Positions 1 through 64,000 of a DNA stretch of 64,000 bases are shown in pieces. A program made the translations under genes and the position numbers. The notes under the pieces were generated by a model that was given only the letters and a program-made list of their open reading frames with translations, ran no database searches and was not told the origin of the DNA. This DNA is from Crocinitomix algicola (lineage in GTDB: Bacteria; Bacteroidota; Bacteroidia; Flavobacteriales_D; Crocinitomicaceae). The number at the start of each line of letters is the position of its first letter. Positions within the stretch are counted from its first letter, which is position 1. The DNA lies in NCBI RefSeq assembly GCF_001661595.2, contig NZ_LYPF02000007.1, forward strand, positions 186,001 through 250,000, in the 5' to 3' direction.

Positions 1-396
1 AAAATAATAAATCATTTTTCCATCTCTAATATTTTCTGAATAGTTTGCAGTTAACGAAAGAAATTTTTTTCTTGTTTCATTCTCAATTAAATAAAGATTC
101 CATTTACCGGTTCTTTTTCCAGCTTTATAGTTCCCTTCTCCGTAAGTTAAAAGGTTTTCAACATAATAATTAACTATACCTTCTTCCTCTTTATAATAAT
201 AGAATCGATCAAACAAAAATTCTTTCCAATGCCCTTCTTTCAGACCATTTTTGGTTTCCCCTTTTCCTCTTGGGTCAAAATATTTTGATGCTTCTTCATT
301 TTTAACATAAATACCCATTATACTGTCGTTTATATAAGTTTGACAAAAAATGGTATTTAGATAAAGAACGGAAATTACCAAGAGTAATACTTTCAT
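1..396 (-). CDS. Exported YwqK/MORN-like repeat protein, cut by window edge
   Basis: The frame is open from an ATG at 396 to base 1 without a stop, giving the first 132 residues of a longer protein. Residues 1-19 (MKVLLLVISVLYLNTIFCQ) look like a signal peptide, so the product is probably periplasmic or outer-membrane. The rest is rich in Gly, Lys and aromatic residues, with motifs such as GNYKAGKRTGKW and DGKMIYYF that are typical of the MORN-like repeats of the YwqK family. Such proteins are common in Bacteroidota and mostly have no known function, so the family label says little about its role. The 3' part lies outside the window. It is transcribed in the same direction as the three genes to its right and is separated from the hydrolase gene by a structured repeat. 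Confidence 0.7.
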   Translation of the reverse strand, partial: MKVLLLVISVLYLNTIFCQTYINDSIMGIYVKNEEASKYFDPRGKGETKNGLKEGHWKEFLFDRFYYYKEEEGIVNYYVENLLTYGEGNYKAGKRTGKWNLYLIENETRKKFLSLTANYSENIRDGKMIYYF

Positions 397-433
397 ATTA
401 TTTGATTCTAATCGATATTGTAGCTAACGGTTG

Positions 434-481
434 AATAAAATTAGGCATTTATGCCGAACCGCGCTAGCGGTGAATTTTATT
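434..481. repeat. Three-stem (cloverleaf-like) inverted repeat
   Basis: An outer stem AATAAAATT (434-442) / AATTTTATT (473-481) encloses two perfect hairpins: GGCAT (444-448) / ATGCC (451-455) and ACCGC (458-462) / GCGGT (467-471). The element therefore folds as a three-way junction. It lies between the hydrolase and the truncated gene and overlaps the last codons of the hydrolase gene (477 onward). It could be a terminator-like processing structure or a dispersed extragenic repeat. The fold is read directly from the sequence; its role is unknown. Confidence 0.6.
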
Positions 482-1127
482 TTTGTGTTGTAGCCTGTTT
501 TATTTTTTCATTTATAATTTCGCTAATTTCATCTGCTCTATCTACAATCATAAAATGTTCGCCACCTTCAACTATGATTGTGTTTTTGCCTTTAGGAGCG
601 AGCAACTTATCCTTTGAACCGCCTATTTTAATCAAATTTGGTAATCTTATTTGATTTTGCCAATTGATTAGCTCTCTTGTTGCCCATTTCGCAAAATTCA
701 AATCCGTATCATCTAAAATGGAATTCAACAACTCCTTTTTATCTGTTCCAAATAGAAAATGAGCTATTGCTTTAGGAGGATTAAACAATCTTTCAGGTAT
801 CAACTCAATTAGTTTCGATTTCCCAGCAATTTTGATTACTCCACTTAAATCATCTCTTGTTTCTGCCGAAGAGATAAGAACTGACACCTCTGGGCTTAAT
901 AATTTACTAATTTCAACTGTTATTAGTCCTCCAAAACTGACTCCCAAAATTCCGAAGTTTTCATCTTGGTCTATTTCATATTCGTTAATTAAACGATTTG
1001 CATATTCAACTATGGATTCTTTACTTTTAGGTGCAATCCAAATTATGGGAACTAATTCATGTTCAAGAGACAAATACTTAAACACCCTTTCGTCTGCTCC
1101 TAGTCCGCTAATTGCATATATTTTCAT
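477..1127 (-). CDS. Small alpha/beta-hydrolase
   Basis: This 216-residue protein has a compact alpha/beta-hydrolase layout. The start MKIYAISGLGADERVF has the HG-type oxyanion region reduced to SGLG. The nucleophile elbow is GVSFGG near residue 65, an acid is likely in IGGSKDKLL, and the catalytic His is in EGGEHFMIVDRADEI near the C-terminus. No signal peptide is visible, so it is probably cytoplasmic. The substrate cannot be told from the sequence. Its ATG overlaps the stop of the upstream 96-residue gene by 4 bases (ATGA), which suggests translational coupling and a shared transcript. Confidence 0.8.
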   Translation of the reverse strand: MKIYAISGLGADERVFKYLSLEHELVPIIWIAPKSKESIVEYANRLINEYEIDQDENFGILGVSFGGLITVEISKLLSPEVSVLISSAETRDDLSGVIKIAGKSKLIELIPERLFNPPKAIAHFLFGTDKKELLNSILDDTDLNFAKWATRELINWQNQIRLPNLIKIGGSKDKLLAPKGKNTIIVEGGEHFMIVDRADEISEIINEKIKQATTQK

Positions 1128-1414
1128 TTTGTATACATATTGACACGTTCTATAAGTGTTTTTAATACTAAATTATTAGATGCACTTTTGTCAACAAATA
1201 ACTCTACATCACCAATCATTTCATTTAAATGTAAATTAATTTCAGCCCCTTCAAAATCAAAAACCCAATAATATGATTCTAAATCATTCAGTTTTTGCCT
1301 GAATTTAATTTTAAGTTGTGTTTCAATAATTTGAGCTACTTTCTTAAACTCCTTTGAATATCCACTCGGTGAAATTACAAAATTATAGATTCTTTCTTTC
1401 TCTTCAATCTTCAT
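1124..1414 (-). CDS. Hypothetical protein, 96 aa
   Basis: I do not recognise this family. The protein is short, soluble and without signal peptide or membrane segment. It has an aromatic patch (YYWVFDF) in the middle and an alternating acidic/hydrophobic segment (INLHLNEMIGDVELFVDK) that looks like two beta strands. It is translationally coupled to the downstream hydrolase (4-base overlap), so the two may act together. A small protein coupled to an enzyme in an accessory region could be a partner or immunity-like factor, but nothing in the sequence proves this. Confidence 0.6.
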   Translation of the reverse strand: MKIEEKERIYNFVISPSGYSKEFKKVAQIIETQLKIKFRQKLNDLESYYWVFDFEGAEINLHLNEMIGDVELFVDKSASNNLVLKTLIERVNMYTK

Positions 1415-1443
1415 TTCTATGGGCTACAACTTTTGTCTAAAAA

Positions 1444-1459
1444 TAATAAACTTTATTTC
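1444..1459. repeat. 16-bp direct repeat, copy 1
   Basis: TAATAAACTTTATTTC here is repeated exactly at 2390-2405, and the similarity extends imperfectly into the following A/T-rich bases (ttttaaagagat here, tttaaaaagat in copy 2). The two copies bracket the GNAT gene and the MITE-like element. The rest of the 1415-1681 gap holds only a small palindrome, AACAGG (1643-1648) / CCTGTT (1655-1660), and no gene that I can see. Confidence 0.5.
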
Positions 1460-1681
1460 CTTTTAAAGAGATAAAGTTCAGAAATAACCACAAACTCCCA
1501 TTTATTTATAGTCAGGCATTCAGGACAAAGGATGTCGAGTTATTTATGAATGAGTAATATCAAAAAGAAAGCGTTAATGGTCGTTTGCAATAAACTTTTA
1601 AAGCAAGTTATTGTTATACTTGGTAAATATGATCACACCTCTAACAGGATGCAACCTGTTTCAAAAGAAATTTAAAAAAAA

Positions 1682-2236
1682 TTAATTGTTTTTTAGCACA
1701 GTTCTTTGTGAGGTGATATTTTCTTTAAGTAGAGCATATACTTTTGCCAATTGATTATCTTCAATAATCTCTTTTTCGTATTTGAAATTGAGCTTTTCAA
1801 GAACGTTAATTGAACCTTTATTGTCTGGGAGAACCATTGCAATTATTTTTTCTAATCCAAGTTTGTTAAATCCAAGATTCACGCATGCCTTTCCAGATTC
1901 GGTAGCAATTCCTTTTCCCCAATATTCTTTCATAAACCTATATCCGAGATCCACTTCGTCCATATCATCAAGATATTTTAGTCCCGTAAATCCAATAAAT
2001 TTATTTTCTCCTTTTAATTCAACAGCAAGCCGTCCAAATCCGTATTTTTCGTAATCTCCAAATACATTTTCGACAATCCTTCGTTCAATTTCTTTTTTAG
2101 ATACAATTCCACCGTCTCCCGTGTATTTACTAACTTCTGCATCTAAATTCATGATATAGGATGACGCTATGTCTTCCATTTTAAATGGACGGATTAATAA
2201 CCTTTCAGTTTCAATAAATAAATTCGGATTTGTCAT
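1682..2236 (-). CDS. GNAT N-acetyltransferase, RimJ/RimL type
   Basis: This 184-residue protein starts ETERLLIRPFKMEDIASSY, the classic start of the Acetyltransf_3 (RimJ/RimL/SpeG-like) group. It has the acetyl-CoA binding motif A in DLGYRFMKEYWGKGIATESG (residues about 96-115) and the C-terminal NKGSINVLEKLNFKYE segment of motif B. It should transfer acetyl from acetyl-CoA to an amine: a ribosomal protein N-terminus, an antibiotic or a small metabolite. The substrate is not evident. It sits in the accessory stretch with a MITE-like element 30 bases upstream of its start codon, which may influence its expression. Confidence 0.85.
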   Translation of the reverse strand: MTNPNLFIETERLLIRPFKMEDIASSYIMNLDAEVSKYTGDGGIVSKKEIERRIVENVFGDYEKYGFGRLAVELKGENKFIGFTGLKYLDDMDEVDLGYRFMKEYWGKGIATESGKACVNLGFNKLGLEKIIAMVLPDNKGSINVLEKLNFKYEKEIIEDNQLAKVYALLKENITSQRTVLKNN

Positions 2237-2265
2237 TAGTATGTGTTTTTAATTACACGCAACGC

Positions 2266-2374
2266 CAGGCTGTCTAATAAGTAAAATTAAGTCCTTGAGA
2301 ATTGGCTATTTCAAAATTTTCCAAGGTACCTGTCCAACTATCAAATGGTCAAAATTAGGTTATTAGACAGCCTG
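2266..2374. mobile_element. MITE-like element, 109 bp, with 4-bp target duplication
   Basis: Perfect 15-bp terminal inverted repeats CAGGCTGTCTAATAA (2266-2280) and TTATTAGACAGCCTG (2360-2374) bound a 109-bp segment without coding capacity. The same 4 bases ACGC occur directly outside both ends (2262-2265 and 2375-2378), as expected for a target-site duplication. An imperfect inner palindrome (CCTTGAGAATT ... AATTTTCCAAGG) is also present. This is the structure of a miniature inverted-repeat transposable element moved by a transposase encoded elsewhere. The parent IS family cannot be named from this window. Confidence 0.75.
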
Positions 2375-2389
2375 ACGCTCCACTAAAAC

Positions 2390-2405
2390 TAATAAACTTT
2401 ATTTC
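2390..2405. repeat. 16-bp direct repeat, copy 2
   Basis: TAATAAACTTTATTTC matches 1444-1459 exactly. It lies just to the right of the MITE-like element and upstream of the WG-repeat gene. Confidence 0.5.
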
Positions 2406-2486
2406 TTTAAAAAGATTTAAAAACACAATCTAATAATTCAACCGTTGAATTTCCCTCAATTAGTATGGCCTTTCCCTCATTTTAGG

Positions 2487-2517
2487 TTGCTCACTTTAGG
2501 TTGTTCTCATAATTTTG
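2487..2517 (+). promoter_or_regulatory. Bacteroidota-type promoter placing transcription start at the ATG
   Basis: TTG at 2487-2489 and TAATTTTG at 2510-2517 are 20 bases apart and match the Bacteroidota sigma consensus TTG...TAnnTTTG. Only 4 bases separate the -7 box from the ATG at 2522, so transcription should start at or next to the A of the start codon. That would make the mRNA leaderless. Confidence 0.55.
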
Positions 2518-2521
2518 GAAA

Positions 2522-4594
2522 ATGTTCAAGTCTCCGTGTTTTATCTTTGCATCGTTGTTTATTTTGTTGGGTGAGGTTTCTTTTGCGCAATTTTGGAAAA
2601 AGCCGAATGAAGATGCCTTTAAGGCTCCAATAGTCCATGTTTATCCTTATAAAAATGGAGTGCAATTAATTGAAATTGATTATATCCAAACCTGGGATTC
2701 TTACACTTCTTATTTAGATGCTTTGCATCCAAGAGGATCGAGCTATAAAGTTGATATCGCTGCACCGCGTATGAATGCCTATGTTTTTAGAAATGAACAA
2801 AAACAAGTTTTTAAAGCCTATAACACTCATGAAAACTTAGATTCGCTGACTAAGCGATTTTACGATTTTAGTGTTGATTCTGTGTCCAACAATCAACAAG
2901 TGTTCGCTTCTTTTCCTGGTTTTTATAGGGGGGCATCTTTTAATAAAAAAGAGCAGACTCAGTCTCATTTTTTAATCTATAACATTAATGAAGTTTTTGA
3001 TTTAGAACCTTATACTTCTGTCGAGGTTGCGTCCAATAAAGTTGGAATAATTGATGATTTGGGCAATGAACTAGTTCCACCAACTTATGCGTTTATTGAA
3101 TTGTTTGAGCATGGTTTTTTGGCGAGAAATGAATCCAGTTTTGGGTTACTGAATTTTCAGTTGGATACTTTGTTGCCTTTTGGTTTTACACATTATCGAT
3201 TTCTCCCTGAAAAAGAGGAGGTTTTATTGTTCGAGAATGACAGGGTAACAAATGTTTATCGCCGGTCCACCAATGCGGTTTTTGAGGTTGAGTTCTCGGA
3301 TATTTTACCGCTTAGTGAAGGGCATCATTCCAACCGAACAGCAAATAAGTTAAGGTTGGCTCATCTGAATTATGCGTATCAAATAATTGACACAACTTAT
3401 GCGCCAATCAATGAAGAAGTATATGAATTCGTAGAGGGACATCCGCAATTCAATTTAATTCGCGTAGTTAAAAATAAGCTATGGGGTTTAATTAATAAGA
3501 AAGGAGAAGAGGTTATTCCATGTAGTTATGATGATGTTTGGATAGTTAATCAAGATTCAAGCATCGTAAAATTGGAAGAGAAATATCACTGGTTGAATCA
3601 TGAAGGAGAAGTTTTGGGACTTTGTGATCAACTGCCATTTCAAATCAAACAACGCCTCCATTATAATGTATTTCAACGGGGAGCATATTTCGGTATAAAT
3701 AATGGACCGTTAATTTATACGCATGTAAGAAAGATCAATGATTCCTTATACATCGTTCAGAGAAATAATGAAAAATTTGGCATTGTGAATGAAAAAGGAC
3801 AATTGCTAAGTGATTCTTATTACAATTCAATACATCCAATTAATGAGAACAGGAGTTTTGTCACCATGAATCGCACGTATATTCAAAAAGATGGATATTT
3901 CTATTCACAATCTTACTTCTATCAAGAGCGCCATGGAGCAATTTTAAATGATTTTGCACAAACCATTCCTTGTGTTTATCAGCAAATTGATGCTGTTCCT
4001 CACAACGGACTGATATTATTTAAAATCAACGATCGTTACGGGTATATGGATACCACAGGAAGAACCGTTATTCCCAACCAATTTAAAAAAGCATTTTCAT
4101 TTAATAACGGACTAGCTTTAGTAGGAAACGACAGCCTTTATGGTTTAATTGGTACTGACGGCCAGGTCGTCATTGATATTGGATATCAGTCTTTAGGTTA
4201 TTTAAAATACGGTATGATTATGGCGAAAAAAGAAGGTAAGTTTGGGGTGATCGATTGTGATGAGGACATTTTAGTACCGTTTAAATATGAAGGTCTAATG
4301 GTGCTTTCTGAAGACTATTTGAAAGTGCAACAAGACGGTAAGTGGGGGATGATTAATTCAAAATCAAAGGTTAAGATTCCTTTTGATTATGAATGGATTT
4401 CGGAGATAATTTGGGACAAATATGTACAAGTCAAACAAAATGGAAAGATTGGTGTTCAAACCCTCGCTGGTAAGGAGGTTTTTCCCTGTAAATTTGATCG
4501 AATAGTTTCTTGGAGTGCTAACCCAAATATGAATAACTATCAGATAAGGGTGGTCGATAATAAAGGAACTTATTGGTTGGATTTCCCAAGGTAG
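2522..4594 (+). CDS. Exported WG-repeat protein
   Basis: The protein has 690 residues. A signal peptide (residues 1-23, ending VSFAQ) is followed by an N-terminal region of unknown fold. From about residue 165 there are at least eight WG (KWG) repeats, for example WGLINKKGEEVIPCSYDDV, YGYMDTTGRTVIPNQF, FGVIDCDEDILVPFKYEGL and WGMINSKSKVKIPFDYE. WG repeats form beta-rich scaffolds presumed to mediate protein contacts; no catalytic residues are visible. The protein ends directly after the last repeat (WLDFPR) without a T9SS sorting domain, so it is likely periplasmic or held at the outer membrane by other means. It is monocistronic. Confidence 0.85.
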   Translation: MFKSPCFIFASLFILLGEVSFAQFWKKPNEDAFKAPIVHVYPYKNGVQLIEIDYIQTWDSYTSYLDALHPRGSSYKVDIAAPRMNAYVFRNEQKQVFKAYNTHENLDSLTKRFYDFSVDSVSNNQQVFASFPGFYRGASFNKKEQTQSHFLIYNINEVFDLEPYTSVEVASNKVGIIDDLGNELVPPTYAFIELFEHGFLARNESSFGLLNFQLDTLLPFGFTHYRFLPEKEEVLLFENDRVTNVYRRSTNAVFEVEFSDILPLSEGHHSNRTANKLRLAHLNYAYQIIDTTYAPINEEVYEFVEGHPQFNLIRVVKNKLWGLINKKGEEVIPCSYDDVWIVNQDSSIVKLEEKYHWLNHEGEVLGLCDQLPFQIKQRLHYNVFQRGAYFGINNGPLIYTHVRKINDSLYIVQRNNEKFGIVNEKGQLLSDSYYNSIHPINENRSFVTMNRTYIQKDGYFYSQSYFYQERHGAILNDFAQTIPCVYQQIDAVPHNGLILFKINDRYGYMDTTGRTVIPNQFKKAFSFNNGLALVGNDSLYGLIGTDGQVVIDIGYQSLGYLKYGMIMAKKEGKFGVIDCDEDILVPFKYEGLMVLSEDYLKVQQDGKWGMINSKSKVKIPFDYEWISEIIWDKYVQVKQNGKIGVQTLAGKEVFPCKFDRIVSWSANPNMNNYQIRVVDNKGTYWLDFPR

Positions 4595-4767
4595 CTCATG
4601 ATAGGCGCGAAATAAAAACACCGACACTTGATCCCGCCTTGGAAATGACTATGGATACTGGCTTGATGTTGGATGATGCAGATATTCAGGACCTTGTAAA
4701 CTTTCTAAAAACATTGACTGATGAACGATACTTGAATAATGTTGAATATCAGCAATTGAACTATTAA
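4595..4767 (+). pseudogene. Remnant of a cytochrome c peroxidase C-terminus
   Basis: Straight after the WG-repeat gene, in a different frame, 57 codons read HDRREIKTPTLDPALEM... and end ...IQDLVNFLKTLTDERYLNN. The pattern TPTLDP, then GLxLxDxDxxDLVxFLKTLTDxxFL, is the usual C-terminal end of di-haem cytochrome c peroxidase/MauG proteins. There is no start codon, no CxxCH haem motif and no upstream part of the enzyme. The open frame simply runs back into the WG gene. It is therefore a decayed 3' fragment left by a deletion or insertion event. The family assignment comes from recognising the C-terminal motif only. Confidence 0.65.
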
Positions 4768-4840
4768 GCCCCATAACTTGTCACGAACAAGAAATAAAAC
4801 CTTATTTTAGGCGTTAATCAAACGATTCAAAACGAGATTA

Positions 4841-5752
4841 ATGGATTTATTTTCATGTGTAAACCTAATTAAAGCATACGGAAACGGTGGATTTAGACTA
4901 GGAGAGGTATCAATCAACCTAGCGGCCGGAAAAATTACGGGTGTAGTAGGAGAAAATGGGAACGGTAAAACGACACTGCTTCGAATCATTGCAGGCGAAT
5001 TATCACACGATCGAGGGGACCTTTTTTATTTTAATGGAAAACCTGCAGATACACTATCTTGGGAACAGATACGCTCTCGTATTGCCTATATTCCTCAACG
5101 AATTCCAAAATGGCATGGGTTTCTTCGAGATAACCTTGTTTTTCAAGCTAGTATTCGTGGAATTCACGGAGAAGATGCCGACCGATTAATTGATGATTTA
5201 CTTCAAAAACTGGGTCTAGAAGAATACGCGGATTTAAAATGGAAAGAAATTTCAACCGGTTACCGTCTACGTTTTCAATTGGCGCGAATGTTAATTGGTA
5301 GTCCTGAATTATTAGTGTTGGATGAACCAATCGCCAATTTAGATATCAATGCACAAAATAAATTTTTATCGGATTTAAGGGAAATTGTTTCCGAACCTAA
5401 TCGAAAAGTAAGTGTAATCCTTAGCTCGCAACAGCTCCATGAAATTGAAAATGTCTCCGATTCAGTTGTCTTTCTGAAAAAGGGAGCCATGGTTTACGCC
5501 GGAGAAGTCGATAAAATTGGAGAGACAAGAACTTTTAATGAATTCGAAATTCAAGTTAATTTATCGCAAGGAGTATTAGAGGAGTTGATTGGAGAAAAGG
5601 GTGTTTTAAAACAAGTGGGAAAGACAGCCCATGTCAAAGTACCGCTCTCCGTTTCTGCACAAGAGTTCTTAATGCAAGTACTCCAAAAGAACGGTAAAAT
5701 AGCATACTTCAGAGATATTAGTTCGTCTACTCGTAGATTATTTAATGATTAA
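4841..5752 (+). CDS. ABC transporter ATP-binding protein
   Basis: This is a 303-residue ATPase subunit. Walker A is GENGNGKTT (residues 37-45), the Q-loop lies in IAYIPQR, the signature is the unusual STGYR in place of LSGGQ, Walker B is LLVLDEP, and the H-region is reduced to LSSQQLHEIE, without the usual switch His. After about residue 220 there is an additional C-terminal domain of about 80 residues, as in drug-, lipid- or gliding-type exporters. The permease gene follows 10 bases downstream, so the pair probably forms one inner-membrane exporter. The substrate is unknown. Confidence 0.85.
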   Translation: MDLFSCVNLIKAYGNGGFRLGEVSINLAAGKITGVVGENGNGKTTLLRIIAGELSHDRGDLFYFNGKPADTLSWEQIRSRIAYIPQRIPKWHGFLRDNLVFQASIRGIHGEDADRLIDDLLQKLGLEEYADLKWKEISTGYRLRFQLARMLIGSPELLVLDEPIANLDINAQNKFLSDLREIVSEPNRKVSVILSSQQLHEIENVSDSVVFLKKGAMVYAGEVDKIGETRTFNEFEIQVNLSQGVLEELIGEKGVLKQVGKTAHVKVPLSVSAQEFLMQVLQKNGKIAYFRDISSSTRRLFND

Positions 5753-5762
5753 AACCTGACAC

Positions 5763-7055
5763 GTGAATCTTTTAAAAAAAATTGATAATTACTTATTGCA
5801 TTACTTTCCTTCAATTTGGGTGACACGGGTGCATTATTTTTTTCCGTTAGGATTAGTTTTTATTGCTTTGGTCCTTCTTTTAAACCTAGCAGTAGGATGG
5901 AATCCGGCTACAGATGAAGTGCCGTCTTCAGAATTATTAATCGTTAGTTTAATTATACCTGTACTCATTTATTTGGTCTATTGGTTTGTTTTTCAGGCAC
6001 GATATAATGTTGCAAAAGCTGGAGGAAAAATGAACCTTGGGTTGGAATACTTGAACTATTTTTTATACGCTTTAGTTTTTTTTACTGCCCTTGCAGTGGT
6101 ATTGATTGTTCCTTATTCGAATGATTTAAAAGTGAAATTTTCAACAAGTGCAGAAGAAGTTTTAGTTGATATCCAAAACTTGAATAAAGGTGAGGCTCTG
6201 ATCGGAGGAACATATTTGGAGGTATTACCGAATGGAGATTTTAAATATGATGAAGTTGATTTTATTGATAATTGGGGTGCTAGTGCAGGCTATTATGGTG
6301 GAGGAACAGAACAAATTATTGGACGAGCTGAAGCAAAAAGAAGAATTGAGAATTATATCAAGTCTTACAACAAATATACAGATCATAAAATTTCCATATC
6401 AAGTAATGAAGTCATTCAGAATAAGTTAAATAATTTAGATGGGATTGGGTCTGATTATTATAATGAAGATTGGGGCATCAAAAAGAAGGTGCGTTTATTG
6501 AGGGACTTGCATTTTAATGGGAGAAGTAATATATGGAGTGATTTTGACTTTTGGATGATTTGGATCGTTGTTATCGGATGGTTGTCTTTAGTCGTTTGGA
6601 TTTTTAAGCAAATGAAAACCCGGCAATTTGTCTTTGGTTTAATTAGTGTTTGTTTGACACCACTTGTGGCAGGAATTGTTACTTTTTTGATCTTTTCAAT
6701 ACTTCGTCGATCAAATGATAGTGCAGCTCAACTTGGGTTAATTATAGTTTTTTTAGCTTACCTCCTAGTTGCAGCCATTGTACTGCGAGGATTTTCCGAA
6801 CGCAAATTAAATTTATCAGCCTATGTTATGACGATGTATCTTAATTTTTGGTTACCCATTTTACCACTGTTCATTTATGCTTTCATTTGGTCGAACAGAA
6901 ATTATACTTGGTGGTATAAATATCAAGAAAGGCGTATTTTAGGTCTGAAAGAAGAAGAATTTGTCTATTGGACCTGTGTTGTACTCGGTGTGTTGAGTGT
7001 TGCAGTATTCAAACCAATTTATGCAAAATTTAGAAGTTTGCCCGCGCAGAAATAA
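5763..7055 (+). CDS. ABC transporter permease, inner membrane
   Basis: This 430-residue protein starts with GTG, 10 bases after the ATPase gene. It has three N-terminal hydrophobic segments (about residues 25-45, 58-78 and 98-120) and an extracytoplasmic domain of about 130 residues containing a Gly/Tyr-rich patch (SAGYYGGGTEQ). Four or more further membrane segments follow (about 260-415). This fits the two-gene exporter permeases found beside single ATPases in Bacteroidota. No close named family is recognised; the assignment rests on topology and the neighbour. Confidence 0.7.
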   Translation: MNLLKKIDNYLLHYFPSIWVTRVHYFFPLGLVFIALVLLLNLAVGWNPATDEVPSSELLIVSLIIPVLIYLVYWFVFQARYNVAKAGGKMNLGLEYLNYFLYALVFFTALAVVLIVPYSNDLKVKFSTSAEEVLVDIQNLNKGEALIGGTYLEVLPNGDFKYDEVDFIDNWGASAGYYGGGTEQIIGRAEAKRRIENYIKSYNKYTDHKISISSNEVIQNKLNNLDGIGSDYYNEDWGIKKKVRLLRDLHFNGRSNIWSDFDFWMIWIVVIGWLSLVVWIFKQMKTRQFVFGLISVCLTPLVAGIVTFLIFSILRRSNDSAAQLGLIIVFLAYLLVAAIVLRGFSERKLNLSAYVMTMYLNFWLPILPLFIYAFIWSNRNYTWWYKYQERRILGLKEEEFVYWTCVVLGVLSVAVFKPIYAKFRSLPAQK

Positions 7056-7652
7056 TCACGGCTCTATGAGTTCATGGCGCATCATAATATGAGTGATTAT
7101 TGGGGGGAATAAGAGAGCAATTTTAAATGCAACAGGCGTATTGCTTGGAAAATTTCCGTAAGCATCCCAGCGATCATAATCTTCTGAAAAACTTGTTCTA
7201 ATATCTAAATGTCCATCATCAAAGTTGGCATCCCAGTCATCCCAGTTTTCACTGTAAGAAGTGCGTACTGTTGCATTCCAGTCACTGTTTAAGTCATCGA
7301 TTCTCCAGTTCTCCCAATCTTCATTAAAAGAGGTTCTAATTCTCAGTGAAAACTCATCGTTTTTTAAAGTCCAATGGTCCCAGTCTTCTGAAAAGTTGGT
7401 CTCAATTCTCGCTTCAAATTCGTCTCCGCTTACTTCCCAACTATCCCAATCATTTGTAAATCGTGTTTCAAGCTCATACGACAAATCGTCTATCTCAAAT
7501 TCCCAATCATCCCAGTCTTCTGTAAAAGTGGTACTAAGTTTAATGTCTTCTGTAGTAATATCGGTATTAGGCTGAACGGGTTCAAGTTCACAATTCCACA
7601 ATAATAAGGGTATAAATAGCAAGGTCATCAGGTATGATTTAAAAACTTTCAC
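7056..7652 (-). CDS. Putative lipoprotein built of 22-residue EDWDxW repeats
   Basis: The product has 198 residues from a GTG at 7652. An ATG further upstream at 7685 is also possible, but it lies inside the terminator hairpin of the neighbouring gene, so GTG is preferred. A hydrophobic leader ends LLLWNC, an imperfect lipobox. From about residue 41 to 169 the protein consists of six tandem repeats of about 22 residues. Each starts T-x-F/Y-x-E/N-D/N-W/Y-D/E-x-W, as in TSFNEDWENW and TRFTNDWDSW, followed by an alternating beta-like segment such as FEARIE. The repeats are acidic and Trp-rich. No known family is recognised. It is convergent with the ABC permease gene, abutting its stop. Confidence 0.7.
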   Translation of the reverse strand: MKVFKSYLMTLLFIPLLLWNCELEPVQPNTDITTEDIKLSTTFTEDWDDWEFEIDDLSYELETRFTNDWDSWEVSGDEFEARIETNFSEDWDHWTLKNDEFSLRIRTSFNEDWENWRIDDLNSDWNATVRTSYSENWDDWDANFDDGHLDIRTSFSEDYDRWDAYGNFPSNTPVAFKIALLFPPIITHIMMRHELIEP

Positions 7653-7684
7653 AATCCTAATTGAACAAAAATAATGCCTAAACA

Positions 7685-7717
7685 AAAACTCACCGGTCTT
7701 TTATAACAGTGAGTTTT
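7685..7717 (-). terminator. Rho-independent terminator after the VWA gene
   Basis: A perfect 9-bp stem, AAAACTCAC (7685-7693) / GTGAGTTTT (7709-7717), is followed on the minus strand by TTTTTG. It sits 25 bases beyond the stop of the VWA gene. Confidence 0.75.
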
Positions 7718-7742
7718 ATTTTGCATAAGAAATGCTTCGGGC

Positions 7743-9194
7743 TTAGGCTTTTTCACTTGCAATCATTATTTTACCTTCGAAAAGTGTATAATAAGCAGTT
7801 CCAATTTTGATGGTTTTATTGGTTTTGATATCCTGACAATTAATGTCCTGTTCTATGGTATGAATACTGCCTTTTGTATCGTATGCCAATTGGATATAAT
7901 GCCTGTTTATTGTTCGATTTAATGCGCCGCATAAAACTATTCGAACCGGAACATTGAGTTGTTTAACCAAAGATAAATCTCTCGGTGTGGCAAAGTTGTC
8001 TGCAACTAATACAATTGCGTCACAATCCTTAAAATTAGATTGTACTGATAACATGGCTTCAACATTGTTTTCTTCTACATCTCCACCTCCGCCAGCGAGC
8101 ATTGCTTTTTTTAAAGTGCTAAAAACAGAATCAAATATTGTATTGTTTACAGAATAAATCCCTCCAACCTCTCCAATCACTTTCGCGAAATCTGGTGTGG
8201 TGTCGCCATCGTTAAAAAAGGTGAATGAATCAATTTTATTTTGCTGTTGATTGTGTTTTAACCAAGCCAAAGTTTTTGCAATATAGGGAGACATACTTCC
8301 TGTGACATCCATCACTACATGCGTGTTTTGCCAATTGGTATTACGCTCATAAATAGTTTGTACAAGTTCATAGTCTCCTGCGTTAAACCAATCGTCAAGA
8401 ACAGCTGTTTTGGCAGTTGTGGCTTCGGCATAGTCGCAATCCTTCACTTCTGTTAAATAGGTGCCTTGGTACAAATACAAATCAGGTACTTTACTCGTCG
8501 ATACGTTTATTTGATGTCCCGCATACCTCGGAAGTTGCCTGATCTTTTCAACGAATTTTACTATCGTTGCGGTATCTGATAAATCTTTGAACTTTGTAAC
8601 CTCATAACATGAACCAACTGCCAAATCAAATTCAGATGGAATGGCAGATATACTGGTTTTGACAGTTTTTTTTGAAGCGGTAGAGGAACCCGAATCAATA
8701 CGGTGATTTCTGGAAGATGAAATCAGGTTTCCTTCAACTACTGAATCAATAAAGGCAATTTCTTTCGCTATTGTTTCGACAGTCGGTTTTGGTCGATAGT
8801 ACACCACAAATCCATGAAACAAATTCTTGGCGTGAAATGCTGTTTTAGCGATAGTTTGGCCATAATCAGTCCATTGGATGTTTTTTTCAGTAACAAATGG
8901 GAAACGGTTTTTAAATTTTGCTACACGAGAATTGTTTAGTTTAAGTTGATCAAATGTAGGGTTGAGTGCGTAGGTAGTATATACCAAATCAATGCGTTCA
9001 ACAATTCTATCCTCTAATGAATCGGGTAGTGCTTCAAGTGGATCGTCTAAATTAAAATTGACAGGGATTTTACACGAACAAACGCCTGGATTGGAATTTT
9101 CGATTTGGTAGGTGTCAACAAGTTTCACAGGACGCTGTTGAGTGAAACCGATGAGTTGAGTTAGAACGAAAATTGAGGAAAATAATAATTTCAT
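7743..9194 (-). CDS. Exported von Willebrand factor A domain protein
   Basis: The protein has 483 residues. A signal peptide (residues 1-18, ending IGFTQ) is followed by an N-terminal half of unknown fold with a CSC motif near residue 40. A VWA-like domain starts at about residue 293: its MIDAS start VVMDVTGSMSPYI matches DxTGS, and later IVLVADNFATPRD and VPVRIVLCG look like the last Rossmann strands. It would bind a divalent metal and a protein ligand in the periplasm or on the surface. The gene is monocistronic, has its own terminator and is divergent from the CotH gene. Confidence 0.75.
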   Translation of the reverse strand: MKLLFSSIFVLTQLIGFTQQRPVKLVDTYQIENSNPGVCSCKIPVNFNLDDPLEALPDSLEDRIVERIDLVYTTYALNPTFDQLKLNNSRVAKFKNRFPFVTEKNIQWTDYGQTIAKTAFHAKNLFHGFVVYYRPKPTVETIAKEIAFIDSVVEGNLISSSRNHRIDSGSSTASKKTVKTSISAIPSEFDLAVGSCYEVTKFKDLSDTATIVKFVEKIRQLPRYAGHQINVSTSKVPDLYLYQGTYLTEVKDCDYAEATTAKTAVLDDWFNAGDYELVQTIYERNTNWQNTHVVMDVTGSMSPYIAKTLAWLKHNQQQNKIDSFTFFNDGDTTPDFAKVIGEVGGIYSVNNTIFDSVFSTLKKAMLAGGGGDVEENNVEAMLSVQSNFKDCDAIVLVADNFATPRDLSLVKQLNVPVRIVLCGALNRTINRHYIQLAYDTKGSIHTIEQDINCQDIKTNKTIKIGTAYYTLFEGKIMIASEKA

Positions 9195-9383
9195 AACACG
9201 TTTATTAAGAAATATCCTTTCTTCAAAAAAGTAACCTTATAGATCCATCTAATTTTATTTTTTTATCTAATCAGAAGTGCAAAATCCTATTAATTATAAA
9301 CCTATTATCTCTTTTTTACGTAAAGTTTTTAACCTTGGAATTGGCATTATTGTTTAATTTCGTGACTCAAGTTTTAAAGAATT

Positions 9384-11618
9384 ATGAAGTTACTTTTCGC
9401 ATTAATAGGAATAGTTGTTTTATTTCACAATGGATTTGCACAAAATTTATACGATGCCGAACAGCTTACGGAAATAAGGTTGGAATTTGAAGTAGACGAT
9501 TGGGATGATTCTTTAGATTTATACTATGCAAATGATGAAGGAGAGCGTTTAGTTGCAATCTGTTATATCAACGGGGATTTTTATAATCAAGTAGGGGTGC
9601 GCTTTAGAGGTGGCGACTCGTACGACCCGGACGGGTTGAAGAATGGTTTGAATATCTCTTTAGATTACATTACAGATCAAGAGTGCCAAGGGTATACAAC
9701 CTTAAAACTATCGAATAATAAAAAAGATCCTTCTTATGTTCGAGAAGTGCTTGGGTACGAAATTGCTCGAAAATACATGGATGCCCCTTTGGCGGGGTTT
9801 ACACAAGTCTTCATCAATGACAATTATTATGGTTTGTTTTCAAATGTTGAAGTTGTAAATGATGCTTACCATCAACGACGTTTGTATTGTGATCGTGATA
9901 ATATTCGCTTTAAATGCAATCCGCCAAGTGACATTTCTTCGGGTGCTACTTTGGCTTATTTGGGTGAAGATTCTATAACTTATTATGATCATTATGAGTT
10001 GGAATCCCAAGAAGGTTGGGGTGATTTAGTGGACTTTATCTTTACGTTGAATTTTGACATAAGTGAATTGCCAGAACATCTTGATATTGATCGAACTTTA
10101 TGGATGTTGGCTTTTAATAATGTTGTTGTAAACCTATCTTCATACACTGGATTCTCACAAGAAAATTACTATCTCTTAAAAGATAATAACAATCGATTTC
10201 TACCAATAATTTGGGATTTAGATGAGACTTTTGGAGGGAATAGGAAAATTACCGATGTACCGGCAACATTAGAAGAGTTAATAGAAATGGATCTGTTTCT
10301 TAGGGTTTCGGACGGAACACATCCATTAATTTTGCGTTTATTGTCGCATGCTTCATATCGTAAAAAATATATAGCGCACGCTAAAACAATTCTGGAAGAA
10401 AATTTTTTAAATGACTGGTATTTGGATCGTGCCCTAGCGCTCCAAACAATCATCAATGAATCTGTTTTGAATGAGTCTGACCCCTTTTTTTCTGAAAGCG
10501 ATTTTTCTGAAAATATTAACCACACGATTTTCCATCCTGATGGAGATATTGTTGGACTTACGGAATTAATGGAAGGAAGAATTACTTATTTAACAAGTTT
10601 GCCTGAATGGTCGTTTGATGCCCCAATAATTTCAACGGTGAATACCCTACCAGCTCAACCATTAGCCTATAGTTCGGTAATTATAAACGCCGTCATCACT
10701 GATGCAAGTTCAGTGACGTTAAAATACCGTAGTGATTATCAAGATCAATTTAGCGAAATACAAATGTTTGATGACGGTCTTCATGATGATGGTGCAGCTG
10801 GTGATTTTGTTTACGGTGCTTCAATTGAAACAACGGCTAAAGATATTCAGTTTTATATTTATGCTGAAAATGAAAACGCGGGTAAGTTTTCTCCAGTTCG
10901 TGCAGCGCATGAGTTTTATCATATTGCACTTGCCGGTGAAGTTGTAATTAATGAAATCATGCCGCAAAACGATTTGTCGGTTGTAGATGAAGAAGGGAAA
11001 TTTGAGGATTGGGTTGAGTTGTATAATCGCACCAATGAAAATAAAGATATTGGAGGCTATTACCTGTCAGATAGTCCTAGTGAAAACCCGCTGAAATGGA
11101 GAATTCCAGAGGGCACAATTATTCCTGCAAATGAATATCTTACAGTTTGGATGGATGAAGATACTTTAGATGAAGGGCTACATGCTAATTTCAAACTTTC
11201 TGCAAATGGAGAGTCGATTTCATTTTCCAGTCCTGAAGGGTATGAATTAAGTCGTGTGAAATATCCAGAAATGCCGTCGTCAACTACTTATGGAAGATAC
11301 CCTAATGGTACAGGCCCCTTTATTCGAATGTTTCCTACTTTTGGTGCAGAGAATCGTTTTAGTCCCCTTTCCGTTAGAAGTAAAGGAACTGAACATCTTG
11401 AAGTCAAGCTTTATCCAAATCCAGCAACCACTCAGTTCACCCTTGAACTAACTGATGAAAATTGGGAAGATTATCTTGTTTTCAATGTACACGGGGCAAT
11501 TATTGCGCAAGGATCTTTCTCTAAGCAAAAAACTATAGATGTTTCAGATTGGAAGGCAGGTCTTTACGTTGTTTATTTGCTTAATCGTGGCAGTTACCAA
11601 AAGTTGGTTGTGCATTAA
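9384..11618 (+). CDS. T9SS-exported CotH kinase-family protein with lamin-tail domain
   Basis: The protein has 744 residues: signal peptide (1-19), then a CotH kinase domain at about 25-400 with VGVRFRGG, TTLKLSNNKKDPSYVREVLGYE and the acidic motif IIWDLDETFGGN. A linker follows, then a lamin-tail domain (about 515-650, VVINEIMPQND ... EDWVELYNRT ... GGYYLSD), and finally a T9SS type A sorting domain (KLYPNPATTQF ... GLYVVYL ... QKLVVH). CotH proteins are atypical protein kinases first known from spore coats; bacterial secreted homologues are mostly uncharacterised. Here it would be exported across the outer membrane and anchored on the surface. The gene is divergent from the VWA gene. Confidence 0.88.
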   Translation: MKLLFALIGIVVLFHNGFAQNLYDAEQLTEIRLEFEVDDWDDSLDLYYANDEGERLVAICYINGDFYNQVGVRFRGGDSYDPDGLKNGLNISLDYITDQECQGYTTLKLSNNKKDPSYVREVLGYEIARKYMDAPLAGFTQVFINDNYYGLFSNVEVVNDAYHQRRLYCDRDNIRFKCNPPSDISSGATLAYLGEDSITYYDHYELESQEGWGDLVDFIFTLNFDISELPEHLDIDRTLWMLAFNNVVVNLSSYTGFSQENYYLLKDNNNRFLPIIWDLDETFGGNRKITDVPATLEELIEMDLFLRVSDGTHPLILRLLSHASYRKKYIAHAKTILEENFLNDWYLDRALALQTIINESVLNESDPFFSESDFSENINHTIFHPDGDIVGLTELMEGRITYLTSLPEWSFDAPIISTVNTLPAQPLAYSSVIINAVITDASSVTLKYRSDYQDQFSEIQMFDDGLHDDGAAGDFVYGASIETTAKDIQFYIYAENENAGKFSPVRAAHEFYHIALAGEVVINEIMPQNDLSVVDEEGKFEDWVELYNRTNENKDIGGYYLSDSPSENPLKWRIPEGTIIPANEYLTVWMDEDTLDEGLHANFKLSANGESISFSSPEGYELSRVKYPEMPSSTTYGRYPNGTGPFIRMFPTFGAENRFSPLSVRSKGTEHLEVKLYPNPATTQFTLELTDENWEDYLVFNVHGAIIAQGSFSKQKTIDVSDWKAGLYVVYLLNRGSYQKLVVH

Positions 11619-11684
11619 TAGTCTGTCATTCATTGTTTTACGTTTTATTATTTTGTTAAATTGAGAAAACTTAAAACATGATTT

Positions 11685-12308
11685 ATGAAATTGTATTTTC
11701 TTTTTTCTAGTTTAATGTTAATTGCTTGTAAGCAAAATCAATCCAATTATAGCTATAGTGGAGTTGACCCTTTAATGCAACTGAGTCTTACAGCCAACCT
11801 ATCATTCGAAGACAATAAAAAATCAAATGGCTCATTGAACAATTATTGTGAAACTAATTTTCAAGCTTATTTATATGATCCAGGCGAGGAGTATACAAAC
11901 ATAAGAGTTTCGCCAAATGGTAAAATTCTCAAGGCATTGCCGTGGAACGACGGCGAGGCGGAATATATGATTCATATAGTCGCTTCAGACGGGGACTGGT
12001 TTAAAATTGAAAGCCCTATTATTGGCATAGATGAGGATTTCAATATCAAAGGGCATTTTGCATGGGTGCATTCATCAGTGATTGCTTTTGACACGCGGAA
12101 TTATGGTGGGCAAGAAATTTCGTTGTACACAGATCCGAACGACAACGGTCGAATAGAAAATTCGTTCAATAAAGAACTGGGCGGTTTAAGACCGTTAAAA
12201 GGGTGTGGTGATTGGGTTTTTATTAATACCGAAATTGATGGATTAACATACCGGGGTTGGATTAAAACTAAATGGATATGTGGTAATCCACTTACCAATT
12301 GTTCATAG
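11685..12308 (+). CDS. Lipoprotein with SH3-like domains
   Basis: The protein has 207 residues. The N-terminus MKLYFLFSSLMLIAC carries a lipobox with Cys15, so it should be lipid-anchored. The segment NIRVSPNGKILKALPWNDG ... DGDWFKIE ... GWIKTKWICG resembles bacterial SH3 (SH3_3-type) domains, which bind cell-wall or other peptides. A second copy may be present between about residues 140 and 200. Four Cys residues are present in the mature part. The gene is followed at once by the convergent TIGR01777 gene (stop at 12310). Confidence 0.7.
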   Translation: MKLYFLFSSLMLIACKQNQSNYSYSGVDPLMQLSLTANLSFEDNKKSNGSLNNYCETNFQAYLYDPGEEYTNIRVSPNGKILKALPWNDGEAEYMIHIVASDGDWFKIESPIIGIDEDFNIKGHFAWVHSSVIAFDTRNYGGQEISLYTDPNDNGRIENSFNKELGGLRPLKGCGDWVFINTEIDGLTYRGWIKTKWICGNPLTNCS

Positions 12309-12309
12309 T

Positions 12310-13209
12310 TTAAATCAAGTTCTTTAATGCAGGTTTTAGCGCGGTGAATTCAAATTTATAACCACTGTTTTTAATTTTTGTATTATCTATTCGACTACCT
12401 TTCAGTATAATATCTGCCATCTCACCAAACAATAATTTTAAAGCAAATTCAGGTACATTTGGCGCCCATAGTTTTTTACGCATTACATTAGCAATCGTTT
12501 GAGTCATGGTTGCATTTGAAACATGTTCGTCCGCTACAGCATTATACGGACCTTCAATGTCAGGATGTTCCAAAATGAATTGATATATCCCAGCGATATC
12601 ATTCATGTGAATCCATGGCATATATTGTTTCCCAGAGCCAAGTGGTGATCCAATACCGTATTTTATAGGCTGAAGGATTTTGCTCAAAGCCCCCGAATCT
12701 TTTTCTAAAACAATTCCAGTTCTCACCATTGCAACTCTATCGCTTATCCTAGAAAATTGCGCAGCTGCTTTTTCCCAATCAATACTTACTTGCGCTAAAA
12801 AGTCATCTCCAAAATCATCATTTTCCGAGAATATTTGATCAACAGTTTGTGTGCCATAAATGCTTATCCCAGATGCCGAAATCAATCCTGAAAGGCGTTG
12901 CCCTTTTGGCCATTTATCTAAAAGCAGGTTTAAGCTTTTTATTCGACTATTTCTAATCCTTTCCTTTTGTGCTGATGTCCAACGGCCTGCGCTAACGTTT
13001 TCACCTGCTAAATGAACGATGTAATCGAGGTTTTCAAAGGCTTTTATGTCAAGCTCACTAGATTCAATATCCCATTTAAAGTTTTTATATTTTTTAGCAG
13101 GGTTAGGATTTCGCGTTAAATGTCTTACTTCAAAATTTGCTTGGGTAAGATTTCGACTTAATACCATTCCAATAGACCCACTTCCTCCAGTAATTAAAAC
13201 AGTTTTCAT
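12310..13209 (-). CDS. TIGR01777-family NAD(P)-binding epimerase-like protein
   Basis: The product has 299 residues from ATG 13209, where it starts directly with the Rossmann motif KTVLITGGSGSIGMVLSRNL. An in-frame ATG 27 bases upstream would only add an unlikely nine-residue tail. It is an extended short-chain dehydrogenase (YfcH/SulA-like) with HLAGENVSAGRWT, LISASGISIYG and the C-terminal DUF1731 segment (VPEFALKLLFGEMADIIL). The substrate is unknown in the whole family. It is cytoplasmic and monocistronic. Confidence 0.88.
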   Translation of the reverse strand: MKTVLITGGSGSIGMVLSRNLTQANFEVRHLTRNPNPAKKYKNFKWDIESSELDIKAFENLDYIVHLAGENVSAGRWTSAQKERIRNSRIKSLNLLLDKWPKGQRLSGLISASGISIYGTQTVDQIFSENDDFGDDFLAQVSIDWEKAAAQFSRISDRVAMVRTGIVLEKDSGALSKILQPIKYGIGSPLGSGKQYMPWIHMNDIAGIYQFILEHPDIEGPYNAVADEHVSNATMTQTIANVMRKKLWAPNVPEFALKLLFGEMADIILKGSRIDNTKIKNSGYKFEFTALKPALKNLI

Positions 13210-13341
13210 ATTTAAAGATAACAAATTGCGCAACAAAAAGTTTTGCGATACAGGCCCTAAATCATTAAAGTTGATTTTTTAACCAGCCTATAATTCACCT
13301 GCTTTTAATGAATGAACTGGGGGTAGACTTTTTGGAATTTT

Positions 13342-14457
13342 TTATTGGATAAAAATCTTTTGATGATATCCAATTTCAGGGATGCTGATAAAAAACAACC
13401 CTGTTTTATTCCAAGCTACCGTTCCAAAAGAGCTGATTTTTTCGGAGTATATTTCTTTGCCGTCAGCCTGATAAATAATAAATGTAGCATTGGTTTTTAT
13501 ATCCATACTTGAGTCAATTTGGAATTTACCATTTGAATAATGAATTTCACCCTGAGAAGAATGATCGATAATTATGGCTTTTGATAGCGTATAATTTCCG
13601 TCAAAATCAACTTGTTTAAGTTTGTAATAATGTTGTTTGCTTGAAGCTTCTACGTGGTTATTAATGTATTCGTAGTTTAATGGTTTTTGCGAATTGCCAT
13701 TCGCGTTAACCGAACCGATTGATTTGTAAAATTGACCATCTTCGGACATTAATATTTCGTACGTGGCGATGTTATTTACAGTTCGTGTTTTCCATGCTAA
13801 CCTGTGGCTATTTATACCTATCTGTTTTCCGCTAAAATCATCTAATTGAAGGGGGAGTAAACAGTTTGTACAATTCACCTCAATATTATCAAAGTGCCAA
13901 TATTCATTTCCTGCCCAAGACATGCACGACAATCTAATTTCGAGGTTCGTACCGATATCCCCACAAGGCGACGTGTATAACATCGAACCACCTCCAATAT
14001 CTCCAATTTGTATCATTTCGCCGGGTGATGCCGCTAAAGCGCAGGTAAATCCTGTAAATTCTGTCCAACCCATACCATCTACATTGTATTCGGCCTTTAC
14101 CCAGTCAATGCAAGGTTCTCCAGTTCCTCCACAGTCTGCACAGTCTTCCATTTCGCCTGACTCCTCAAGGTCAAAACTAATCACAAAACCTAACGAACAA
14201 GAAGAGATATCAATTGACGAAGTGGTCCATTCTGCGGCAGGACTGTTGGTGTCTCGAGCTTCCAATTTTCCTCCAACAACTTTAAAATAATCAGATGCCG
14301 CAACTGAACCAGGGCAAGTTGAATTCCACGTGACACCTCCAACCGCGTCGCTTCCCGAAGTAGCGTCAGCGGCTTCATCAAAAGTTTCTGAAAATACGAG
14401 TTGCCCAAAGAGTAATTGAGTGGATAATAACGCAGTGAGTAGGAGTAGTTGCTTCAT
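13342..14457 (-). CDS. Exported protein with C-terminal T9SS-like domain
   Basis: The protein has 371 residues: signal peptide (1-19, ending LLFGQ), then a Cys-rich, Gly/Ser-rich region (about 20-200) with SETFDEAADATSG near its start and EYWHFDNIEVNC at its end. The latter is typical of concanavalin-like/jelly-roll carbohydrate- or adhesion-type domains. A linker (LPLQLDDFSGKQIGINSHRLAWKT) leads to an FnIII-like segment and a terminal sorting-like domain (YQADGKEIYSEKI ... GLFFISI ... HQKIFIQ). It is likely exported by T9SS. The function is unknown. A possible promoter with TAATTTTA lies about 20 bases upstream. Confidence 0.7.
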   Translation of the reverse strand: MKQLLLLTALLSTQLLFGQLVFSETFDEAADATSGSDAVGGVTWNSTCPGSVAASDYFKVVGGKLEARDTNSPAAEWTTSSIDISSCSLGFVISFDLEESGEMEDCADCGGTGEPCIDWVKAEYNVDGMGWTEFTGFTCALAASPGEMIQIGDIGGGSMLYTSPCGDIGTNLEIRLSCMSWAGNEYWHFDNIEVNCTNCLLPLQLDDFSGKQIGINSHRLAWKTRTVNNIATYEILMSEDGQFYKSIGSVNANGNSQKPLNYEYINNHVEASSKQHYYKLKQVDFDGNYTLSKAIIIDHSSQGEIHYSNGKFQIDSSMDIKTNATFIIYQADGKEIYSEKISSFGTVAWNKTGLFFISIPEIGYHQKIFIQ

Positions 14458-14537
14458 TTATAAAATAATGTTTTAAAATTAGCGTTTCTACTTCACTCTA
14501 ACAATAACTGGGGGATTACTTAACCTAAAAATAAACT

Positions 14538-15845
14538 TTACCCATTTCCAGTAAATTCCTCAAGTCCTTGTTTATAAGTGTCAATAGCTCGTGTTCGTGC
14601 CATTTTATGCTCAACCATTGGGGCAACATAGCTGGTTGATTTATATTCAGGTACCCATTTTTGAATATACGCTTCGTTCTTGTCAAATTTTTCGGTCTGT
14701 AAACTCGGATTAAAAACCCTGAAATACGGCGCAGCATCGCAGCCGCAACCAGCAGCCCATTGCCAATTGCCGTTATTTGAAGCCAAATCAAAATCCAATA
14801 ACTTTTCAGCAAAATATGCTTCTCCCCAGCGCCAGTCTATTAATAAATGTTTGACTAAAAAACTAGCTGTAATCATCCTAACCCTGTTGTGCATAAATCC
14901 AGTTGTATTTAATTCTCGCATGCCTGCATCTACAATCGGATAACCTGTTTCACCATTGCACCATCGTTTAAATTCTTCCTCATTGTTCCTCCAGTGTATG
15001 CTGTCGTACTTTTTTTTAAAAGAATCGTGCACTACGTGTGGAAAATTTGCCAGTATTTGAATGAAAAAATCTCGCCAAATCAATTCCGATAAATAGGTGT
15101 TGTTTTTCCGGTTTGAAAAGTAAACTAAGCTCCGTATACTTACGGTTCCAAACCTTAAATGATGCCCTATATGGGAGGTTTTATTAAGCGCTGGATAATC
15201 CCGATGTCGTTCATATTGATCAACACAGGATAGATCATAAGCTGGGGCATCAATCTCGCTTTTAATGAATCCGATATTTTGCAAGCGAGGTAATTCGTAT
15301 TCCGAAGGGGCAAAATGCTGATTTAATTCAGGCATTTTTTTAGGAATTACAGCATTGTGTTTTGCGTGTTTTTCCAGCCATTTGTTCTTGTATGGGGTAT
15401 AAACAGTGTAGGGGGTACCGTCCTTTTTCAAAATCTCATCAAATTCAAAAAAAACATGGTCTTTAAAATCATGAACTTCAACGGCATTCGATTCCATTAA
15501 AAACCGAACGTCTTTATCCCTTTGTAAGGTGTCTGGCTCATAATCCCTATTAAAATACAATGCTTCAATTTCACCTTCTTCCACTATTTTTTTCCAAATT
15601 GCTAATGGTTGTCCATGTTCTATCCGAATACTCGCCCCAAATTCTTTTAATTCATCATTTATTTTTTCAAGTGATTTCCAAATAAAACTAACTCGAGCAT
15701 CATCTTTGGGTAGGTGGTCAAGAATTGTTGTGTCAAAAATAAAAACAGGTTGCACAGCTTTATGTGATTTTAAAGCATGTCTCAGTCCAGTATTGTCGTT
15801 CAAGCGCAAATCCCTCCTAAACCAGAAATACGTCAATTTTTGCAT
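14538..15845 (-). CDS. phrB: Deoxyribodipyrimidine photolyase (cryptochrome/photolyase family)
   Basis: The protein has 435 residues. The N-terminal alpha/beta domain begins LTYFWFRRDLRLNDNTGLRHAL. The C-terminal FAD-binding domain carries ELIWRDFFIQIL, GYPIVDAGMRELNTTGFMHNRVRMI and the diagnostic block GNWQWAAGCGCDAAPYFRVF. It repairs UV-induced cyclobutane pyrimidine dimers in DNA using blue light and FADH-. The length and motifs fit class I CPD photolyases. The gene stands alone, 314 bases downstream of metH on the same strand. That gap contains a structured repeat, so the two are probably transcribed separately. Confidence 0.95.
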   Translation of the reverse strand: MQKLTYFWFRRDLRLNDNTGLRHALKSHKAVQPVFIFDTTILDHLPKDDARVSFIWKSLEKINDELKEFGASIRIEHGQPLAIWKKIVEEGEIEALYFNRDYEPDTLQRDKDVRFLMESNAVEVHDFKDHVFFEFDEILKKDGTPYTVYTPYKNKWLEKHAKHNAVIPKKMPELNQHFAPSEYELPRLQNIGFIKSEIDAPAYDLSCVDQYERHRDYPALNKTSHIGHHLRFGTVSIRSLVYFSNRKNNTYLSELIWRDFFIQILANFPHVVHDSFKKKYDSIHWRNNEEEFKRWCNGETGYPIVDAGMRELNTTGFMHNRVRMITASFLVKHLLIDWRWGEAYFAEKLLDFDLASNNGNWQWAAGCGCDAAPYFRVFNPSLQTEKFDKNEAYIQKWVPEYKSTSYVAPMVEHKMARTRAIDTYKQGLEEFTGNG

Positions 15846-15947
15846 TTTTCGTTTACTTAAAAACAGTTGAATTTATATTTTGTTCGCTGTCAGTTTATCT
15901 TATACAGACGAAAGATTTTATGAAGACGTGATGTGAGAAAGATTTTT

Positions 15948-16053
15948 TTGGGCGTTCCTTTATCGCCAGCTATTACTGGCAATAAAGTCGAGCTTTTCGC
16001 TCTCGCTTCCGTCTGAGCCGGAGAGCTCAAACAAGTGCTACAATCTCTAACGC
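15948..16053. repeat. Dispersed two-hairpin repeat, copy 1
   Basis: The element runs from TTGGGCGTTCC to CAATCTCTAACGC. Inside are a first hairpin (TTATCGCCAG ... CTGGCAATAA), a conserved middle AGTCGAGCTTTTCGCTCTCGC, and a second stem region (GCTCTC ... GAGAGC). The same order of blocks occurs at 55921-56050 with different stem sequences. It occupies most of the gap between metH and phrB; the rest of that gap (15846-15947 and 16054-16159) shows no gene. The function is unknown. Confidence 0.65.
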
Positions 16054-16159
16054 GGAGCATAAAGTTCACGTTAAAAATTGTGGAGCAATTAAACGTGTTA
16101 AGTTTGAATGATCAATGGTAATTTTAACAAAAAATAAAAGGGTATTTCTACTATCAGAA

Positions 16160-18874
16160 TTACTCTTCTAAATTACTGCTCAACCACTGTTTCATGCGTT
16201 CTAAAGGAATGTTTTTTGCATTTGCTAGTCGCTCTACCTGATCAAGTTTAATTTTTCCAACACCAAAATATTGGGCCTCAGGGTGGGCAAAATACCATCC
16301 GCTTACCGATGCGGTAGGGTACATGGCCATTGAGTCAGTAAGACTAACCCCCGTTATTTCCGTTGCATTTAATAATTCAAATAAACCAGGTTTTTCGGTG
16401 TGGTCAGGGTTAGCAGGGTATCCTGGGGCAGGCCTAATTCCCCTATATTTTTCTTTAATTAAATCCTCTTTCGATAATTGCTCCTTTTCGTATCCCCAAT
16501 AATCTTTTCGTACAAGCTCATGTAAACGTTCGGCAAACGCTTCTGCAAGTCGATCAGCCAAAGCTTTTAAAAGTATACTATGATAGTCATCATGGTCGGC
16601 TTCGTACTTCGCCAATTGTTCTTCAATTCCTTGACCCGCTGTCACCACAAATCCACCAATATAATCTTTAATTCCACTCTCCTTTGGTGCGATAAAATCG
16701 GCCACACATATATTGCTTGCTTTTGCGGCTTTTTTAATTTGTTGCCTTAAGCCGTATTGAGTATAAGCAACTTCAGTGCGTTCTTCGTTTTCGTATATTT
16801 CAATATCATCGTCATTTACTGAATTTGCAGGCCATATTCCAACAACAGCATTGGCAATAATCCATTTTTCGTTTATGATTTTGTCCAACATTTGATTGGC
16901 ATCTTCAAACAGTTTCGTAGCTTCCGCACCCATGTCTGGATGTTCCAAAATTTGGGGGTATTTTGCCCTTAGTTCCCATGTATGAAAAAACGGCGTCCAA
17001 TCAATATAGCCTCTTAATTCGCTTAAATCATAATCTTTTAAAGCAGTTGTTCCTATTTTTTTAGGTTGCGCAATGTCTTCAATTTTCCAATTTATTTTCA
17101 ATTTATTCTCTCTGGCTTCATTGAGCGATAGGAACTTTTTGAACCCTTTTTTCTTGGCATAATTCGTTCTAACCTTATCATATTCAGCTTGAATGCTTTC
17201 AACAAATTGAGGTTTTTTATCACTTAATAACTCACTTACTACGGTCACCGATCGAGAAGCATCTAAAACATGAACAGTTTGTCCCTTGGTATAATGTTGA
17301 TCAATTTTTACAGCCGTGTGTACTTTAGAAGTTGTTGCTCCACCAATTAATAAAGGTAAATTCATGCCGGCATTTTCCATTTCTTTAGCCACATGCACCA
17401 TTTCGTCCAATGACGGCGTAATTAACCCACTTAATCCAATAATATCGACTTGGTGTTCTTGAGCGGCTTCCAAAATTTTGTTGCCCGGTACCATTACCCC
17501 CAAATCAATAATATCATAATTATTACATCCTAAAACAACGCCCACAATATTTTTACCAATATCATGTACGTCTCCTTTTACTGTGGCTAGCAACACTTTT
17601 CCTTTCGAGCGACTTTCAGTTTTTGAAGCTTCAATATAGGGGAGTAAATAGGCAACCGCTTTCTTCATCACACGAGCAGATTTAACCACTTGGGGCAAAA
17701 ACATTTTTCCTGCTCCAAACAAATCACCCACGATATTCATTCCAATCATTAAATGTCCTTCAATTACCTCGATTGGTTCAGCGACTTCATTTCGAGCTGT
17801 TTCAACATCTTCTTCAATATAATCAGCAATACCTTTTACCAAGGCATGAGAAATACGATCCTGTAGCGGCGCTTCTCTCCATGATAAATCTATCGTTTTG
17901 GCTTTGCTTTCACCGGTTACCGTTTCAGCAAAAGCCAATAGACGCTCAGTAGCATCAGATCTTCTATTGAGTAAAACATCCTCGACATGGAGTAGTAAGT
18001 CTTTAGGAATGTCATCATATACCTCAAGCATCGAAGGGTTCACAATTCCCATATCCAATCCTTCCTTTATGGCGTGAAAAAGAAAAGCGGAATGCATCGC
18101 TTCACGTACTACATTATTTCCTCTAAATGAAAAAGAAACATTACTTATTCCTCCACTTACATGGGCTCCCGGTAAGTTTTCTCTAATCCATCTTGTCGCT
18201 TGAAAAAAATCTAGCGCATTTAGTTTATGTTCATCCATGCCCGTTGCAACTGGGAAAACGTTTGGATCAAAAATAATGTCTTGAGGAGGGAAATTAACTT
18301 CATCAACAAGTATACGATATGAGCGTTCACAAATGTCAACTCTCCTTTGGTAGGTGTCGGCCTGTCCATCCTCGTCAAAGGCCATAACCACAACTGCAGC
18401 TCCGTATTGGCGAATTTTTTTCGCTTCCGTAACAAATTTTTCTTTGCCTTCCTTTAAACTGATTGAGTTAACGACACATTTTCCTTGAACGCATTGCAGA
18501 CCTGCCTCTACAATTTCCCACTTTGATGAGTCTATCATAATCGGTACGCGAGAAATATCAGGTTCAGATGCGATTAAATTCAAGAATTTAACCATAGCCT
18601 CTTTCCCATCAATTAAACCATCGTCCATATTGATGTCGATGATTTGTGCACCGCCCTCCACTTGGTTTCTTGCGATTGACAATGCTTCGTCATATTCCTC
18701 TTCCTTGATCAATCGTAAAAATTTTCGCGAACCTGCTACATTAGTGCGTTCACCAATATTGATGAAATTAACTTCAGGACTAACTTCTAAAGGTTCTAAT
18801 CCACTTAATTTCATGTTCGGAAGATGATTCCACTTATACTCGTATTTTCCTTTGTAATCAGGATGTAAACTCAT
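16160..18874 (-). CDS. metH: Methionine synthase, folate/B12/activation part of split MetH
   Basis: The protein has 904 residues and lacks the homocysteine-binding module, which is a separate gene upstream. A pterin-binding domain (about 30-290; [22 protein letters not shown]) is followed by the cap and B12-binding domains (about 330-570), whose base-off motif [17 protein letters not shown] supplies the cobalamin-ligating His. The SAM-binding reactivation domain (about 590-900) carries [15 protein letters not shown]. It moves the methyl group from methyltetrahydrofolate via cob(I)alamin to homocysteine in the cytoplasm. It is the last gene of the SAM-riboswitch operon, 48 bases after the QueF-like gene. 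No metF follows. Confidence 0.95.
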
Positions 18875-18922
18875 TCTAGGTCGTATTTCTGTCGGATGTT
18901 TTATAAATTTATAGTGTGAATT

Positions 18923-19357
18923 TTACATCACTACACTCCAGTTGTCATCACCTGCTTGACCGCCCCAATCTTTGAAACGTTCATCACCTCCGCGGGCAGC
19001 CCAGTCTGAGTCGATTGTAAGTTTTGAGCTAATGCCTCCACGTGGATTACAGATCATCATTAATCTTAGACGCTCTGGTTCATACACTTCCATTAAATGA
19101 TCATAAAAAATATTGATCAATCGTTCGTATGAAACCACAATGTCTCTTAAATGATAAGCGTATTGTTTTAAAGATTTTAGCTCAATTATTTTTCCTTTTG
19201 GATAAAAGGTTAGAAATATGGTTGCAAAATCTGGTTGTTCCTGAACTCCTAAGAAAGTGAATTCTGGAATTTTAACTTTAATTTCATAAGCTTCTTTGGT
19301 CGGGTTTGGTAAAGCGACCAAAATACTCTTGTCTATTTCTTTGTACAATTTAGGCAT
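18923..19357 (-). CDS. QueF-like T-fold protein lacking the catalytic Cys and His
   Basis: The protein has 144 residues. The segment QPDFATIFLTFYPKGKIIEL followed by KSLKQYAYHLRD clearly matches the QueF (NADPH-dependent preQ0 reductase) family, including its ExKSLKxY motif and the conserved Asp in QPDFAT. The nucleophilic Cys that QueF carries in FTSLCP before QPDFAT is absent (EFTFLGVQEQPDF here). The FHE motif is changed to SYE, losing the His but keeping the Glu. It should therefore not reduce preQ0 by the known thioimide route. It lies 4 bases after the MetH N-terminal gene and 48 bases before the MetH C-terminal gene, inside a SAM-controlled operon. A role in binding a pterin or folate for MetH is plausible but is inference. 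Confidence 0.8.
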   Translation of the reverse strand: MPKLYKEIDKSILVALPNPTKEAYEIKVKIPEFTFLGVQEQPDFATIFLTFYPKGKIIELKSLKQYAYHLRDIVVSYERLINIFYDHLMEVYEPERLRLMMICNPRGGISSKLTIDSDWAARGGDERFKDWGGQAGDDNWSVVM

Positions 19358-19361
19358 GTTA

Positions 19362-20357
19362 TTAATTTTTCGTATTTAATTGGTTATATTTTTCTGCTAG
19401 TAAGGCCATCTCTTTGATATGGTCAGGTGTTGTACCGCAACAGCCTCCAATGATATTCACCAGTTTCTCTTCTAAGAAAGTGTCAATTTGACCAGCCATC
19501 ATTTCGGGACTCTCATCATATTCCCCCATTTCATTAGGAAGGCCAGCATTTGGATGAGCACTTATATAAAAAGGTGCTTTTTGCTTTAAAACCTGTAAAT
19601 AAGGTCTTAACGCATCTGCACCCAAAGCACAATTTAAGCCAATGCTTAACAAATCCGCATGCTGCATAGAGATAAGAAATGCCTCTGTGGTTTGACCTGA
19701 TAATGTCCTGCCACTGGCATCCGTAATTGTTCCACTTACCATGATGGGTAACTCGGTCTTTAGTTCGGTTTGTACTTCTTCAATAGCAAAAAGAGCGGCC
19801 TTCGCATTTAAAGTATCAAATATGGTTTCGACCAGTAATAAGTCTGCTCCTCCTTCAATTAATCCCCTCACTTGTTCAGAATAGGCTATGACCATTTTAT
19901 CAAATGTGGTATTTCTAAAACCAGGGTCATTCACGTCTGGTGAAATCGATAAGGTCATATTCGTTGGTCCTATGGAGCCGGCTACGAATCGTGGTTTTGC
20001 AGGGTTTTTTGCTGTGAACTCTTCACATACTTCTTTCGCTATTTTCGCGCCATAATAATTGATATCATAAGCGGCTTTTTCTAAATTGTAGTCAGCTTGT
20101 GCTATCGTCGTTCCGCTAAAAGTATTCGTCTCTATTATGTCAGCGCCAGCCTCTAGGTATTCCGCATGAATGGCCTTAATAACATCCGGACGTGTTAAGA
20201 CCAACAGGTCGTTATTGCCTTTTAATGAGTCGGGATGATTTTCAAACCAGCCTTTTCTGAAGTCTTCTTCCTCCAGTTTATAGCGCTGAATCATAGTTCC
20301 CATTGCTCCATCGAGAACCAGGATACGCGATTTTAATATTTCTCTAATGTCATTCAT
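19362..20357 (-). CDS. metH: Homocysteine S-methyltransferase module of split MetH
   Basis: The protein has 331 residues and corresponds to the N-terminal module of Met[27 protein letters not shown] at the start, then [23 protein letters not shown] and the zinc ligands in LNCALGAD (about residue 243) and [11 protein letters not shown] (about 306). It binds and activates homocysteine through Zn2+ for methylation by the B12-bound partner, the larger MetH protein two genes downstream. The split form is common in Bacteroidota. It is the first gene of the operon, downstream of a SAM-I riboswitch. Confidence 0.93.
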
Positions 20358-20413
20358 AGTTGAACGATTGTAGAGTGGACCGGGAAGTTTTGAAATGATT
20401 TTTAAAAGTTTCG

Positions 20414-20522
20414 CTTATATCGTTAATGCAAATTTGCTTAACAGGAATTGGCACCTTGTCCTCTTGAATGAGTTCGGTTGCCAAGGTTTCAAAGGGCCGG
20501 TCCCTCCACCTTTCTTTATAAG
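20414..20522 (-). promoter_or_regulatory. SAM-I (S-box) riboswitch upstream of metH operon
   Basis: Read on the minus strand, the element shows the S-box core: AAAGGTGGAGGGAC, GAAACC, TTGGCAACC and GGTGCCAATTCC. P1 is CTTATA (20522-20517) paired with TATAAG (20419-20414). P3 has CCTTG/CAAGG, and P4 is GTTAA-GCAAA/TTTGC-TTAAC. No clear intrinsic terminator is visible in the 56 bases before the ATG at 20357, so control may act on translation or through a weak terminator. Confidence 0.9.
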
Positions 20523-20545
20523 TGTAATTAAATTAAGAACTGGGA

Positions 20546-20576
20546 CAAAGTTAGTTTTAAAGTTTTGATTTAACAA
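20546..20576 (-). promoter_or_regulatory. Promoter of the metH operon
   Basis: On the minus strand TTG (20576-20574), 20 bases, then TAACTTTG (20553-20546) match TTG...TAnnTTTG. It lies just upstream of the SAM-I aptamer. The same -7 box TAACTTTG precedes the second SAM-I riboswitch at 34856. The remainder of the gap toward 20757 shows no gene. Confidence 0.7.
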
Positions 20577-20756
20577 AAATATAAGCTGTTAAAAATTTTT
20601 TCTTTCGGTTGAAAATTTATCGACCTCTGGTATGAGGTGATGTTTGTTTTTTTTGAATTCGTCGAAAAGACTAGGTTTTACTGGTGTTTACTCAGTGTTA
20701 GGTAGTTTTTATTCTGTAAATTGGAATACCCTACCGTAACAACTAAACCTTATAAA

Positions 20757-23231
20757 ATGAAAAAATTAGTACTGCTTCTAACTGTTATGTTAGCCTTACA
20801 TAACGGTTATTCTCAATTCGAAATTGCGTGTGGATGTGATTATATCATCCCTGTTTCTGAGGAAAGTTTTGATGCTTCATTAGTGGCACCGGGGAAAGTG
20901 ATTTGTATTGATGACGGTTATCGAGAAAGTCTAAAAATCACGAATGTTGAAGGAACTCCATCTAATCCTATTTTGATAAAAAATTGCGGAGGAGATGCTA
21001 TTATCGGAGATGGCGTTAGTTCAGGCGGTTTACTTATTCAAAAATCAAAATACTTTAAACTGACAGGTGGAAGTTTTGGTGTTGGTACTTATGGTATTAA
21101 AATTAATGGGGGGAATTACAGGGGGTTAACTGTAAATAAAGGCTCTTCGAATTTTGAAATTGATCATATTCAAATTACAAACGTTAAAAATGCACCAGCA
21201 GTTAAAATTGGGGATAACCCCGATTGTACTAAAAAATACAATGCTGAAAATTTTAGCATGGACGATTGTAGTTTATATGATTTAAAAATAGAAGATTGTG
21301 ATTTTGGTATCTTAATAGGACATGCCAAATACAACGTTGGTATTAATAGTTTTTTTTGTGGAAGAATATATCCTCATGGGCTGAAAAATTTGTCCATAAA
21401 GAATTCTATCATTAAAAATATCGCTTCAGGTTATGCCATTGCATGCTATGGAACTCAAGGTGTTTTTCATGGGAATAGAATTGAAAACACACAAACTGGT
21501 TTTAAAATAGGGACTCATTCGAATTTATACATTTTTGAGAATAAAGTGATCAATACATCGGGACATGGTTTGGAATGTAACGGTAGTGATTTTTTAGATT
21601 TACAGCAGAATTTGTTTGCTAATAATGGGGGTATTGCATCGAGTGCAATTGCGATCAATTATGGGATTGCATTAGATGGATTTACACTTGGTTTAAATAT
21701 GGTGCACAACACTATTGTAGGTTCTGGAAAGTATAATTTGGAGGTTGAAGATGCGTTTTTGATTTCCGAATCAGGAGCGATAAAAAATAATTTATTTTGT
21801 CAACCGGATATTAGTTTGACATCTCCTTATGATGGAGCACCGTACGTTTTTATGGCTCCATCTCCTAGTATTGATGTTGCCAATAATGTTTATGGGCCTT
21901 CGATGTTTGACTTTGGTTTTGAAAACCCATTTACAAATGATTTTCGTTTGCAACATTCATCACCTGCAATCAACCAAGGAACAATATCAGGATTAATTTA
22001 CGACTTAGACAATAACTACAGAAATCTTGCAGGTGCACCCGATGCGGGGTGCTTTGAATATCGACCAGAAAGAATAGGTTATTTTGATCAAATTCCTTTA
22101 AAAGGTTTATATGTGGACGGTTTTAAAGATATTATAGGGAACTATAGTGCAGAGACAGAATTGTTAAATTTTGCCAAAGACGAAGGTTTTAATTATTTGG
22201 TCCTATATAATCTCGCCTATATTCATGCTAATCTTTATGATTTAACAACTTATGGCGAAGCTGTTGTTCTTGCTAGCTTTATCGAAAGAGCGAAAAAAGA
22301 ATTTGGGATTGTGCAGGTTGCAGCAGTAGGTGAAAAGGATGCTTCTTTTGATAAAATCGAAGCGTTTAATGATTTGTTCTCTAATAAATGGGTCAAAACA
22401 ATTGACGTTTTAAATCTAGAGTTTGAATTCTGGGCCAACGAAGATTCGGATGTATTCGACTATTACGCAGATACCTACTTGACACCTGGAGGATATCCTT
22501 TAACAAATGAAGGCGCTTTTGATTTTTATATGGATCAACTTACCCTGATTGATTCCAGAGCAGATGAAATGGGAGTGATGAGTGAAATTTATTTAGGTAA
22601 GTTTGATTTGACTGAAGGCCTTGAATTGAGTGAGAATGTTGATCGAATTTTATTACATTATTACCGAACATCTGATGTTTATTTAGATGGTTCAAGTATC
22701 TACAATTATAATTCAGATCGCATAAAACATATTGGATTATCAACCAGAAAACCTGCCGTTATGCCTATTTTTTCTAACCGAGAATATCATATGGGCCCTT
22801 GGTTGCTTACACACGACATGGATCAGGTGATGGAAACATGGATGTCAGGAATCGATGCTTATGAAGATGATTTTTCTCCTGGTGTTCAAGATTTAAATAT
22901 CGCGGGACATCAATGGTATAGATATACGAGTTTTGAAGGTGTAGAAGGGATTAGTTTTCAACCGCACGAGGCAAAGTTTGAAATAGACCAAAAGAATGTT
23001 CATATTATCAAGCCGGTGGAGGTGAATCAAATAGTTGTAGATGATTTGAATTACGATAAAAATGTTCAAAAAGCCTTGGCGCTATATGATTTAAATGGAA
23101 AATTAATCTCAGTAAACGAGTTGATAGGGATTCGATCTAAAGTGAATTTCAATGTGTCACCAGGGATGTATATTTGTACAGTTAGTAAAAATAATAGGGT
23201 GGTAGAAACGAAAAAAGTGGTGTTCAATTAA
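20757..23231 (+). CDS. T9SS-exported beta-helix protein with second TIM-barrel-like half
   Basis: The protein has 824 residues from ATG 20757, which directly precedes a signal peptide (MKKLVLLLTVMLALHNGYSQ). An in-frame ATG at 20721 would only add a poor leader. Residues about 60-430 are a right-handed parallel beta-helix (NSIIKNIASGYAIACYGTQG, DFLDLQQNLFANNGG). Residues about 440-750 alternate strands and helices (LKGLYVDGF, FNYLVLYNL, VQVAAVGEK, IDVLNLEFEFW), like a TIM barrel. A T9SS sorting domain ends the protein (ALALYDLNGKLISV ... GMYICTVSKNN). It may be a surface polysaccharide-binding or -cleaving protein; no catalytic residues could be assigned. Its stop overlaps the convergent msbA gene by 4 bases. 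Confidence 0.8.
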   Translation: MKKLVLLLTVMLALHNGYSQFEIACGCDYIIPVSEESFDASLVAPGKVICIDDGYRESLKITNVEGTPSNPILIKNCGGDAIIGDGVSSGGLLIQKSKYFKLTGGSFGVGTYGIKINGGNYRGLTVNKGSSNFEIDHIQITNVKNAPAVKIGDNPDCTKKYNAENFSMDDCSLYDLKIEDCDFGILIGHAKYNVGINSFFCGRIYPHGLKNLSIKNSIIKNIASGYAIACYGTQGVFHGNRIENTQTGFKIGTHSNLYIFENKVINTSGHGLECNGSDFLDLQQNLFANNGGIASSAIAINYGIALDGFTLGLNMVHNTIVGSGKYNLEVEDAFLISESGAIKNNLFCQPDISLTSPYDGAPYVFMAPSPSIDVANNVYGPSMFDFGFENPFTNDFRLQHSSPAINQGTISGLIYDLDNNYRNLAGAPDAGCFEYRPERIGYFDQIPLKGLYVDGFKDIIGNYSAETELLNFAKDEGFNYLVLYNLAYIHANLYDLTTYGEAVVLASFIERAKKEFGIVQVAAVGEKDASFDKIEAFNDLFSNKWVKTIDVLNLEFEFWANEDSDVFDYYADTYLTPGGYPLTNEGAFDFYMDQLTLIDSRADEMGVMSEIYLGKFDLTEGLELSENVDRILLHYYRTSDVYLDGSSIYNYNSDRIKHIGLSTRKPAVMPIFSNREYHMGPWLLTHDMDQVMETWMSGIDAYEDDFSPGVQDLNIAGHQWYRYTSFEGVEGISFQPHEAKFEIDQKNVHIIKPVEVNQIVVDDLNYDKNVQKALALYDLNGKLISVNELIGIRSKVNFNVSPGMYICTVSKNNRVVETKKVVFN

Positions 23232-25075
23232 ACCACTTTTTGAATATCACACAGCGATTTATAGTAACCACCTTTTTCGATTAAGGTGTCATGATTACCT
23301 TGCTCGACAATTTCACCATGTTTTAAAACAATGATCTCGTCTGCATGACGAATTGTACTCAAACGATGAGCGATAACCAAAGAAGTTCTATTTTTCATCA
23401 ATTTATCAAGAGCGTCTTGAACAAGTCTTTCTGATTCAGTATCTAGAGCAGAAGTTGCTTCGTCTAAAATCATTATTGGCGCATTAGAGAGAACTGCTCG
23501 AGCTATGCTGATTCGTTGTTTTTGCCCTCCTGACAGTTTGTTGCCACGGTCGCCTATATTGGTGTCGTAACCGTTCTCTAATCCCAAAATAAATTCATGG
23601 GCATTGGCTACTTTTGCCGCTGCTATTATGTCTTCTTTAGAGGCTTCTGGATTTCCAAAGGCAATGTTATTTGAAACAGAGTCATTGAACAAAATAGATT
23701 CCTGAGTAACCACACTGATTAATTTTCTAAGGTCTTCTTTTAGAACCGATTTTACATTGATGGAGTCAATTAAAATTTCCCCATTAATAACATCGTGAAA
23801 TCGCGGTATTAAATCGGCAATTGTTGATTTGCCACTACCTGATTCACCAACAAGAGCAATGGTTTTTCCTTTTTCTATTTCAAAACTAATATTCTTTAAT
23901 ACTAACTCATCCTCATAACCAAAATCTACATTGGAAAGCGTGATCCTATCTTTAATGTCTAACTTTTGCAGGGGTTCAACAGGGTTTTTAATTGGGTCTT
24001 CTAAGTCAATAATTTCATTTACACGTTGTAAAGAAACTTCCGCTTTCTTTAAATAGGTTAAAGCGCTTGCAATACTACTTATAGGTCTTAAAAATTGTGA
24101 GAATATAATGATGAACGTGATGAAATCGGCACCATCCATTGTAGAGGACTTGTCTAGAATTAAACCTCCGCCATACCAAACAATTGCAATAAGCACACAG
24201 GCTCCAAAAAATTCGTTTAATGGTGAAGCAAGGTCTTTTTTTCTGAACGTCCTTGTGATTAAATTTTGATGATGAATATTTTTATTATCGAATCGTGCTA
24301 CTGCAATTTTTTCAGCGGTAAACGCTTTTATAACTCGAATTCCACCTAAACTTTCTTCGATGGTTGAGAGCAATTCGCTCATTTGCTCTTGCCCCTTCTG
24401 AGAGGTACGTTTCAAACTTTTCCTAATTCTTGAAATCGCAAGCGCGCTTATTGGGAGTAAAATCAAGGAAAATAAGGTGAGTTGTGGACTTAAATAGAAT
24501 AGGATTGCCAGGTTGACGACTATAGCAATCGGCTCTCTAAATACAAGTTCTAACGTAGAAACGACTGCAATTTCAACTTCGTTTAAATCTGCCGTTAAAC
24601 GGGTTAATAAATTTCCTTTTTTTTCTTCTGAATAATATGAAAGTGGCAAATACATGGCACGTGAAAATAATTTTCGTCGTAAATCTCTCACAACTGCCAT
24701 TCTCAAAAAAGATTGATGATAAACTGCACTGTACCGGAAAAGGTTTTTTAAAAAGAAGGCAATTAAAACTGAGATACACACAAATTGTAGAGCTCCCATT
24801 TGTCCAGCTTCAAGAACGAATTCATATTTCCAAAACTCAAAATACTCTTTAAAATATTCGATAAAATTAGCCCTTTCGTCCCAATTTGGCTTTAATACAA
24901 TTTCAGCGTTTGCAATTTCATTTTCTGTTTTTTTAAAGATAATTTCTAAAAAAGGAATGAAGAGCACTAAGGAAAGCAGGTTGAATATGACAAATAATAA
25001 ATTGCTAAGAATCACGAGTATGGTGGTTCTTTTGTAGAGAAATGTATGTTTAAATAGTTGTTTGATGCCTTTCAC
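23228..25075 (-). CDS. msbA: MsbA-type ABC exporter, fused permease/ATPase
   Basis: The protein has 615 residues with a GTG start. An N-terminal transmembrane domain has six hydrophobic segments (about 18-350). The ATPase domain (about 365-610) has Walker A GESGSGKST, Q-loop VTQES, signature LSGGQKQR, Walker B IMILDEATSALD and H-loop IAHRLST. As a half-transporter it should homodimerise and flip lipids (lipid A core in MsbA) or export drugs; the exact substrate is not certain. A promoter box ends 5 bases before the GTG. The gene is divergent from rbfA and convergent with the beta-helix gene. Confidence 0.88.
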   Translation of the reverse strand: MKGIKQLFKHTFLYKRTTILVILSNLLFVIFNLLSLVLFIPFLEIIFKKTENEIANAEIVLKPNWDERANFIEYFKEYFEFWKYEFVLEAGQMGALQFVCISVLIAFFLKNLFRYSAVYHQSFLRMAVVRDLRRKLFSRAMYLPLSYYSEEKKGNLLTRLTADLNEVEIAVVSTLELVFREPIAIVVNLAILFYLSPQLTLFSLILLPISALAISRIRKSLKRTSQKGQEQMSELLSTIEESLGGIRVIKAFTAEKIAVARFDNKNIHHQNLITRTFRKKDLASPLNEFFGACVLIAIVWYGGGLILDKSSTMDGADFITFIIIFSQFLRPISSIASALTYLKKAEVSLQRVNEIIDLEDPIKNPVEPLQKLDIKDRITLSNVDFGYEDELVLKNISFEIEKGKTIALVGESGSGKSTIADLIPRFHDVINGEILIDSINVKSVLKEDLRKLISVVTQESILFNDSVSNNIAFGNPEASKEDIIAAAKVANAHEFILGLENGYDTNIGDRGNKLSGGQKQRISIARAVLSNAPIMILDEATSALDTESERLVQDALDKLMKNRTSLVIAHRLSTIRHADEIIVLKHGEIVEQGNHDTLIEKGGYYKSLCDIQKVV

Positions 25076-25080
25076 AACGA

Positions 25081-25113
25081 CAAAATTAGGATTGCTTTTT
25101 GAATAACGAGCAA
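25081..25113 (-). promoter_or_regulatory. Promoter of msbA, start almost leaderless
   Basis: On the minus strand TTG (25113-25111), 22 bases, then TAATTTTG (25088-25081). Five bases separate the box from the GTG at 25075, so the transcript would have little or no leader. Confidence 0.5.
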
Positions 25114-25189
25114 TATATTAAATTCTTTTATCACAGTAGAACGAATCCCAACGAAAATAATTTTAGAGACGATATCCGACTGAATTAAA

Positions 25190-25218
25190 TTGTTTAAAGG
25201 TGCAAATTACTATTTTTG
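25190..25218 (+). promoter_or_regulatory. Promoter of rbfA, leaderless arrangement
   Basis: TTG (25190-25192), 18 bases, then TATTTTTG (25211-25218). The ATG of rbfA begins 4 bases after the box, the same spacing as for the WG-repeat gene. Confidence 0.5.
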
Positions 25219-25222
25219 TATT

Positions 25223-25561
25223 ATGGGATCAATAAGACAAAAAAAGGTGGAGGCCGTAATTCAGGCTGAGTTGGGAAAATACTTCCGTGAAAATGCGCGT
25301 TCAATTTGTTTGGGTGCTATGGTTTCTGTGACAGAAGTTCGGGTGGTGCCAGATATGTCATATCTCAAAGCATTCCTTAGTATATTTGGTCATCCTGATG
25401 TGAAAGAAGTTTACAATCATATCAAATCACATAAGGATGAAATTCGATACGAAATGGGGAAGCGTTTAGGAAAGTCAATGCGCCGAATTCCAGATTTAAG
25501 TTTCTACATCGACGATAGTATTGATTACGCAATGGAGATTGATAAACTCCTCGGTAAATAG
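25223..25561 (+). CDS. rbfA: Ribosome-binding factor A
   Basis: The protein has 112 residues from ATG 25223 (MGSIRQKKVEAVIQAEL). A longer reading from a TTG upstream would cover the promoter box and is rejected. The KH-fold family motifs are present: SVTEVRVVPDMSYLKAFLSIFG and RYEMGKRLGKSMRRIPDLSFYIDDS. RbfA binds the 30S subunit and helps 16S rRNA maturation. The lolC/E-like gene begins at the base after the stop codon, so the two are co-transcribed. Confidence 0.95.
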   Translation: MGSIRQKKVEAVIQAELGKYFRENARSICLGAMVSVTEVRVVPDMSYLKAFLSIFGHPDVKEVYNHIKSHKDEIRYEMGKRLGKSMRRIPDLSFYIDDSIDYAMEIDKLLGK

Positions 25562-26788
25562 GTGAATACCCCTTTTTTCATAGCAAGGAGGTACTTATTC
25601 TCCAAAAAGGCACAAAATGTCATTAACATCATTTCCGGAGTTTCTGTTTTCGGTATTATGGTGTCAACGGCTGCAATGGTTATCATATTATCGGGATTTA
25701 ATGGTATTGAAGGTCTTGTAGTTAAAATGTTCGGATCGTTCGATTCTGATATTGAAATAACAGCAAAAAATGCTAAAACCTTTGATAAAAATTTCATTCC
25801 ACCAACGATTTATGAGATTGATGGTTTAGTTAATTATACTGAGGTTATTGAAGAAATTGCCATTGTTAAAAACCAGGATAACTTTATTATAGGAACGATA
25901 AAAGGTGTTGCCCCAACTTTTTTGGAAATGTGTGAAATGAATAATCATTTGCTCGATGGTAATGCTAGAATTAATGATGATTTCGGTCCTGTTGCGCTCA
26001 TAGGTGGCGGTGCTTTAGAAAATTTAGATGGTTATATTTTCCAAATTGAGGGACAGTATGAATATTTTACGGTTTATTCGCCAAACCGAGACAAGAAAAT
26101 TAGTTCCAATAAATTGAAAAATATTGACGCATTTACAACTTCTCAAATTCCTGTCGGAGGAGTCTTTAGTTTTAATAATGATGTGGATCAAAACTTTTTA
26201 ATTGTACCAATTGATTATGCTGCAGAAATATTTAACTACAACAATGAAATTACCCAATTGGAGCTAGACTTTGAAGATGGACTCGATTTAAATGAAGTCA
26301 AATCGAATTTAGAGGAATTGGTAGGACCAAGTTTTGAGGTTAAAACTAATTTTGAGCAAAATCAACTCATTTATGAAACCAGTCAAAGTGAAAAGTGGAT
26401 AACCACCTTGTTGTTGGGGTTCATTTTTTTTCTTGCAACCTTTAATATGATTGCTTCAATAACGATGCTGGTTATTGAAAAAAAGAATAATATGAAAACA
26501 CTTGATGCGCTCGGAGCAAAGCAAAGTCAGTTGCATAAAATCTTCTTTTTCGAAGGTCTTTTAATCAATGGTTTTGGTCTGATCTTTGGATTAATCATCG
26601 GATACGGTATTTGTTTCCTTCAACAGCACGTTGGGTTAATAAGAATGGAAAATAGTATGGTGGAATATTTTCCCATTATTTTTAAAGGGATTGATTTTGT
26701 GTTAATTTTAGGAATCACTTTATTTTTTGGTATTCTTGCAGCGTATCTCCCAAGTCGATTTTTGATTAATAGAATTTTAAATGAATAG
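25562..26788 (+). CDS. LolC/LolE-like FtsX-family permease
   Basis: The protein has 408 residues with a GTG start directly abutting the rbfA stop. The N-terminus FFIARRYLFSKKAQNVINIISGVSVFGIMVSTAAM is typical of LolC/E permeases: one membrane segment (about 20-45), a periplasmic domain (about 50-270) and three C-terminal segments of the FtsX fold (about 275-400). With a LolD-like ATPase encoded elsewhere it would release lipoproteins from the inner membrane for transport to the outer membrane. The assignment as LolC/E rather than another FtsX permease is by overall pattern. Confidence 0.82.
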   Translation: MNTPFFIARRYLFSKKAQNVINIISGVSVFGIMVSTAAMVIILSGFNGIEGLVVKMFGSFDSDIEITAKNAKTFDKNFIPPTIYEIDGLVNYTEVIEEIAIVKNQDNFIIGTIKGVAPTFLEMCEMNNHLLDGNARINDDFGPVALIGGGALENLDGYIFQIEGQYEYFTVYSPNRDKKISSNKLKNIDAFTTSQIPVGGVFSFNNDVDQNFLIVPIDYAAEIFNYNNEITQLELDFEDGLDLNEVKSNLEELVGPSFEVKTNFEQNQLIYETSQSEKWITTLLLGFIFFLATFNMIASITMLVIEKKNNMKTLDALGAKQSQLHKIFFFEGLLINGFGLIFGLIIGYGICFLQQHVGLIRMENSMVEYFPIIFKGIDFVLILGITLFFGILAAYLPSRFLINRILNE

Positions 26789-26791
26789 TAT

Positions 26792-28825
26792 ATGAAAAAT
26801 TTAATTGTCGGGTTTTTAGTTTTATTCTCATCCATAGTTAACAGTCAAAATAGAATGACACCTGAATTACTTTGGAAATTAAAACGTGTTTCTGGAATTC
26901 AAGTTTCTCCTGACGGAACACAGGTATTGTTCAGCTTAAAATCGTATAACCTAAATGTTAATAAGGGTGAAAACAACCTTTATGTTGTTCCTGTTGAGGG
27001 TGGAGAGATAAAGCAAATAACTGATTTTCCTGGTAATGAATTGAGTGCGCAGTGGCGACCAGATGGAAAAAAAATTGGTTTTATTATGAAATCTGAAAAA
27101 GACCAAAATTTAGCAATTTTTGAAATAGACCTTAACGGTGAAAACCTTCAACAAATTTCGCATACAAGCAATCAAATTAGTGAATTCAAATACTTTCCAA
27201 ATGGCAAGCGAATTTTGTTTTCTGCGGATGTAAAAATGAGAAAAGTCAACTCTAGGGAGATTGTTTCGGACTTACCTTTGTCTAACGCTAGAGTGATTGA
27301 TGATTTAATGTATCGTCATTGGAGTACATGGGATAATGGAATACGTTCGCATCTGTTTATTGCTTCAATTGAAAATGGAATAATGCAGGGTGACGGAACG
27401 GACATTATGAAGGGGGAAGATTTTGACGCTCCTTTGAAACCATTTGGTGGACTAGAACAAGTAACAATTTCGCCTGATGGTGTTGAAGTTGTCTATGCTT
27501 GTAAAAAAATGACGGGTAAAAATTATGCAATTAGCACAAATGCTGACCTTTGGTCGTATAATGTTTTATTGCGTAACTCTAATAACCTTACGAAAAACAA
27601 TAAAGGATATGATTTAGATCCGCAATTTTCGCCAGATGGTAAAAAACTTGCTTGGCTAAGTATGGAGCAGGATGGTTTTGAGTCGGATAAGAACGATATT
27701 GTGATTTACGATTATGAGACCAGTTTAAAAACGAATTATACCAATAAATACGATATTACTGTTTCCGGATTCACATGGAATGATAAAGGGGATAAAGTTT
27801 ATTTTAAGTCGGTTAAAGAAGCAACTTATCAGCTTTTTGAATTGGATTTGAAGAATGGAAAAATTCAACAACTTACAACTGGCGATCATAATTATACTTC
27901 AGTTGATTTTGCGGGGAAATATTTAGTTGGTGGCCGTCAATCTATGAATCACCCAACCGATATTTACACGGTAAAAATAAAATCAGGTGAACAAACGAAA
28001 ATAACGGATGTGAACAAAGCTATTTACGATAACTTGGAAATAGGTAAAATTGAAAAACGATGGGTGTCAACAACGGATGATAAAAAGGAATTAGTTTGGG
28101 TCATATATCCTCCAAATTTTGATCCAAATAAAGTATATCCCGCATTATTGTATTGTCAAGGTGGACCGCAAAGTGCAGTGAGTCAGTTTTTCTCTTATCG
28201 ATGGAATTTCCAGTTAATGGCTGCAAATGATTATATCGTAATTGCTCCAAATAGACGAGGTTTGCCAGGTTTTGGTCAAGAATGGAATGATGCAATTTCA
28301 GGAGACTGGGGTGGTCAACCTATGGATGATTATTTATCAGCAGTTGATGAGATTAAAAATGAACCTTATATCGATGCCAATCGAATTGGTGCCGTTGGAG
28401 CGAGTTATGGAGGTTATTCGGTTTATTACTTAGCAGGTATTCATGAAAATCGCTTTAAGTGTTTTATTTCCCATTGCGGTTTGTATAACCTTGAAAGTTG
28501 GTATGGAACTACAGAAGAATTGTTTTTCGCGAATAAAGATATCGGTGGACCGTACTTTTCTCCGATTGTTCCTACTTCTTATAAAAAATTCTCACCTCAT
28601 AAACTGGCACATAAATGGAATACACCAATGCTGATTTTTCATGGGGAGCAAGATTTTAGAGTGCCTTTAAATCAGGGATTGGAAGCATTTCAAGTATTAC
28701 AATTAAAAGGAATTGACAGTCGAATGATTCTTTTCCCAGATGAAAACCATTGGATACTCTCACCACAAAATGGAGTTTATTGGCATCGCGAATATTATAA
28801 GTGGTTAGACCAGCACTTAAAATAA
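26792..28825 (+). CDS. Exported S9-family (prolyl oligopeptidase-type) serine peptidase
   Basis: The protein has 677 residues. A signal peptide (1-18, ending NSQ) is followed by a seven-bladed propeller-type N-terminal region with TolB/WD40-like repeats (ISPDG, FSPDGKKLAWLS). The alpha/beta-hydrolase domain starts at about 430. The catalytic triad is visible: Ser in GASYGGY, Asp in HGEQDFRV (about 621) and His in DENHW (653). It cleaves peptides in the periplasm as an acylaminoacyl or dipeptidyl peptidase. It begins 3 bases after the permease stop, so it belongs to the rbfA transcript. Confidence 0.92.
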   Translation: MKNLIVGFLVLFSSIVNSQNRMTPELLWKLKRVSGIQVSPDGTQVLFSLKSYNLNVNKGENNLYVVPVEGGEIKQITDFPGNELSAQWRPDGKKIGFIMKSEKDQNLAIFEIDLNGENLQQISHTSNQISEFKYFPNGKRILFSADVKMRKVNSREIVSDLPLSNARVIDDLMYRHWSTWDNGIRSHLFIASIENGIMQGDGTDIMKGEDFDAPLKPFGGLEQVTISPDGVEVVYACKKMTGKNYAISTNADLWSYNVLLRNSNNLTKNNKGYDLDPQFSPDGKKLAWLSMEQDGFESDKNDIVIYDYETSLKTNYTNKYDITVSGFTWNDKGDKVYFKSVKEATYQLFELDLKNGKIQQLTTGDHNYTSVDFAGKYLVGGRQSMNHPTDIYTVKIKSGEQTKITDVNKAIYDNLEIGKIEKRWVSTTDDKKELVWVIYPPNFDPNKVYPALLYCQGGPQSAVSQFFSYRWNFQLMAANDYIVIAPNRRGLPGFGQEWNDAISGDWGGQPMDDYLSAVDEIKNEPYIDANRIGAVGASYGGYSVYYLAGIHENRFKCFISHCGLYNLESWYGTTEELFFANKDIGGPYFSPIVPTSYKKFSPHKLAHKWNTPMLIFHGEQDFRVPLNQGLEAFQVLQLKGIDSRMILFPDENHWILSPQNGVYWHREYYKWLDQHLK

Positions 28826-28833
28826 TTTGGAGT

Positions 28834-29523
28834 TTAAAAAATTGATGCTATCACCTTTTCTTTGTAGGATTGGCCAATAGGAATATGCTTGTCTCCTATT
28901 AATAAGTTGCCTGATTCTAAAGCGTTAACCATGTTTGCGTTTACAATAAATGACTTGTGGCAACGAATGAAAGTAGAACTCGGTAGTTTGCTTTCCAATG
29001 ATTTTAACGACATTAAAGCGGTTATCCTACCTGTAGGGACATGGAATGAAACGTATTCACGCATTCCTTCTATGTATTTAATGTCCGCGTAATGAATTTT
29101 ATAAAGCTTGTGATCGGCCTTAACAGTAAGGTAGTTATTTTTAAATTCAGGTGTTTCTTGTTTGTGACGCATTTCAAAAAGTTCCTTTGCCTTGTGCATC
29201 GACTTTAAAAATCGGTCAAACCCAAATGGCTTTAACAAGTAGTCAACTGCCTCTAGTTCAAACCCTTCAATGGCGTAATCTTGATACGCTGTTGTAAATA
29301 CGATCAATGGTTTAATAGGGAGCGATTTAATTAAATCTGTCCCTAATAAATCGGGCATTTGTATATCTGTAATTACCAAGTCTATTACCTCTTCCTCTAG
29401 TGGTTTTAATGCGTCAATTCCACTTTTGTAAGATCCTGCTAATTCCAGAAATGGAATTTTTGCGACATAGCTTTCTACTAAATTTCTTGCCAACTGTTCG
29501 TCATCAATAATTATGCATCTCAT
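28834..29523 (-). CDS. LytTR-family response regulator
   Basis: The protein has 229 residues. The receiver domain (1-120) has acidic residues DDE at 7-9, phospho-acceptor Asp53 in VITDIQMP and the conserved Lys in LLKPF. The LytTR DNA-binding domain (about 130-229) has IKYIEGMREYVSFH and FIRCHKSFIVN. It should activate or repress genes when phosphorylated by the sensor kinase, whose gene overlaps its start by 20 bases. Targets may include the divergent TonB receptor/DUF4249 operon, but this is inferred from position only. Confidence 0.93.
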   Translation of the reverse strand: MRCIIIDDEQLARNLVESYVAKIPFLELAGSYKSGIDALKPLEEEVIDLVITDIQMPDLLGTDLIKSLPIKPLIVFTTAYQDYAIEGFELEAVDYLLKPFGFDRFLKSMHKAKELFEMRHKQETPEFKNNYLTVKADHKLYKIHYADIKYIEGMREYVSFHVPTGRITALMSLKSLESKLPSSTFIRCHKSFIVNANMVNALESGNLLIGDKHIPIGQSYKEKVIASIF

Positions 29524-30538
29524 GGTCTAAATTTATAGTTAATTTGACTTGATATTTAAATTTGTCCATCGTTAAAGTCAACGAATGATTACTCGGATAT
29601 AATAAGGATAATCTTCTTCTTACATTTTCCATTCCTACGCCTCCTACCTTATCCTTGTTTTGAATTTCATTACTTGTGCTGTTTGCAGCGATTAAAGTCA
29701 AAATGTTGCCTTCGGTTTTGATGCTGATCTGGATCCATCCGTTGGTTTTGTCATGGTGGTTTCCGTGTTTAAAACAGTTTTCAATAAAAGGTATAAGAAT
29801 AAGTGGGGCGATTTTAAAGTTATTCTGTTGGATATCAGTTTCATAGGAAATGTTGCTGTGGTCGTCGTCACGCAATAGTTGTAGTTTAATAAAACTGTTG
29901 ATGTGCTCCAATTCAGCATTTAAATTCACCATTTTTTGATTCCCTTCATAAGTAACATATCTCAAAATATCAGACAATTGCAAAATGGCATCGCCAGTTT
30001 TTTGGCTGTTAAATTGAGATAAAGAATAAATATTGTTTAAAGTATTGAATAAGAAATGAGGATTAATTTGTGCTTTTAAGGCTTTTGTTTCAGCAGCTAA
30101 CATCTTATTTTGGAGTTCTAAACTTTCTTCTGTTTTTCGTTGTAGGAGAATGGATTTACGTATTAATGCGCCGATTAAAATAGGGGGGACTAAAGACATT
30201 AATCTTCCAACAAAAATAAAAAACACAGGATGTTCGTGGATGCGTTCGTACTTTAACGGAAGGTGTTTTATGGCATAGTAATCAATCGATCCAAAGATGA
30301 GTACAATGGTTAATACAACAATAATTAAGCTAATGAAAAATGTTCGTTTCTTTTCTTGCTCTAAATACTTTGGAAATAAATAAAGTAAGTTGAAATAAAA
30401 TAAAGCTGCTTGAGGCAGAATGAACAGTAAAACACGTAGAAATATTGTGTTAAAATCTCCAGATAACGACAAAAAATAACTAACCAGGACAATATAAACA
30501 GCCCAAAAAAGATAAGAATATCGTAAGATCATTTTCAT
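29504..30538 (-). CDS. LytS/YehU-type sensor histidine kinase
   Basis: The protein has 344 residues. Four N-terminal membrane segments (about 5-135) form the sensor part, without a large periplasmic domain. A short coiled coil follows, then the His_kinase module with the phospho-acceptor His in KAQINPHFLFNTLNNIYSLSQ and an ATP-binding fold ending GGVGMENVRRRLSLLYP. It phosphorylates the LytTR regulator encoded downstream. A promoter box (TAGCTTTG) ends 4 bases before its ATG. Confidence 0.92.
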   Translation of the reverse strand: MKMILRYSYLFWAVYIVLVSYFLSLSGDFNTIFLRVLLFILPQAALFYFNLLYLFPKYLEQEKKRTFFISLIIVVLTIVLIFGSIDYYAIKHLPLKYERIHEHPVFFIFVGRLMSLVPPILIGALIRKSILLQRKTEESLELQNKMLAAETKALKAQINPHFLFNTLNNIYSLSQFNSQKTGDAILQLSDILRYVTYEGNQKMVNLNAELEHINSFIKLQLLRDDDHSNISYETDIQQNNFKIAPLILIPFIENCFKHGNHHDKTNGWIQISIKTEGNILTLIAANSTSNEIQNKDKVGGVGMENVRRRLSLLYPSNHSLTLTMDKFKYQVKLTINLDHEMHNY

Positions 30539-30542
30539 GGTA

Positions 30543-30550
30543 CAAAGCTA
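30543..30550 (-). promoter_or_regulatory. -7 box of the LytTR system, leaderless arrangement
   Basis: TAGCTTTG on the minus strand is a perfect TAnnTTTG box ending 4 bases before the ATG at 30538. The expected TTG further upstream is weak. Confidence 0.4.
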
Positions 30551-30783
30551 TTAAATGTTATTTGATTGAAGTTTTATAATCAACAAATGAATGGCTTTTG
30601 TCAAGAAGATTGAAACTTTTATCTATTCCTACAGCTATTTAAGAACTTTTTAATGCCAATTGTTGATATTTGCCGTTTATTGATGAAATTGAGCACTTTG
30701 TAGATTTATTGACGTTCTTTTTATTAAATTTTACAACTTTGTGCGGCCTAAAACTGTTACCTAGGTGATTAATGATAAACGAA

Positions 30784-33144
30784 ATGAAAAAAATAAATCT
30801 TTTAACATTATTGGTGGTTTTCTCCATGTTCGCTTTTGGACAGGATGTAACGCTAAGCGGAACACTAAAGGATGGCGAGTCAGGAGAGGATATTATTGGC
30901 GGTAGAATTGAAGTTGCTGAATTGCCTGGTGTGGGAGCAATTACGAATACGTATGGTTTTTATTCCCTCTCAGTTCCAAAAGGAACCTACACTTTTACTT
31001 TTAAATCATTAGGATTTCAGTCTCAAACCGTGAAACTAGAAATGAACGATGATAAAACGTATGACCTTGAGCTAGAGGTTGAGGGGAAAGTTTTTGATGC
31101 TGTTGAGGTTACCGGTGAAAAGCTCGATGAAAATATCAAATCAGCTGAAATGGGAATCGACAAAATTAGTATTAAAGATGTTGATAATATTCCTGTCCTT
31201 TTTGGGGAAAAAGACATCCTTAAAACTATTCAACTATTACCGGGAGTAAAAGGAGCTGGTGAAGGGAATTCAGGTTTTTATGTGCGTGGTGGATCAGCAG
31301 ATCAAAACCTCGTTTTATTGGATGAAGCACCTGTTTATAATGCTTCTCATTTACTTGGTTTTTTCTCCGTTTTTAATTCGGATGCACTAAAGGATGTTAA
31401 GCTGTATAAAGGAACGGCACCAGCGGAGTTTGGAGGTCGCTTATCTTCTGTAATGGACATTAAAATGAAAGATGGAAATGCAAAACGATTAGGTGTGAGT
31501 GGTGGATTAGGTCTAATTTCGTCGAAACTAACACTAGAAGCACCAATAGTAAAAGATAAAGGTTCGTTCATTGTCTCTGGTAGAAGAACGTATGCAGATT
31601 TGTTTTTAGCTTTTTCAAAAGATGAACGAGCAAAAAATTCGACACTTTATTTCTACGATTTAAATGCAAAAGCGAATTATCGAATCGGTAAAAAAGATCG
31701 GATTTTTATTTCTGGCTATTTCGGACGAGATAAATTTGGATTTGATGATCAGTTTGGATTTGATTGGGGGAATGTAACTGGAACGGTACGATGGAATCAT
31801 CTGTACAGTGATCGGTTATTTGGGAATACCTCCTTTATTGTGAGTAATTATAACTACAAAATAAAATTTGGAAGCGAGAATGAAACATTTGAAATCGGAT
31901 CTGAAATTCAGGATTTTAACCTCAAAAAGGATTTCGATTTTTATATTAATTCGAACAATACTCTAAGTTTTGGAGGTAACGTGATACACCATACTTTTAG
32001 ACCAGGTGAAATTGATACTGGAAGTGATATTGATTTTGTTTTAAATGATATCCAAGAGCGCTACTCAATAGAGTCAGCTGCCTATATTTCAAATGAGCAA
32101 AAAATAGGTAAGCGATGGAATGTGGTGTATGGGTTCCGTTATTCTAATTTTACTCAAATCGGACCCGGTGATGTCTATTCCTATAACGGTGCAGGCGATG
32201 TCGTGGATACAACAACATTTGGTGATTTCGAAGTGGCCTCTTCATACCACGGATGGTCACCTCGTGCAAGTGCTAATTTTAGCTTGGATGAAAAGAGTTC
32301 TATAAAAGGTTCATTCAGTCGTACATATCAATTTTTACATCTCATATCAAATTCAACTTCTTCACTACCGACGGATGTTTGGGTGCCATCAAGTGTAAAT
32401 GTGAAGCCGCAAATTGCAAATCAAGGGTCGATTGGTTATTTCAGGAATTTCATGGATAATTTACTCGAATTTTCTGGAGAAATCTATTATAAAGATATGC
32501 AAAATGTAATCGATTACCGTGATGGGGCAGAGGTTACATTGAATCCTACTGTTGAAGGGGAACTTTTATTTGGGGTTGGTCGTGCTTATGGAGTGGAACT
32601 TTTGCTTAAAAAGCGAAGAGGAAAATTTACGGGCTGGGTTTCTTATACCTTGTCCAGAACGGAACGTAAGTTTGATGAAATTAATAACGGAGACTGGTTC
32701 TCTGCTCGCCAGGATCGTTTGCATGATATCTCAATTGTGGGAATGTATAATTTTACCGAACGATTAACGGCTTCCGCTACTTGGGTATATTATACGGGTA
32801 ACGCTGTTACTTTTCCTAGTGGTAAATATCAAATCGGTGATCAAGTTGTGCCTTTGTATACGGAGCGAAATGGTTACAGAATGCCGGATTATCATCGTTT
32901 AGATTTAGGTGTTACGCTCGAGAACGAGAAATATAAAGTAATCAAAGACGTTGAAACAGGAGAAGAGAAAAAGGTGGAAAAAAGATTTCAATCCAGCTGG
33001 AACTTTTCAGTGTATAACGCCTATGGAAGACAAAATGCTTTTTCAATTACTTTTAGAGAAAATGAAGAAACTGGAAAGACAGAAGCGGTTCAGTTAGCAC
33101 TATTCAGGTTCATTCCTTCAATTAGTTATAATTTTAAATTTTAG
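30784..33144 (+). CDS. TonB-dependent outer-membrane receptor
   Basis: The product has 786 residues from ATG 30784 (MKKINLLTLLVVFSMFAFGQ, a signal peptide); the in-frame ATG at 30772 is less likely. A carboxypeptidase-like regulatory domain (about 22-105; SGTLKDGESGEDIIGGRIEV) is followed by a plug (about 120-230; GFYVRGGSADQNLVLLDEAP) and a 22-strand beta-barrel ending in Phe (SISYNFKF). It imports a ligand across the outer membrane using TonB energy. The ligand is unknown. The two DUF4249 genes follow with gaps of 1 and 3 bases, forming an operon. The 30539-30783 gap has an imperfect promoter (ACAACTTTG at about 30733). Confidence 0.92.
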   Translation: MKKINLLTLLVVFSMFAFGQDVTLSGTLKDGESGEDIIGGRIEVAELPGVGAITNTYGFYSLSVPKGTYTFTFKSLGFQSQTVKLEMNDDKTYDLELEVEGKVFDAVEVTGEKLDENIKSAEMGIDKISIKDVDNIPVLFGEKDILKTIQLLPGVKGAGEGNSGFYVRGGSADQNLVLLDEAPVYNASHLLGFFSVFNSDALKDVKLYKGTAPAEFGGRLSSVMDIKMKDGNAKRLGVSGGLGLISSKLTLEAPIVKDKGSFIVSGRRTYADLFLAFSKDERAKNSTLYFYDLNAKANYRIGKKDRIFISGYFGRDKFGFDDQFGFDWGNVTGTVRWNHLYSDRLFGNTSFIVSNYNYKIKFGSENETFEIGSEIQDFNLKKDFDFYINSNNTLSFGGNVIHHTFRPGEIDTGSDIDFVLNDIQERYSIESAAYISNEQKIGKRWNVVYGFRYSNFTQIGPGDVYSYNGAGDVVDTTTFGDFEVASSYHGWSPRASANFSLDEKSSIKGSFSRTYQFLHLISNSTSSLPTDVWVPSSVNVKPQIANQGSIGYFRNFMDNLLEFSGEIYYKDMQNVIDYRDGAEVTLNPTVEGELLFGVGRAYGVELLLKKRRGKFTGWVSYTLSRTERKFDEINNGDWFSARQDRLHDISIVGMYNFTERLTASATWVYYTGNAVTFPSGKYQIGDQVVPLYTERNGYRMPDYHRLDLGVTLENEKYKVIKDVETGEEKKVEKRFQSSWNFSVYNAYGRQNAFSITFRENEETGKTEAVQLALFRFIPSISYNFKF

Positions 33145-33145
33145 T

Positions 33146-33955
33146 ATGAAAACAGGAATTAAATTTTTGACTTTAAGTCTGGGGGTATTTGTTTTTATGG
33201 CTTGTGAAAAAGTAATTGAAGTACCTTTAAACGAAAGTGATCGTGAATTGGTCGTGGAGGCTGTTGCTCGAAGTGTTGAGGGGGAAAGTTATGTGAAGAT
33301 TTCAAAATCTGGATCTGTATATGATGATAGTGGTTTTGAGAAGATTTCAACAGCAAATGTCACAATTACGGATAAAGACGGTGTCGTTTACACCTTCTCA
33401 GAAGATGATGGAGAACCCGGAACTTATCGCGCTGAAGGTTTTGTAGTAACCGAGAATAATCAATATGAATTAAATGTCGTAGCTGAAGATTTATCTGTGG
33501 TTGCGAATAGTACTAGTTTAACAAAGCCTGTATTAGATTCACTTTCTTACCTTGAAACTACCGGTGGCGGATTTGGTGGAGCTGGATCAGATACAACTTA
33601 CCTTGTTTTTTATCACTATACTGACAATGGAGCCGAAACCAATTATTACCGCATTCGTGCTTGGGTGAATGGTGAAGAAGATGAGTTCTTTTATTTAGGT
33701 GATGATCAGCTCGGAAACGGTCAGCCAGTTCAGGCTCCTATTTTTGGGTCTTCAGTTGGACCAAGGGATACTGTTTTAATTGAATTGAGTTCTATAGATA
33801 AACCAACGCACCTTTATTTAACGACGCTGGCTAGTACACTTGCTGGTGGAGGTCCTTTTGCACCTGCTCCTGCTAATCCGGTAACAAATTTAAGTGAAGG
33901 AATTGGTTATTTTGGTGCTTTTGTCGTTGATACTATGTCAATTGTAATGCCCTAA
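33146..33955 (+). CDS. DUF4249 lipoprotein, first of a tandem pair
   Basis: The protein has 269 residues. The lipobox lies in VFMACEKVIEVPLNE (Cys20), followed by the DUF4249 pattern: beta-rich Ig-like N-terminus (NVTITDKDGVVYTF) and TSLTKPVLDSLSY ... YYRIRAWVNG ... LYLTTLASTLAGG. DUF4249 proteins are nearly always encoded after TonB receptors and are thought to be outer-membrane lipoproteins that help capture the ligand. It starts 1 base after the receptor gene. It is clearly similar to the next gene, so the two arose by duplication. Confidence 0.85.
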   Translation: MKTGIKFLTLSLGVFVFMACEKVIEVPLNESDRELVVEAVARSVEGESYVKISKSGSVYDDSGFEKISTANVTITDKDGVVYTFSEDDGEPGTYRAEGFVVTENNQYELNVVAEDLSVVANSTSLTKPVLDSLSYLETTGGGFGGAGSDTTYLVFYHYTDNGAETNYYRIRAWVNGEEDEFFYLGDDQLGNGQPVQAPIFGSSVGPRDTVLIELSSIDKPTHLYLTTLASTLAGGGPFAPAPANPVTNLSEGIGYFGAFVVDTMSIVMP

Positions 33956-33958
33956 TAA

Positions 33959-34756
33959 ATGGGGAAGTTAAAGGTCCTTTTAGTGGTGGCTTTTGCAGGG
34001 CTTTTAGCATGTGAAAAAGTGATTGATTTGCCTTTAAATGAGGCTGATCAACGGGTTGTTATTGAGGCGGTGCTTAAGGATGTTCCTGATAGTAGTTATG
34101 TGCTTATTTCCCGATCAGGTACGGTTTATCAAGAAGAGGATTTTAGTACAATTGATGATGCTACCGTTAAAATTTATGATGGAGATGGGACCTTATTTAG
34201 CTTTGATCATGTCGAAGATGGATACTATGCTAATGATGGGTTTCTAGTTGTTCCAGGGCAGCTCTACAGGTTGGATGTTTTAGCTGATGGTCAGAAGTAT
34301 GAAGCGGTTTGTGCTGCTAAAAGTAAGCCGAGTATAGATTCATTGTCGTTTTTACGTATATCTGGTCAATTCGGTGTGCCTGAAGAGGATACCCTAAATC
34401 TAATTTCGTTTCATTCAGTGGATAAACCTGATGAAGCAAATTATTATTGGATGCGAATTTTTAGAAATGGGAAGATGAATTCAGGTTATTATCTTGGAAA
34501 CGATTTGTTTATTAATGGTTCGTATTTTGAAGCACAATTTTTTGGTTCTGAAGCCAAAAATGGTGACACCGTTTTAGTCGAAATGATCTCGATGGATAAA
34601 GCAAATTACAATTATATGTACGGATTGGCTAACGCTCTGTCTTCAGGTCCAATATCGGTATCGCCTGCTAACCCTCCTTCTAATATCTCAAATGATGCCC
34701 TTGGATTTTTCGGTGCATATACAACGGATACTTTAAGTATTATTCTCCCATATTAA
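33959..34756 (+). CDS. DUF4249 lipoprotein, second of a tandem pair
   Basis: The protein has 265 residues and a lipobox in FAGLLACEKVIDLPLNEAD. It aligns along its whole length with the preceding DUF4249 protein (CEKVI-x-x-PLNE near the N-terminus, NYYWMRIFRNGK, YMYGLANALSSGP, SNISNDALGFFGAYTTDT at the end). Both copies keep the lipobox and the Pro/Asn-rich end, which suggests both are functional. It is the last gene of the operon. A weak hairpin (about 34769-34796) lies after the stop. Confidence 0.85.
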   Translation: MGKLKVLLVVAFAGLLACEKVIDLPLNEADQRVVIEAVLKDVPDSSYVLISRSGTVYQEEDFSTIDDATVKIYDGDGTLFSFDHVEDGYYANDGFLVVPGQLYRLDVLADGQKYEAVCAAKSKPSIDSLSFLRISGQFGVPEEDTLNLISFHSVDKPDEANYYWMRIFRNGKMNSGYYLGNDLFINGSYFEAQFFGSEAKNGDTVLVEMISMDKANYNYMYGLANALSSGPISVSPANPPSNISNDALGFFGAYTTDTLSIILPY

Positions 34757-34855
34757 AGAGAATTGTTTCGGTTTTAAACGTTTGCTTTTAAGACCGTTAA
34801 GGTGTTTTAATAAATTTTTCTTTAATTTTCTTAGGTTTTTAAAATAATTCTAACT

Positions 34856-34863
34856 TAACTTTG
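34856..34863 (+). promoter_or_regulatory. -7 box of the metX operon
   Basis: TAACTTTG is a perfect TAnnTTTG box 33 bases before the SAM-I aptamer and identical to the box before the metH riboswitch. No good TTG at the -33 distance is visible. Confidence 0.5.
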
Positions 34864-34896
34864 CATTGTCGGTTGCAGTTCTTGTGATTGTAATTG

Positions 34897-35010
34897 ATTT
34901 ATAAAGAAGAGGTGAGAGACAGGCTCTATGACCCTCTGGCAACCATTTACGGTAAGTGAAAAGGTGCCAATTCCTGCTTCTAAAGGATGTTCCTTTAGAG
35001 ATATATAAAT
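34897..35010 (+). promoter_or_regulatory. SAM-I (S-box) riboswitch upstream of metX
   Basis: The S-box core is clear: AGAGGTGAGAGAC, ATGACC, TGGCAACC and GGTGCCAATTCCTG. P1 is ATTTATA (34897-34903) with TATAAAT (35004-35010). P4 is the perfect hairpin CTAAAGGA/TCCTTTAG (34980-34998). The aptamer is followed by a short Cys/Met-rich ORF rather than a plain terminator. Confidence 0.9.
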
Positions 35011-35021
35011 GAATTGCAGAA

Positions 35022-35114
35022 ATGACAACATCAAAATTTAAACAACAGTTAAGTAAGTCAAAATTATCAAATCATCAACATTGTTGTTGTATGACTTGCT
35101 GTTGTATGCATTAA
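35022..35114 (+). CDS. Cys/Met-rich leader peptide, 30 aa
   Basis: An ATG 12 bases after the SAM-I aptamer opens a 30-codon frame that ends HQHCCCMTCCCMH followed by TAA. The first 17 residues are polar and Lys/Gln/Ser-rich. The peptide has six Cys and two Met residues in the last ten positions (plus the initiator), far above chance, just before the sulfur-amino-acid operon metX-hom-metZ. It is not in the frame of metX (ATG 35194) and ends 79 bases before it. Small hairpins follow the stop (TTTCC 35121-35125 / GGAAA 35131-35135 and CCAC 35149-35152 / GTGG 35158-35161), but there is no strong terminator. It may act as an attenuator sensing charged Cys or Met tRNA, or as a thiol peptide; both are inference. 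Confidence 0.6.
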   Translation: MTTSKFKQQLSKSKLSNHQHCCCMTCCCMH

Positions 35115-35193
35115 TCCATCTTTCCTTTCTGGAAATCGTTTAACCTAGCCACTTTCCGTGGTGTGGGAATTAGCTTGTTTTATTTAAATTATT

Positions 35194-36225
35194 ATGAATC
35201 AGTATTTTACAGTTGAAAAAAATGTTGAGCTCGAATCAGGGCAGAAGATTGAAAATGTTCGAATAGCTTATCGCGATACCGGTCCTGAATCGGGAGCTAA
35301 AGTGGTTTGGGTCTGTCATGCTTTAACTGGTGATGCAAATGTTTTTGAATGGTGGTCTGGTTTGTTTGGGTGTGGACAATTGTTTGATCCTAAAGAATAT
35401 CGTGTAATATCAGCAAATATTTTAGGTTCTTGTTATGGTTCAACAGGTCCTCAAGATTATGATTGTCCCAATGAATTTCCTTCTATAACTATAAGGGATA
35501 TTGTTCGTTTTCATAAAATATTGGCAGATGAATTAGGTGTTGAACGCATCTCGATACTAATTGGTGGGTCAATTGGTGGGCAGCAAGCACTGGAATGGGC
35601 TTGCATTGAAAGCGATAGGATTGAGCAACTTATATTAATTGCAACGAATGCTGTCCATTCTTCTTTTGGTCGTGGCTTCAATGAAGTGCAAAGACTGGCC
35701 TTAAAGGCGGATTCAACTTTTGGCTTAGTCAATGGAGGAAAAGCAGGGTTAAAAGCAGCTCGGTCAATGGCGATGATCTCTTATCGTTCTTATCAAGATT
35801 TTCAACTCAGACAAAAGGATGTTGATTCGGAATTAGAGTCTTTTAAAGCAGTGACTTATCTTAATTATCTCGGGGAAAAATTTGTAGAACGTTTTCATCC
35901 AAATGCTTACTTCATACTCACCAAAGCCATGGATAGTCATAATGTGGCTCGAGATAGAGGGGGTATAGAAGAAGTTTTAGGTCGAATCACTTGTAAGACG
36001 TTAGTAATTGGTGTTGATACGGATTTGCTTTTTCCAATTGAGGAGCAACAACTAATAGCAAACTGTATTCCCAATGCAGAGTTTGGGGTGATAAAGTCTA
36101 TTCATGGTCACGATGCTTTTCTCATAGAGTATGAACAACTGAATTTTTTAATACACGAATATTTATTTAATGGCTTTAAAAAGTTTAAGCCAACAACTTT
36201 AAAAAAAAGAACAAATGTCAAATAA
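35194..36225 (+). CDS. metX: Homoserine O-acetyltransferase
   Basis: The protein has 343 residues and the alpha/beta-hydrolase fold of MetX: NVRIAYRDTG, WVCHALTGDANVFEWW, SCYGSTGP, the nucleophile in GGSIGGQQALEW, Asp in GVDTDLLFP and His in SIHGHDAFL. It activates homoserine with acetyl-CoA (or succinyl-CoA in some members) for sulfur incorporation. It is the first full gene after the SAM-I riboswitch and the leader peptide. Its 3' end overlaps hom by 11 bases. Confidence 0.93.
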   Translation: MNQYFTVEKNVELESGQKIENVRIAYRDTGPESGAKVVWVCHALTGDANVFEWWSGLFGCGQLFDPKEYRVISANILGSCYGSTGPQDYDCPNEFPSITIRDIVRFHKILADELGVERISILIGGSIGGQQALEWACIESDRIEQLILIATNAVHSSFGRGFNEVQRLALKADSTFGLVNGGKAGLKAARSMAMISYRSYQDFQLRQKDVDSELESFKAVTYLNYLGEKFVERFHPNAYFILTKAMDSHNVARDRGGIEEVLGRITCKTLVIGVDTDLLFPIEEQQLIANCIPNAEFGVIKSIHGHDAFLIEYEQLNFLIHEYLFNGFKKFKPTTLKKRTNVK

Positions 36226-37420
36226 TTTAAAAATAGGTCTTTTTGGTTTTGGCTGTGTCGGAACCGGGTTATATAAGGTCTTAAATCAAAGTAGTTTATT
36301 AAGTGCTTCAATTGAAAAAATTGTCGTGAAAAATAAAAATAAACAACGTGAATTGTCGGCGGACAATTTTTCTTACGATCCTAATGTGATTTTAGATGAT
36401 CCTGAGATAAATTTAGTTGTTGAGTTGATTGATGATGCGGATGCTGCTTTCGAAATCGTTAAGACGGCTTTTCGTCGAGGGAAGAATGTGGTTTCTGCGA
36501 ATAAAAAATTAATTGCAGAGCATTTGGAGGAGTTATTGAAGCTTAGCGCAGAATTTAATGTGTCATTTTTATATGAAGCGGCCGTTTGTGGAAGTATTCC
36601 TGTGATAAGAAACCTGGAAGAATATTACAATAATGATAGTTTAACGGCTATAGAGGGAATTTGTAATGGTACGAGCAATTATATTCTGACTCGCATATCA
36701 AAGGAGTTAAAATCGTTTGATGAAATTCTTACTGATGCTCAAAATGCCGGCTTTGCCGAATCTGATCCAACATTGGATATTGATGGTTTCGATAGTAAAT
36801 ATAAACTCCAAATTTTACTGTTGCATACCTTTGGTATTCTTTCTCAGCCGAAAGAAGTGCTGAATATTGGGGTGCGTCATGTGAAGCAAGCAGATGTTTC
36901 GTTTGCTAAGGAGCGAGGGTTGAGGTTGCGATTGCTTTCTTATGGACGCCGGGTAGAAGACGAGGTAGTCGCTTTTGTAGCTCCTGTTTTTGTAGATGAA
37001 CTTAGTTTTTCATTTGATGTGAATTATGAGTTTAATGGTGTGTCTTTTGAAGCTTTGTTTTCGGATAAGCAGGTTTTTACGGGGAAGGGTGCTGGTAGTT
37101 TCCCTACAGCTTCGGCTGTTTTATCAGATGTTTCTGCTTTGCAATATGATTATCAATATGAATACAAGAAAAAGAACAGCACGCATTTAGGGCTTGCTAA
37201 AGATTTTAAAGTGAAAGTTTTTGTGTCTGCGAATGATCAATCGAGGTTGGCATTGTTTTCTTTTTTGTCTATAGAAGAAGAGTATCAGTCTGCTGGCTAC
37301 GCGTACAAAGTAGGATGGATAAATAGAAGTGATATTTCGCATGAGTTATATCGGGATAATCCAGATTTGTTCATTGCTTTTTACGGAAATAACCCTGTTG
37401 AATTAATTGGTACGAAATGA
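36215..37420 (+). CDS. hom: Homoserine dehydrogenase
   Basis: The protein has 401 residues. The Rossmann motif is GLFGFGCVGTGLY (near the start). The substrate region has EAAVCGSIPVIRNLEEYY, GICNGTSNYILT and FAESDPTLDIDGFDSKYKL. A C-terminal extension after about residue 325 may be ACT-like. It reduces aspartate semialdehyde to homoserine with NAD(P)H, giving the substrate of MetX. It is overlapped by metX at the start and overlaps metZ by 4 bases (ATGA), so the three are tightly coupled. Confidence 0.93.
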   Translation: MSNNLKIGLFGFGCVGTGLYKVLNQSSLLSASIEKIVVKNKNKQRELSADNFSYDPNVILDDPEINLVVELIDDADAAFEIVKTAFRRGKNVVSANKKLIAEHLEELLKLSAEFNVSFLYEAAVCGSIPVIRNLEEYYNNDSLTAIEGICNGTSNYILTRISKELKSFDEILTDAQNAGFAESDPTLDIDGFDSKYKLQILLLHTFGILSQPKEVLNIGVRHVKQADVSFAKERGLRLRLLSYGRRVEDEVVAFVAPVFVDELSFSFDVNYEFNGVSFEALFSDKQVFTGKGAGSFPTASAVLSDVSALQYDYQYEYKKKNSTHLGLAKDFKVKVFVSANDQSRLALFSFLSIEEEYQSAGYAYKVGWINRSDISHELYRDNPDLFIAFYGNNPVELIGTK

Positions 37421-38577
37421 GAAGAATAGAGACAAGATTGATTCGAAATCAATTAAACAGATCAGAGAATAGGGAGCATGCAGTGCCTTTGTATCTTACA
37501 TCAAGTTATACTTTTGAAAATGCGGATCAAATGGCGGATTTATTTAGTGGTCAGCAAGAAGGGTATGTTTATAGTCGGTATGCAAATCCAAATGTTACAG
37601 AATTTGGAGATAAAGTTGCTGATTTAGAAGGTGTAGAAGCTTCGTGGGTGACAGCTTCGGGAATGGCAGCCGTGTTTTCGACTTTTGGAGCATTGCTTTG
37701 TCAAGGTGATGAGGTGTTGGCTTGTCGTTCTGTTTTTGGTTCAACACACCAGTTGTTTGAACGTATTTTGCCCAAATGGGGAATTATTACGAATTATGTT
37801 GAATTTGACAAGGTTGACAAATGGGAAGAGTCAATTACGGATAAAACAAAGTTAATTTACTTGGAAACACCGACTAATCCGGGCGTGGATATTATTGATT
37901 TAGAGTCTGTGGGATTGTTAGCAAAGAAGCATGGACTTTTATTGATTGTGGATAACTGCTTTGCAACCCCGATTAATCAAAGGCCAGCCAAGTTTGGTGC
38001 TGATCTGGTGATTCATTCTGCAACCAAATACTTTGACGGTCAAGGTCGTGTAATGGGAGGGGTTGTTGTTGGTTCTAAAGTTTTGATGGATGAAATTCAG
38101 TCGTTTGCAAGGCATACTGGTCCTGCAATTTCTCCCTTTAACGCATGGGTGCTATCCAAGAGCTTGGAAACGTTACCAATTAGAATGGAGAAGCATAATC
38201 AAAATGCGTTATTACTTGCGAAAAAGTTGGAGCAACATCCCAAAGTGCAGAAGGTTAAATATCCGTTTTTACCCTCTCATCCCCAATTTGAAATTGCCCA
38301 AAAACAGATGAACGGCGGTGGCGGTATTCTAACCTTTGAAGTGCGCGGGGGGCTGTCTAAAGGAAAGCTGTTTCTTAATAGACTTAAGATGATTTCTTTA
38401 ACAGCAAATCTTGGTGATTCTCGGTCAATCGCGACGCATCCCGCAAGCACAACGCATTCGAAATTAACAGAAGAACAAAGGCAGGTCGTTGGAATTAGTT
38501 CGGGTTTAATTAGAATTTCAGTTGGTCTGGAACATATTGATGATATCTGGGAAGATATTGTGCAGGCTTTAGCCTAA
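37417..38577 (+). CDS. metZ: O-acyl-homoserine sulfhydrylase, PLP enzyme
   Basis: The protein has 386 residues and belongs to the Cys/Met-metabolism PLP family: GYVYSRYANPN, VTASGMAAVFSTF, LETPTNPG, VDNCFATP and the PLP-binding Lys in VIHSATKYFDGQGR. ATHPASTTHSKLT is also conserved. The YFDGQGR stretch is typical of MetZ/O-succinylhomoserine sulfhydrylase. It makes homocysteine directly from acyl-homoserine and sulfide, feeding the split MetH encoded at 16-20 kb. It is the last gene before a terminator. Confidence 0.92.
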   Translation: MRRIETRLIRNQLNRSENREHAVPLYLTSSYTFENADQMADLFSGQQEGYVYSRYANPNVTEFGDKVADLEGVEASWVTASGMAAVFSTFGALLCQGDEVLACRSVFGSTHQLFERILPKWGIITNYVEFDKVDKWEESITDKTKLIYLETPTNPGVDIIDLESVGLLAKKHGLLLIVDNCFATPINQRPAKFGADLVIHSATKYFDGQGRVMGGVVVGSKVLMDEIQSFARHTGPAISPFNAWVLSKSLETLPIRMEKHNQNALLLAKKLEQHPKVQKVKYPFLPSHPQFEIAQKQMNGGGGILTFEVRGGLSKGKLFLNRLKMISLTANLGDSRSIATHPASTTHSKLTEEQRQVVGISSGLIRISVGLEHIDDIWEDIVQALA

Positions 38578-38584
38578 AAGGGGT

Positions 38585-38640
38585 GCAGTTTTAACTGCGT
38601 TGTTTAAGAAGTGACTCATCGATGGTGGGTCATTTTTTTT
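38585..38640 (+). terminator. Double hairpin with T-run after metZ
   Basis: A perfect stem GCAGTT (38585-38590) / AACTGC (38593-38598) is followed by TGACTCA (38612-38618) / TGGGTCA (38626-38632, one G-T pair) and then eight T residues (38633-38640). The second hairpin is a standard intrinsic terminator; the first is an additional stem. It separates the methionine operon from the dcw cluster. Confidence 0.8.
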
Positions 38641-38691
38641 GCGTTTAATTCAAGAAAAAAATGATTGACTTTTCCACAATTTGAAAATTTA

Positions 38692-38706
38692 TCCCACTTT
38701 TTACCA
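38692..38706 (-). promoter_or_regulatory. MraZ-box-like pair, reverse orientation
   Basis: On the minus strand TGGTA (38706-38702), 5 bases, TGGGA (38696-38692). This has the same two pentamers and the same 10-base period as the forward pair at 38814-38828. MraZ of other bacteria binds TGGGN repeats with 5-base spacers upstream of its own gene. Confidence 0.4.
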
Positions 38707-38813
38707 CTATTAAATAATTGTGCATATTCCCTTGTTTTATTGTAACTATTGATTAAAATTGTAGTATAGATATAGTCGATAGTCACAAAAGTTATCAACA
38801 AAACTGATTAGAG

Positions 38814-38828
38814 TGGTAATTTGTGGGA
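38814..38828 (+). promoter_or_regulatory. MraZ-box-like pair upstream of mraZ
   Basis: TGGTA (38814-38818), 5 bases, TGGGA (38824-38828), 34 bases before the mraZ ATG. The spacing matches known MraZ operator repeats, so mraZ probably regulates its own cluster. Confidence 0.5.
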
Positions 38829-38862
38829 GTTTAATATTTATTTTTACATTTTAAAGTATAGA

Positions 38863-39324
38863 ATGTCAGGTTTAGTCGGAGAATATGAATGCAAATTAGA
38901 TGCGAAAGGAAGGTTTCTCTTCCCTGCGGGTCTAAGAAAGCAATTGGATCCTTCGGCTAATGAGGTTTTTATGATGAATAAGGGATTTGAAAATTGTCTT
39001 TCGCTTTATCCAATGAACGAGTGGGATAAGGTAAGTGCAAAGCTTTCAAAACTCAATTTATTTAAACCGAAAAATCGAATGTTCTATCGTTTGTTTCATC
39101 AAGGTGCGAAACAGTTGACGCTGGATAAAACCGGGCGAATGCTTATTCCTACTGCATTGATGGAACGAATTGGTTTGAAAAAAGAAATAATGTTAACGGC
39201 CTACAACGATCGGATAGAGGTGTGGGATAAATCAGAGTACTTCCAGGTGCTGGATGAAAACATGGGTGATTTCTCTGATTTAGCTGATGAAGTTATGGGG
39301 GAAATTGACTCGAATGACGAATAA
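38863..39324 (+). CDS. mraZ: Transcriptional regulator MraZ
   Basis: The product has 153 residues from ATG 38863 (MSGLVGEYECKLDAKGRFLFPAGLRKQL). A reading from 38821 would cover the MraZ-box-like operator and is rejected. Two AbrB-like halves are visible, each with the DxxGRxxxP-type motif: LDAKGRFLFPAGLR and LDKTGRMLIPTALM. It is a ring-forming DNA-binding repressor of the dcw cluster and can also restrain RsmH activity. It is the first gene of the cluster and overlaps rsmH by 11 bases. Confidence 0.95.
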   Translation: MSGLVGEYECKLDAKGRFLFPAGLRKQLDPSANEVFMMNKGFENCLSLYPMNEWDKVSAKLSKLNLFKPKNRMFYRLFHQGAKQLTLDKTGRMLIPTALMERIGLKKEIMLTAYNDRIEVWDKSEYFQVLDENMGDFSDLADEVMGEIDSNDE

Positions 39325-40222
39325 CGAATATCATATTCCTGTTTTATTTGAAGAATCTATCGCTGCGCTTGATTTAAAGGGTGACGATATTGTTGTGGAT
39401 GTTACTTACGGTGGTGGAGGACATTCTTCAGAGATTCTTAATCGCTTGAATGATGATGGAATTCTTGTTGCGTTCGATCAGGATGATGATGCCGCTGCAA
39501 ATGTAGTTGAGGATGACCGTTTGATTTTTGCAAATTCTAATTTTCGGTTCATGATTAATTTCATGAAGTTTCATGATGTTATGGGGGCTGATGCGATACT
39601 TGCGGATCTCGGGGTGTCGTCACATCAGTTTGATGCTGGTGATCGTGGTTTTTCTATCCGCGAAGAAGGTCGGTTGGATATGCGAATGAACCAAAATGCA
39701 AAATTGACGGCTTTTGAAGTGGTGAATAAGTATGCCGAAAAAGAACTGTATCGAATTTTTAATTCATATGCAGATTTGAAAAATACGCATAAAGTAGTTC
39801 AAACTATTGTCCGAACTAGGAAAGGTCAAGCTATTGAGACAACTAAAGAGTTGGTTGATTTAATGAAGGGCTTGGTGAAAGGAAATAAGCAAACACAATT
39901 TTTAGCTCAGGTTTTTCAAGCTATACGTATAGAGGTGAATGATGAGATGGGGGCCCTAGAAGATTTTCTTCAGCAAACTGTGCCTGTTTTAAGAGAGGGT
40001 GGTCGCTTGGTAGTGATTTCTTACCATTCGATTGAGGATCGGTTAGTGAAGAATTTTATTCGTGCCGGAAATTTCACTGGAGAGTTAGATAAGGATATGT
40101 ACGGGGTGGTTAAAAAACCGCTCTCTGCAGTGAATAAAAAACCAATTGTACCAAGTCCTGAAGAGATAGAGCGAAATCCAAGAGCAAGAAGTGCTAAAAT
40201 GAGAATTGCAGTAAAAGGGTGA
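39314..40222 (+). CDS. rsmH: 16S rRNA (cytosine1402-N4)-methyltransferase
   Basis: The product has 302 residues from ATG 39314 (MTNNEYHIPVLFEESIAAL, the usual RsmH start). SAM-binding VVDVTYGGGGHSSEIL, ADLGVSSHQFDAGDRGFSI and the C-terminal ISYHSIEDRLVK are diagnostic. It methylates C1402 in the decoding centre of 16S rRNA. It overlaps mraZ by 11 bases and ftsL by 4. Confidence 0.96.
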   Translation: MTNNEYHIPVLFEESIAALDLKGDDIVVDVTYGGGGHSSEILNRLNDDGILVAFDQDDDAAANVVEDDRLIFANSNFRFMINFMKFHDVMGADAILADLGVSSHQFDAGDRGFSIREEGRLDMRMNQNAKLTAFEVVNKYAEKELYRIFNSYADLKNTHKVVQTIVRTRKGQAIETTKELVDLMKGLVKGNKQTQFLAQVFQAIRIEVNDEMGALEDFLQQTVPVLREGGRLVVISYHSIEDRLVKNFIRAGNFTGELDKDMYGVVKKPLSAVNKKPIVPSPEEIERNPRARSAKMRIAVKG

Positions 40223-40653
40223 GTAACGAGTTTGTAGATAAAGAAGAGTTAAAGTTGCGTGAAGCGCAAAAGGTAGCGAAAGAGAAAAAGCAAGCTGCTA
40301 AAAAATCGTCGCGCTCAAGAAGAAGCTTTGTGCAGATTATGAATGGAGAGTTCTTGTCAAAGGATAATTTCGTTCAAAACCTTCCTTTTGTGTTCTTTAT
40401 TGGGTTTCTCCTTGTTGTTCTTATTAGTTGGGGGTATTACGCGGAAACTATAACGCGTAAAGAGGTGCGACTGGAAAAAGAATTGGGTGAATTGAATTCG
40501 GAGTTTTTCACTTTGGGAAGTATTTATAACTCGAAACGTGGGCGACGGTCGATAGGAGAAAGGTTAAATGGAACTGGTGTAGGTGAAAGTCTTAATTCAC
40601 CAAAAAAAATTAAAGTAAAAAAATTTGTCTTTGAAGACGATGGAGAACAATAA
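40219..40653 (+). CDS. ftsL: FtsL-like division protein
   Basis: The protein has 144 residues with a GTG start overlapping rsmH by 4 bases. It has a basic N-terminal tail (KEKKQAAKKSSRSRRS), a single membrane segment (about 53-75, FVFFIGFLLVVLISWGYY) and a periplasmic coiled-coil-like part (ETITRKEVRLEKELGELNSEF). The topology and place between rsmH and ftsI match the Bacteroidota FtsL-like proteins, which are poorly conserved in sequence. It would bridge FtsQ and FtsI/FtsW in the divisome. Confidence 0.8.
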   Translation: MSNEFVDKEELKLREAQKVAKEKKQAAKKSSRSRRSFVQIMNGEFLSKDNFVQNLPFVFFIGFLLVVLISWGYYAETITRKEVRLEKELGELNSEFFTLGSIYNSKRGRRSIGERLNGTGVGESLNSPKKIKVKKFVFEDDGEQ

Positions 40654-42739
40654 GCAAATAATGCTAAAGGCGTACTTTATGTACATCTTTATTGGAGTCG
40701 CAATGGTTGTTGTGATTGCCCGTGTTATTGCTATTCAATATGGTGATGTTGCTCCTACGCCTCATTTGTCTGAGGCGGATACCAATGGGGTTGATGGGGA
40801 GATGCCAACTCGTATTGATTCTATTCAGCCGCTTAGGGGGCGAATTTTGTCTGATAATGGTAGTGATCTTGTAACATCAATTCCAATCTACAATCTCCAT
40901 ATGGATTTAACGGTGGTTAAGGATGAATTGTTTGAAGAGGAAGTGGATTCTTTAGCTTTTTATTTGGCACAAGTGTTTGATAAGCGGAATAAGTCAGAGT
41001 GGGAGCAGGCGCTAAGAACTGCTCGGGCTGATGAAAGTCAATATTATCCAATTCAAAATAAGGTACAGTATGATGTGTTGCAGAAAGTGCGTGCATTTCC
41101 AATATTTAGAGAAGGGAAGTACAAAGGCGGGTTTATTGAAGAGAAAGAATCGATTCGTCAGAAACCTTATGGGTTATTAGCTAGACGAACGCTTGGTTCT
41201 AAACGAATCGGGGCAATGAATGTTGGCTTGGAGGGGGCTTTTGATCAGTATTTAACTGGAGAGTATGGGTTGGTGACAAAGCAATATGTGAGCAATGGTT
41301 GGAAGCCAGTGTCTGGCGATTATCTTAAAGAGCCTGTGCCTGGTGCTGATGTAATTACTTCAATTGATATTGATGTGCAGGATGTTGCTGAAAATGAGTT
41401 GAAAAAACAGCTCGAGGAACAACAGGCTTTATATGGTTCTGTGGTTTTAATGGAGGTGGAAACTGGTTTTGTAAAGGCTATAGCAAACCTCAAGAGAGCT
41501 GGTGATGGAGAGTATTACGAGATCTATAATTATGCTGTAGGACAAAAAACGGATCCGGGCTCTACATTCAAATTGGCGACATTAATGGCTTTGCTGGAAG
41601 ATGGTAAAGTGGCAATAACAGATTCGGTTAATGCAGTTGGTAAATATGATTTCTATGATCAAAGTTTTGTGGATACAAATCCATGGGGTTACGGTAAGAT
41701 AACTATCCAACATGCCTTTGAAGTTTCTTCAAACGTGTTTTCAAAAATTGCTAATAAGGCTTATTATTCTGATGAACAAAAATTTGTTGACCGTTTAAAG
41801 TCTTTCGGTTTAGGCGATACATTAGGTTTGGATATCGCGGGAGAAGCAATACCTGTTCTTAAAAATGTAGGTGAAGATGGTTGGTCTGGGATTACATTGC
41901 CGTGGATGGCGATTGGTTATGAGGTGGAAATAACTCCTATTCAAACACTCGCTTTTTATAATGCGGTTGCCAATAATGGGGAATTGGTTAAGCCTCAGTT
42001 TGTGAGTGAGATAAGGAGAGATGGTGAGGTGATTGAGAAGTTTGAAAAAGTGGTTTTAAACGAACAAATCTGTTCTGACGAAACTATTATTAGCTTAAAA
42101 AAATGCCTAGAAGGGGTAATTGAGCGTGGAACAGGGAAGAACTTGAAAAGCACAAACTTTAAAATTGCGGGTAAAACGGGTACGGCGCGTTTGGCTGATG
42201 GTGCTGAGGGTTATTCTAATTTTTATCAGGCATCTTTTGCTGGTTATTTTCCAGCAGATAACCCTAAATATTCTTGTATTGTTGTGATTGCTGGTCCAAC
42301 TAAACAGATCTATGGTGCGCAGGTTTCAGGAACGGTGTTCGCGAGCATTGCAAATAAAGTTTATTCTTCTTCTTTGGAATATCACCCTGATTATAATGGG
42401 AAGCCTATGGCGCAATCCTTGCCGAGAGTTAAGGCTGGTCGTGCGAATGAGACAATAAAAGTGTTGAATAAAGTAGGGATTGCGTATGAAGGTGCTGTCC
42501 AACAATCAGGTTATTTGTCCGCCGAGAAATCCAATAATAAAATACGATTAAAAGATAGGATTCATGATAAAGGGAAGGTTCCTTTTGTTGTAGGTATGCC
42601 TTTGAATGATGCTGTTATGGCCTTGGAGTCTGTCGGGTTAAGGGTGAAGGTGCAAGGAAGTGGAAAAGTAAAGTCTCAATCAATTCAAGCTAATTCTAAA
42701 GTGGTAACTGGTCAAACAGTAAAAATTGTTTTAAACTAA
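40640..42739 (+). CDS. ftsI: Division penicillin-binding protein with PASTA domain
   Basis: The product has 699 residues from ATG 40640 (MENNKQIMLKAYFMYIFIG), overlapping ftsL by 14 bases. An N-terminal membrane anchor (about 12-33) is followed by a dimerisation domain. The transpeptidase domain has SxxK in PGSTFKLAT, SxN in VSSNVFSK and KTG in AGKTGTAR. A PASTA domain ends the protein (VPFVVGMPLNDAVMALES). It cross-links septal peptidoglycan together with FtsW, which is encoded further down the cluster. Confidence 0.95.
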   Translation: MENNKQIMLKAYFMYIFIGVAMVVVIARVIAIQYGDVAPTPHLSEADTNGVDGEMPTRIDSIQPLRGRILSDNGSDLVTSIPIYNLHMDLTVVKDELFEEEVDSLAFYLAQVFDKRNKSEWEQALRTARADESQYYPIQNKVQYDVLQKVRAFPIFREGKYKGGFIEEKESIRQKPYGLLARRTLGSKRIGAMNVGLEGAFDQYLTGEYGLVTKQYVSNGWKPVSGDYLKEPVPGADVITSIDIDVQDVAENELKKQLEEQQALYGSVVLMEVETGFVKAIANLKRAGDGEYYEIYNYAVGQKTDPGSTFKLATLMALLEDGKVAITDSVNAVGKYDFYDQSFVDTNPWGYGKITIQHAFEVSSNVFSKIANKAYYSDEQKFVDRLKSFGLGDTLGLDIAGEAIPVLKNVGEDGWSGITLPWMAIGYEVEITPIQTLAFYNAVANNGELVKPQFVSEIRRDGEVIEKFEKVVLNEQICSDETIISLKKCLEGVIERGTGKNLKSTNFKIAGKTGTARLADGAEGYSNFYQASFAGYFPADNPKYSCIVVIAGPTKQIYGAQVSGTVFASIANKVYSSSLEYHPDYNGKPMAQSLPRVKAGRANETIKVLNKVGIAYEGAVQQSGYLSAEKSNNKIRLKDRIHDKGKVPFVVGMPLNDAVMALESVGLRVKVQGSGKVKSQSIQANSKVVTGQTVKIVLN

Positions 42740-44202
42740 TGCAGAATTTACAAAACATATTATATAAAGTTGGTTTAGTAGCTGTACATGGGTCGTTAGA
42801 ACTTGATGTCGCACAAATAGATTTTGATTCACGGAACGTAGTTGATGGAAGTGTGTTTGTTGCGGTTGTTGGAACAGTTGTAGATGGTCATGGTTTTATT
42901 GGTAAAGCGCTCGAAAAAGGCGCGGTTGCCGTGGTTTGCGAGCGCCTTCCAATGGATCTTAAAGAGGGCATTACATATGTGCAAGTAAAAGAAGCTCATC
43001 AGGCATTGGCTTTGTTGGCTTCTAATTTTTATGGAAATCCATCCCACGAATTAAAACTTGTTGGGGTAACAGGAACTAACGGAAAGACAACCACCACAAC
43101 ATTGTTGCACGATGTGTTTTCTGATCTTGGATATATGGCGGGGCTATTGTCTACCGTTGTGAATAAGATTGGGAGAACAGAAATTCCTTCAACGCATACA
43201 ACACCAAATCCTGTGGCGCTTAACGCTCTGCTGAGGGAAATGGTTGATGCGGGTTGTGAATTTTGCTTTATGGAAGTAAGTTCTCATGCCATTCATCAAG
43301 ATCGTATCGCCGGATTGGATTTTAATATTGCGGGCTTTACGAATATTTCACATGATCACCTCGATTATCATAAAACTTTTAAAGAGTATATCTATGCTAA
43401 AAAGAAGTTTTTTGATGAGTTAAATCGTCATGCGGTAGCCATTGTGAATGATGATGATGTAAATGGAATGGTTATGGTGCAAAACTCGAAAGCAAAGGTG
43501 AGAACCATGGCGCTAAAAACCGTTGCTGATTATAAGGTTAAAATCGTAGAAAATTCTTTTTCAGGCTTGGTCTTAAATATTAATCAGCATGAACTTTGGA
43601 CCAATTTAATAGGTGGTTTTAATGCTTATAATTTATTGTTAGTCTATGCTGTAGCAGTAGAGTTAGGGATAGATGAGGTTGAGGTTTTACAGGCAATCAG
43701 TAAGCTTAAATCAGTAGAGGGTAGGTTTGAGCATTTGGTTTCTGAAAATGGAATTATTGCAATTGTCGATTATGCGCATACGCCAGATGCACTAAAAAAT
43801 GTGCTCGGAACTATTCAAGCAGTTAGAACAAGGAATGAACAAGTGATTACAGTTGTTGGATGTGGTGGTGACCGGGATAAATCGAAGCGTCCTTTGATGG
43901 CAGGTATTGCCAGTGAGGAGAGTGATCGCGTAATTTTAACATCGGATAATCCAAGAACGGAAAACCCAGATTCAATTATAGAAGATATGAAAAAAGGCGT
44001 GCCGGTTGAAAAATCAGCACGTGTAATGGCAATTACAAATCGTGAAGAAGCGATTAAAGTAGCTTGCACATTAGCTTCCCCAGGCGACATCGTACTTGTA
44101 GCAGGTAAAGGTCATGAAAAATACCAAGAAATCAACGGTGAAAAGTTTCCGTTTGACGACTTATCAATATTGAGCACAACCCTAAAAAACCTGAATAAAT
44201 AA
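42739..44202 (+). CDS. murE: UDP-MurNAc-tripeptide ligase, meso-diaminopimelate type
   Basis: The protein has 487 residues. The ATP-binding motif is [13 protein letters not shown], the central region [12 protein letters not shown] and the amino-acid-binding motif [15 protein letters not shown] at this place is characteristic of enzymes adding meso-diaminopimelate rather than Lys, as expected in a Gram-negative. The start overlaps the ftsI stop by one base (TAATG). Confidence 0.95.
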
Positions 44203-45443
44203 TGTTATACGCACTTTTTACTTATCTCAACGAAGAATTCGCCTTTCCCGGCGCAGGATTGTTTAATTATATATCCTTTCGAGCGGCCATGGCAATTATT
44301 ACATCCCTACTCATCTCTATGGTCTTTGGTAAAAGTATTATACGGATGTTACGTCGTCAACAAATTGGCGAGTCTGTTCGGGACTTGGGCTTAGAAGGTC
44401 AAAAAGAAAAAGAAGGGACGCCAACAATGGGCGGTTTAATTATTCTTGCTTCTATTCTTATTCCTACCTTATTATTTGCTAACCTCAATAATATCTATGT
44501 TATCATCATGTTGGTGTCGACAGTGATGTTAGGGGCAATTGGTTTTATCGATGATTATATCAAGGTTTTTAAAAAGAATAAAGAAGGTTTAGCGGGGAAG
44601 TTTAAAGTAGTTGGTCAAATTGCTGTTGGTGTCTTTGTCGGTGCTACGCTTTATTTTCATCCTGATGTGCAGGTTCATGACGAGGTTCTTGTCTCAAAAA
44701 CAGTTGAAAATAGCACGGATGTAAGCCATCTTCATACCGACGATAATGAAGGGACCAAATGGATTAAAACGAAGGATATGACAACTACCATTCCCTTTGT
44801 GAAGGGGAATGAGTTTAATTACAATTGGTTAATTGGGGATACAAATAAAAGTTATGGTTGGTTATTATTTATTCCAATTGTGATTTTTCTTGTGGTTGCT
44901 ATTTCTAATGGGGCGAATATGACGGATGGACTGGATGGCCTTGCGACAGGAACATCCGCGATAATTGGAATTGCATTGGCGATTTTTGCTTATGTCTCTG
45001 GGCATATCGAGTTTGCTGATTACCTCAATGTAATGTATATCCCGTACTCTTCCGAATTGGTGATTTTTATCTCTGCTTTTATGGGGGCTTGCATAGGTTT
45101 TCTTTGGTATAATTCTTATCCCGCTCAGGTTTTTATGGGAGATACAGGAAGTTTGGCCTTGGGTGGAATTATTGCGGTATTCGCAATAGTTATTCGTAAA
45201 GAGCTGTTGATTCCTGTGCTTTGTGGTGTTTTTATTATGGAAAACCTTTCTGTAATCATGCAGGTCGGATGGTTTAAATATACCAAAAGAAAATACGGCG
45301 AAGGTCGAAGGATTTTTAAAATGGCACCATTACATCATCATTACCAAAAATTGGGCATGCATGAGTCTAAAATCGTCTCACGATTCTGGATTGTAGGGGT
45401 CTTGCTTGCAGTAATCACAATAGTAACGTTGAAGTTGAGATAG
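44202..45443 (+). CDS. mraY: Phospho-MurNAc-pentapeptide transferase
   Basis: The protein has 413 residues and ten membrane segments. Conserved motifs are [42 protein letters not shown] and [12 protein letters not shown]. It transfers phospho-MurNAc-pentapeptide to undecaprenyl phosphate, giving lipid I at the inner membrane. It is about 50 residues longer than the E. coli enzyme because of a hydrophilic insertion near residues 150-215 ([20 protein letters not shown] and following), a feature of Bacteroidota MraY. Confidence 0.96.
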
Positions 45444-45444
45444 G

Positions 45445-46788
45445 TTGAAAACGAATTTTAAACATATCGCAATTCTAGGAGCTGGAGAAAGTGGAGTTGG
45501 TGCCGCTTTATTAGCTCAAGCTAAGGGTATGCAGCCTTTTGTATCAGATTTTGGTACGATTAAACTTCCTTTTCAAAAAGAATTGGAGTCGGCTGGAATT
45601 GAGTTTGAGCAAGGAAAACATTCTGTTGAGCGCATTTTAAAAGCGGACCTTATTATCAAGAGCCCTGGAATTCCAGAAAAAGTTAGCATCGTTCAAGCTG
45701 CATTGGAAAAAGGTATTCCTGTTGTCAGTGAGATAGAATTTGCAGGATGGTATACGAATAAAAAGAAGGTGTGTATTACTGGTAGTAATGGTAAAACCAC
45801 AACAACCATGTGGATTCACCATATCCTAAAAAATGCGGGGGTAAATGTTGCAGTTGCGGGAAATGTCGGAGAATCTCTCGCTCGACAGGTGATTGAAGAT
45901 GAGGCGGATGTATACGTGATTGAACTTAGCTCTTTTCAGTTGGATGGTATGTACGAATTTAAAGCGGATATCGCCATTCTCTTGAATATTACTCCTGACC
46001 ATCTTGATCGCTATGATTATCAAATGCAAAACTATGTGAACGCTAAGTTTAGAATTATACAAAATCTAACCAAAAACGATTGGTTCATCTATAACGCAGA
46101 TGATCCGATTATAAATAAAGAGTTAGCCTCAAGAAAAATAGAGGCAAAACTCGCTCCATTCTCACTTGAAAAAAAAGAGGGAATGGCTGCTTATGTAAAC
46201 AACAACCAAATTATAATAAACATAAAACCAATTGTAACTATGTCAATTCACGATTTATCGCTTAAGGGTAAACACAATGCCCAAAACTCAATGGCTTCTG
46301 GTATTGCGTCCAAAATCCTTGAAATTAGAAAAGAAAATATCCGAGAAAGTTTATCGGACTTTAAAAATGTTGAACACCGATTAGAGTTTGTAGCTAAAGT
46401 TAATGGAATCGAATTTATTAATGATTCTAAAGCTACAAATGTAAATTCGGCTTGGTTTGCTTTAGAGAGTATGTCAAATCCAACTGTTTGGATCGTTGGT
46501 GGAGTGGATAAAGGAAATGATTATGAGTCTTTGATTCCCCTAGTAAAAGATAAAGTAAAAGCTATAGTTTGTTTAGGAACGGATAATGCGAAAATTATAA
46601 ATGCTTTTTCTGGAATTGTAGATGTAATTACTGAGGCTAAATCAGCTATGGATGCTGTAAATCAGTCTTATCGACATGCTAAGAACGGTGATACCGTGTT
46701 GTTGTCTCCGGCTTGCGCTAGTTTTGATTTGTTTGAAAGCTATGAAGATCGTGGTAAACAATTCAAATTTTCGGTTAGAGAATTATAA
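45445..46788 (+). CDS. murD: UDP-MurNAc-alanine:D-glutamate ligase
   Basis: The protein has 447 residues with a TTG start, the only reasonable one before AILGAGESGVGAALLA. Mur-ligase motifs are CITGSNGKTTTTMWI, VIELSSFQLDG, NITPDHLDRYD, NDSKATNVNSAW and LLSPACASFDLF. It adds D-Glu to UDP-MurNAc-L-Ala in the cytoplasm. It starts 1 base after mraY. The weak start codon may lower its output relative to its neighbours. Confidence 0.95.
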   Translation: MKTNFKHIAILGAGESGVGAALLAQAKGMQPFVSDFGTIKLPFQKELESAGIEFEQGKHSVERILKADLIIKSPGIPEKVSIVQAALEKGIPVVSEIEFAGWYTNKKKVCITGSNGKTTTTMWIHHILKNAGVNVAVAGNVGESLARQVIEDEADVYVIELSSFQLDGMYEFKADIAILLNITPDHLDRYDYQMQNYVNAKFRIIQNLTKNDWFIYNADDPIINKELASRKIEAKLAPFSLEKKEGMAAYVNNNQIIINIKPIVTMSIHDLSLKGKHNAQNSMASGIASKILEIRKENIRESLSDFKNVEHRLEFVAKVNGIEFINDSKATNVNSAWFALESMSNPTVWIVGGVDKGNDYESLIPLVKDKVKAIVCLGTDNAKIINAFSGIVDVITEAKSAMDAVNQSYRHAKNGDTVLLSPACASFDLFESYEDRGKQFKFSVREL

Positions 46789-46811
46789 AATCGAACTAAT
46801 TCTCGATTCAC

Positions 46812-48011
46812 GTGCGTACATTTTTTAAATATCTAGGAGGTGATCGAAATATCTGGGTAATTGCATTTTTACTCGGAATTATTTCTGTTGTTTCTGTGTA
46901 CAGTTTTATTCCCATCTTGGTAAAGGTGAAAGGGCTGAGTTATTCTTTCCTCTTTTTCAAGCATACTATACTCTTGGGATTAGGATTTGTATTGATGTTT
47001 GCCGTACATAAAATTCCACCCAAGATTTTTTCTAAACTCTCAAAAGTCATATTTTATGTTGCCATAGTTTTATTGGTTTTAACTATGTTAATCGGAGAGA
47101 GTGTAAATGGGGCAGATCGCTGGCTGAAAATACCATTTGTGCCTTTTTCATTTCAAACTTCTGACTTTGCAAAATTAGCTTTGGTGATATACTTGTCAAG
47201 GCAAATGGTAAAGTGGAAGGATCAGTTTAATGATTTAAAAATAGTTGGGAGGTATATATTGTTACCCATTGGGTTGACGATTTTTTTAATCCTTCCGTCT
47301 AACTTGTCAACTGCAGCATTAGTTGGGGTCATGGCGCTAATCATGTTGATTATTGCAAATTTCCCTTTTAAGTGGATTGCTTTATCAGTAGGTGGAGCTG
47401 GAGCCGCATTTATGCTTTTGCTTGCTGTTGCAAGTTATCAACCTGAGGTATTACCGAGAGTTGAAACTTGGAGGATGCGAATTGTCAGAATGTTTAGTGA
47501 TGAAGAGTCACTGGATCCAACTGAAAATATGCAGTCTAACAATGCGTTAACGGCGATTAAAAATGGTTCCATAACCATAAAAAATGGCAAGTTTTATGGA
47601 CCAGAATTGCCTGGTAATGGTGTGTTGAAGCATTGGATTCCAGAAGCTTATGCCGATTTTTATTTTGCGGCCTTGGTAGAGGAAGGTGGATTGCCTTCGG
47701 CAATCTTTGTTATTATGCTTTATATGTGGTTGTTTTTTAGGTTTATTAAAACGGCGCTTTCGGCAAAGACAGAATTTATGACCTACATGGTATTAGGTAT
47801 AGCAATTATGATTATCTCTCAAGCTTTAGTGAATATGATGGTGAGTACTAAATTGATGCCTGTAACTGGGCAAAATATGCCGCTGTTGAGTATGGGAGGT
47901 ACTTCAGCTTGGTTTACATGTATTGCATTTGGAATGGTTTTAGGGGTGTCACGTGAAAGTTTAAAATTGAATAATAATTCGAATAAAGAAGAAGATCATG
48001 GGGATAAATAA
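46812..48011 (+). CDS. ftsW: Septal peptidoglycan polymerase FtsW (SEDS)
   Basis: The protein has 399 residues with a GTG start and eight to ten membrane segments. SEDS motifs are NGADRWLKIPFVPFSFQTSDFAKLALVIYLSRQM, LPGNGVLKHWIPEAYADFYFAALVEEGG and PVTGQNMPLLSMGGTS. It polymerises glycan strands from lipid II at the septum with FtsI. The 3' end overlaps murG by 14 bases. Confidence 0.94.
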   Translation: MRTFFKYLGGDRNIWVIAFLLGIISVVSVYSFIPILVKVKGLSYSFLFFKHTILLGLGFVLMFAVHKIPPKIFSKLSKVIFYVAIVLLVLTMLIGESVNGADRWLKIPFVPFSFQTSDFAKLALVIYLSRQMVKWKDQFNDLKIVGRYILLPIGLTIFLILPSNLSTAALVGVMALIMLIIANFPFKWIALSVGGAGAAFMLLLAVASYQPEVLPRVETWRMRIVRMFSDEESLDPTENMQSNNALTAIKNGSITIKNGKFYGPELPGNGVLKHWIPEAYADFYFAALVEEGGLPSAIFVIMLYMWLFFRFIKTALSAKTEFMTYMVLGIAIMIISQALVNMMVSTKLMPVTGQNMPLLSMGGTSAWFTCIAFGMVLGVSRESLKLNNNSNKEEDHGDK

Positions 48012-49104
48012 AGTGGTTATTAGCGGTGGGGGAACAGGTGGGCATATTTTTCCGGCGATCGCAATTGCAGATCGAATTAAAGAAAAGTATCCCGAAGCGG
48101 AAGTCGTGTTTGTTGGAGCGGAAGGAAAAATGGAGATGGAGAAAGTTCCAAAAGCCGGATACGAAATTGTTGGTTTACCCATTCGTGGTATTCAACGCCG
48201 ATTGACTTTGAAAAATTTAGCAGTGCCGTTTAAGCTATGGTCGAGCCTAAGAATGGCTAAAAAATTAGTTAAGCAATTCAAGCCTGATATTGCAATTGGT
48301 GTTGGTGGATATGCAAGCGCTGCTACGCTCAGAGTTGCTTCGAAACTTAAAGTGCCGACCCTTATTCAAGAACAGAATTCTTATCCCGGTATTACCAACA
48401 AATGGCTTGGGAAAAGTGTGAATACAATTTGTGTCGCTTATGATCATTTAGAGCGTTTTTTTCCGAAAGAAAAAATCGTAAAAACAGGTAATCCTGTTCG
48501 TGCAAATGTTGTAGATATTGATGGGAAACGAGAGCAGGGTTTGATGCACTTCGGATTAAACCCTGCTAAAAATACAGTGCTGATTATCGGAGGAAGCTTA
48601 GGGGCGAAAACATTAAATGACAGTCTTAAGTTGAAGGTGAAGGACTTGATAGATAGTGATGTGCAGGTGATTTGGCAGTGTGGTAAGTTTTACAGTCAAG
48701 AACTCAATGCGTTTGTAGCCAATTTAAAAACAGATTTAATTTATTTGTCAGATTTCGTTTATGAAATGGATTATGCATACGCCGCAGCGGATGTGATTGT
48801 GTCCAGAGCTGGTGCAATTTCTGTTTCAGAGGTTTCTTTAATTGGTAAACCTGTGATTTTGGTGCCTTCACCGAATGTTGCTGAAGATCATCAAACAAAA
48901 AATGCCTTGGCTTTAGTCAATGAAAACGCTGCTGTTTTGATAAAAGATCAAGAGGCTCGCGAGCAACTTGTCCCAAAAATAATTGCCGTTTTGAAGGATG
49001 ACGAATTAAAATCAAATCTCTCTAAAAATATAAAACAATTAGGTATTTCTAATGCAACTGATCGCATCCTTACCGAAATTGAAAAATTAACAAAAAATAG
49101 TTGA
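47998..49104 (+). CDS. murG: UDP-GlcNAc:lipid I N-acetylglucosaminyltransferase
   Basis: The protein has 368 residues. The GT-B fold has the Gly-rich loop SGGGTGGHIFPAIAIA at the start, VGVGGYASAATLR, QEQNSYPGITNKW, IIGGSLGAKTLND and VSRAGAISVSEVSLIGKPVILVPSPN. It makes lipid II on the inner face of the membrane. It overlaps ftsW by 14 bases and precedes murC by 4. Confidence 0.96.
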   Translation: MGINKVVISGGGTGGHIFPAIAIADRIKEKYPEAEVVFVGAEGKMEMEKVPKAGYEIVGLPIRGIQRRLTLKNLAVPFKLWSSLRMAKKLVKQFKPDIAIGVGGYASAATLRVASKLKVPTLIQEQNSYPGITNKWLGKSVNTICVAYDHLERFFPKEKIVKTGNPVRANVVDIDGKREQGLMHFGLNPAKNTVLIIGGSLGAKTLNDSLKLKVKDLIDSDVQVIWQCGKFYSQELNAFVANLKTDLIYLSDFVYEMDYAYAAADVIVSRAGAISVSEVSLIGKPVILVPSPNVAEDHQTKNALALVNENAAVLIKDQEAREQLVPKIIAVLKDDELKSNLSKNIKQLGISNATDRILTEIEKLTKNS

Positions 49105-49108
49105 TTGC

Positions 49109-50494
49109 ATGAATTTTAATTCCATACATAAGATTCATTTTTTAGGCATTGGTGGTATTGGTATGAGCGCAATAGCGCGCTATTTTATAAGTAGGGGGAA
49201 AGTTGTTTCTGGTTATGATAAAACTGAAACTGAACTCACTAAAAAATTGATTGCTGAAGGAATTGAGGTTTATTACGAAGATCAAGGAGTACGTGTGCTG
49301 GAACGATTGAATGTAGAAACTGATTTAGTCGTTTATACACCGGCAATACCTAAAGGATTTTCAGAATTGCAAATATTACAAGAGAATGGTTTTAGGGTTA
49401 TCAAAAGAGCGAAAGCGTTAGGGGTTATTTCTTCTGCTTTTGAAACATACGCTGTAGCAGGAACACATGGTAAAACAACGACGAGTTCTATTTTAGCGCA
49501 TGTCCTATTTCAATCTCATTTAAAATGTAACGCTTTTATTGGAGGAATAAGCTCGAACTATAATTCGAATTGCATCATTGATCCTGAAGCAAAAAATATA
49601 GTGGTGGAAGCGGATGAATTTGATCGGTCGTTTTTAGAATTAAAACCTAACTATTCAATCGTTACGACCATGGATGCTGATCACTTGGATATTTATGGAA
49701 ATAGTGATGGGTTGATAGCGTCTTTTAATGAATTTGTGAATTTAACAAATGTTAATGGACGTGTTTTATTACAGGCCAATATTGATCAATCAAGTTTTGA
49801 AGTAAAAGAGGGGTTAGAACTGTTAACCTATGGTTTTGGTGTTGCGGCGGATTGGCAAGGAGATAACTTAAAATATGAAGAAGGTAGATTCTTTTTTGAT
49901 ATTTTGTATCAGGGTAAGTTGTTTTCAGAGGTTGAATTTGGTTTACCGGGTAGGCACAATGCTGAAAATGCTCTTGCTGTGTTTGCTATGGCTTATCTGA
50001 ATGGTGTTTCAGAAATCGAAATTCGAAAAGCTTTTAAATCGTATAAAGGAGTAAAGCGTCGTTTTGATTTTCATATTCGTACAGAAAAATTGGTGGTGAT
50101 TGATGATTATGCGCATCATCCGACTGAAATTAACGCTTTGTTATCTTCAATAAGAACTATTTATCCGGGTAAAAAGGTGACATTGATTTTTCAGCCTCAC
50201 TTGTTCTCTAGAACAAGAGATTTTTATCAGGAATTTGTCCAGGTTTTAGCTTCGAGTGATTTATTGTATTTATTGGATATCTATCCAGCGAGAGAAGAAC
50301 CAATTCCTGGTGTAAGCAGCGAGTTGCTTTTGGCAGATATTCAGATGACTCAAAAAAAGTTAAGTACCAAAAGCACAATTGTGGAAGATCTTAAAAATCA
50401 AGAGCATGAGGTTGTGTTAATTGTAGGTGCTGGAGATATAGATACATGCATCCGCCCAATTGTTTCATTTTTTAATGGACTACTGAATTTATGA
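49109..50494 (+). CDS. murC: UDP-MurNAc:L-alanine ligase
   Basis: The protein has 461 residues. It starts with the nucleotide-binding fold IHFLGIGGIGMSAIARYF. The ATP site is AVAGTHGKTTTSSILAH, with VVEADEFDRSFLEL, TMDADHLDIYGN and VIDDYAHHPTEI further on. It catalyses the first amino-acid addition to UDP-MurNAc. It overlaps ftsQ by 4 bases. Confidence 0.96.
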   Translation: MNFNSIHKIHFLGIGGIGMSAIARYFISRGKVVSGYDKTETELTKKLIAEGIEVYYEDQGVRVLERLNVETDLVVYTPAIPKGFSELQILQENGFRVIKRAKALGVISSAFETYAVAGTHGKTTTSSILAHVLFQSHLKCNAFIGGISSNYNSNCIIDPEAKNIVVEADEFDRSFLELKPNYSIVTTMDADHLDIYGNSDGLIASFNEFVNLTNVNGRVLLQANIDQSSFEVKEGLELLTYGFGVAADWQGDNLKYEEGRFFFDILYQGKLFSEVEFGLPGRHNAENALAVFAMAYLNGVSEIEIRKAFKSYKGVKRRFDFHIRTEKLVVIDDYAHHPTEINALLSSIRTIYPGKKVTLIFQPHLFSRTRDFYQEFVQVLASSDLLYLLDIYPAREEPIPGVSSELLLADIQMTQKKLSTKSTIVEDLKNQEHEVVLIVGAGDIDTCIRPIVSFFNGLLNL

Positions 50495-51276
50495 AAAGTT
50501 GGTTGAAAAATACACTTTGGGTATTAGGGGGGGGAGTCGTTCTAATTCTAATGACATTTATGCGTTCTTCGCAGTCTGCAAATCTGATTGGTTTGCCTGA
50601 TATTCATATAGATATGTATGAGGATATGCGTTTTCTTTCTAAGGATGATATTCTGCAGCGTTTGAGTGATAAAGGGTTTATTCGTCCAGGGCAGACTTAT
50701 GATGATTTGAATTGCTTGGAAATTGAATCGTATTTGGCTGATTTACCTGAGGTTAAAACGGTTAATGTTTATAGTCATTTAGGAGGTAAATGGTCTATAG
50801 ATGTAGTGTTGAGACAACCAATTGCTCGTATTTTCAACCTTGATGGCAGTAGTTGTTATTTGGATAAAGACGGAACTTTAATGCCTTTGTCCACTAATTT
50901 TTCGGCACATGTTTTGGCAGTTACGGGAAATATAAATGAAATTGATTTTTCGAAAGATGTTAACACGATAATCAACAATGATAGTTTGAAAACTATTGAA
51001 ATCCTCGATGATTTGTATCGATTATCATCTTATGTTTGTTCTGATGAATTCCTTTCCGCTCAATTTACTCAAGTACACATTAATCCGTACAATGAGTTTG
51101 AGCTAATCCCAAGGGTAGGAGAACATCGTGTTTTATTTGGTGAAGCGGAGAACATTCCAGGTAAGTTTAAAAAATTAGAATTGTTTTATACGGAGGGGAT
51201 AAGCAGAGCAGGATGGGAAGAATATGATACGATAAATGTGATGTACGCCAATCAGGTGGTGTGCTCACGAAAATAG
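50491..51276 (+). CDS. ftsQ: FtsQ/DivIB-like division protein
   Basis: The protein has 261 residues: one membrane segment (about 8-27, TLWVLGGGVVLILMTF), then a periplasmic POTRA-like domain (about 35-105, IHIDMYEDMRFLSKDDILQRL) and a beta domain (VDVVLRQPIARIFNLDGSSCYLDKDG). The short cytoplasmic tail, the membrane topology and the place between murC and ftsA identify it as FtsQ. It connects early and late divisome proteins. Confidence 0.9.
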   Translation: MKSWLKNTLWVLGGGVVLILMTFMRSSQSANLIGLPDIHIDMYEDMRFLSKDDILQRLSDKGFIRPGQTYDDLNCLEIESYLADLPEVKTVNVYSHLGGKWSIDVVLRQPIARIFNLDGSSCYLDKDGTLMPLSTNFSAHVLAVTGNINEIDFSKDVNTIINNDSLKTIEILDDLYRLSSYVCSDEFLSAQFTQVHINPYNEFELIPRVGEHRVLFGEAENIPGKFKKLELFYTEGISRAGWEEYDTINVMYANQVVCSRK

Positions 51277-51351
51277 TAAGGGTAGTAGAGTAAAGTTAAA
51301 AGTAAGTTATTAGCATTGGGCATTAATTGACCGCTTGATAAAAAATTAAAT

Positions 51352-52632
51352 ATGTCTGAAATTGTTGTAGGATTAGATATTGGAACCACAAAGATTGCGT
51401 GCATTGTAGGACGTAAATCTGAACATGGTAAAATTGAGATTTTGTCCATGGGCAAATCTGAAAGCGTTGGAGTAACTCGCGGTGTCGTATCAAATATCGA
51501 AAAAACGGTACAATCGATTAAAGCGGCTGTTGAGGAGGCTGAAAGTCGTGTGGATGGAGAATTGCAAGTTCGTGTTGTAAATGTAGGTATCGCAGGTCAA
51601 CATATTAATAGCTTGCAGCATAGAGGAATGTTGATGAGAAATAATTTGGACAATGAAATTTCTCAGCAAGATATCGATACCTTGATTGAAGATATGTACA
51701 AACTGGTAATGCAACCAGGTGAGGAAATTATTCATGTTCTCCCGCAAGAATATATCGTGGATGCAGAGCAAGGAATTAAGGATCCTATTGGAATGGCTGG
51801 TGTGAGATTGGAAGCCAACTTTCACATCATTACTGGTCAAATTGCAGCTGCTAAAAACATTAAGAAATGTGTGGATAAAGGGGGCTTAGAAGTTGATGAA
51901 ATGATTTTGGAACCTCTGGCCTCTTCTGAAGCAGTGTTGAGCGATGAAGAGAAAGAAGCAGGAGTTGTACTTGTTGATATAGGAGGAGGGACAACAGATA
52001 TCGCCATTTTCCAGGATGGTATCATTCGCCATACAGCAGTAATTCCTTTTGGTGGTAATATCATCTCTGAGGATATAAAAGAAGGGTGCACAATCATGAA
52101 ACGTCAAGCAGAATTATTGAAAGTGAAATTTGGTTCTGCATTAGCGAGTGAATGTCAAGAAAATGAAATCGTTTGTATCCCTGGTTTGAGAGGTCGTGAA
52201 CCAAAAGAAATTTCTGTGAGAAATTTAGCTTCTATCATTCAAGCAAGAATGGAAGAAATTATTGAACATGTGTACTACGAGATTAAAAATTCTGGATTCG
52301 AAAAGAAATTGATTGGTGGAATCGTCGTAACGGGTGGTGGTGCACAATTAAAACATATCACTCAACTATTCGAGTATATCACTGGAATGGATACAAGAAT
52401 TGGATACCCTAACGAACATTTAGCTCCAACCACAGTTGTGGATAATATAACGAGTCCAATGTATGCAACAGGTATTGGATTAGTGATTAAAGGGTTTAAA
52501 GAAGCTTATTACAATATGAACGAAAGTCAAGTTTCAGATAATCTCGCTAAAAATCACTCAACAAAAACCAAAGGAAGCTTCTTTGAAAAAATCTTAACAA
52601 AGAGTAGAACTTGGTTCGAAGAAGAAGATTAG
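51352..52632 (+). CDS. ftsA: Cell division actin-like protein FtsA
   Basis: The protein has 426 residues. Actin-like motifs are VVGLDIGTTKIACIVG (phosphate 1), VVLVDIGGGTTDIAIF (phosphate 2) and IVVTGGGAQL (adenosine). The 1C domain lies between, with HVLPQEYIVD. The C-terminal GSFFEKILTKSRTWFEEED is amphipathic, as expected for the membrane anchor. It tethers FtsZ to the membrane. A 75-base gap precedes it. Confidence 0.95.
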   Translation: MSEIVVGLDIGTTKIACIVGRKSEHGKIEILSMGKSESVGVTRGVVSNIEKTVQSIKAAVEEAESRVDGELQVRVVNVGIAGQHINSLQHRGMLMRNNLDNEISQQDIDTLIEDMYKLVMQPGEEIIHVLPQEYIVDAEQGIKDPIGMAGVRLEANFHIITGQIAAAKNIKKCVDKGGLEVDEMILEPLASSEAVLSDEEKEAGVVLVDIGGGTTDIAIFQDGIIRHTAVIPFGGNIISEDIKEGCTIMKRQAELLKVKFGSALASECQENEIVCIPGLRGREPKEISVRNLASIIQARMEEIIEHVYYEIKNSGFEKKLIGGIVVTGGGAQLKHITQLFEYITGMDTRIGYPNEHLAPTTVVDNITSPMYATGIGLVIKGFKEAYYNMNESQVSDNLAKNHSTKTKGSFFEKILTKSRTWFEEED

Positions 52633-52803
52633 ACAACAAGGAAATAATGGTTGGTTAAGATGGTAAAATAATATCTGCCCAACCGAAGAAGTAAGAGAAC
52701 ATAAAGTAAAAAGGAGAAAAAGTAGAAAGAAAAACGGTTGTAAAGATTATTGGAAAGAGACGAATCTCAATCGGTTTTCTTTGAATACTAAAAAATAAGA
52801 ATT

Positions 52804-54423
52804 ATGGAATTCGATTTACCAAAAGACCAATCTTCAATCATCAAAGTAATTGGTGTTGGAGGGGGCGGTGGAAATGCAGTCAACCACATGTATAACCAAG
52901 GCATTAAAGGTGTTGATTTCGTTATTTGTAATACCGATCAACAAGCATTGGACATTAGTCCTGTTCCTATCAAAATGCAATTAGGAGCAAGTTTGACTGA
53001 AGGTCGTGGTGCTGGAGCAATTCCTGAAATTGGGAAAAATGCTGCAATCGAAAACATTGATGACATTAAGGCGTTCTTGCAAACAAATACCAAAATGGTG
53101 TTTATTACGGCAGGAATGGGGGGTGGTACTGGTACAGGTGCGGCACCGGTAATTGCCAAAGTTGCCAAAGATATGGGAATTTTAACAGTAGGTATTGTTA
53201 CAGTTCCTTTTGGTTTTGAAGGAAGAAAGCGAAAATTACAGGCGGAAGAAGGTTTGGAAGAAATGCGTAAAAACGTAGATACCTTACTTATTATCAATAA
53301 TGATCGTCTACGTGAAATGTTTGGAAACCTTTCGTTAGGTAATGCATTTGCTCAAGCTGATGATGTATTAGCTACTGCAGCGAAAGGGATAGCCGAGGTT
53401 ATTTCAGTGACAGGAATGATAAACGTCGATTTTAATGACGTTAGCACGGTGATGAAAAATAGTGGTGTTGCCATCATGGGATCAGCAGTTGCAGAAGGCG
53501 AAGATCGAGCTATTGAAGCGGTGCGTAATTCACTTTCTTCTCCGTTGTTAAATGATAATAATATCGAGGGAGCGAAATATGTGCTTTTAAATATTACCTA
53601 CGGTAGCAAAGAAATATTAATGGATGAAATCGGCGAAATAACCGATTATATTCAAGATGAAGCTGGAGCGACTGCAGATGTAATCTGGGGACACGGGTAC
53701 GATGAGTCATTGGGCGAAGGTATAAGTGTGACAATTATCGCTACTGGTTTCCATTCATCGCCTATCACGGGTTTTGAAAAAGAGCCTGAGAAAAAGGTGG
53801 TAAACCTTGATGATCAGGCGCCAACTATGATCTCTGAACCAATTGCTAAACCGACTCAATCGAATACGTGGAAGGCTGAGCCAAAGGAAGAGGTTGAGGA
53901 TATGCCGTTCCTAAAAACAAAAGACACGGAAGAAGAAAAAGGAGAGACGCAAGCAGAAATTAATTGGACCTTTAACAATGAAGAGTCTGAAAATGTAATT
54001 GCTGAAGATGAAATTACATATTCAAATGAGACAAATGTTAATAAAACAAATGACGAAGCACAATCAAATGTTAACCGTGAGGAGAAAAAAGAAGAGGTTG
54101 TACGTCATTATTTAACTGATGACCTAGAAGATCGTGTAGAAATGAATACAGACGTAAAACCAAAATCGGTTTTATCTGCAGAAGAACAACAAGCACGTTC
54201 TAAGGAACGAATGGAGCGAATTCAGGCGTATACATCCAAACTGAAATCATCAAATGGATTAACTGACCTTGAACGTGAACCAGCTTATAAGCGTAAAAAC
54301 ATTCGTATCGATGATGTCCCTCATTCTTCAGAAGAGAATATGAGTAAATTTACTTTGTCCGGGGATGGAGAAAAAGGTGGTTTGAGAGATAATAATTCTT
54401 TCTTACACGATAATGTAGACTAG
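52804..54423 (+). CDS. ftsZ: Tubulin-like division GTPase FtsZ
   Basis: The protein has 539 residues. The GTPase domain (about 10-315) contains IGVGGGGGNAVNHM, the signature ITAGMGGGTGTGAAPVIAK and the synergy-loop region. A long acidic, disordered linker (about 330-480, rich in Glu, Asn and Thr) follows, then a short conserved peptide near the end (LEREPAYKRKNIRID), probably the site binding FtsA and other partners, and a further polar tail. It polymerises into the Z ring. The 171-base gap after ftsA contains an imperfect hairpin (GGTTGG ... CCAACC) but no other gene. Confidence 0.97.
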   Translation: MEFDLPKDQSSIIKVIGVGGGGGNAVNHMYNQGIKGVDFVICNTDQQALDISPVPIKMQLGASLTEGRGAGAIPEIGKNAAIENIDDIKAFLQTNTKMVFITAGMGGGTGTGAAPVIAKVAKDMGILTVGIVTVPFGFEGRKRKLQAEEGLEEMRKNVDTLLIINNDRLREMFGNLSLGNAFAQADDVLATAAKGIAEVISVTGMINVDFNDVSTVMKNSGVAIMGSAVAEGEDRAIEAVRNSLSSPLLNDNNIEGAKYVLLNITYGSKEILMDEIGEITDYIQDEAGATADVIWGHGYDESLGEGISVTIIATGFHSSPITGFEKEPEKKVVNLDDQAPTMISEPIAKPTQSNTWKAEPKEEVEDMPFLKTKDTEEEKGETQAEINWTFNNEESENVIAEDEITYSNETNVNKTNDEAQSNVNREEKKEEVVRHYLTDDLEDRVEMNTDVKPKSVLSAEEQQARSKERMERIQAYTSKLKSSNGLTDLEREPAYKRKNIRIDDVPHSSEENMSKFTLSGDGEKGGLRDNNSFLHDNVD

Positions 54424-54452
54424 TCAATTTTATACCATAACTACAATAGAAA

Positions 54453-54483
54453 AATGCTGCACTTTACTGTGTGGCATTTTTTT
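54453..54483 (+). terminator. Rho-independent terminator of the dcw cluster
   Basis: AATGCTGCAC (54453-54462) pairs with GTGTGGCATT (54469-54478) using two G-T pairs, followed by a run of T residues to 54483. It lies 30 bases after the ftsZ stop. Confidence 0.8.
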
Positions 54484-54531
54484 ATGCAACATTTTTTAGG
54501 TGAAGTTCGTTTTTCACGTAAATCCTTTGTT

Positions 54532-55326
54532 ATGAAAGTATTGTCTGTCTTATTCTTGTGCTTTAATATCCTTTTAGCAAACGCCCAATGCGAAGGTTTT
54601 GAAGCTCCAATTACTTTTACGCATCCAACTTGCCCTGGTTTTCATGATGGCTCTGTTCATCTAATGCCAACTGGTGGCGCTACCCCTTACGAAGTAATTG
54701 TTAAAAATTCCATGGACGAAATTATGACGGAAGGATTTGTACTAGAAGCAGGTTGGTATTATACGTCAGTAACGGATGATCTTGGTTGTGAAATTCTAGA
54801 TTCTGTAGAACTTATCGATCCAATAGAAATTGAAGTCGAATCAATTTCTTATGTCCTCCCATCTGATGGAGAAACCTGTGATGGAGAAATATCTATCGAA
54901 TCTGTGACTGGAGATTTTGATATCCTCTATTACTTTTGGAGCCCAGACCCTCATGGTATCTCTGGTGAAGGTGCAAATACTTTGTCTGATGTGTGTGAAG
55001 GTGTCTATAATCTTACATTGAGCAATGAAATAGGTTGCTCCACTGATGAGCTGCCCATTTCTATTGGTCCTTTAACATCCTTCAATGAGCACGCCAATCA
55101 ATTTAACTACCGTGTTGAACAAAATAATTTGGTAATCGAATGTTTTTATCTCAATGCAAATTATAACCTACTCATCGCGGGAATAGATGGTAAACTAATC
55201 CATCAAAGTCGAATTCTAAAAGAATCAACGAATATTTCGCTACCCTTCTACAATCAAATTTATAGTGTATCAATAATTAACGATAATGGCATAGTCTGGA
55301 AAAGAAACATCATCCTTCTCGATTAA
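54532..55326 (+). CDS. Exported SprB-repeat protein with T9SS-like end
   Basis: The product has 264 residues from ATG 54532 (MKVLSVLFLCFNILLANAQ, a signal peptide). Longer readings would run through the ftsZ terminator. A SprB repeat (about 22-95) is clear: THPTCPGFHDGSVHLMPTGG, ATPYEV and TSVTDDLGCEI. A second, more diverged unit follows (CDGEISIESVTGDF ... GVYNLTLSNEIGC). The last 75 residues resemble a T9SS sorting domain (LLIAGIDGKLIHQS ... WKRNIILLD). SprB repeats occur in surface adhesins of gliding bacteria; here the protein is short, so it is perhaps a small adhesin. Confidence 0.75.
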   Translation: MKVLSVLFLCFNILLANAQCEGFEAPITFTHPTCPGFHDGSVHLMPTGGATPYEVIVKNSMDEIMTEGFVLEAGWYYTSVTDDLGCEILDSVELIDPIEIEVESISYVLPSDGETCDGEISIESVTGDFDILYYFWSPDPHGISGEGANTLSDVCEGVYNLTLSNEIGCSTDELPISIGPLTSFNEHANQFNYRVEQNNLVIECFYLNANYNLLIAGIDGKLIHQSRILKESTNISLPFYNQIYSVSIINDNGIVWKRNIILLD

Positions 55327-55405
55327 TCCTATAATTTCTTTGAAAGCAGTCCATCTAATTTGCTAATAAAAATGTAATTTTGAGGAAGAATCAATCAGAT
55401 AAAAA

Positions 55406-55855
55406 ATGAGCTTAACAGATAAAATTAACGATGATATAAAAGCCGCTATGAAAGCGCGAGAAAAAGATAAATTGGCGGCTTTACGAGATATTAAAGCAAA
55501 ACTTCTACTAGAGGCGACTAGCGGTGGTGATGGTGAGGTAACCGAAGAAGCGGCAAATAAAGTCGTAATGAAACTCTACAAGCAGAGAATTGATACCTAC
55601 GAGTTGTATGTAAAAGAAGGGCGTGAGGATTTAGCAGCAGACGAAAAGTTTCAAGCGGATATTATTAAGGCTTACATGCCAGAAATGATGTCTGAAGACG
55701 ATGTTCGAAAGGTTGTAAAAGAAAAAATAGCGGCTATGGGTGCCACCGGTCCTCAAGACATGGGAAAAGTAATGGGACCAATCATGGGGCAGTTGAATGG
55801 AAAAGCGGATGGTAAATTAATTTCAACCATCGTAAAAGAAGAACTAGCGGGTTAG
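55406..55855 (+). CDS. yqeY: GatB/YqeY-domain protein
   Basis: The protein has 149 residues. It is the stand-alone YqeY family: MSLTDKINDDIKAAMKAREKDKLAALRDIKAKL, QRIDTYELYVKEGREDLA and MGPIMGQLNGKADGKLIS. The domain resembles the tRNA-binding tail of GatB and is thought to act on charged tRNAs, but its role is not settled. A TAATTTTG box lies about 24 bases upstream of the ATG. Confidence 0.93.
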   Translation: MSLTDKINDDIKAAMKAREKDKLAALRDIKAKLLLEATSGGDGEVTEEAANKVVMKLYKQRIDTYELYVKEGREDLAADEKFQADIIKAYMPEMMSEDDVRKVVKEKIAAMGATGPQDMGKVMGPIMGQLNGKADGKLISTIVKEELAG

Positions 55856-55875
55856 TTTAACGCTAATATAAAGTC

Positions 55876-55904
55876 AAACCTCACCAATACGGTGGGGTTT
55901 TTTT
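55876..55904 (+). terminator. Rho-independent terminator after yqeY
   Basis: AAACCTCACC (55876-55885), 5-base loop, GGTGGGGTTT (55891-55900) with one G-T pair, then a T-run to 55904. Confidence 0.85.
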
Positions 55905-55920
55905 ATGTCTAATTTTTGTT

Positions 55921-56050
55921 TTGGGCGTTCCTATAAAGCGCCATTTTATTCAAACTGGCGCTTTATAGTCAGGCTTTACGCACTCGCAATTTTGTCAATC
56001 TGATGATGATTGTCAAAATGTGCTTAAACAATCGCTTCAATCCTTAACGC
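55921..56050. repeat. Dispersed two-hairpin repeat, copy 2
   Basis: It starts TTGGGCGTTCC and ends CAATCCTTAACGC, like the copy at 15948-16053. Stem 1 is a perfect 11-bp hairpin (ATAAAGCGCCA / TGGCGCTTTAT), followed by the conserved middle AGTCAGGCTTTACGCACTCGC and stem 2 (ATTTTGTCAATC / GATTGTCAAAAT, one mismatch). Stem sequences differ from copy 1 while the flanks and middle are conserved. The rest of the gap (56051-56344) shows no gene or clear signal. Confidence 0.65.
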
Positions 56051-56344
56051 AAAATCAAATACTTGCCCTAATCGTCTAAAAGAGTAAAAGAACGAATAAT
56101 ACTCTTTCTGGTCAGCGCAATAACACCAACTTTTGTCTCATTTCATTTTTCCAGAAGCAAATTGGATATGATTTTAAAAATTGCTAAATTTATTATTGTT
56201 TTGTTGGTTAATAGTAGGGGCGGAAAGACGAACCTCATTAAGTAATGGAAACCAAAGACTTCTGTTTAAGTTTCAAGTAAATGATAAAACTCTAACCACA
56301 AAAAAATGTGTGATTTAAAATATAAAACTCTTACAATAGAAAAG

Positions 56345-57019
56345 ATGAATGTGCTTTTTATAGTAGGATTATTTATTTTAAGTAGTTTAAATTCTAGAGG
56401 ACAAATTGCAACTATCAAGGATCCAGACGGATGGACAAACGTGCGAAAATTACCTGATATAGAATCAGCGATTATTCATAAGGTATACGAAAACGATGTT
56501 TTTTGGTATAACTATGAATCAGTCCAAGAAAAACGAGAATGGATTCCCATTTACTTTCCTAAAAACAAATTTTCTCTTGGGAAAATTGAACCTAATTTTA
56601 TCGAAGGATACATCCACAGGTCTAGGTTTCAAAAGCTAGAATGGTTAACAGAATATCATGGAAACGATTTTTATTTTAAATATCAATTAAGTAGTTTCAA
56701 GGTTGAAAATAGAATGATTGATAAGCAGGGTGCTAGCTTTATTAGTGGAATTGATGGTCGACCAGTTTGGGGAATCGATGGAGGGCTGCCAAAAATTCAG
56801 GTTGATAATGTAAATGTCATTCTTAATGGTTCTGAAATTCTAATTCAAAAAATATTCTATTCTGACATTTTTGAGTGTATTGGCCGAATTTCAATTTACA
56901 AAAATGGAGAAACTTATTTGGTTCATCAATTAAACAGTGACGGAGCTGGAGCTTACGAAATTGTTTGGGTTATAAATAAAGACGGATTGCAACAACGACT
57001 GGTAGGAACGATGATCTGA
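56345..57019 (+). CDS. Exported SH3-like domain protein
   Basis: The product has 224 residues from ATG 56345 (MNVLFIVGLFILSSLNSRGQ, a signal peptide). The upstream in-frame ATG at 56306 would put 13 polar residues before the leader. Residues about 22-95 look like a bacterial SH3 domain (DGWTNVRKLPDIESAIIHKV ... WIPIYF ... GYIHRSRFQKLE), followed by a beta-rich part without recognised family. It is likely periplasmic. It precedes the S41 peptidase gene by 84 bases. Confidence 0.7.
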   Translation: MNVLFIVGLFILSSLNSRGQIATIKDPDGWTNVRKLPDIESAIIHKVYENDVFWYNYESVQEKREWIPIYFPKNKFSLGKIEPNFIEGYIHRSRFQKLEWLTEYHGNDFYFKYQLSSFKVENRMIDKQGASFISGIDGRPVWGIDGGLPKIQVDNVNVILNGSEILIQKIFYSDIFECIGRISIYKNGETYLVHQLNSDGAGAYEIVWVINKDGLQQRLVGTMI

Positions 57020-57103
57020 TTATGGTGTGGGTTCATTTTAGTCAATCAAATAAATCAAATGTAACAAACCATCCAAAATTTGCGTCGTATTAGAAACCAA
57101 ACG

Positions 57104-58561
57104 ATGAAACTATATTTTATAACTCCCTTATTTTTTTTATTTCACTTTTCGGTAAAGGCTCAAGACTGTGATTGTCATAATGATTTTGAATTTGTCGTTA
57201 ATTATTATGAAGAAAATTTACCAGGGTTTAAGGATAACGTATCCGACAGCAATATTGATGACTATAATCAATTCAAAAATAATTTATCCACTTTATCGAA
57301 AAACTATTGCAGTGATGAAGATCTTTGTTATAAAACCTTACTGGTTTATGTTGAGTTCTTTAAAGATAACCATTCTTCATTGTACACAAATAATTCGGTT
57401 TATATCGATGAGGATAATGCAAAAGAAGTGGAACAATTTCTTCTTTCACGTCGCTTTAAAAATCGCGAAATAATTAAAAATTATAATTCCTTTTCTAAAA
57501 ATGCGATTCAAAATATCGAAAATTGCTACCAAACAAAGGACAAAACTTATTCAGTTGTCGTGGTGGAAAATAAAAATGAATTTAGAGACTATGTAGGTAT
57601 AATTATCGATTCAAAGACGCCATTGTGGAAAGAGGGACAGGTTAAATTTGAATTAAAAAAGATAAAAGAGAATACTTATGACATGTTCCTGTACATGCGA
57701 AATCACGCGGTGCGATACTACAAAAATGTAAAACTTGAGAATGGTGTTTTAAATGATGATTGGTATAATACTCAACTTACAGATAGCAAATCCTATAATA
57801 TTGAAATGCCGTACACTGACCTTACTTTTACAGAGTTGGATGATGAGACAAATTATATGTATATTCCCACTTTCGACGGTAATTATTACGCAAAAATAGC
57901 TGAGTTTTATGCGCAATATGACACTTTAATTCAAGCAAAGCCTTATTTAATTATTGATGTCAGAAACAATGGAGGTGGGAGTGATGCCTGCGTAAGTCCA
58001 TTATTGAAGTATATTTATACGAAGCCTTTCAAAGATGATATCGTTGATGTCTATGCCACAAAAGAAAATATTAGAAAATATTCTAAATGGTATGAGGTAA
58101 TGAAAAATGATACGGCAAATTTTAGCGATGAATTTTTAAAAAGCTTTAAGGCTGAAATTGAAACGTTAAAGACTGTTCCGAATAAAACTTTCATTCCAAG
58201 AAATAGTGGTGAAACTATTGAATTGGATACTGTATTGGATAATCCTAAAAAGGTCGTCATCATTACCAATAAATATTGTGCTAGTTCTTGCGAAACTCTT
58301 TTATTTTGGGCGATGGAAAGCGAAAAAACAATTATTGTTGGTGAAAATTCTGGAGGATTTGTAGGGTATGGAGATATTTCTGCTGTAGAAACCCCTAATT
58401 TTAAATATGAATTAGGTTGCACCATGACCCGTTATGTCCACCAAAGGAAGTATGAAACAGATGGTATTCCACCAGACTATTATTTGAGTGATGATAGGGA
58501 TTGGATTGAACAAGCTAGAGTTTTACTAAAGGATCACCAGAATAAAACAGAACACGAATAA
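57104..58561 (+). CDS. Exported S41-family peptidase
   Basis: The product has 485 residues from ATG 57104 (signal peptide MKLYFITPLFFLFHFSVKAQ). The S41 (C-terminal processing peptidase-like) domain occupies about 250-480: PYLIIDVRNNGGGSDAC is the typical strand-Gly motif. The nucleophile is probably a Ser in ITNKYCASSCETLLFWA, followed by IIVGENSGGFVGYGDI. No PDZ domain is apparent; the N-terminal half is of unknown fold and has a paired-Cys start (DCDCHNDFE). It probably cleaves peptides in the periplasm or outside. Confidence 0.85.
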   Translation: MKLYFITPLFFLFHFSVKAQDCDCHNDFEFVVNYYEENLPGFKDNVSDSNIDDYNQFKNNLSTLSKNYCSDEDLCYKTLLVYVEFFKDNHSSLYTNNSVYIDEDNAKEVEQFLLSRRFKNREIIKNYNSFSKNAIQNIENCYQTKDKTYSVVVVENKNEFRDYVGIIIDSKTPLWKEGQVKFELKKIKENTYDMFLYMRNHAVRYYKNVKLENGVLNDDWYNTQLTDSKSYNIEMPYTDLTFTELDDETNYMYIPTFDGNYYAKIAEFYAQYDTLIQAKPYLIIDVRNNGGGSDACVSPLLKYIYTKPFKDDIVDVYATKENIRKYSKWYEVMKNDTANFSDEFLKSFKAEIETLKTVPNKTFIPRNSGETIELDTVLDNPKKVVIITNKYCASSCETLLFWAMESEKTIIVGENSGGFVGYGDISAVETPNFKYELGCTMTRYVHQRKYETDGIPPDYYLSDDRDWIEQARVLLKDHQNKTEHE

Positions 58562-58651
58562 TGTGCCTATTTACAAATAAGCTGTCTTGAATTGTATAAT
58601 GCATAAAATAGTATCTTTAGTAATTTGTAAACCCAATTACCTAAGTAAGCA

Positions 58652-58990
58652 ATGAGTTCTGGAAATATCTTATTTTTAACCTTTTACCTAACGACGATTA
58701 TAGGTTTGGCGGGGTACTTTTTAAGACAAAAAGGGATTAAAAAGCAAGAGTTGGATTACCCTAAGGACTGGTACAGTTTTCAATCGAGTTGTCGAATCAA
58801 TGATGAGGTAGAAATACTGAGGTTAGGAACTGAGTTGATTTACAATAAGCACTTGAAGCTTGATCATCTCAATGAAATTCTGCGAATAGCTTCCGAGAAA
58901 AAGGCGCTTAATTCTAAATTTGAGAAACTCGAAGAAGATGCTTACGCGAAATGGATTCATTATACTAAAGGAACAGGGTCAGTAATATGA
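58652..58990 (+). CDS. Hypothetical single-span membrane protein
   Basis: The protein has 112 residues. An N-terminal hydrophobic segment (about 5-24, ILFLTFYLTTIIGLAGYFL) is followed by a soluble helical part (LDHLNEILRIASEKKALNSKFEKLEED). No known family is recognised. It is followed by a GNAT gene 33 bases downstream, which may be co-transcribed. Confidence 0.6.
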   Translation: MSSGNILFLTFYLTTIIGLAGYFLRQKGIKKQELDYPKDWYSFQSSCRINDEVEILRLGTELIYNKHLKLDHLNEILRIASEKKALNSKFEKLEEDAYAKWIHYTKGTGSVI

Positions 58991-59023
58991 TTCTGCTATC
59001 ATGCATATTAATTTTTCAATAAA

Positions 59024-59551
59024 ATGAATTCTTTTAAGATTGAACTTGGTAATATAACGGAAGCGGCTGAAGTGTTTCAAGTTTATGTTCGAGCGAAAGA
59101 AGTGTTGGATCAACTTGGTGTTTTTCAATGGACTGATGATTACCCTACAGAATCGATTATTTTAAAGGACCTGCAAAATAAAGTCCTCTATTTACTAAAA
59201 AAAGAAGGTGTTATTTGTGGAGCAATTAACCTTAGTAGTGAGCAAGATGAGCCGTATAAAACGGTACAATGGCGATATAATATTGGACCTTTTTTAATCA
59301 TTCATCGCTTAGTGATTGATCCAAAAGTACAAGGGCAGGGAGGAGCACAATGTTTAATGAATTTTGCCGAAAATTATGGAGCGATGCATGGATTTAATGC
59401 GATTCGACTCGATGTTTATAGCAAAAATAAGAGGGGGATAAAATTTTATCAAAAGCAGAATTATACCCAAGCTGGAAGGATTTATTTTCCGGGACGCACA
59501 GCACATTTTTATTGCATGGAAAAGAAAATTGTGCCTAGTTCAAATGAATAA
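59024..59551 (+). CDS. GNAT family N-acetyltransferase
   Basis: The protein has 175 residues. Motif A for acetyl-CoA is LVIDPKVQGQGGAQCLMNFAE (about 106-126) and motif B is IRLDVYSKNKRGIKFYQKQNY (about 138-158). The N-terminus AAEVFQVYVRAKEVLDQLGVFQWTDDYP is typical of small-substrate GNATs. The acceptor substrate is unknown. It lies upstream of the COG0523 gene but is separated from it by that gene's own regulated promoter. Confidence 0.87.
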   Translation: MNSFKIELGNITEAAEVFQVYVRAKEVLDQLGVFQWTDDYPTESIILKDLQNKVLYLLKKEGVICGAINLSSEQDEPYKTVQWRYNIGPFLIIHRLVIDPKVQGQGGAQCLMNFAENYGAMHGFNAIRLDVYSKNKRGIKFYQKQNYTQAGRIYFPGRTAHFYCMEKKIVPSSNE

Positions 59552-59567
59552 AATAGCCAACTCTTCT

Positions 59568-59592
59568 AATAACGCAACATTGTTGCGTTATT
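59568..59592. promoter_or_regulatory. Zur-like operator, upstream palindrome
   Basis: A perfect 25-base palindrome AATAACGCAACA-T-TGTTGCGTTATT. It covers the -33 element (TTG 59583-59585) of the following promoter. Its core GCAACA-N-TGTTGC matches the second palindrome at 59611-59625. Confidence 0.65.
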
Positions 59593-59612
59593 AAAAATAA
59601 ACTGTACATTTG
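59583..59612 (+). promoter_or_regulatory. Promoter of the COG0523 gene
   Basis: TTG (59583-59585), 19 bases, TACATTTG (59605-59612) is a perfect Bacteroidota promoter, with both elements overlapped by palindromic operators. Confidence 0.7.
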
Positions 59613-59625
59613 CAACAATATTGCA
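59611..59625. promoter_or_regulatory. Zur-like operator, downstream palindrome
   Basis: TGCAACAATATTGCA is a near-perfect palindrome with the core GCAACA-N-TATTGC. It covers the end of the -7 box and the expected start of transcription. Confidence 0.6.
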
Positions 59626-59642
59626 TTTAACAGTTAGAGAAT

Positions 59643-60863
59643 ATGGATAAAAAATTACCAGTTACCGTGCTAAGTGGATTCTTAGGTGCGGGTAAAACAA
59701 CCTTGCTTAATCATGTATTAAATAACAAAGAAGGTTTGAAAGTCGCGGTTATCGTCAATGATATGAGTGAGGTTAATATTGACGCTGAATTAGTTAAAAA
59801 TGAAAGCACCTTGTCCCGAACGGAAGAAAAGTTGGTGGAAATGAGTAATGGCTGTATTTGTTGTACGCTCCGCAAAGATTTGATTGTTGAAGTAGAACGT
59901 CTTGTAAAAGAAAATCGATTTGATTATTTACTTATTGAAAGTACGGGTATAAGTGAACCAGTGCCTGTAGCACAAACATTTTCATTTGTGAGCGAGGAGA
60001 ATGGGATAGACCTTTCTCAATTCAGCTATATTGATACAATGGTGACAGTAGTTGATGCCTTTAATTTTTTTAAAGATTTTGGTAGTCCAGAAACCTTGAT
60101 GGATCGCCAGTTGACTGATATGGAAGATGATTTTCGCACAATTGTCAATTTACTAACAGACCAAATAGAGTTTGCAAATGTCATTGTCTTAAATAAAGTT
60201 GATCTCGTAAATGCTGATCGTCTTGGTGTATTAAAAGCGGCCATTCATAAAATGAATCCTGGAGCTAGAATTATTGAATCTTCATTCAGTAAAATTAATC
60301 CAAAAGAAATATTGAATACGGGCTTGTTTAATTACGAAGAAGCCGAGCAAAGCGCTGGATGGATAGAAGAGTTAAAAAAAGAAGGGCATACACCTGAAAC
60401 AGAAGAGTATGGTATAAGCTCATTTGTTTATCGCAGTAAAAAGCCATTTAATCCAGCTCGTTTTTGGAATTATGTTCAACATAAATTTCCGGGTACTGTA
60501 ATTCGAAGTAAAGGGTTGTTTTGGCTGTCTTCTCGTCCTCAGCAGGCGCTCGTTTGGAGTCAAGCAGGAGGTTCGTTAAGGGCGGATAGCGCAGGCGTTT
60601 GGTGGAGCAGTATGCCGTATGAGAAAAGAATTCAATTTATTTCATTTGTGGAGAATCAGAGAGCAATTGAAGAGGTTTGGGATGAAAATTTTGGAGATCG
60701 GAAAAATGAATTGGTTTTTATAGGTCAAGAAATGGACGAAGAAAAAATTAAGGCCGATTTGAATGCCTGCCTGGAGACTTTTGAGGAGTTGGAAGACGGT
60801 ACGTGGATGGATGGAGCTGAAGATGATTGGCCAGTACAGCGCATGTATGCACTGAATGAATAA
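59643..60863 (+). CDS. G3E-family metal-handling GTPase (COG0523/CobW, ZigA-like)
   Basis: The protein has 406 residues. The GTPase domain has Walker [19 protein letters not shown], the metal-binding motif [11 protein letters not shown] (CxCC), [15 protein letters not shown] and NKVDL. The C-terminal CobW_C domain follows (about 260-370; [19 protein letters not shown]). COG0523 proteins deliver zinc or other metals to client enzymes under metal shortage. The two Zur-like palindromes over its promoter support a zinc role. It is cytoplasmic and monocistronic. Confidence 0.9.
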
Positions 60864-60876
60864 ATTGATGTAATAG

Positions 60877-60936
60877 CACCTCAGTTGTTAAAGATGGATG
60901 ATTCATCACTGCTTTTTTCGACCAACAACTGAGGTG
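60877..60936. repeat. Long inverted repeat with nested hairpin after the GTPase gene
   Basis: CACCTCAGTTGTT (60877-60889) and AACAACTGAGGTG (60924-60936) are perfect 13-bp arms. Inside is GATGA-T-TCATC (60897-60907). The element lies 14 bases after the stop. It may be a bidirectional terminator, but the following T-run is short (TGTTTG). The rest of the gap up to acnB shows no gene. Confidence 0.6.
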
Positions 60937-61100
60937 TTTGATTGTTAGTTTTATCAGCGTAAAATTGGCTATTTGTTAAAATGCGTAATTAAGCACCAAT
61001 TCTAATCGACTTTTGCCAAAAAAAAGTGGTTAAAAATGTAATATTTCGTATCTTTTCGCCCTATTTATCAACAATACATCAGTTTTATTTGTAAAATTAT

Positions 61101-63902
61101 ATGAGTCTATATTCGGATTATCTTAAAGAGATCGAAGAAAGAAAAACAGAATCTCTTCACCCCAAACCAATCGATGACGCAGCTTTATTGAGTGAAATTA
61201 TCGAACAGATTAAGGACAAAAACAACGAACACCGCAAGGAATCGCTTGACTTTTTTATCTATAATGTCTTGCCTGGTACAACTAGTGCGGCTAGTGTAAA
61301 AGCAGATTTTCTTAAAGAAATTATTCTTGGTGAAGCTGTACTTGAAGAAATTCAACCAGCCTTTGCATTCGAACAATTAGGTCACATGAAAGGCGGCCCT
61401 TCTGTTAAAGTTCTTTTGGATTTGGCTCTTGGAAATAATTTGGAAATTGCAAAAGAAGCTGCAAAGGTGCTAAAAACGCAAGTTTTCTTATATGAAGCTG
61501 ATATGGAACGCTTGGATGCAGCGTATAAAGCGAATAATGAAATTGCAAAAGAAATCCTAGAAAGTTATGCTAAAGCTGAGTTTTTCACAAAACTTCCTGA
61601 ATTAGAAGAAGAGATAAAAATAGTAACATTTGTTGCAGGTGTAGGAGATATTTCCACAGATTTATTATCTCCAGGAAGTGATGCGCATTCACGTTCTGAC
61701 AGAGAACTACACGGTCAGTGTATGTTCGAACATAACAAGGAGCAACAACAAGCTTTACTTGATTTACAGAAACAGCATCCGGATAAACGAGTGATGTTAA
61801 TCGCGGAGAAAGGAACAATGGGTGTAGGGTCATCAAGAATGTCAGGTGTAAATAATGTTGCTTTGTGGATAGGTAAACCAGCCAGCGAATATGTACCTTT
61901 TATTAATATTGCACCAATTGTAGCTGGAACTAATGGTATTTCACCAATTTTCTTAACTACCGTAGGTGTTACCGGAGGAATTGGTTTGGATTTAAAAAAT
62001 TGGGTAAAACAAAATGATGAGACTGGCAATTTAATTGTTGATGAAGAGGGAGAACCTATCTTAAAACAAAATTACTCAGTTGATACAGGAACGGTTTTAA
62101 TTATTAATACCAAGACCAAAAAATTATTAGATGAGAATGGTAATGAATTAATGGATATTTCTTCTGCATTTACACCACAAAAAATGGAGTTTATGAAGGC
62201 AGGAGGATCATATGCTATTGTCTTCGGTAAAAAATTACAAGCTTTTGCAGCCAAAACATTAGGCGTTGAATTACTGCCTGTTTTTGCACAGGCAAAAGAA
62301 ATTTCTCATGAAGGACAAGGTTTAACAGCTGTTGAGAAGATTTTTAATCGGAATGCTGTGGGGACCTCAGGAGCAGTTTTACATGCAGGCTCTTATGTGC
62401 GTGCTGAAGTAAATATTGTTGGATCACAAGATACCACTGGTTTAATGACTTCGCAAGAGTTAGAAATGATGGCAGCAACGATAATTTCACCTATTGTTGA
62501 TGCAGGATACCAGTCCGGTTGTCACACCGCTTCGGTTTGGGATTTTAAATCGCAACAAAACATTCCGCGGTTAATGAAATTCATGAATGATTTTGGACTA
62601 ATTACAGCGCGTCATCCAGAAAATAAATATGCGCCACTTACAGATGTAATTCATAAAGTGTTGAATGATCTTACGGTAGATGACTGGGCCATAATAATTG
62701 GTGGTGATTCGCATACAAGAATGTCTAAAGGTGTTGCTTTTGGTGCTGATTCTGGTACAGTTGCTCTCGCCTTAGCAACAGGGGAAGCGTCAATGCCAAT
62801 TCCTGAATCTGTCAAAGTAACTTTTAAAGGTACAATGAAAGATCATATGGATTTCCGCGACGTTGTTCATGCCACTCAATCTCAAATGTTAAAGCATTTT
62901 AAAGGAGAGAATGTTTTTCAAGGGCGCGTAATTGAGGTGCACATCGGTACCTTACCATCTGATCAAGCTTTTACTTTCACAGATTGGACTGCTGAAATGA
63001 AGGCAAAAGCTTCAATTTGTATTTCACAAGATGATACGCTCATTGAATCACTTGAAATTGCTAAAAGTCGAATTCAAATCATGATTGATAAAGGCATGGA
63101 CAATGACAAGCAAGTGCTTCAAGGCTTAATTGATAAAGCGAATCAAAGAATAGATGAAATTAGAACCGGTAAAAAGCCACCGTTAACGCCGGATGAAAAT
63201 GCCAAATATTATGCGGAGTTTGTCGTTGATTTGGACGTGATAGATGAGCCAATGATTGCTGATCCGGATGTGAATAATGAGGACGTTTCTAAGCGATATA
63301 CGCACGATACGATTCGTGAATTATCTTTTTATGGTGGTGAAAAGCATGTAGATTTAGGATTTGTAGGTTCGTGTATGGTTCACAAAGGCGATATAAAAAT
63401 CGTAGCGAATATGTTGCGTAATTTAGAAGAGCATTATGGGAAGGTTGAGTTTAAAGCTCCGCTTGTTGTAACTGCCCCAACTTATAATATCATTGATGAA
63501 TTAAAAGAAGAAGGTGATTGGGAGATTTTACAAAAATATTCAGGCTTCGAGTTTGATGATGCTGCTCCTAAAAGTGTCGCAAGAACGGAGTATGATAATA
63601 TTTTGTACCTGGAGCGACCTGGATGTAACCTTTGTATGGGTAATCAAGAAAAAGCTGAAAAGGGAGATACCGTTTTAGCAACTTCTACCCGTCTATTCCA
63701 AGGTCGTGTGGTAAAAGATTCAGATCGTAAAAAAGGGGAGTCTTTATTGGCCTCTACACCAGTTGTGGTACTTTCAGCTATTTTAGGTCGTACTCCTACA
63801 ATGGAGGAGTATCGAATTGCTGTAAAGGGTATTAAATTAACGCAATTTGCTCCGCCTTTAAAACAAATGACATCGAAACCTGGTCATTTACAATCTTACT
63901 AA
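61101..63902 (+). CDS. acnB: Aconitate hydratase B
   Basis: The protein has 933 residues, slightly longer than E. coli AcnB. The N-terminal HEAT-like domain (about 1-160) is followed by the swivel domain and the three catalytic domains. Fe-S cluster Cys residues are seen in FVGSCMVHKG and RPGCNLCMGNQ near the C-terminus. Other motifs are GTMGVGSSRMSGVNNVALWI, SGCHTASVWDFKSQQN and IIGGDSHTRMSKGVAFGADS. It interconverts citrate and isocitrate in the TCA cycle; apo-AcnB of other bacteria also binds mRNA. It is monocistronic with its own terminator. Confidence 0.97.
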   Translation: MSLYSDYLKEIEERKTESLHPKPIDDAALLSEIIEQIKDKNNEHRKESLDFFIYNVLPGTTSAASVKADFLKEIILGEAVLEEIQPAFAFEQLGHMKGGPSVKVLLDLALGNNLEIAKEAAKVLKTQVFLYEADMERLDAAYKANNEIAKEILESYAKAEFFTKLPELEEEIKIVTFVAGVGDISTDLLSPGSDAHSRSDRELHGQCMFEHNKEQQQALLDLQKQHPDKRVMLIAEKGTMGVGSSRMSGVNNVALWIGKPASEYVPFINIAPIVAGTNGISPIFLTTVGVTGGIGLDLKNWVKQNDETGNLIVDEEGEPILKQNYSVDTGTVLIINTKTKKLLDENGNELMDISSAFTPQKMEFMKAGGSYAIVFGKKLQAFAAKTLGVELLPVFAQAKEISHEGQGLTAVEKIFNRNAVGTSGAVLHAGSYVRAEVNIVGSQDTTGLMTSQELEMMAATIISPIVDAGYQSGCHTASVWDFKSQQNIPRLMKFMNDFGLITARHPENKYAPLTDVIHKVLNDLTVDDWAIIIGGDSHTRMSKGVAFGADSGTVALALATGEASMPIPESVKVTFKGTMKDHMDFRDVVHATQSQMLKHFKGENVFQGRVIEVHIGTLPSDQAFTFTDWTAEMKAKASICISQDDTLIESLEIAKSRIQIMIDKGMDNDKQVLQGLIDKANQRIDEIRTGKKPPLTPDENAKYYAEFVVDLDVIDEPMIADPDVNNEDVSKRYTHDTIRELSFYGGEKHVDLGFVGSCMVHKGDIKIVANMLRNLEEHYGKVEFKAPLVVTAPTYNIIDELKEEGDWEILQKYSGFEFDDAAPKSVARTEYDNILYLERPGCNLCMGNQEKAEKGDTVLATSTRLFQGRVVKDSDRKKGESLLASTPVVVLSAILGRTPTMEEYRIAVKGIKLTQFAPPLKQMTSKPGHLQSY

Positions 63903-63944
63903 AAAAGTTAAATCAGCAGAATTTGACTGATTTAAAATGATTTA

Positions 63945-63982
63945 AACCGGACAATAGCAAGCTGTTATTGTTCGGTTTTTTT
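63945..63982 (+). terminator. Rho-independent terminator after acnB
   Basis: AACCGGACAATA (63945-63956) pairs with TATTGTTCGGTT (63966-63977) with one G-T pair, followed by T residues to 63982. The last 18 bases of the window show nothing further. Confidence 0.85.
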
Positions 63983-64000
63983 ATGGGTTTAATTCCCGCT

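Follow-up and report, generated by a model that had tools for sequence, protein, structure and literature searches.

A QueF-like T-fold protein that lacks the catalytic cysteine of its family, encoded between the two halves of a split metH in Crocinitomix algicola, is, at a probability of roughly 0.64, a methionine-synthesis enzyme that replaces MetF; we predict it to be a flavin-free, NADPH-dependent methylene-tetrahydrofolate (methylene-THF) reductase. We refer to the Cys-less QueF-like family of this protein as QFL. QFL genes are conserved, occur in methionine contexts and often lie in genomes that lack MetF, and their products have kept one set of QueF residues and lost another. The proposed function, which rests on comparative genomics, is probably new.

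In the 64,000-nucleotide stretch of DNA that was analysed (the window), QFL occupies positions 18923–19357 of the minus strand and encodes 144 amino acids from an ATG start. It lies 4 bases after the gene for the homocysteine-binding module, or N part, of MetH (19362–20357, minus strand; 331 amino acids; PF02574 S-methyl_trans, 336 bits; NCBIfam metH, positions 2–314) and 48 bases before the gene for the folate, B12 and activation modules, or C part (16160–18874, minus strand; 904 amino acids; PF00809, PF02607, PF02310 and PF02965). A SAM-I (S-box) riboswitch (20412–20524, minus strand; RF00162, 81.4 bits, E = 1.3e-17) heads this metH_N–QFL–metH_C operon, and the first-pass annotation of the window had described the whole arrangement exactly. 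The C part scores 205.6 bits for Pterin_bind and 412 bits for Met_synt_B12 and has a B12-binding domain too (Pfam); because Pterin_bind is retained, MetH in this organism should need 5-methyl-THF. A second SAM-I riboswitch (34896–35011, plus strand; RF00162, 76.2 bits) heads a putative metX–hom–metY/B operon, read by eye (35194–38577, plus strand; open reading frames 35194–36225, 36215–37420 and 37417–38577), and the two riboswitches belong to one regulon. This metX–hom–metY/B operon (34896–38577 with its riboswitch) is of the type that houses QFL in Chitinophagaceae.

QueF (PF14489) is the sole Pfam family in the window protein (57.4 bits; cutoff 27.3), which has no sequence homology to PF02219 (MetF/MTHFR) and scores 82.1 bits against the NCBIfam equivalog TIGR03139, under its cutoff of 86.9. 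Roles in QueF have been assigned to Cys55, Asp62 and Glu97 and to the QueF motif, which binds NADPH, and the active-site Cys is a requirement of the family definition (PMC5372742). When 73 distinct QFL sequences were aligned with QueF, the column of the nucleophilic Cys (Cys55 in Bacillus subtilis) proved to be deleted, not substituted, in all 73; EFTSLCPxTGQPDF of QueF reads EFTFL-GVQEQPDF in QFL. The FHE motif reads SYE in every sequence, and the position of Cys99 holds Leu. The missing Cys before QPDFAT and the change of FHE to SYE, both picked out in the window protein by the first-pass annotation, are thus confirmed, and the loss of Cys and His is universal among the homologues (73/73). 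By contrast with these losses, the general acid Asp is retained as Asp43 in 100% of the 73 sequences and the substrate-anchoring Glu as Glu78 in 99%. The NADPH motif E(S/L)K(S/A)hK(L/Y)(Y/F/W) is present in the window protein as ELKSLKQY, departing at the seventh position alone (Q, not L/Y); across the 73 sequences E59, K64 and Y66 are found in 100% and K61 in 96%. QPDFA, an Arg and PRGGI are also kept, and IDSDWxxRGG and a C-terminal Trp are specific additions. An AlphaFold2 model (pLDDT 80.7, pTM 0.78) is informative on the fold: its closest solved structure is B. subtilis QueF (Z about 16, 30% identity), followed by QueF-L, FolE and FolB (Foldseek, VIA).

Among about 85,000 species genomes scanned, 62 QFL loci were found at 67–92% identity; their hosts belong to Bacteroidota and Gammaproteobacteria, with a few exceptions. 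QFL is rare across Bacteroidota, with one clear case among 395 genomes besides the window genome; it is present in 13 of 249 genomes of the window organism's order and in 15 of 298 of the Chitinophaga order. Searches of plasmid and phage collections for QFL gave ordinary QueF only, at 29–40% identity. Profile scores fall into two separate groups, with QFL at about 229 bits or above and the best QueF at 76 bits, and in a maximum-likelihood tree QFL forms one clade, parted from QueF by a fully supported branch (100/99). About 50 alignment columns are invariant across phyla, and dN/dS is about 0.03 against the congener G171. On these two results we reject a pseudogene, and the invariant columns show that the description of the protein as degenerate in the first-pass annotation was wrong.

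The connection with methionine synthesis that had been drawn from the window alone is borne out by QFL neighbourhoods elsewhere, where the linkage to metH recurs in several arrangements and is joined by metY/B–hom, Pterin_bind and SAM-riboswitch contexts. In the window organism's order, 13 of 13 QFL genes adjoin metH modules, and 12 of the 13 lie between both halves. The metH_N–QFL–metH_C order is found in two families of that order and also at Flammeovirgaceae, Cyclobacteriaceae and Marinoscillum loci, often behind SAM riboswitches. In the congener G232, the metH C half follows QFL and the upstream N module is only a 50-amino-acid trace; another contig of that genome (C126) holds a diverged homocysteine module (52% identity). 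Five gammaproteobacterial loci have QFL divergent from a single-chain metH. At a further locus (L092:2723–6417), a TonB receptor, a PduO-type cobalamin adenosyltransferase, DUF6580 and QFL form one run with metH opposite. Within the Chitinophaga order, QFL is divergent from a riboswitch-preceded metH at two loci and lies between a Cys/Met PLP enzyme (metY/metB) and homoserine dehydrogenase (hom) at five, with a SAM riboswitch detected at two of these five (L080 and L090); at one more locus a SAM riboswitch is directly followed by QFL and then by homoserine dehydrogenase. On a Marinimicrobia contig (L086:5104–6417), QFL comes about 20 bases after a lone Pterin_bind gene (285 amino acids), the product of which is possibly a free methyl-THF methyltransferase. 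QFL lies away from methionine genes in Chitinophaga proper and Aliikangiella, and the unlinked copies have no neighbour common to all (glyS, ribE, map/kptA, ferritin and selU are examples read by eye). Given the 62 loci, the dN/dS and the recurring metH_N–QFL–metH_C order, the association is not chance. At five loci in relatives, however, the split-metH junction, where insertions recur, hosts unrelated genes, read by eye as a DjlA-like J protein (twice), an S23-type four-helix protein (twice) and a fatty-acid desaturase, and metH linkage alone is therefore weak as proof of a role for QFL.

Because metH linkage is insufficient by itself and imine reduction resembles the chemistry of MetF, we searched the genomes for MetF, scored by PF02219 in family searches (a model that misses mycobacterial-type MTHFR; PMC7857596). 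The window genome (99.94% complete) has MetH, and PF02219 was not found in it. Used as a query, the MetF of a family member had no match in the window genome at E ≤ 10 and, again up to E = 10, no convincing match in the QFL genomes that lack MetF; it matched the congener G181 at 84%. Among 39 QFL genomes 23 lack MetF, against 4 of 35 QFL-free genomes, and none of those 4 has MetH; all 19 MetH-positive genomes of the QFL-free comparison sample have MetF. In the order set, where 64 of 249 genomes are MetF-free, MetH accompanies the absence of MetF in 11 of 11 genomes with QFL, against 7 of 53 without it, and the seven QFL-free exceptions are drafts of 170–720 contigs that are 80–96% complete. 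At a completeness of at least 97%, a figure that applies to order-set genomes and not to those reached via loci, the contrast becomes 9 of 9 against 0 of 12 (p = 3.4e-6), and counting the seven drafts weakens one test to p = 0.001, both p values being overstated since they treat relatives as independent. For metH-linked QFL the presence of MetH is partly trivial, because QFL lies in the metH operon; where QFL is unlinked to metH, 7 of 7 MetF-free genomes have MetH. The same pattern is seen between close relatives: the congener G181 has MetF, no QFL and directly adjoining metH halves, and the congeners G171 and G232 and the genome G000 have QFL and no MetF. Joint presence of QFL and loss of MetF extends over Crocinitomicaceae, a second family, a Cyclobacteriaceae MAG, the Chitinophaga order and Pleionea. 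The remaining 16 of the 39 QFL genomes retain MetF and so call for an explanation by redundancy or conditional use; QFL may have a partial or conditional part there, or another function.

The chemistry of QueF suggests how QFL could fill this gap. In QueF, a second NADPH is spent on reducing the imine intermediate (PMC5372742). This second half-reaction, in which hydride passes from NADPH to an imine, and the reduction of the methylene-THF iminium are steps of one kind, and neither needs the nucleophile. Loss of the Cys fits QFL as a reductase, because that residue serves nitrile activation only. We infer the substrate, cofactor, reaction and oligomer of QFL: 5,10-methylene-THF would bind in the T-fold pocket, the site of preQ0 in QueF, with Glu78 anchoring the pterin ring and Asp43 handling protonation, perhaps with Tyr77. 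Hydride would pass directly from NADPH on the QueF motif (ELKSLKxY), with no flavin, and the iminium form at N5=CH2 would be reduced to N5-CH3. The 5-methyl-THF product would be handed to the adjacent MetH, and SAM would repress the metH_N–QFL–metH_C operon through its riboswitch. It also appears reasonably probable that QFL constitutes a structurally new class of methylene-THF reductase, a QueF-derived T-fold that uses NADPH and no flavin, that arose by loss of the nitrile-activating Cys and that took over from MetF in several bacteroidotal and gammaproteobacterial lineages.

Known enzymes offer partial parallels. Type II QueF, the unimodular preQ0 nitrile reductase of B. subtilis (TIGR03139, PDB 4f8b/4fgc), has in common with QFL the T-fold at about 30% identity, the equivalents of Glu97 and Asp62, the NADPH motif and PRGGI. 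Unlike it, QFL has Cys55 deleted, Cys99 replaced by Leu and FHE by SYE, carries the extra C-terminal DSDWxxRGG and W motif, and has methionine instead of queuosine neighbours. The T-fold pterin enzymes FolE, FolB and PTPS, in which a pocket Glu holds the pterin or purine, belong to the same fold superfamily but show about 5–18% identity to QFL and carry out different chemistry. Archaeal QueF-Like (QueF-L, archaeosine synthase, PDB 5jyx) is likewise a QueF-derived T-fold with a changed reaction, that of QFL being predicted; there the Cys thioimide is kept and ammonia replaces NADPH (PMC5485725), whereas QFL has lost the Cys and kept the NADPH motif. MetF/MTHFR (PF02219) matches QFL in predicted reaction and pathway position and is complementary to it in phyletic pattern, but is a flavin-dependent TIM-barrel flavoprotein, to which QFL is unrelated in fold and sequence. 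Direct reduction of methylene-THF from a nicotinamide cofactor, independent of flavin, is known from the mycobacterial MTHFR Rv2172c (PMC8765232). Mycobacterial MTHFRs (Rv2172c, MSMEG_6596) use NADH and are not T-folds, unlike QFL with its predicted use of NADPH.

Several other readings bear on the same data. The MetF-free QFL genomes may hold another, unrelated methylene-THF reductase, diverged or mycobacterial-type and invisible to PF02219; the mycobacterial type, which that model leaves undetected, is distantly related to MetF and reported chiefly from Actinobacteria (PMC7857596). QFL might instead feed methyl groups to MetH by some other reaction, or repair oxidised folate (for example, by NADPH-dependent reduction of 5-methyl-dihydrofolate), with methyl-THF coming from uptake or another enzyme. 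The ligand class and cofactor motif would suit such a role, as would the fact that 16 genomes have kept both QFL and MetF. A repair enzyme, however, would not permit the loss of MetF, and the scheme demands a second, additional source of methyl-THF; we regard it as unlikely.

We give rather little credence to a non-catalytic partner of MetH, that is, a pterin- or B12-binding protein, chaperone or regulator that, for instance, passes methyl-THF between the split halves. The several forms of metH linkage, the loss of the catalytic Cys and the run at L092, where QFL follows the TonB receptor, the cobalamin adenosyltransferase and DUF6580 opposite metH, all agree with it. But it leaves the absence of MetF alongside QFL unexplained, QFL also occurs beside intact single-chain MetH and in metY–QFL–hom operons, and the NADPH motif, Asp and Glu are invariant. 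With these residues retained and a MetF gap that the gene fills, an enzyme is likelier than a mere binding partner. The first-pass annotation had proposed a pterin- or folate-binding partner, scaffold or regulator; a pterin or folate is indeed the most likely ligand, and a purely non-catalytic role is no longer the first choice.

It is very improbable that QFL supplies queuosine synthesis with preQ1 through chemistry that does without the Cys. The QueF fold and motifs of QFL would accord with it, as would TGT (tgt), which is present in nearly all genomes with or without QFL. Family searches of the window genome, however, found neither QueC nor a second QueF. A weak QueC match there (PF06508) is partial (5–61 of 210), lies within a long ORF and is not QueC. 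In Aliikangiella, Pleionea and Anaerophaga, QueC is present and an intact QueF stands separate from QFL, so that the intact copy sought in the window genome exists beside QFL elsewhere. Strong PF14489 matches in the 249-genome order set are QFL alone, with no Cys-bearing QueF among them (the remaining weak ones read as FolE by length and partial coverage); true QueF is therefore missing from the order regardless of QFL. Control by a SAM riboswitch, moreover, suits methionine and not queuosine. The earlier view that this is not a preQ0 reductase stands, and preQ1 synthesis by QFL is rejected in view of the Cys deletion, the absence of QueC and the coexisting true QueF. That QFL is merely hitch-hiking, or is in decay, at a site between the metH halves that tolerates insertions is an idea encouraged by the J protein, four-helix protein and desaturase found there in relatives, but it is barely conceivable given the dN/dS, the invariant columns across phyla, and the recurrence of QFL in other methionine operons and its tracking of MetF loss.

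If QFL is the predicted methylene-THF reductase, a central one-carbon step has a further, unrelated enzyme, and the missing step is supplied for MetH-bearing bacteria seemingly unable to make methyl-folate. A two-step nitrile reductase would then have become an imine/iminium reductase through deletion of its nucleophile, and many proteins likely to be automatically named 'preQ(1) synthase' would be misannotated. A literature search covering few subscription papers and no bioRxiv preprints found no paper that pairs QueF or the T-fold with MTHFR.

Two minor observations concern neighbouring pathways. The gene run at L092 hints at a possible part for DUF6580 in the use of B12. Most QFL-bearing Bacteroidota have TGT but lack QueC and a Cys-bearing QueF, and therefore probably salvage queuosine precursors or queuine.

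Follow-up and report, generated by a model that had tools for sequence, protein, structure and literature searches.

A Cys- and Met-codon leader ORF between a SAM-I riboswitch and metX in Crocinitomix algicola, and its possible role as a SAM-gated attenuator

Between the SAM-I riboswitch aptamer and the metX operon of Crocinitomix algicola there is a short ORF which ends in a run of Cys and Met codons. ORFs with such an end are conserved in many Bacteroidota: they begin about 10 nt after the aptamer, they are restricted in our survey to loci of the metX or metB type, the RNA beyond their Cys codons is structured, and no intrinsic terminator follows them above chance level in the 54 loci searched. 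We infer that this ORF would be translated, that its translation would be gated by SAM, that ribosomes would stall on its Cys and Met codons and that this stalling would be read out on the RNA beyond. We thus consider it likely that the ORF is the leader of a ribosome-sensed attenuator placed under the control of the SAM-I aptamer, which would turn the operon on only if both SAM and Cys/Met were low.

The leader ORF and its counterparts in Bacteroidota

The features of the locus are collected in Table 1. The sequence-only reading had described an ORF of 30 codons ending in CCCMTCCCMH, with 6 Cys and 2 Met in its last 10 codons, and this is what we found; the gap between the aptamer and the ATG, however, is 10 nt (35012-35021) and not the 12 nt first given. 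The leader ORF is real and beyond chance. The window (the whole stretch of 64,000 nucleotides that was analysed) contains 335 ORFs of 20-80 aa, and no other than this one reaches 3 Cys in the last 12 codons, where it has 6; among the 11,779 ORFs from Markov-simulated windows, 0 had 6 Cys there.

The leader stop is separated by 79 nt from the ATG of metX (35194), which forms an overlapping operon with hom and the metB/metZ-type gene. The motif TAnnTTTG, the Bacteroidota -7 consensus, is our basis for calling the element upstream of the aptamer promoter-like; the aptamer, the leader ORF and the operon would then share one transcript. A second SAM-I aptamer of the window (20412-20524, - strand) precedes metH, and no leader ORF was found after it. 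This metH is split into a 331-aa homocysteine-binding part (19362-20357, - strand) and a 904-aa part (16160-18874). Elsewhere in the window (7056-7685, - strand), a predicted protein carries short repeats of the F(S/N/T)EDWDxW type.

Table 1. Features of the metX locus of C. algicola, in positions of the window
Feature	Position	Strand	Evidence or remark
Predicted Bacteroidota-type -7 promoter element TAACTTTG (TAnnTTTG)	34856-34863	+	sequence; upstream of the aptamer
SAM-I (S-box) riboswitch aptamer	34896-35011	+	Rfam RF00162, full-length match (model positions 1-108), 76.2 bits against a gathering score of 44.4, E 4.2e-16
P1 3' strand, proposed as candidate SAM-gated part of the leader translation initiation region	35004-35011	+	covariance-model alignment; 10 nt 5' of the leader ATG
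Leader ORF, ATG start, 30 aa, MTTSKFKQQLSKSKLSNHQHCCCMTCCCMH	35022-35114	+	sequence, comparison with relatives
Predicted hairpin I, around the first Cys codons	35072-35094	+	RNAfold
Regulatory codons CCCMTCCCMH (6 Cys, 2 Met)	35082-35111	+	sequence; tail composition in relatives
Predicted hairpin A (TTTCC/GGAAA), immediately 3' of the leader stop	35121-35135	+	RNAfold; counterparts in relatives
Predicted hairpin B (GCCAC/GTGGT), 5' of metX, U-tract not immediately adjoining	35148-35162	+	RNAfold
metX, homoserine O-acetyltransferase	35194-36225	+	NCBIfam TIGR01392, E 2.7e-91, below the curated cut-off
hom, homoserine dehydrogenase, overlapping metX	36215-37420	+	NCBIfam NF004976, 308.6 bits, cut-off 205
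metB/metZ-type enzyme, overlapping hom; nearest to O-succinyl/O-acetylhomoserine sulfhydrylase	37417-38577	+	NCBIfam NF006003, 505 bits, below the cut-off of 522
Intrinsic-terminator-like hairpin and T-run, 3' of the operon	38611-38640	+	sequence, read by eye

We surveyed 260 distinct SAM-I loci in Bacteroidota genomes, drawn from 59 relatives, a class-wide sample, 80 named GTDB genomes found via metX and 61 genomes of one family. We counted as a leader any short ORF 3' of the aptamer that has, close to its stop, a stretch of 8 codons holding 3 or more Cys. Loci were sorted by their first long gene, by BLAST to the window's own proteins, the class metB taking in metY-type sulfhydrylases; the control loci preceded metH, metE, hom, metF, nifS-like, cysH-like, OsmC-like and peroxiredoxin genes, which except for metH and hom were named by eye from sequence. 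The Cys-cluster ORF is present in 63 of the 108 loci before metX or metB/metY-type genes and in none of the 152 before other genes (metH 0/103, others 0/49). The Fisher probability is 2.9e-31, not corrected for relatedness, and overstates independence since the surveyed loci are related. The cluster is missing in about 42% of the metX/metB-type loci.

The tails of these leaders read, for instance, CICMCCCCC in Mucilaginibacter, TCMCCCIQ in Pedobacter, HCCCCCCGC in Saprospiraceae, QMCCCCC in Flavobacteriales and CCCCMC in Pontibacter; in some of the nearest relatives, of the same genus, they are weakened (MCCTIWQ, MICRFCR). The reading frame and the Cys codons are kept over a wide range of Bacteroidota while the flanks diverge, which is the outcome that the check set in advance had called for. 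This strongly supports the suggestion of the sequence-only reading that ribosomes provide a second layer of control besides the S-box; its picture of two layers side by side has to be amended, as they are probably in series (see below).

The survey also brought up loci of other kinds. Two of them are L319 (1611-1724) and L336: in Pontibacter, a poly-Cys leader ending in SHFCCCCCCC follows SAM-I and precedes a RimK-like ATP-grasp gene, itself followed in L319 by an apparent flavin-dependent monooxygenase, and in Hymenobacter an ORF containing CCCCCC lies before the same type of ATP-grasp gene. Poly-Cys leaders may control other sulfur genes too. Seven loci (L127, L112, L145, L197, L229, L279 and L328) have leaders with few Cys whose end regions contain Arg-Met repeats (RMRM, MRMR and the like); these are perhaps Met-sensing, or perhaps an RNA element. 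Finally, several relatives (L004, L028, L032) have SAM-I ahead of genes for small OsmC-like proteins.

The leader start and the RNA beyond the Cys codons

In SAM-I riboswitches of the direct-translation type, the ribosome binding site lies within the 3' side of P1 (Barrick and Breaker, PMC2258182). The ATG of the window, 10 nt from the aptamer end, is placed as in this type, and so are those of most relatives: over 53 leader loci, the leader ATG is found at a median of 10 nt (IQR 9-13) 3' of the P1 strand. The start of metH in relatives, by comparison, follows P1 at a median of 60 nt and never at less than 36 nt. There are also four loci (L066, L069, L136, L183) where metX has no leader and its own start follows the SAM-I P1 at about 6-10 nt; they offer a natural comparison for direct SAM control. 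Most simply, SAM binding would control initiation at whichever ORF sits about 10 nt after P1, which in loci of the leader type is the Cys/Met leader. As the leader starts where SAM binding should gate translation, the SAM layer and the ribosome layer are probably in series.

In leader-peptide systems generally, expression is off when the leader is untranslated, off again when it is translated without pause, and on when a ribosome is stalled on it. With the leader start placed under P1, this attenuation logic gives a serial gate. When SAM is bound, P1 would form 10 nt 5' of the leader ATG and keep ribosomes from entering; the leader would stay untranslated and the operon off. When SAM is low, ribosomes would translate the leader. 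If charged Cys-tRNA, and probably Met-tRNA, were then available, the ribosomes would run through to the stop and dissociate, and expression would be kept off or low by the structured, pyrimidine-rich RNA that follows the stop codon. If charged Cys- or Met-tRNA were scarce, the ribosome would stall in the CCCMTCCCM run and would alter the hairpins or the exposed sites after the stop, so that metX-hom-metB would be expressed. According to the gene assignments, the products of the operon are O-acetylhomoserine and homocysteine. The genome also has CBS-type and cystathionine lyase-type genes, and homocysteine could therefore feed cysteine; the homocysteine made by the operon is a source of methionine and probably of cysteine as well. 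The logic of an AND gate fits this physiology.

The RNA from the Cys codons onward is more stable than its shuffled versions (mean z of -2.0 over 54 loci, versus -0.15 for the 5' part of the ORF), and this holds for the RNA after the leader stop alone (p 6e-10). Two hairpins recur, A right after the leader stop and B farther downstream. Hairpin B in Pedobacter has 5 of its 6 pairs changed on both sides, with a covariation score that none of 500 shuffles attained, and the hairpin over the Cys codons in the same genus, the counterpart of I, shows modest covariation. In Mucilaginibacter-like loci, a post-stop ACACGU can pair either with the Cys codons or with a downstream ACGUGU (93% and 92% of cells), which resembles a classical attenuator, through pairs that hardly vary. 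A general test over the loci for the overlap of alternative pairing strands gave p 0.068, the overlap being clearly seen only in the Mucilaginibacter-like sequences; this does not reach significance for mutually exclusive hairpins as a general rule.

A classical transcription attenuator with an intrinsic terminator was rejected. Of the 54 loci, 9 have a predicted U-tract terminator between leader and gene where 2.8 were expected, but nearly all of them lie inside the Cys codons, and with these set aside the 54 loci have no intrinsic terminator after the leader above chance; in the window there is none between the leader and metX, whereas a hairpin of that type seems to stand at the operon's end (Table 1). 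This means that the read-out is not the classical one. The first 30 nt beyond the leader stop have about twice as much C as G and are 57-67% pyrimidines. Rho is present. Rho-dependent termination, judged here by base composition only, is therefore the most likely read-out in most species.

A different read-out would be translational: the metX start would be hidden by the Cys run or its hairpin until a stalled ribosome released it. Modelling does suggest this for a few species. The Cys run is predicted to pair with the start region of metX in L078 and L142, where the leader stop is 39-42 nt from metX, and likewise with the downstream start in L020, L052 and L126; moreover, mycobacterial poly-Cys attenuators are cited as translational (PMC13236596). 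In most loci, however, including the window (0.0 expected pairs), the downstream start is not paired with the Cys run, and in the stalling that we modelled the accessibility of the start region was hardly altered. Masking of the metX start was rejected as a general rule on account of the many loci without such pairing, and we regard translational attenuation as an unlikely account of the whole.

One could also suppose that the aptamer acts through its own platform, independently of the leader, which would be a separate attenuator on the same transcript. The two elements are indeed separable, the SAM-I aptamers of metH having no leader (0/103) and leaderless metX genes existing, but the leader ATG lies nearly always about 10 nt from P1, which is the position of directly controlled genes, and the lack of an intrinsic terminator after the leader in the 54 loci speaks against independent action too. 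Hence we hold such independence to be quite improbable, and we retain the serial gate in which SAM would decide on the translation of the leader.

Codon composition and reading frame

As is characteristic of leader-peptide attenuators, codons for an amino acid of the pathway form a conserved run close to the stop of these short ORFs. Cys makes up 35% of the last 12 leader codons versus 1.6% of the rest, and Met, which was not a selection criterion, 12% versus 1.4%. When the Cys codons of the last 12 codons are counted by frame (228/75/9), they keep to the frame of the leader ATG despite varying leader lengths, and both TGT and TGC are in use. In close pairs of leaders, single-base codon changes are synonymous most often when they are read in the frame of the leader (44/135 versus 24/120 and 17/102); the excess is clear in individual pairs such as L060/L061 (4:1) and L073/L075 (9:3) and is not clear in other pairs.

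It could be the peptide itself that is active, as a thiol, metal or redox sensor or as an arrest peptide, and the sequence-only reading had allowed for a thiol or metal sensor. Adjoining cysteines could bind metal. This reading has nevertheless lost ground and now appears very improbable, as the peptide is not conserved outside its Cys/Met tail: the leaders range from about 27 to 53 aa, their N-termini are unrelated between groups, and no conserved nascent-chain residues, as an arrest peptide would have, were found besides the tail across the leaders of relatives. The leader peptide has no match in Pfam or NCBIfam either, Met is enriched together with Cys, and the downstream genes are those of the homocysteine pathway. 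Least probable of all is the reading that a UGU-rich RNA structure gives rise to the Cys run as a side effect, without its being read as protein. The Cys codons do lie within hairpin I in many species, but the preserved frame, the variation between TGT and TGC, the enrichment in Met and the synonymous share all go against it.

Known systems and meaning

The proposed SAM-gated leader attenuator shares with the classical trp, his and ilv attenuators the run of pathway-product codons near the end of a short ORF and the hairpins downstream; unlike them, it has no U-tract terminator, and its initiation is apparently controlled by a riboswitch. Salmonella mgtA has a leader peptide plus a metal-sensing leader RNA, responding to Mg2+ and proline. 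It likewise combines a ligand-sensing leader RNA with a short ORF read by the ribosome, but its signals, its genes and its RNA are different; PMC11260477 cites work related to it.

Poly-Cys short ORFs of mycobacteria were reportedly described by Canestrari in 2020 (cited in PMC13236596) as cysteine-responsive attenuators. Like these and the poly-Cys leaders of Actinobacteria (Seliverstov 2005, PMC1262725), the Crocinitomix leader has a run of Cys codons adjoining the stop, before sulfur-assimilation genes, and like the mycobacterial ORFs it has no obvious intrinsic terminator. The mycobacterial ORFs, however, are leaderless, have no described riboswitch and precede cys or cbs genes, whereas the Crocinitomix leader has added Met codons, belongs to metX/metY genes and to another phylum, has no sequence relation with them and is not leaderless, its ATG coming after a whole aptamer and about 160 nt after the promoter-like -7 element. 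In the relay of M. tuberculosis ppe2 (Kipkorir 2024, PMC11260477), the aptamer of a B12 riboswitch governs the translation of a uORF, through which the signal reaches the operon; we propose the same arrangement here. The ppe2 relay, however, uses B12 and overlapping uORF stop/start codons, and no amino-acid-sensing codon run is reported for it, whereas in Crocinitomix the ligand is SAM and the leader stop does not overlap the metX ATG, from which it is 79 nt away. The SAM-I riboswitch of the Xanthomonas campestris met operon also senses uncharged initiator tRNA (PMC7270179). It thus has in common with our case a met operon, a second, tRNA-related input and a mainly translational control, but there the tRNA, the initiator only, binds the RNA directly and there is no leader peptide.

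The sequence-only reading knew of no leader of this kind combined with an S-box, and in the literature searched (subscription papers, preprints and supplements aside) we also found no account of SAM-I with a Cys leader or of poly-Cys leaders in Bacteroidota. The transcriptome papers on F. psychrophilum and B. thetaiotaomicron mention leader-peptide attenuation in general terms only. Relays from a riboswitch to a uORF are known, and so are poly-Cys attenuators; their combination is undescribed in the literature searched. We lean slightly towards the view that it constitutes an undescribed, phylum-wide two-input gate, in which the riboswitch would decide whether a sensor of tRNA charging made of Cys/Met codons is read, with a Rho-dependent or hairpin-only read-out.

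Studies usually treat riboswitches and leader-peptide attenuators as alternatives; here they are apparently fused in series in many Bacteroidota, where to our knowledge control by leader peptides is hardly documented. If this is true, it would be a natural two-input gate for SAM and amino-acid charging, which can be tested in the tractable Pedobacter or Mucilaginibacter. It would explain why, within one genome, SAM-I ahead of metX/metB-type genes differs in construction from SAM-I ahead of metH, and dozens of small ORFs which match no protein family would gain a function.
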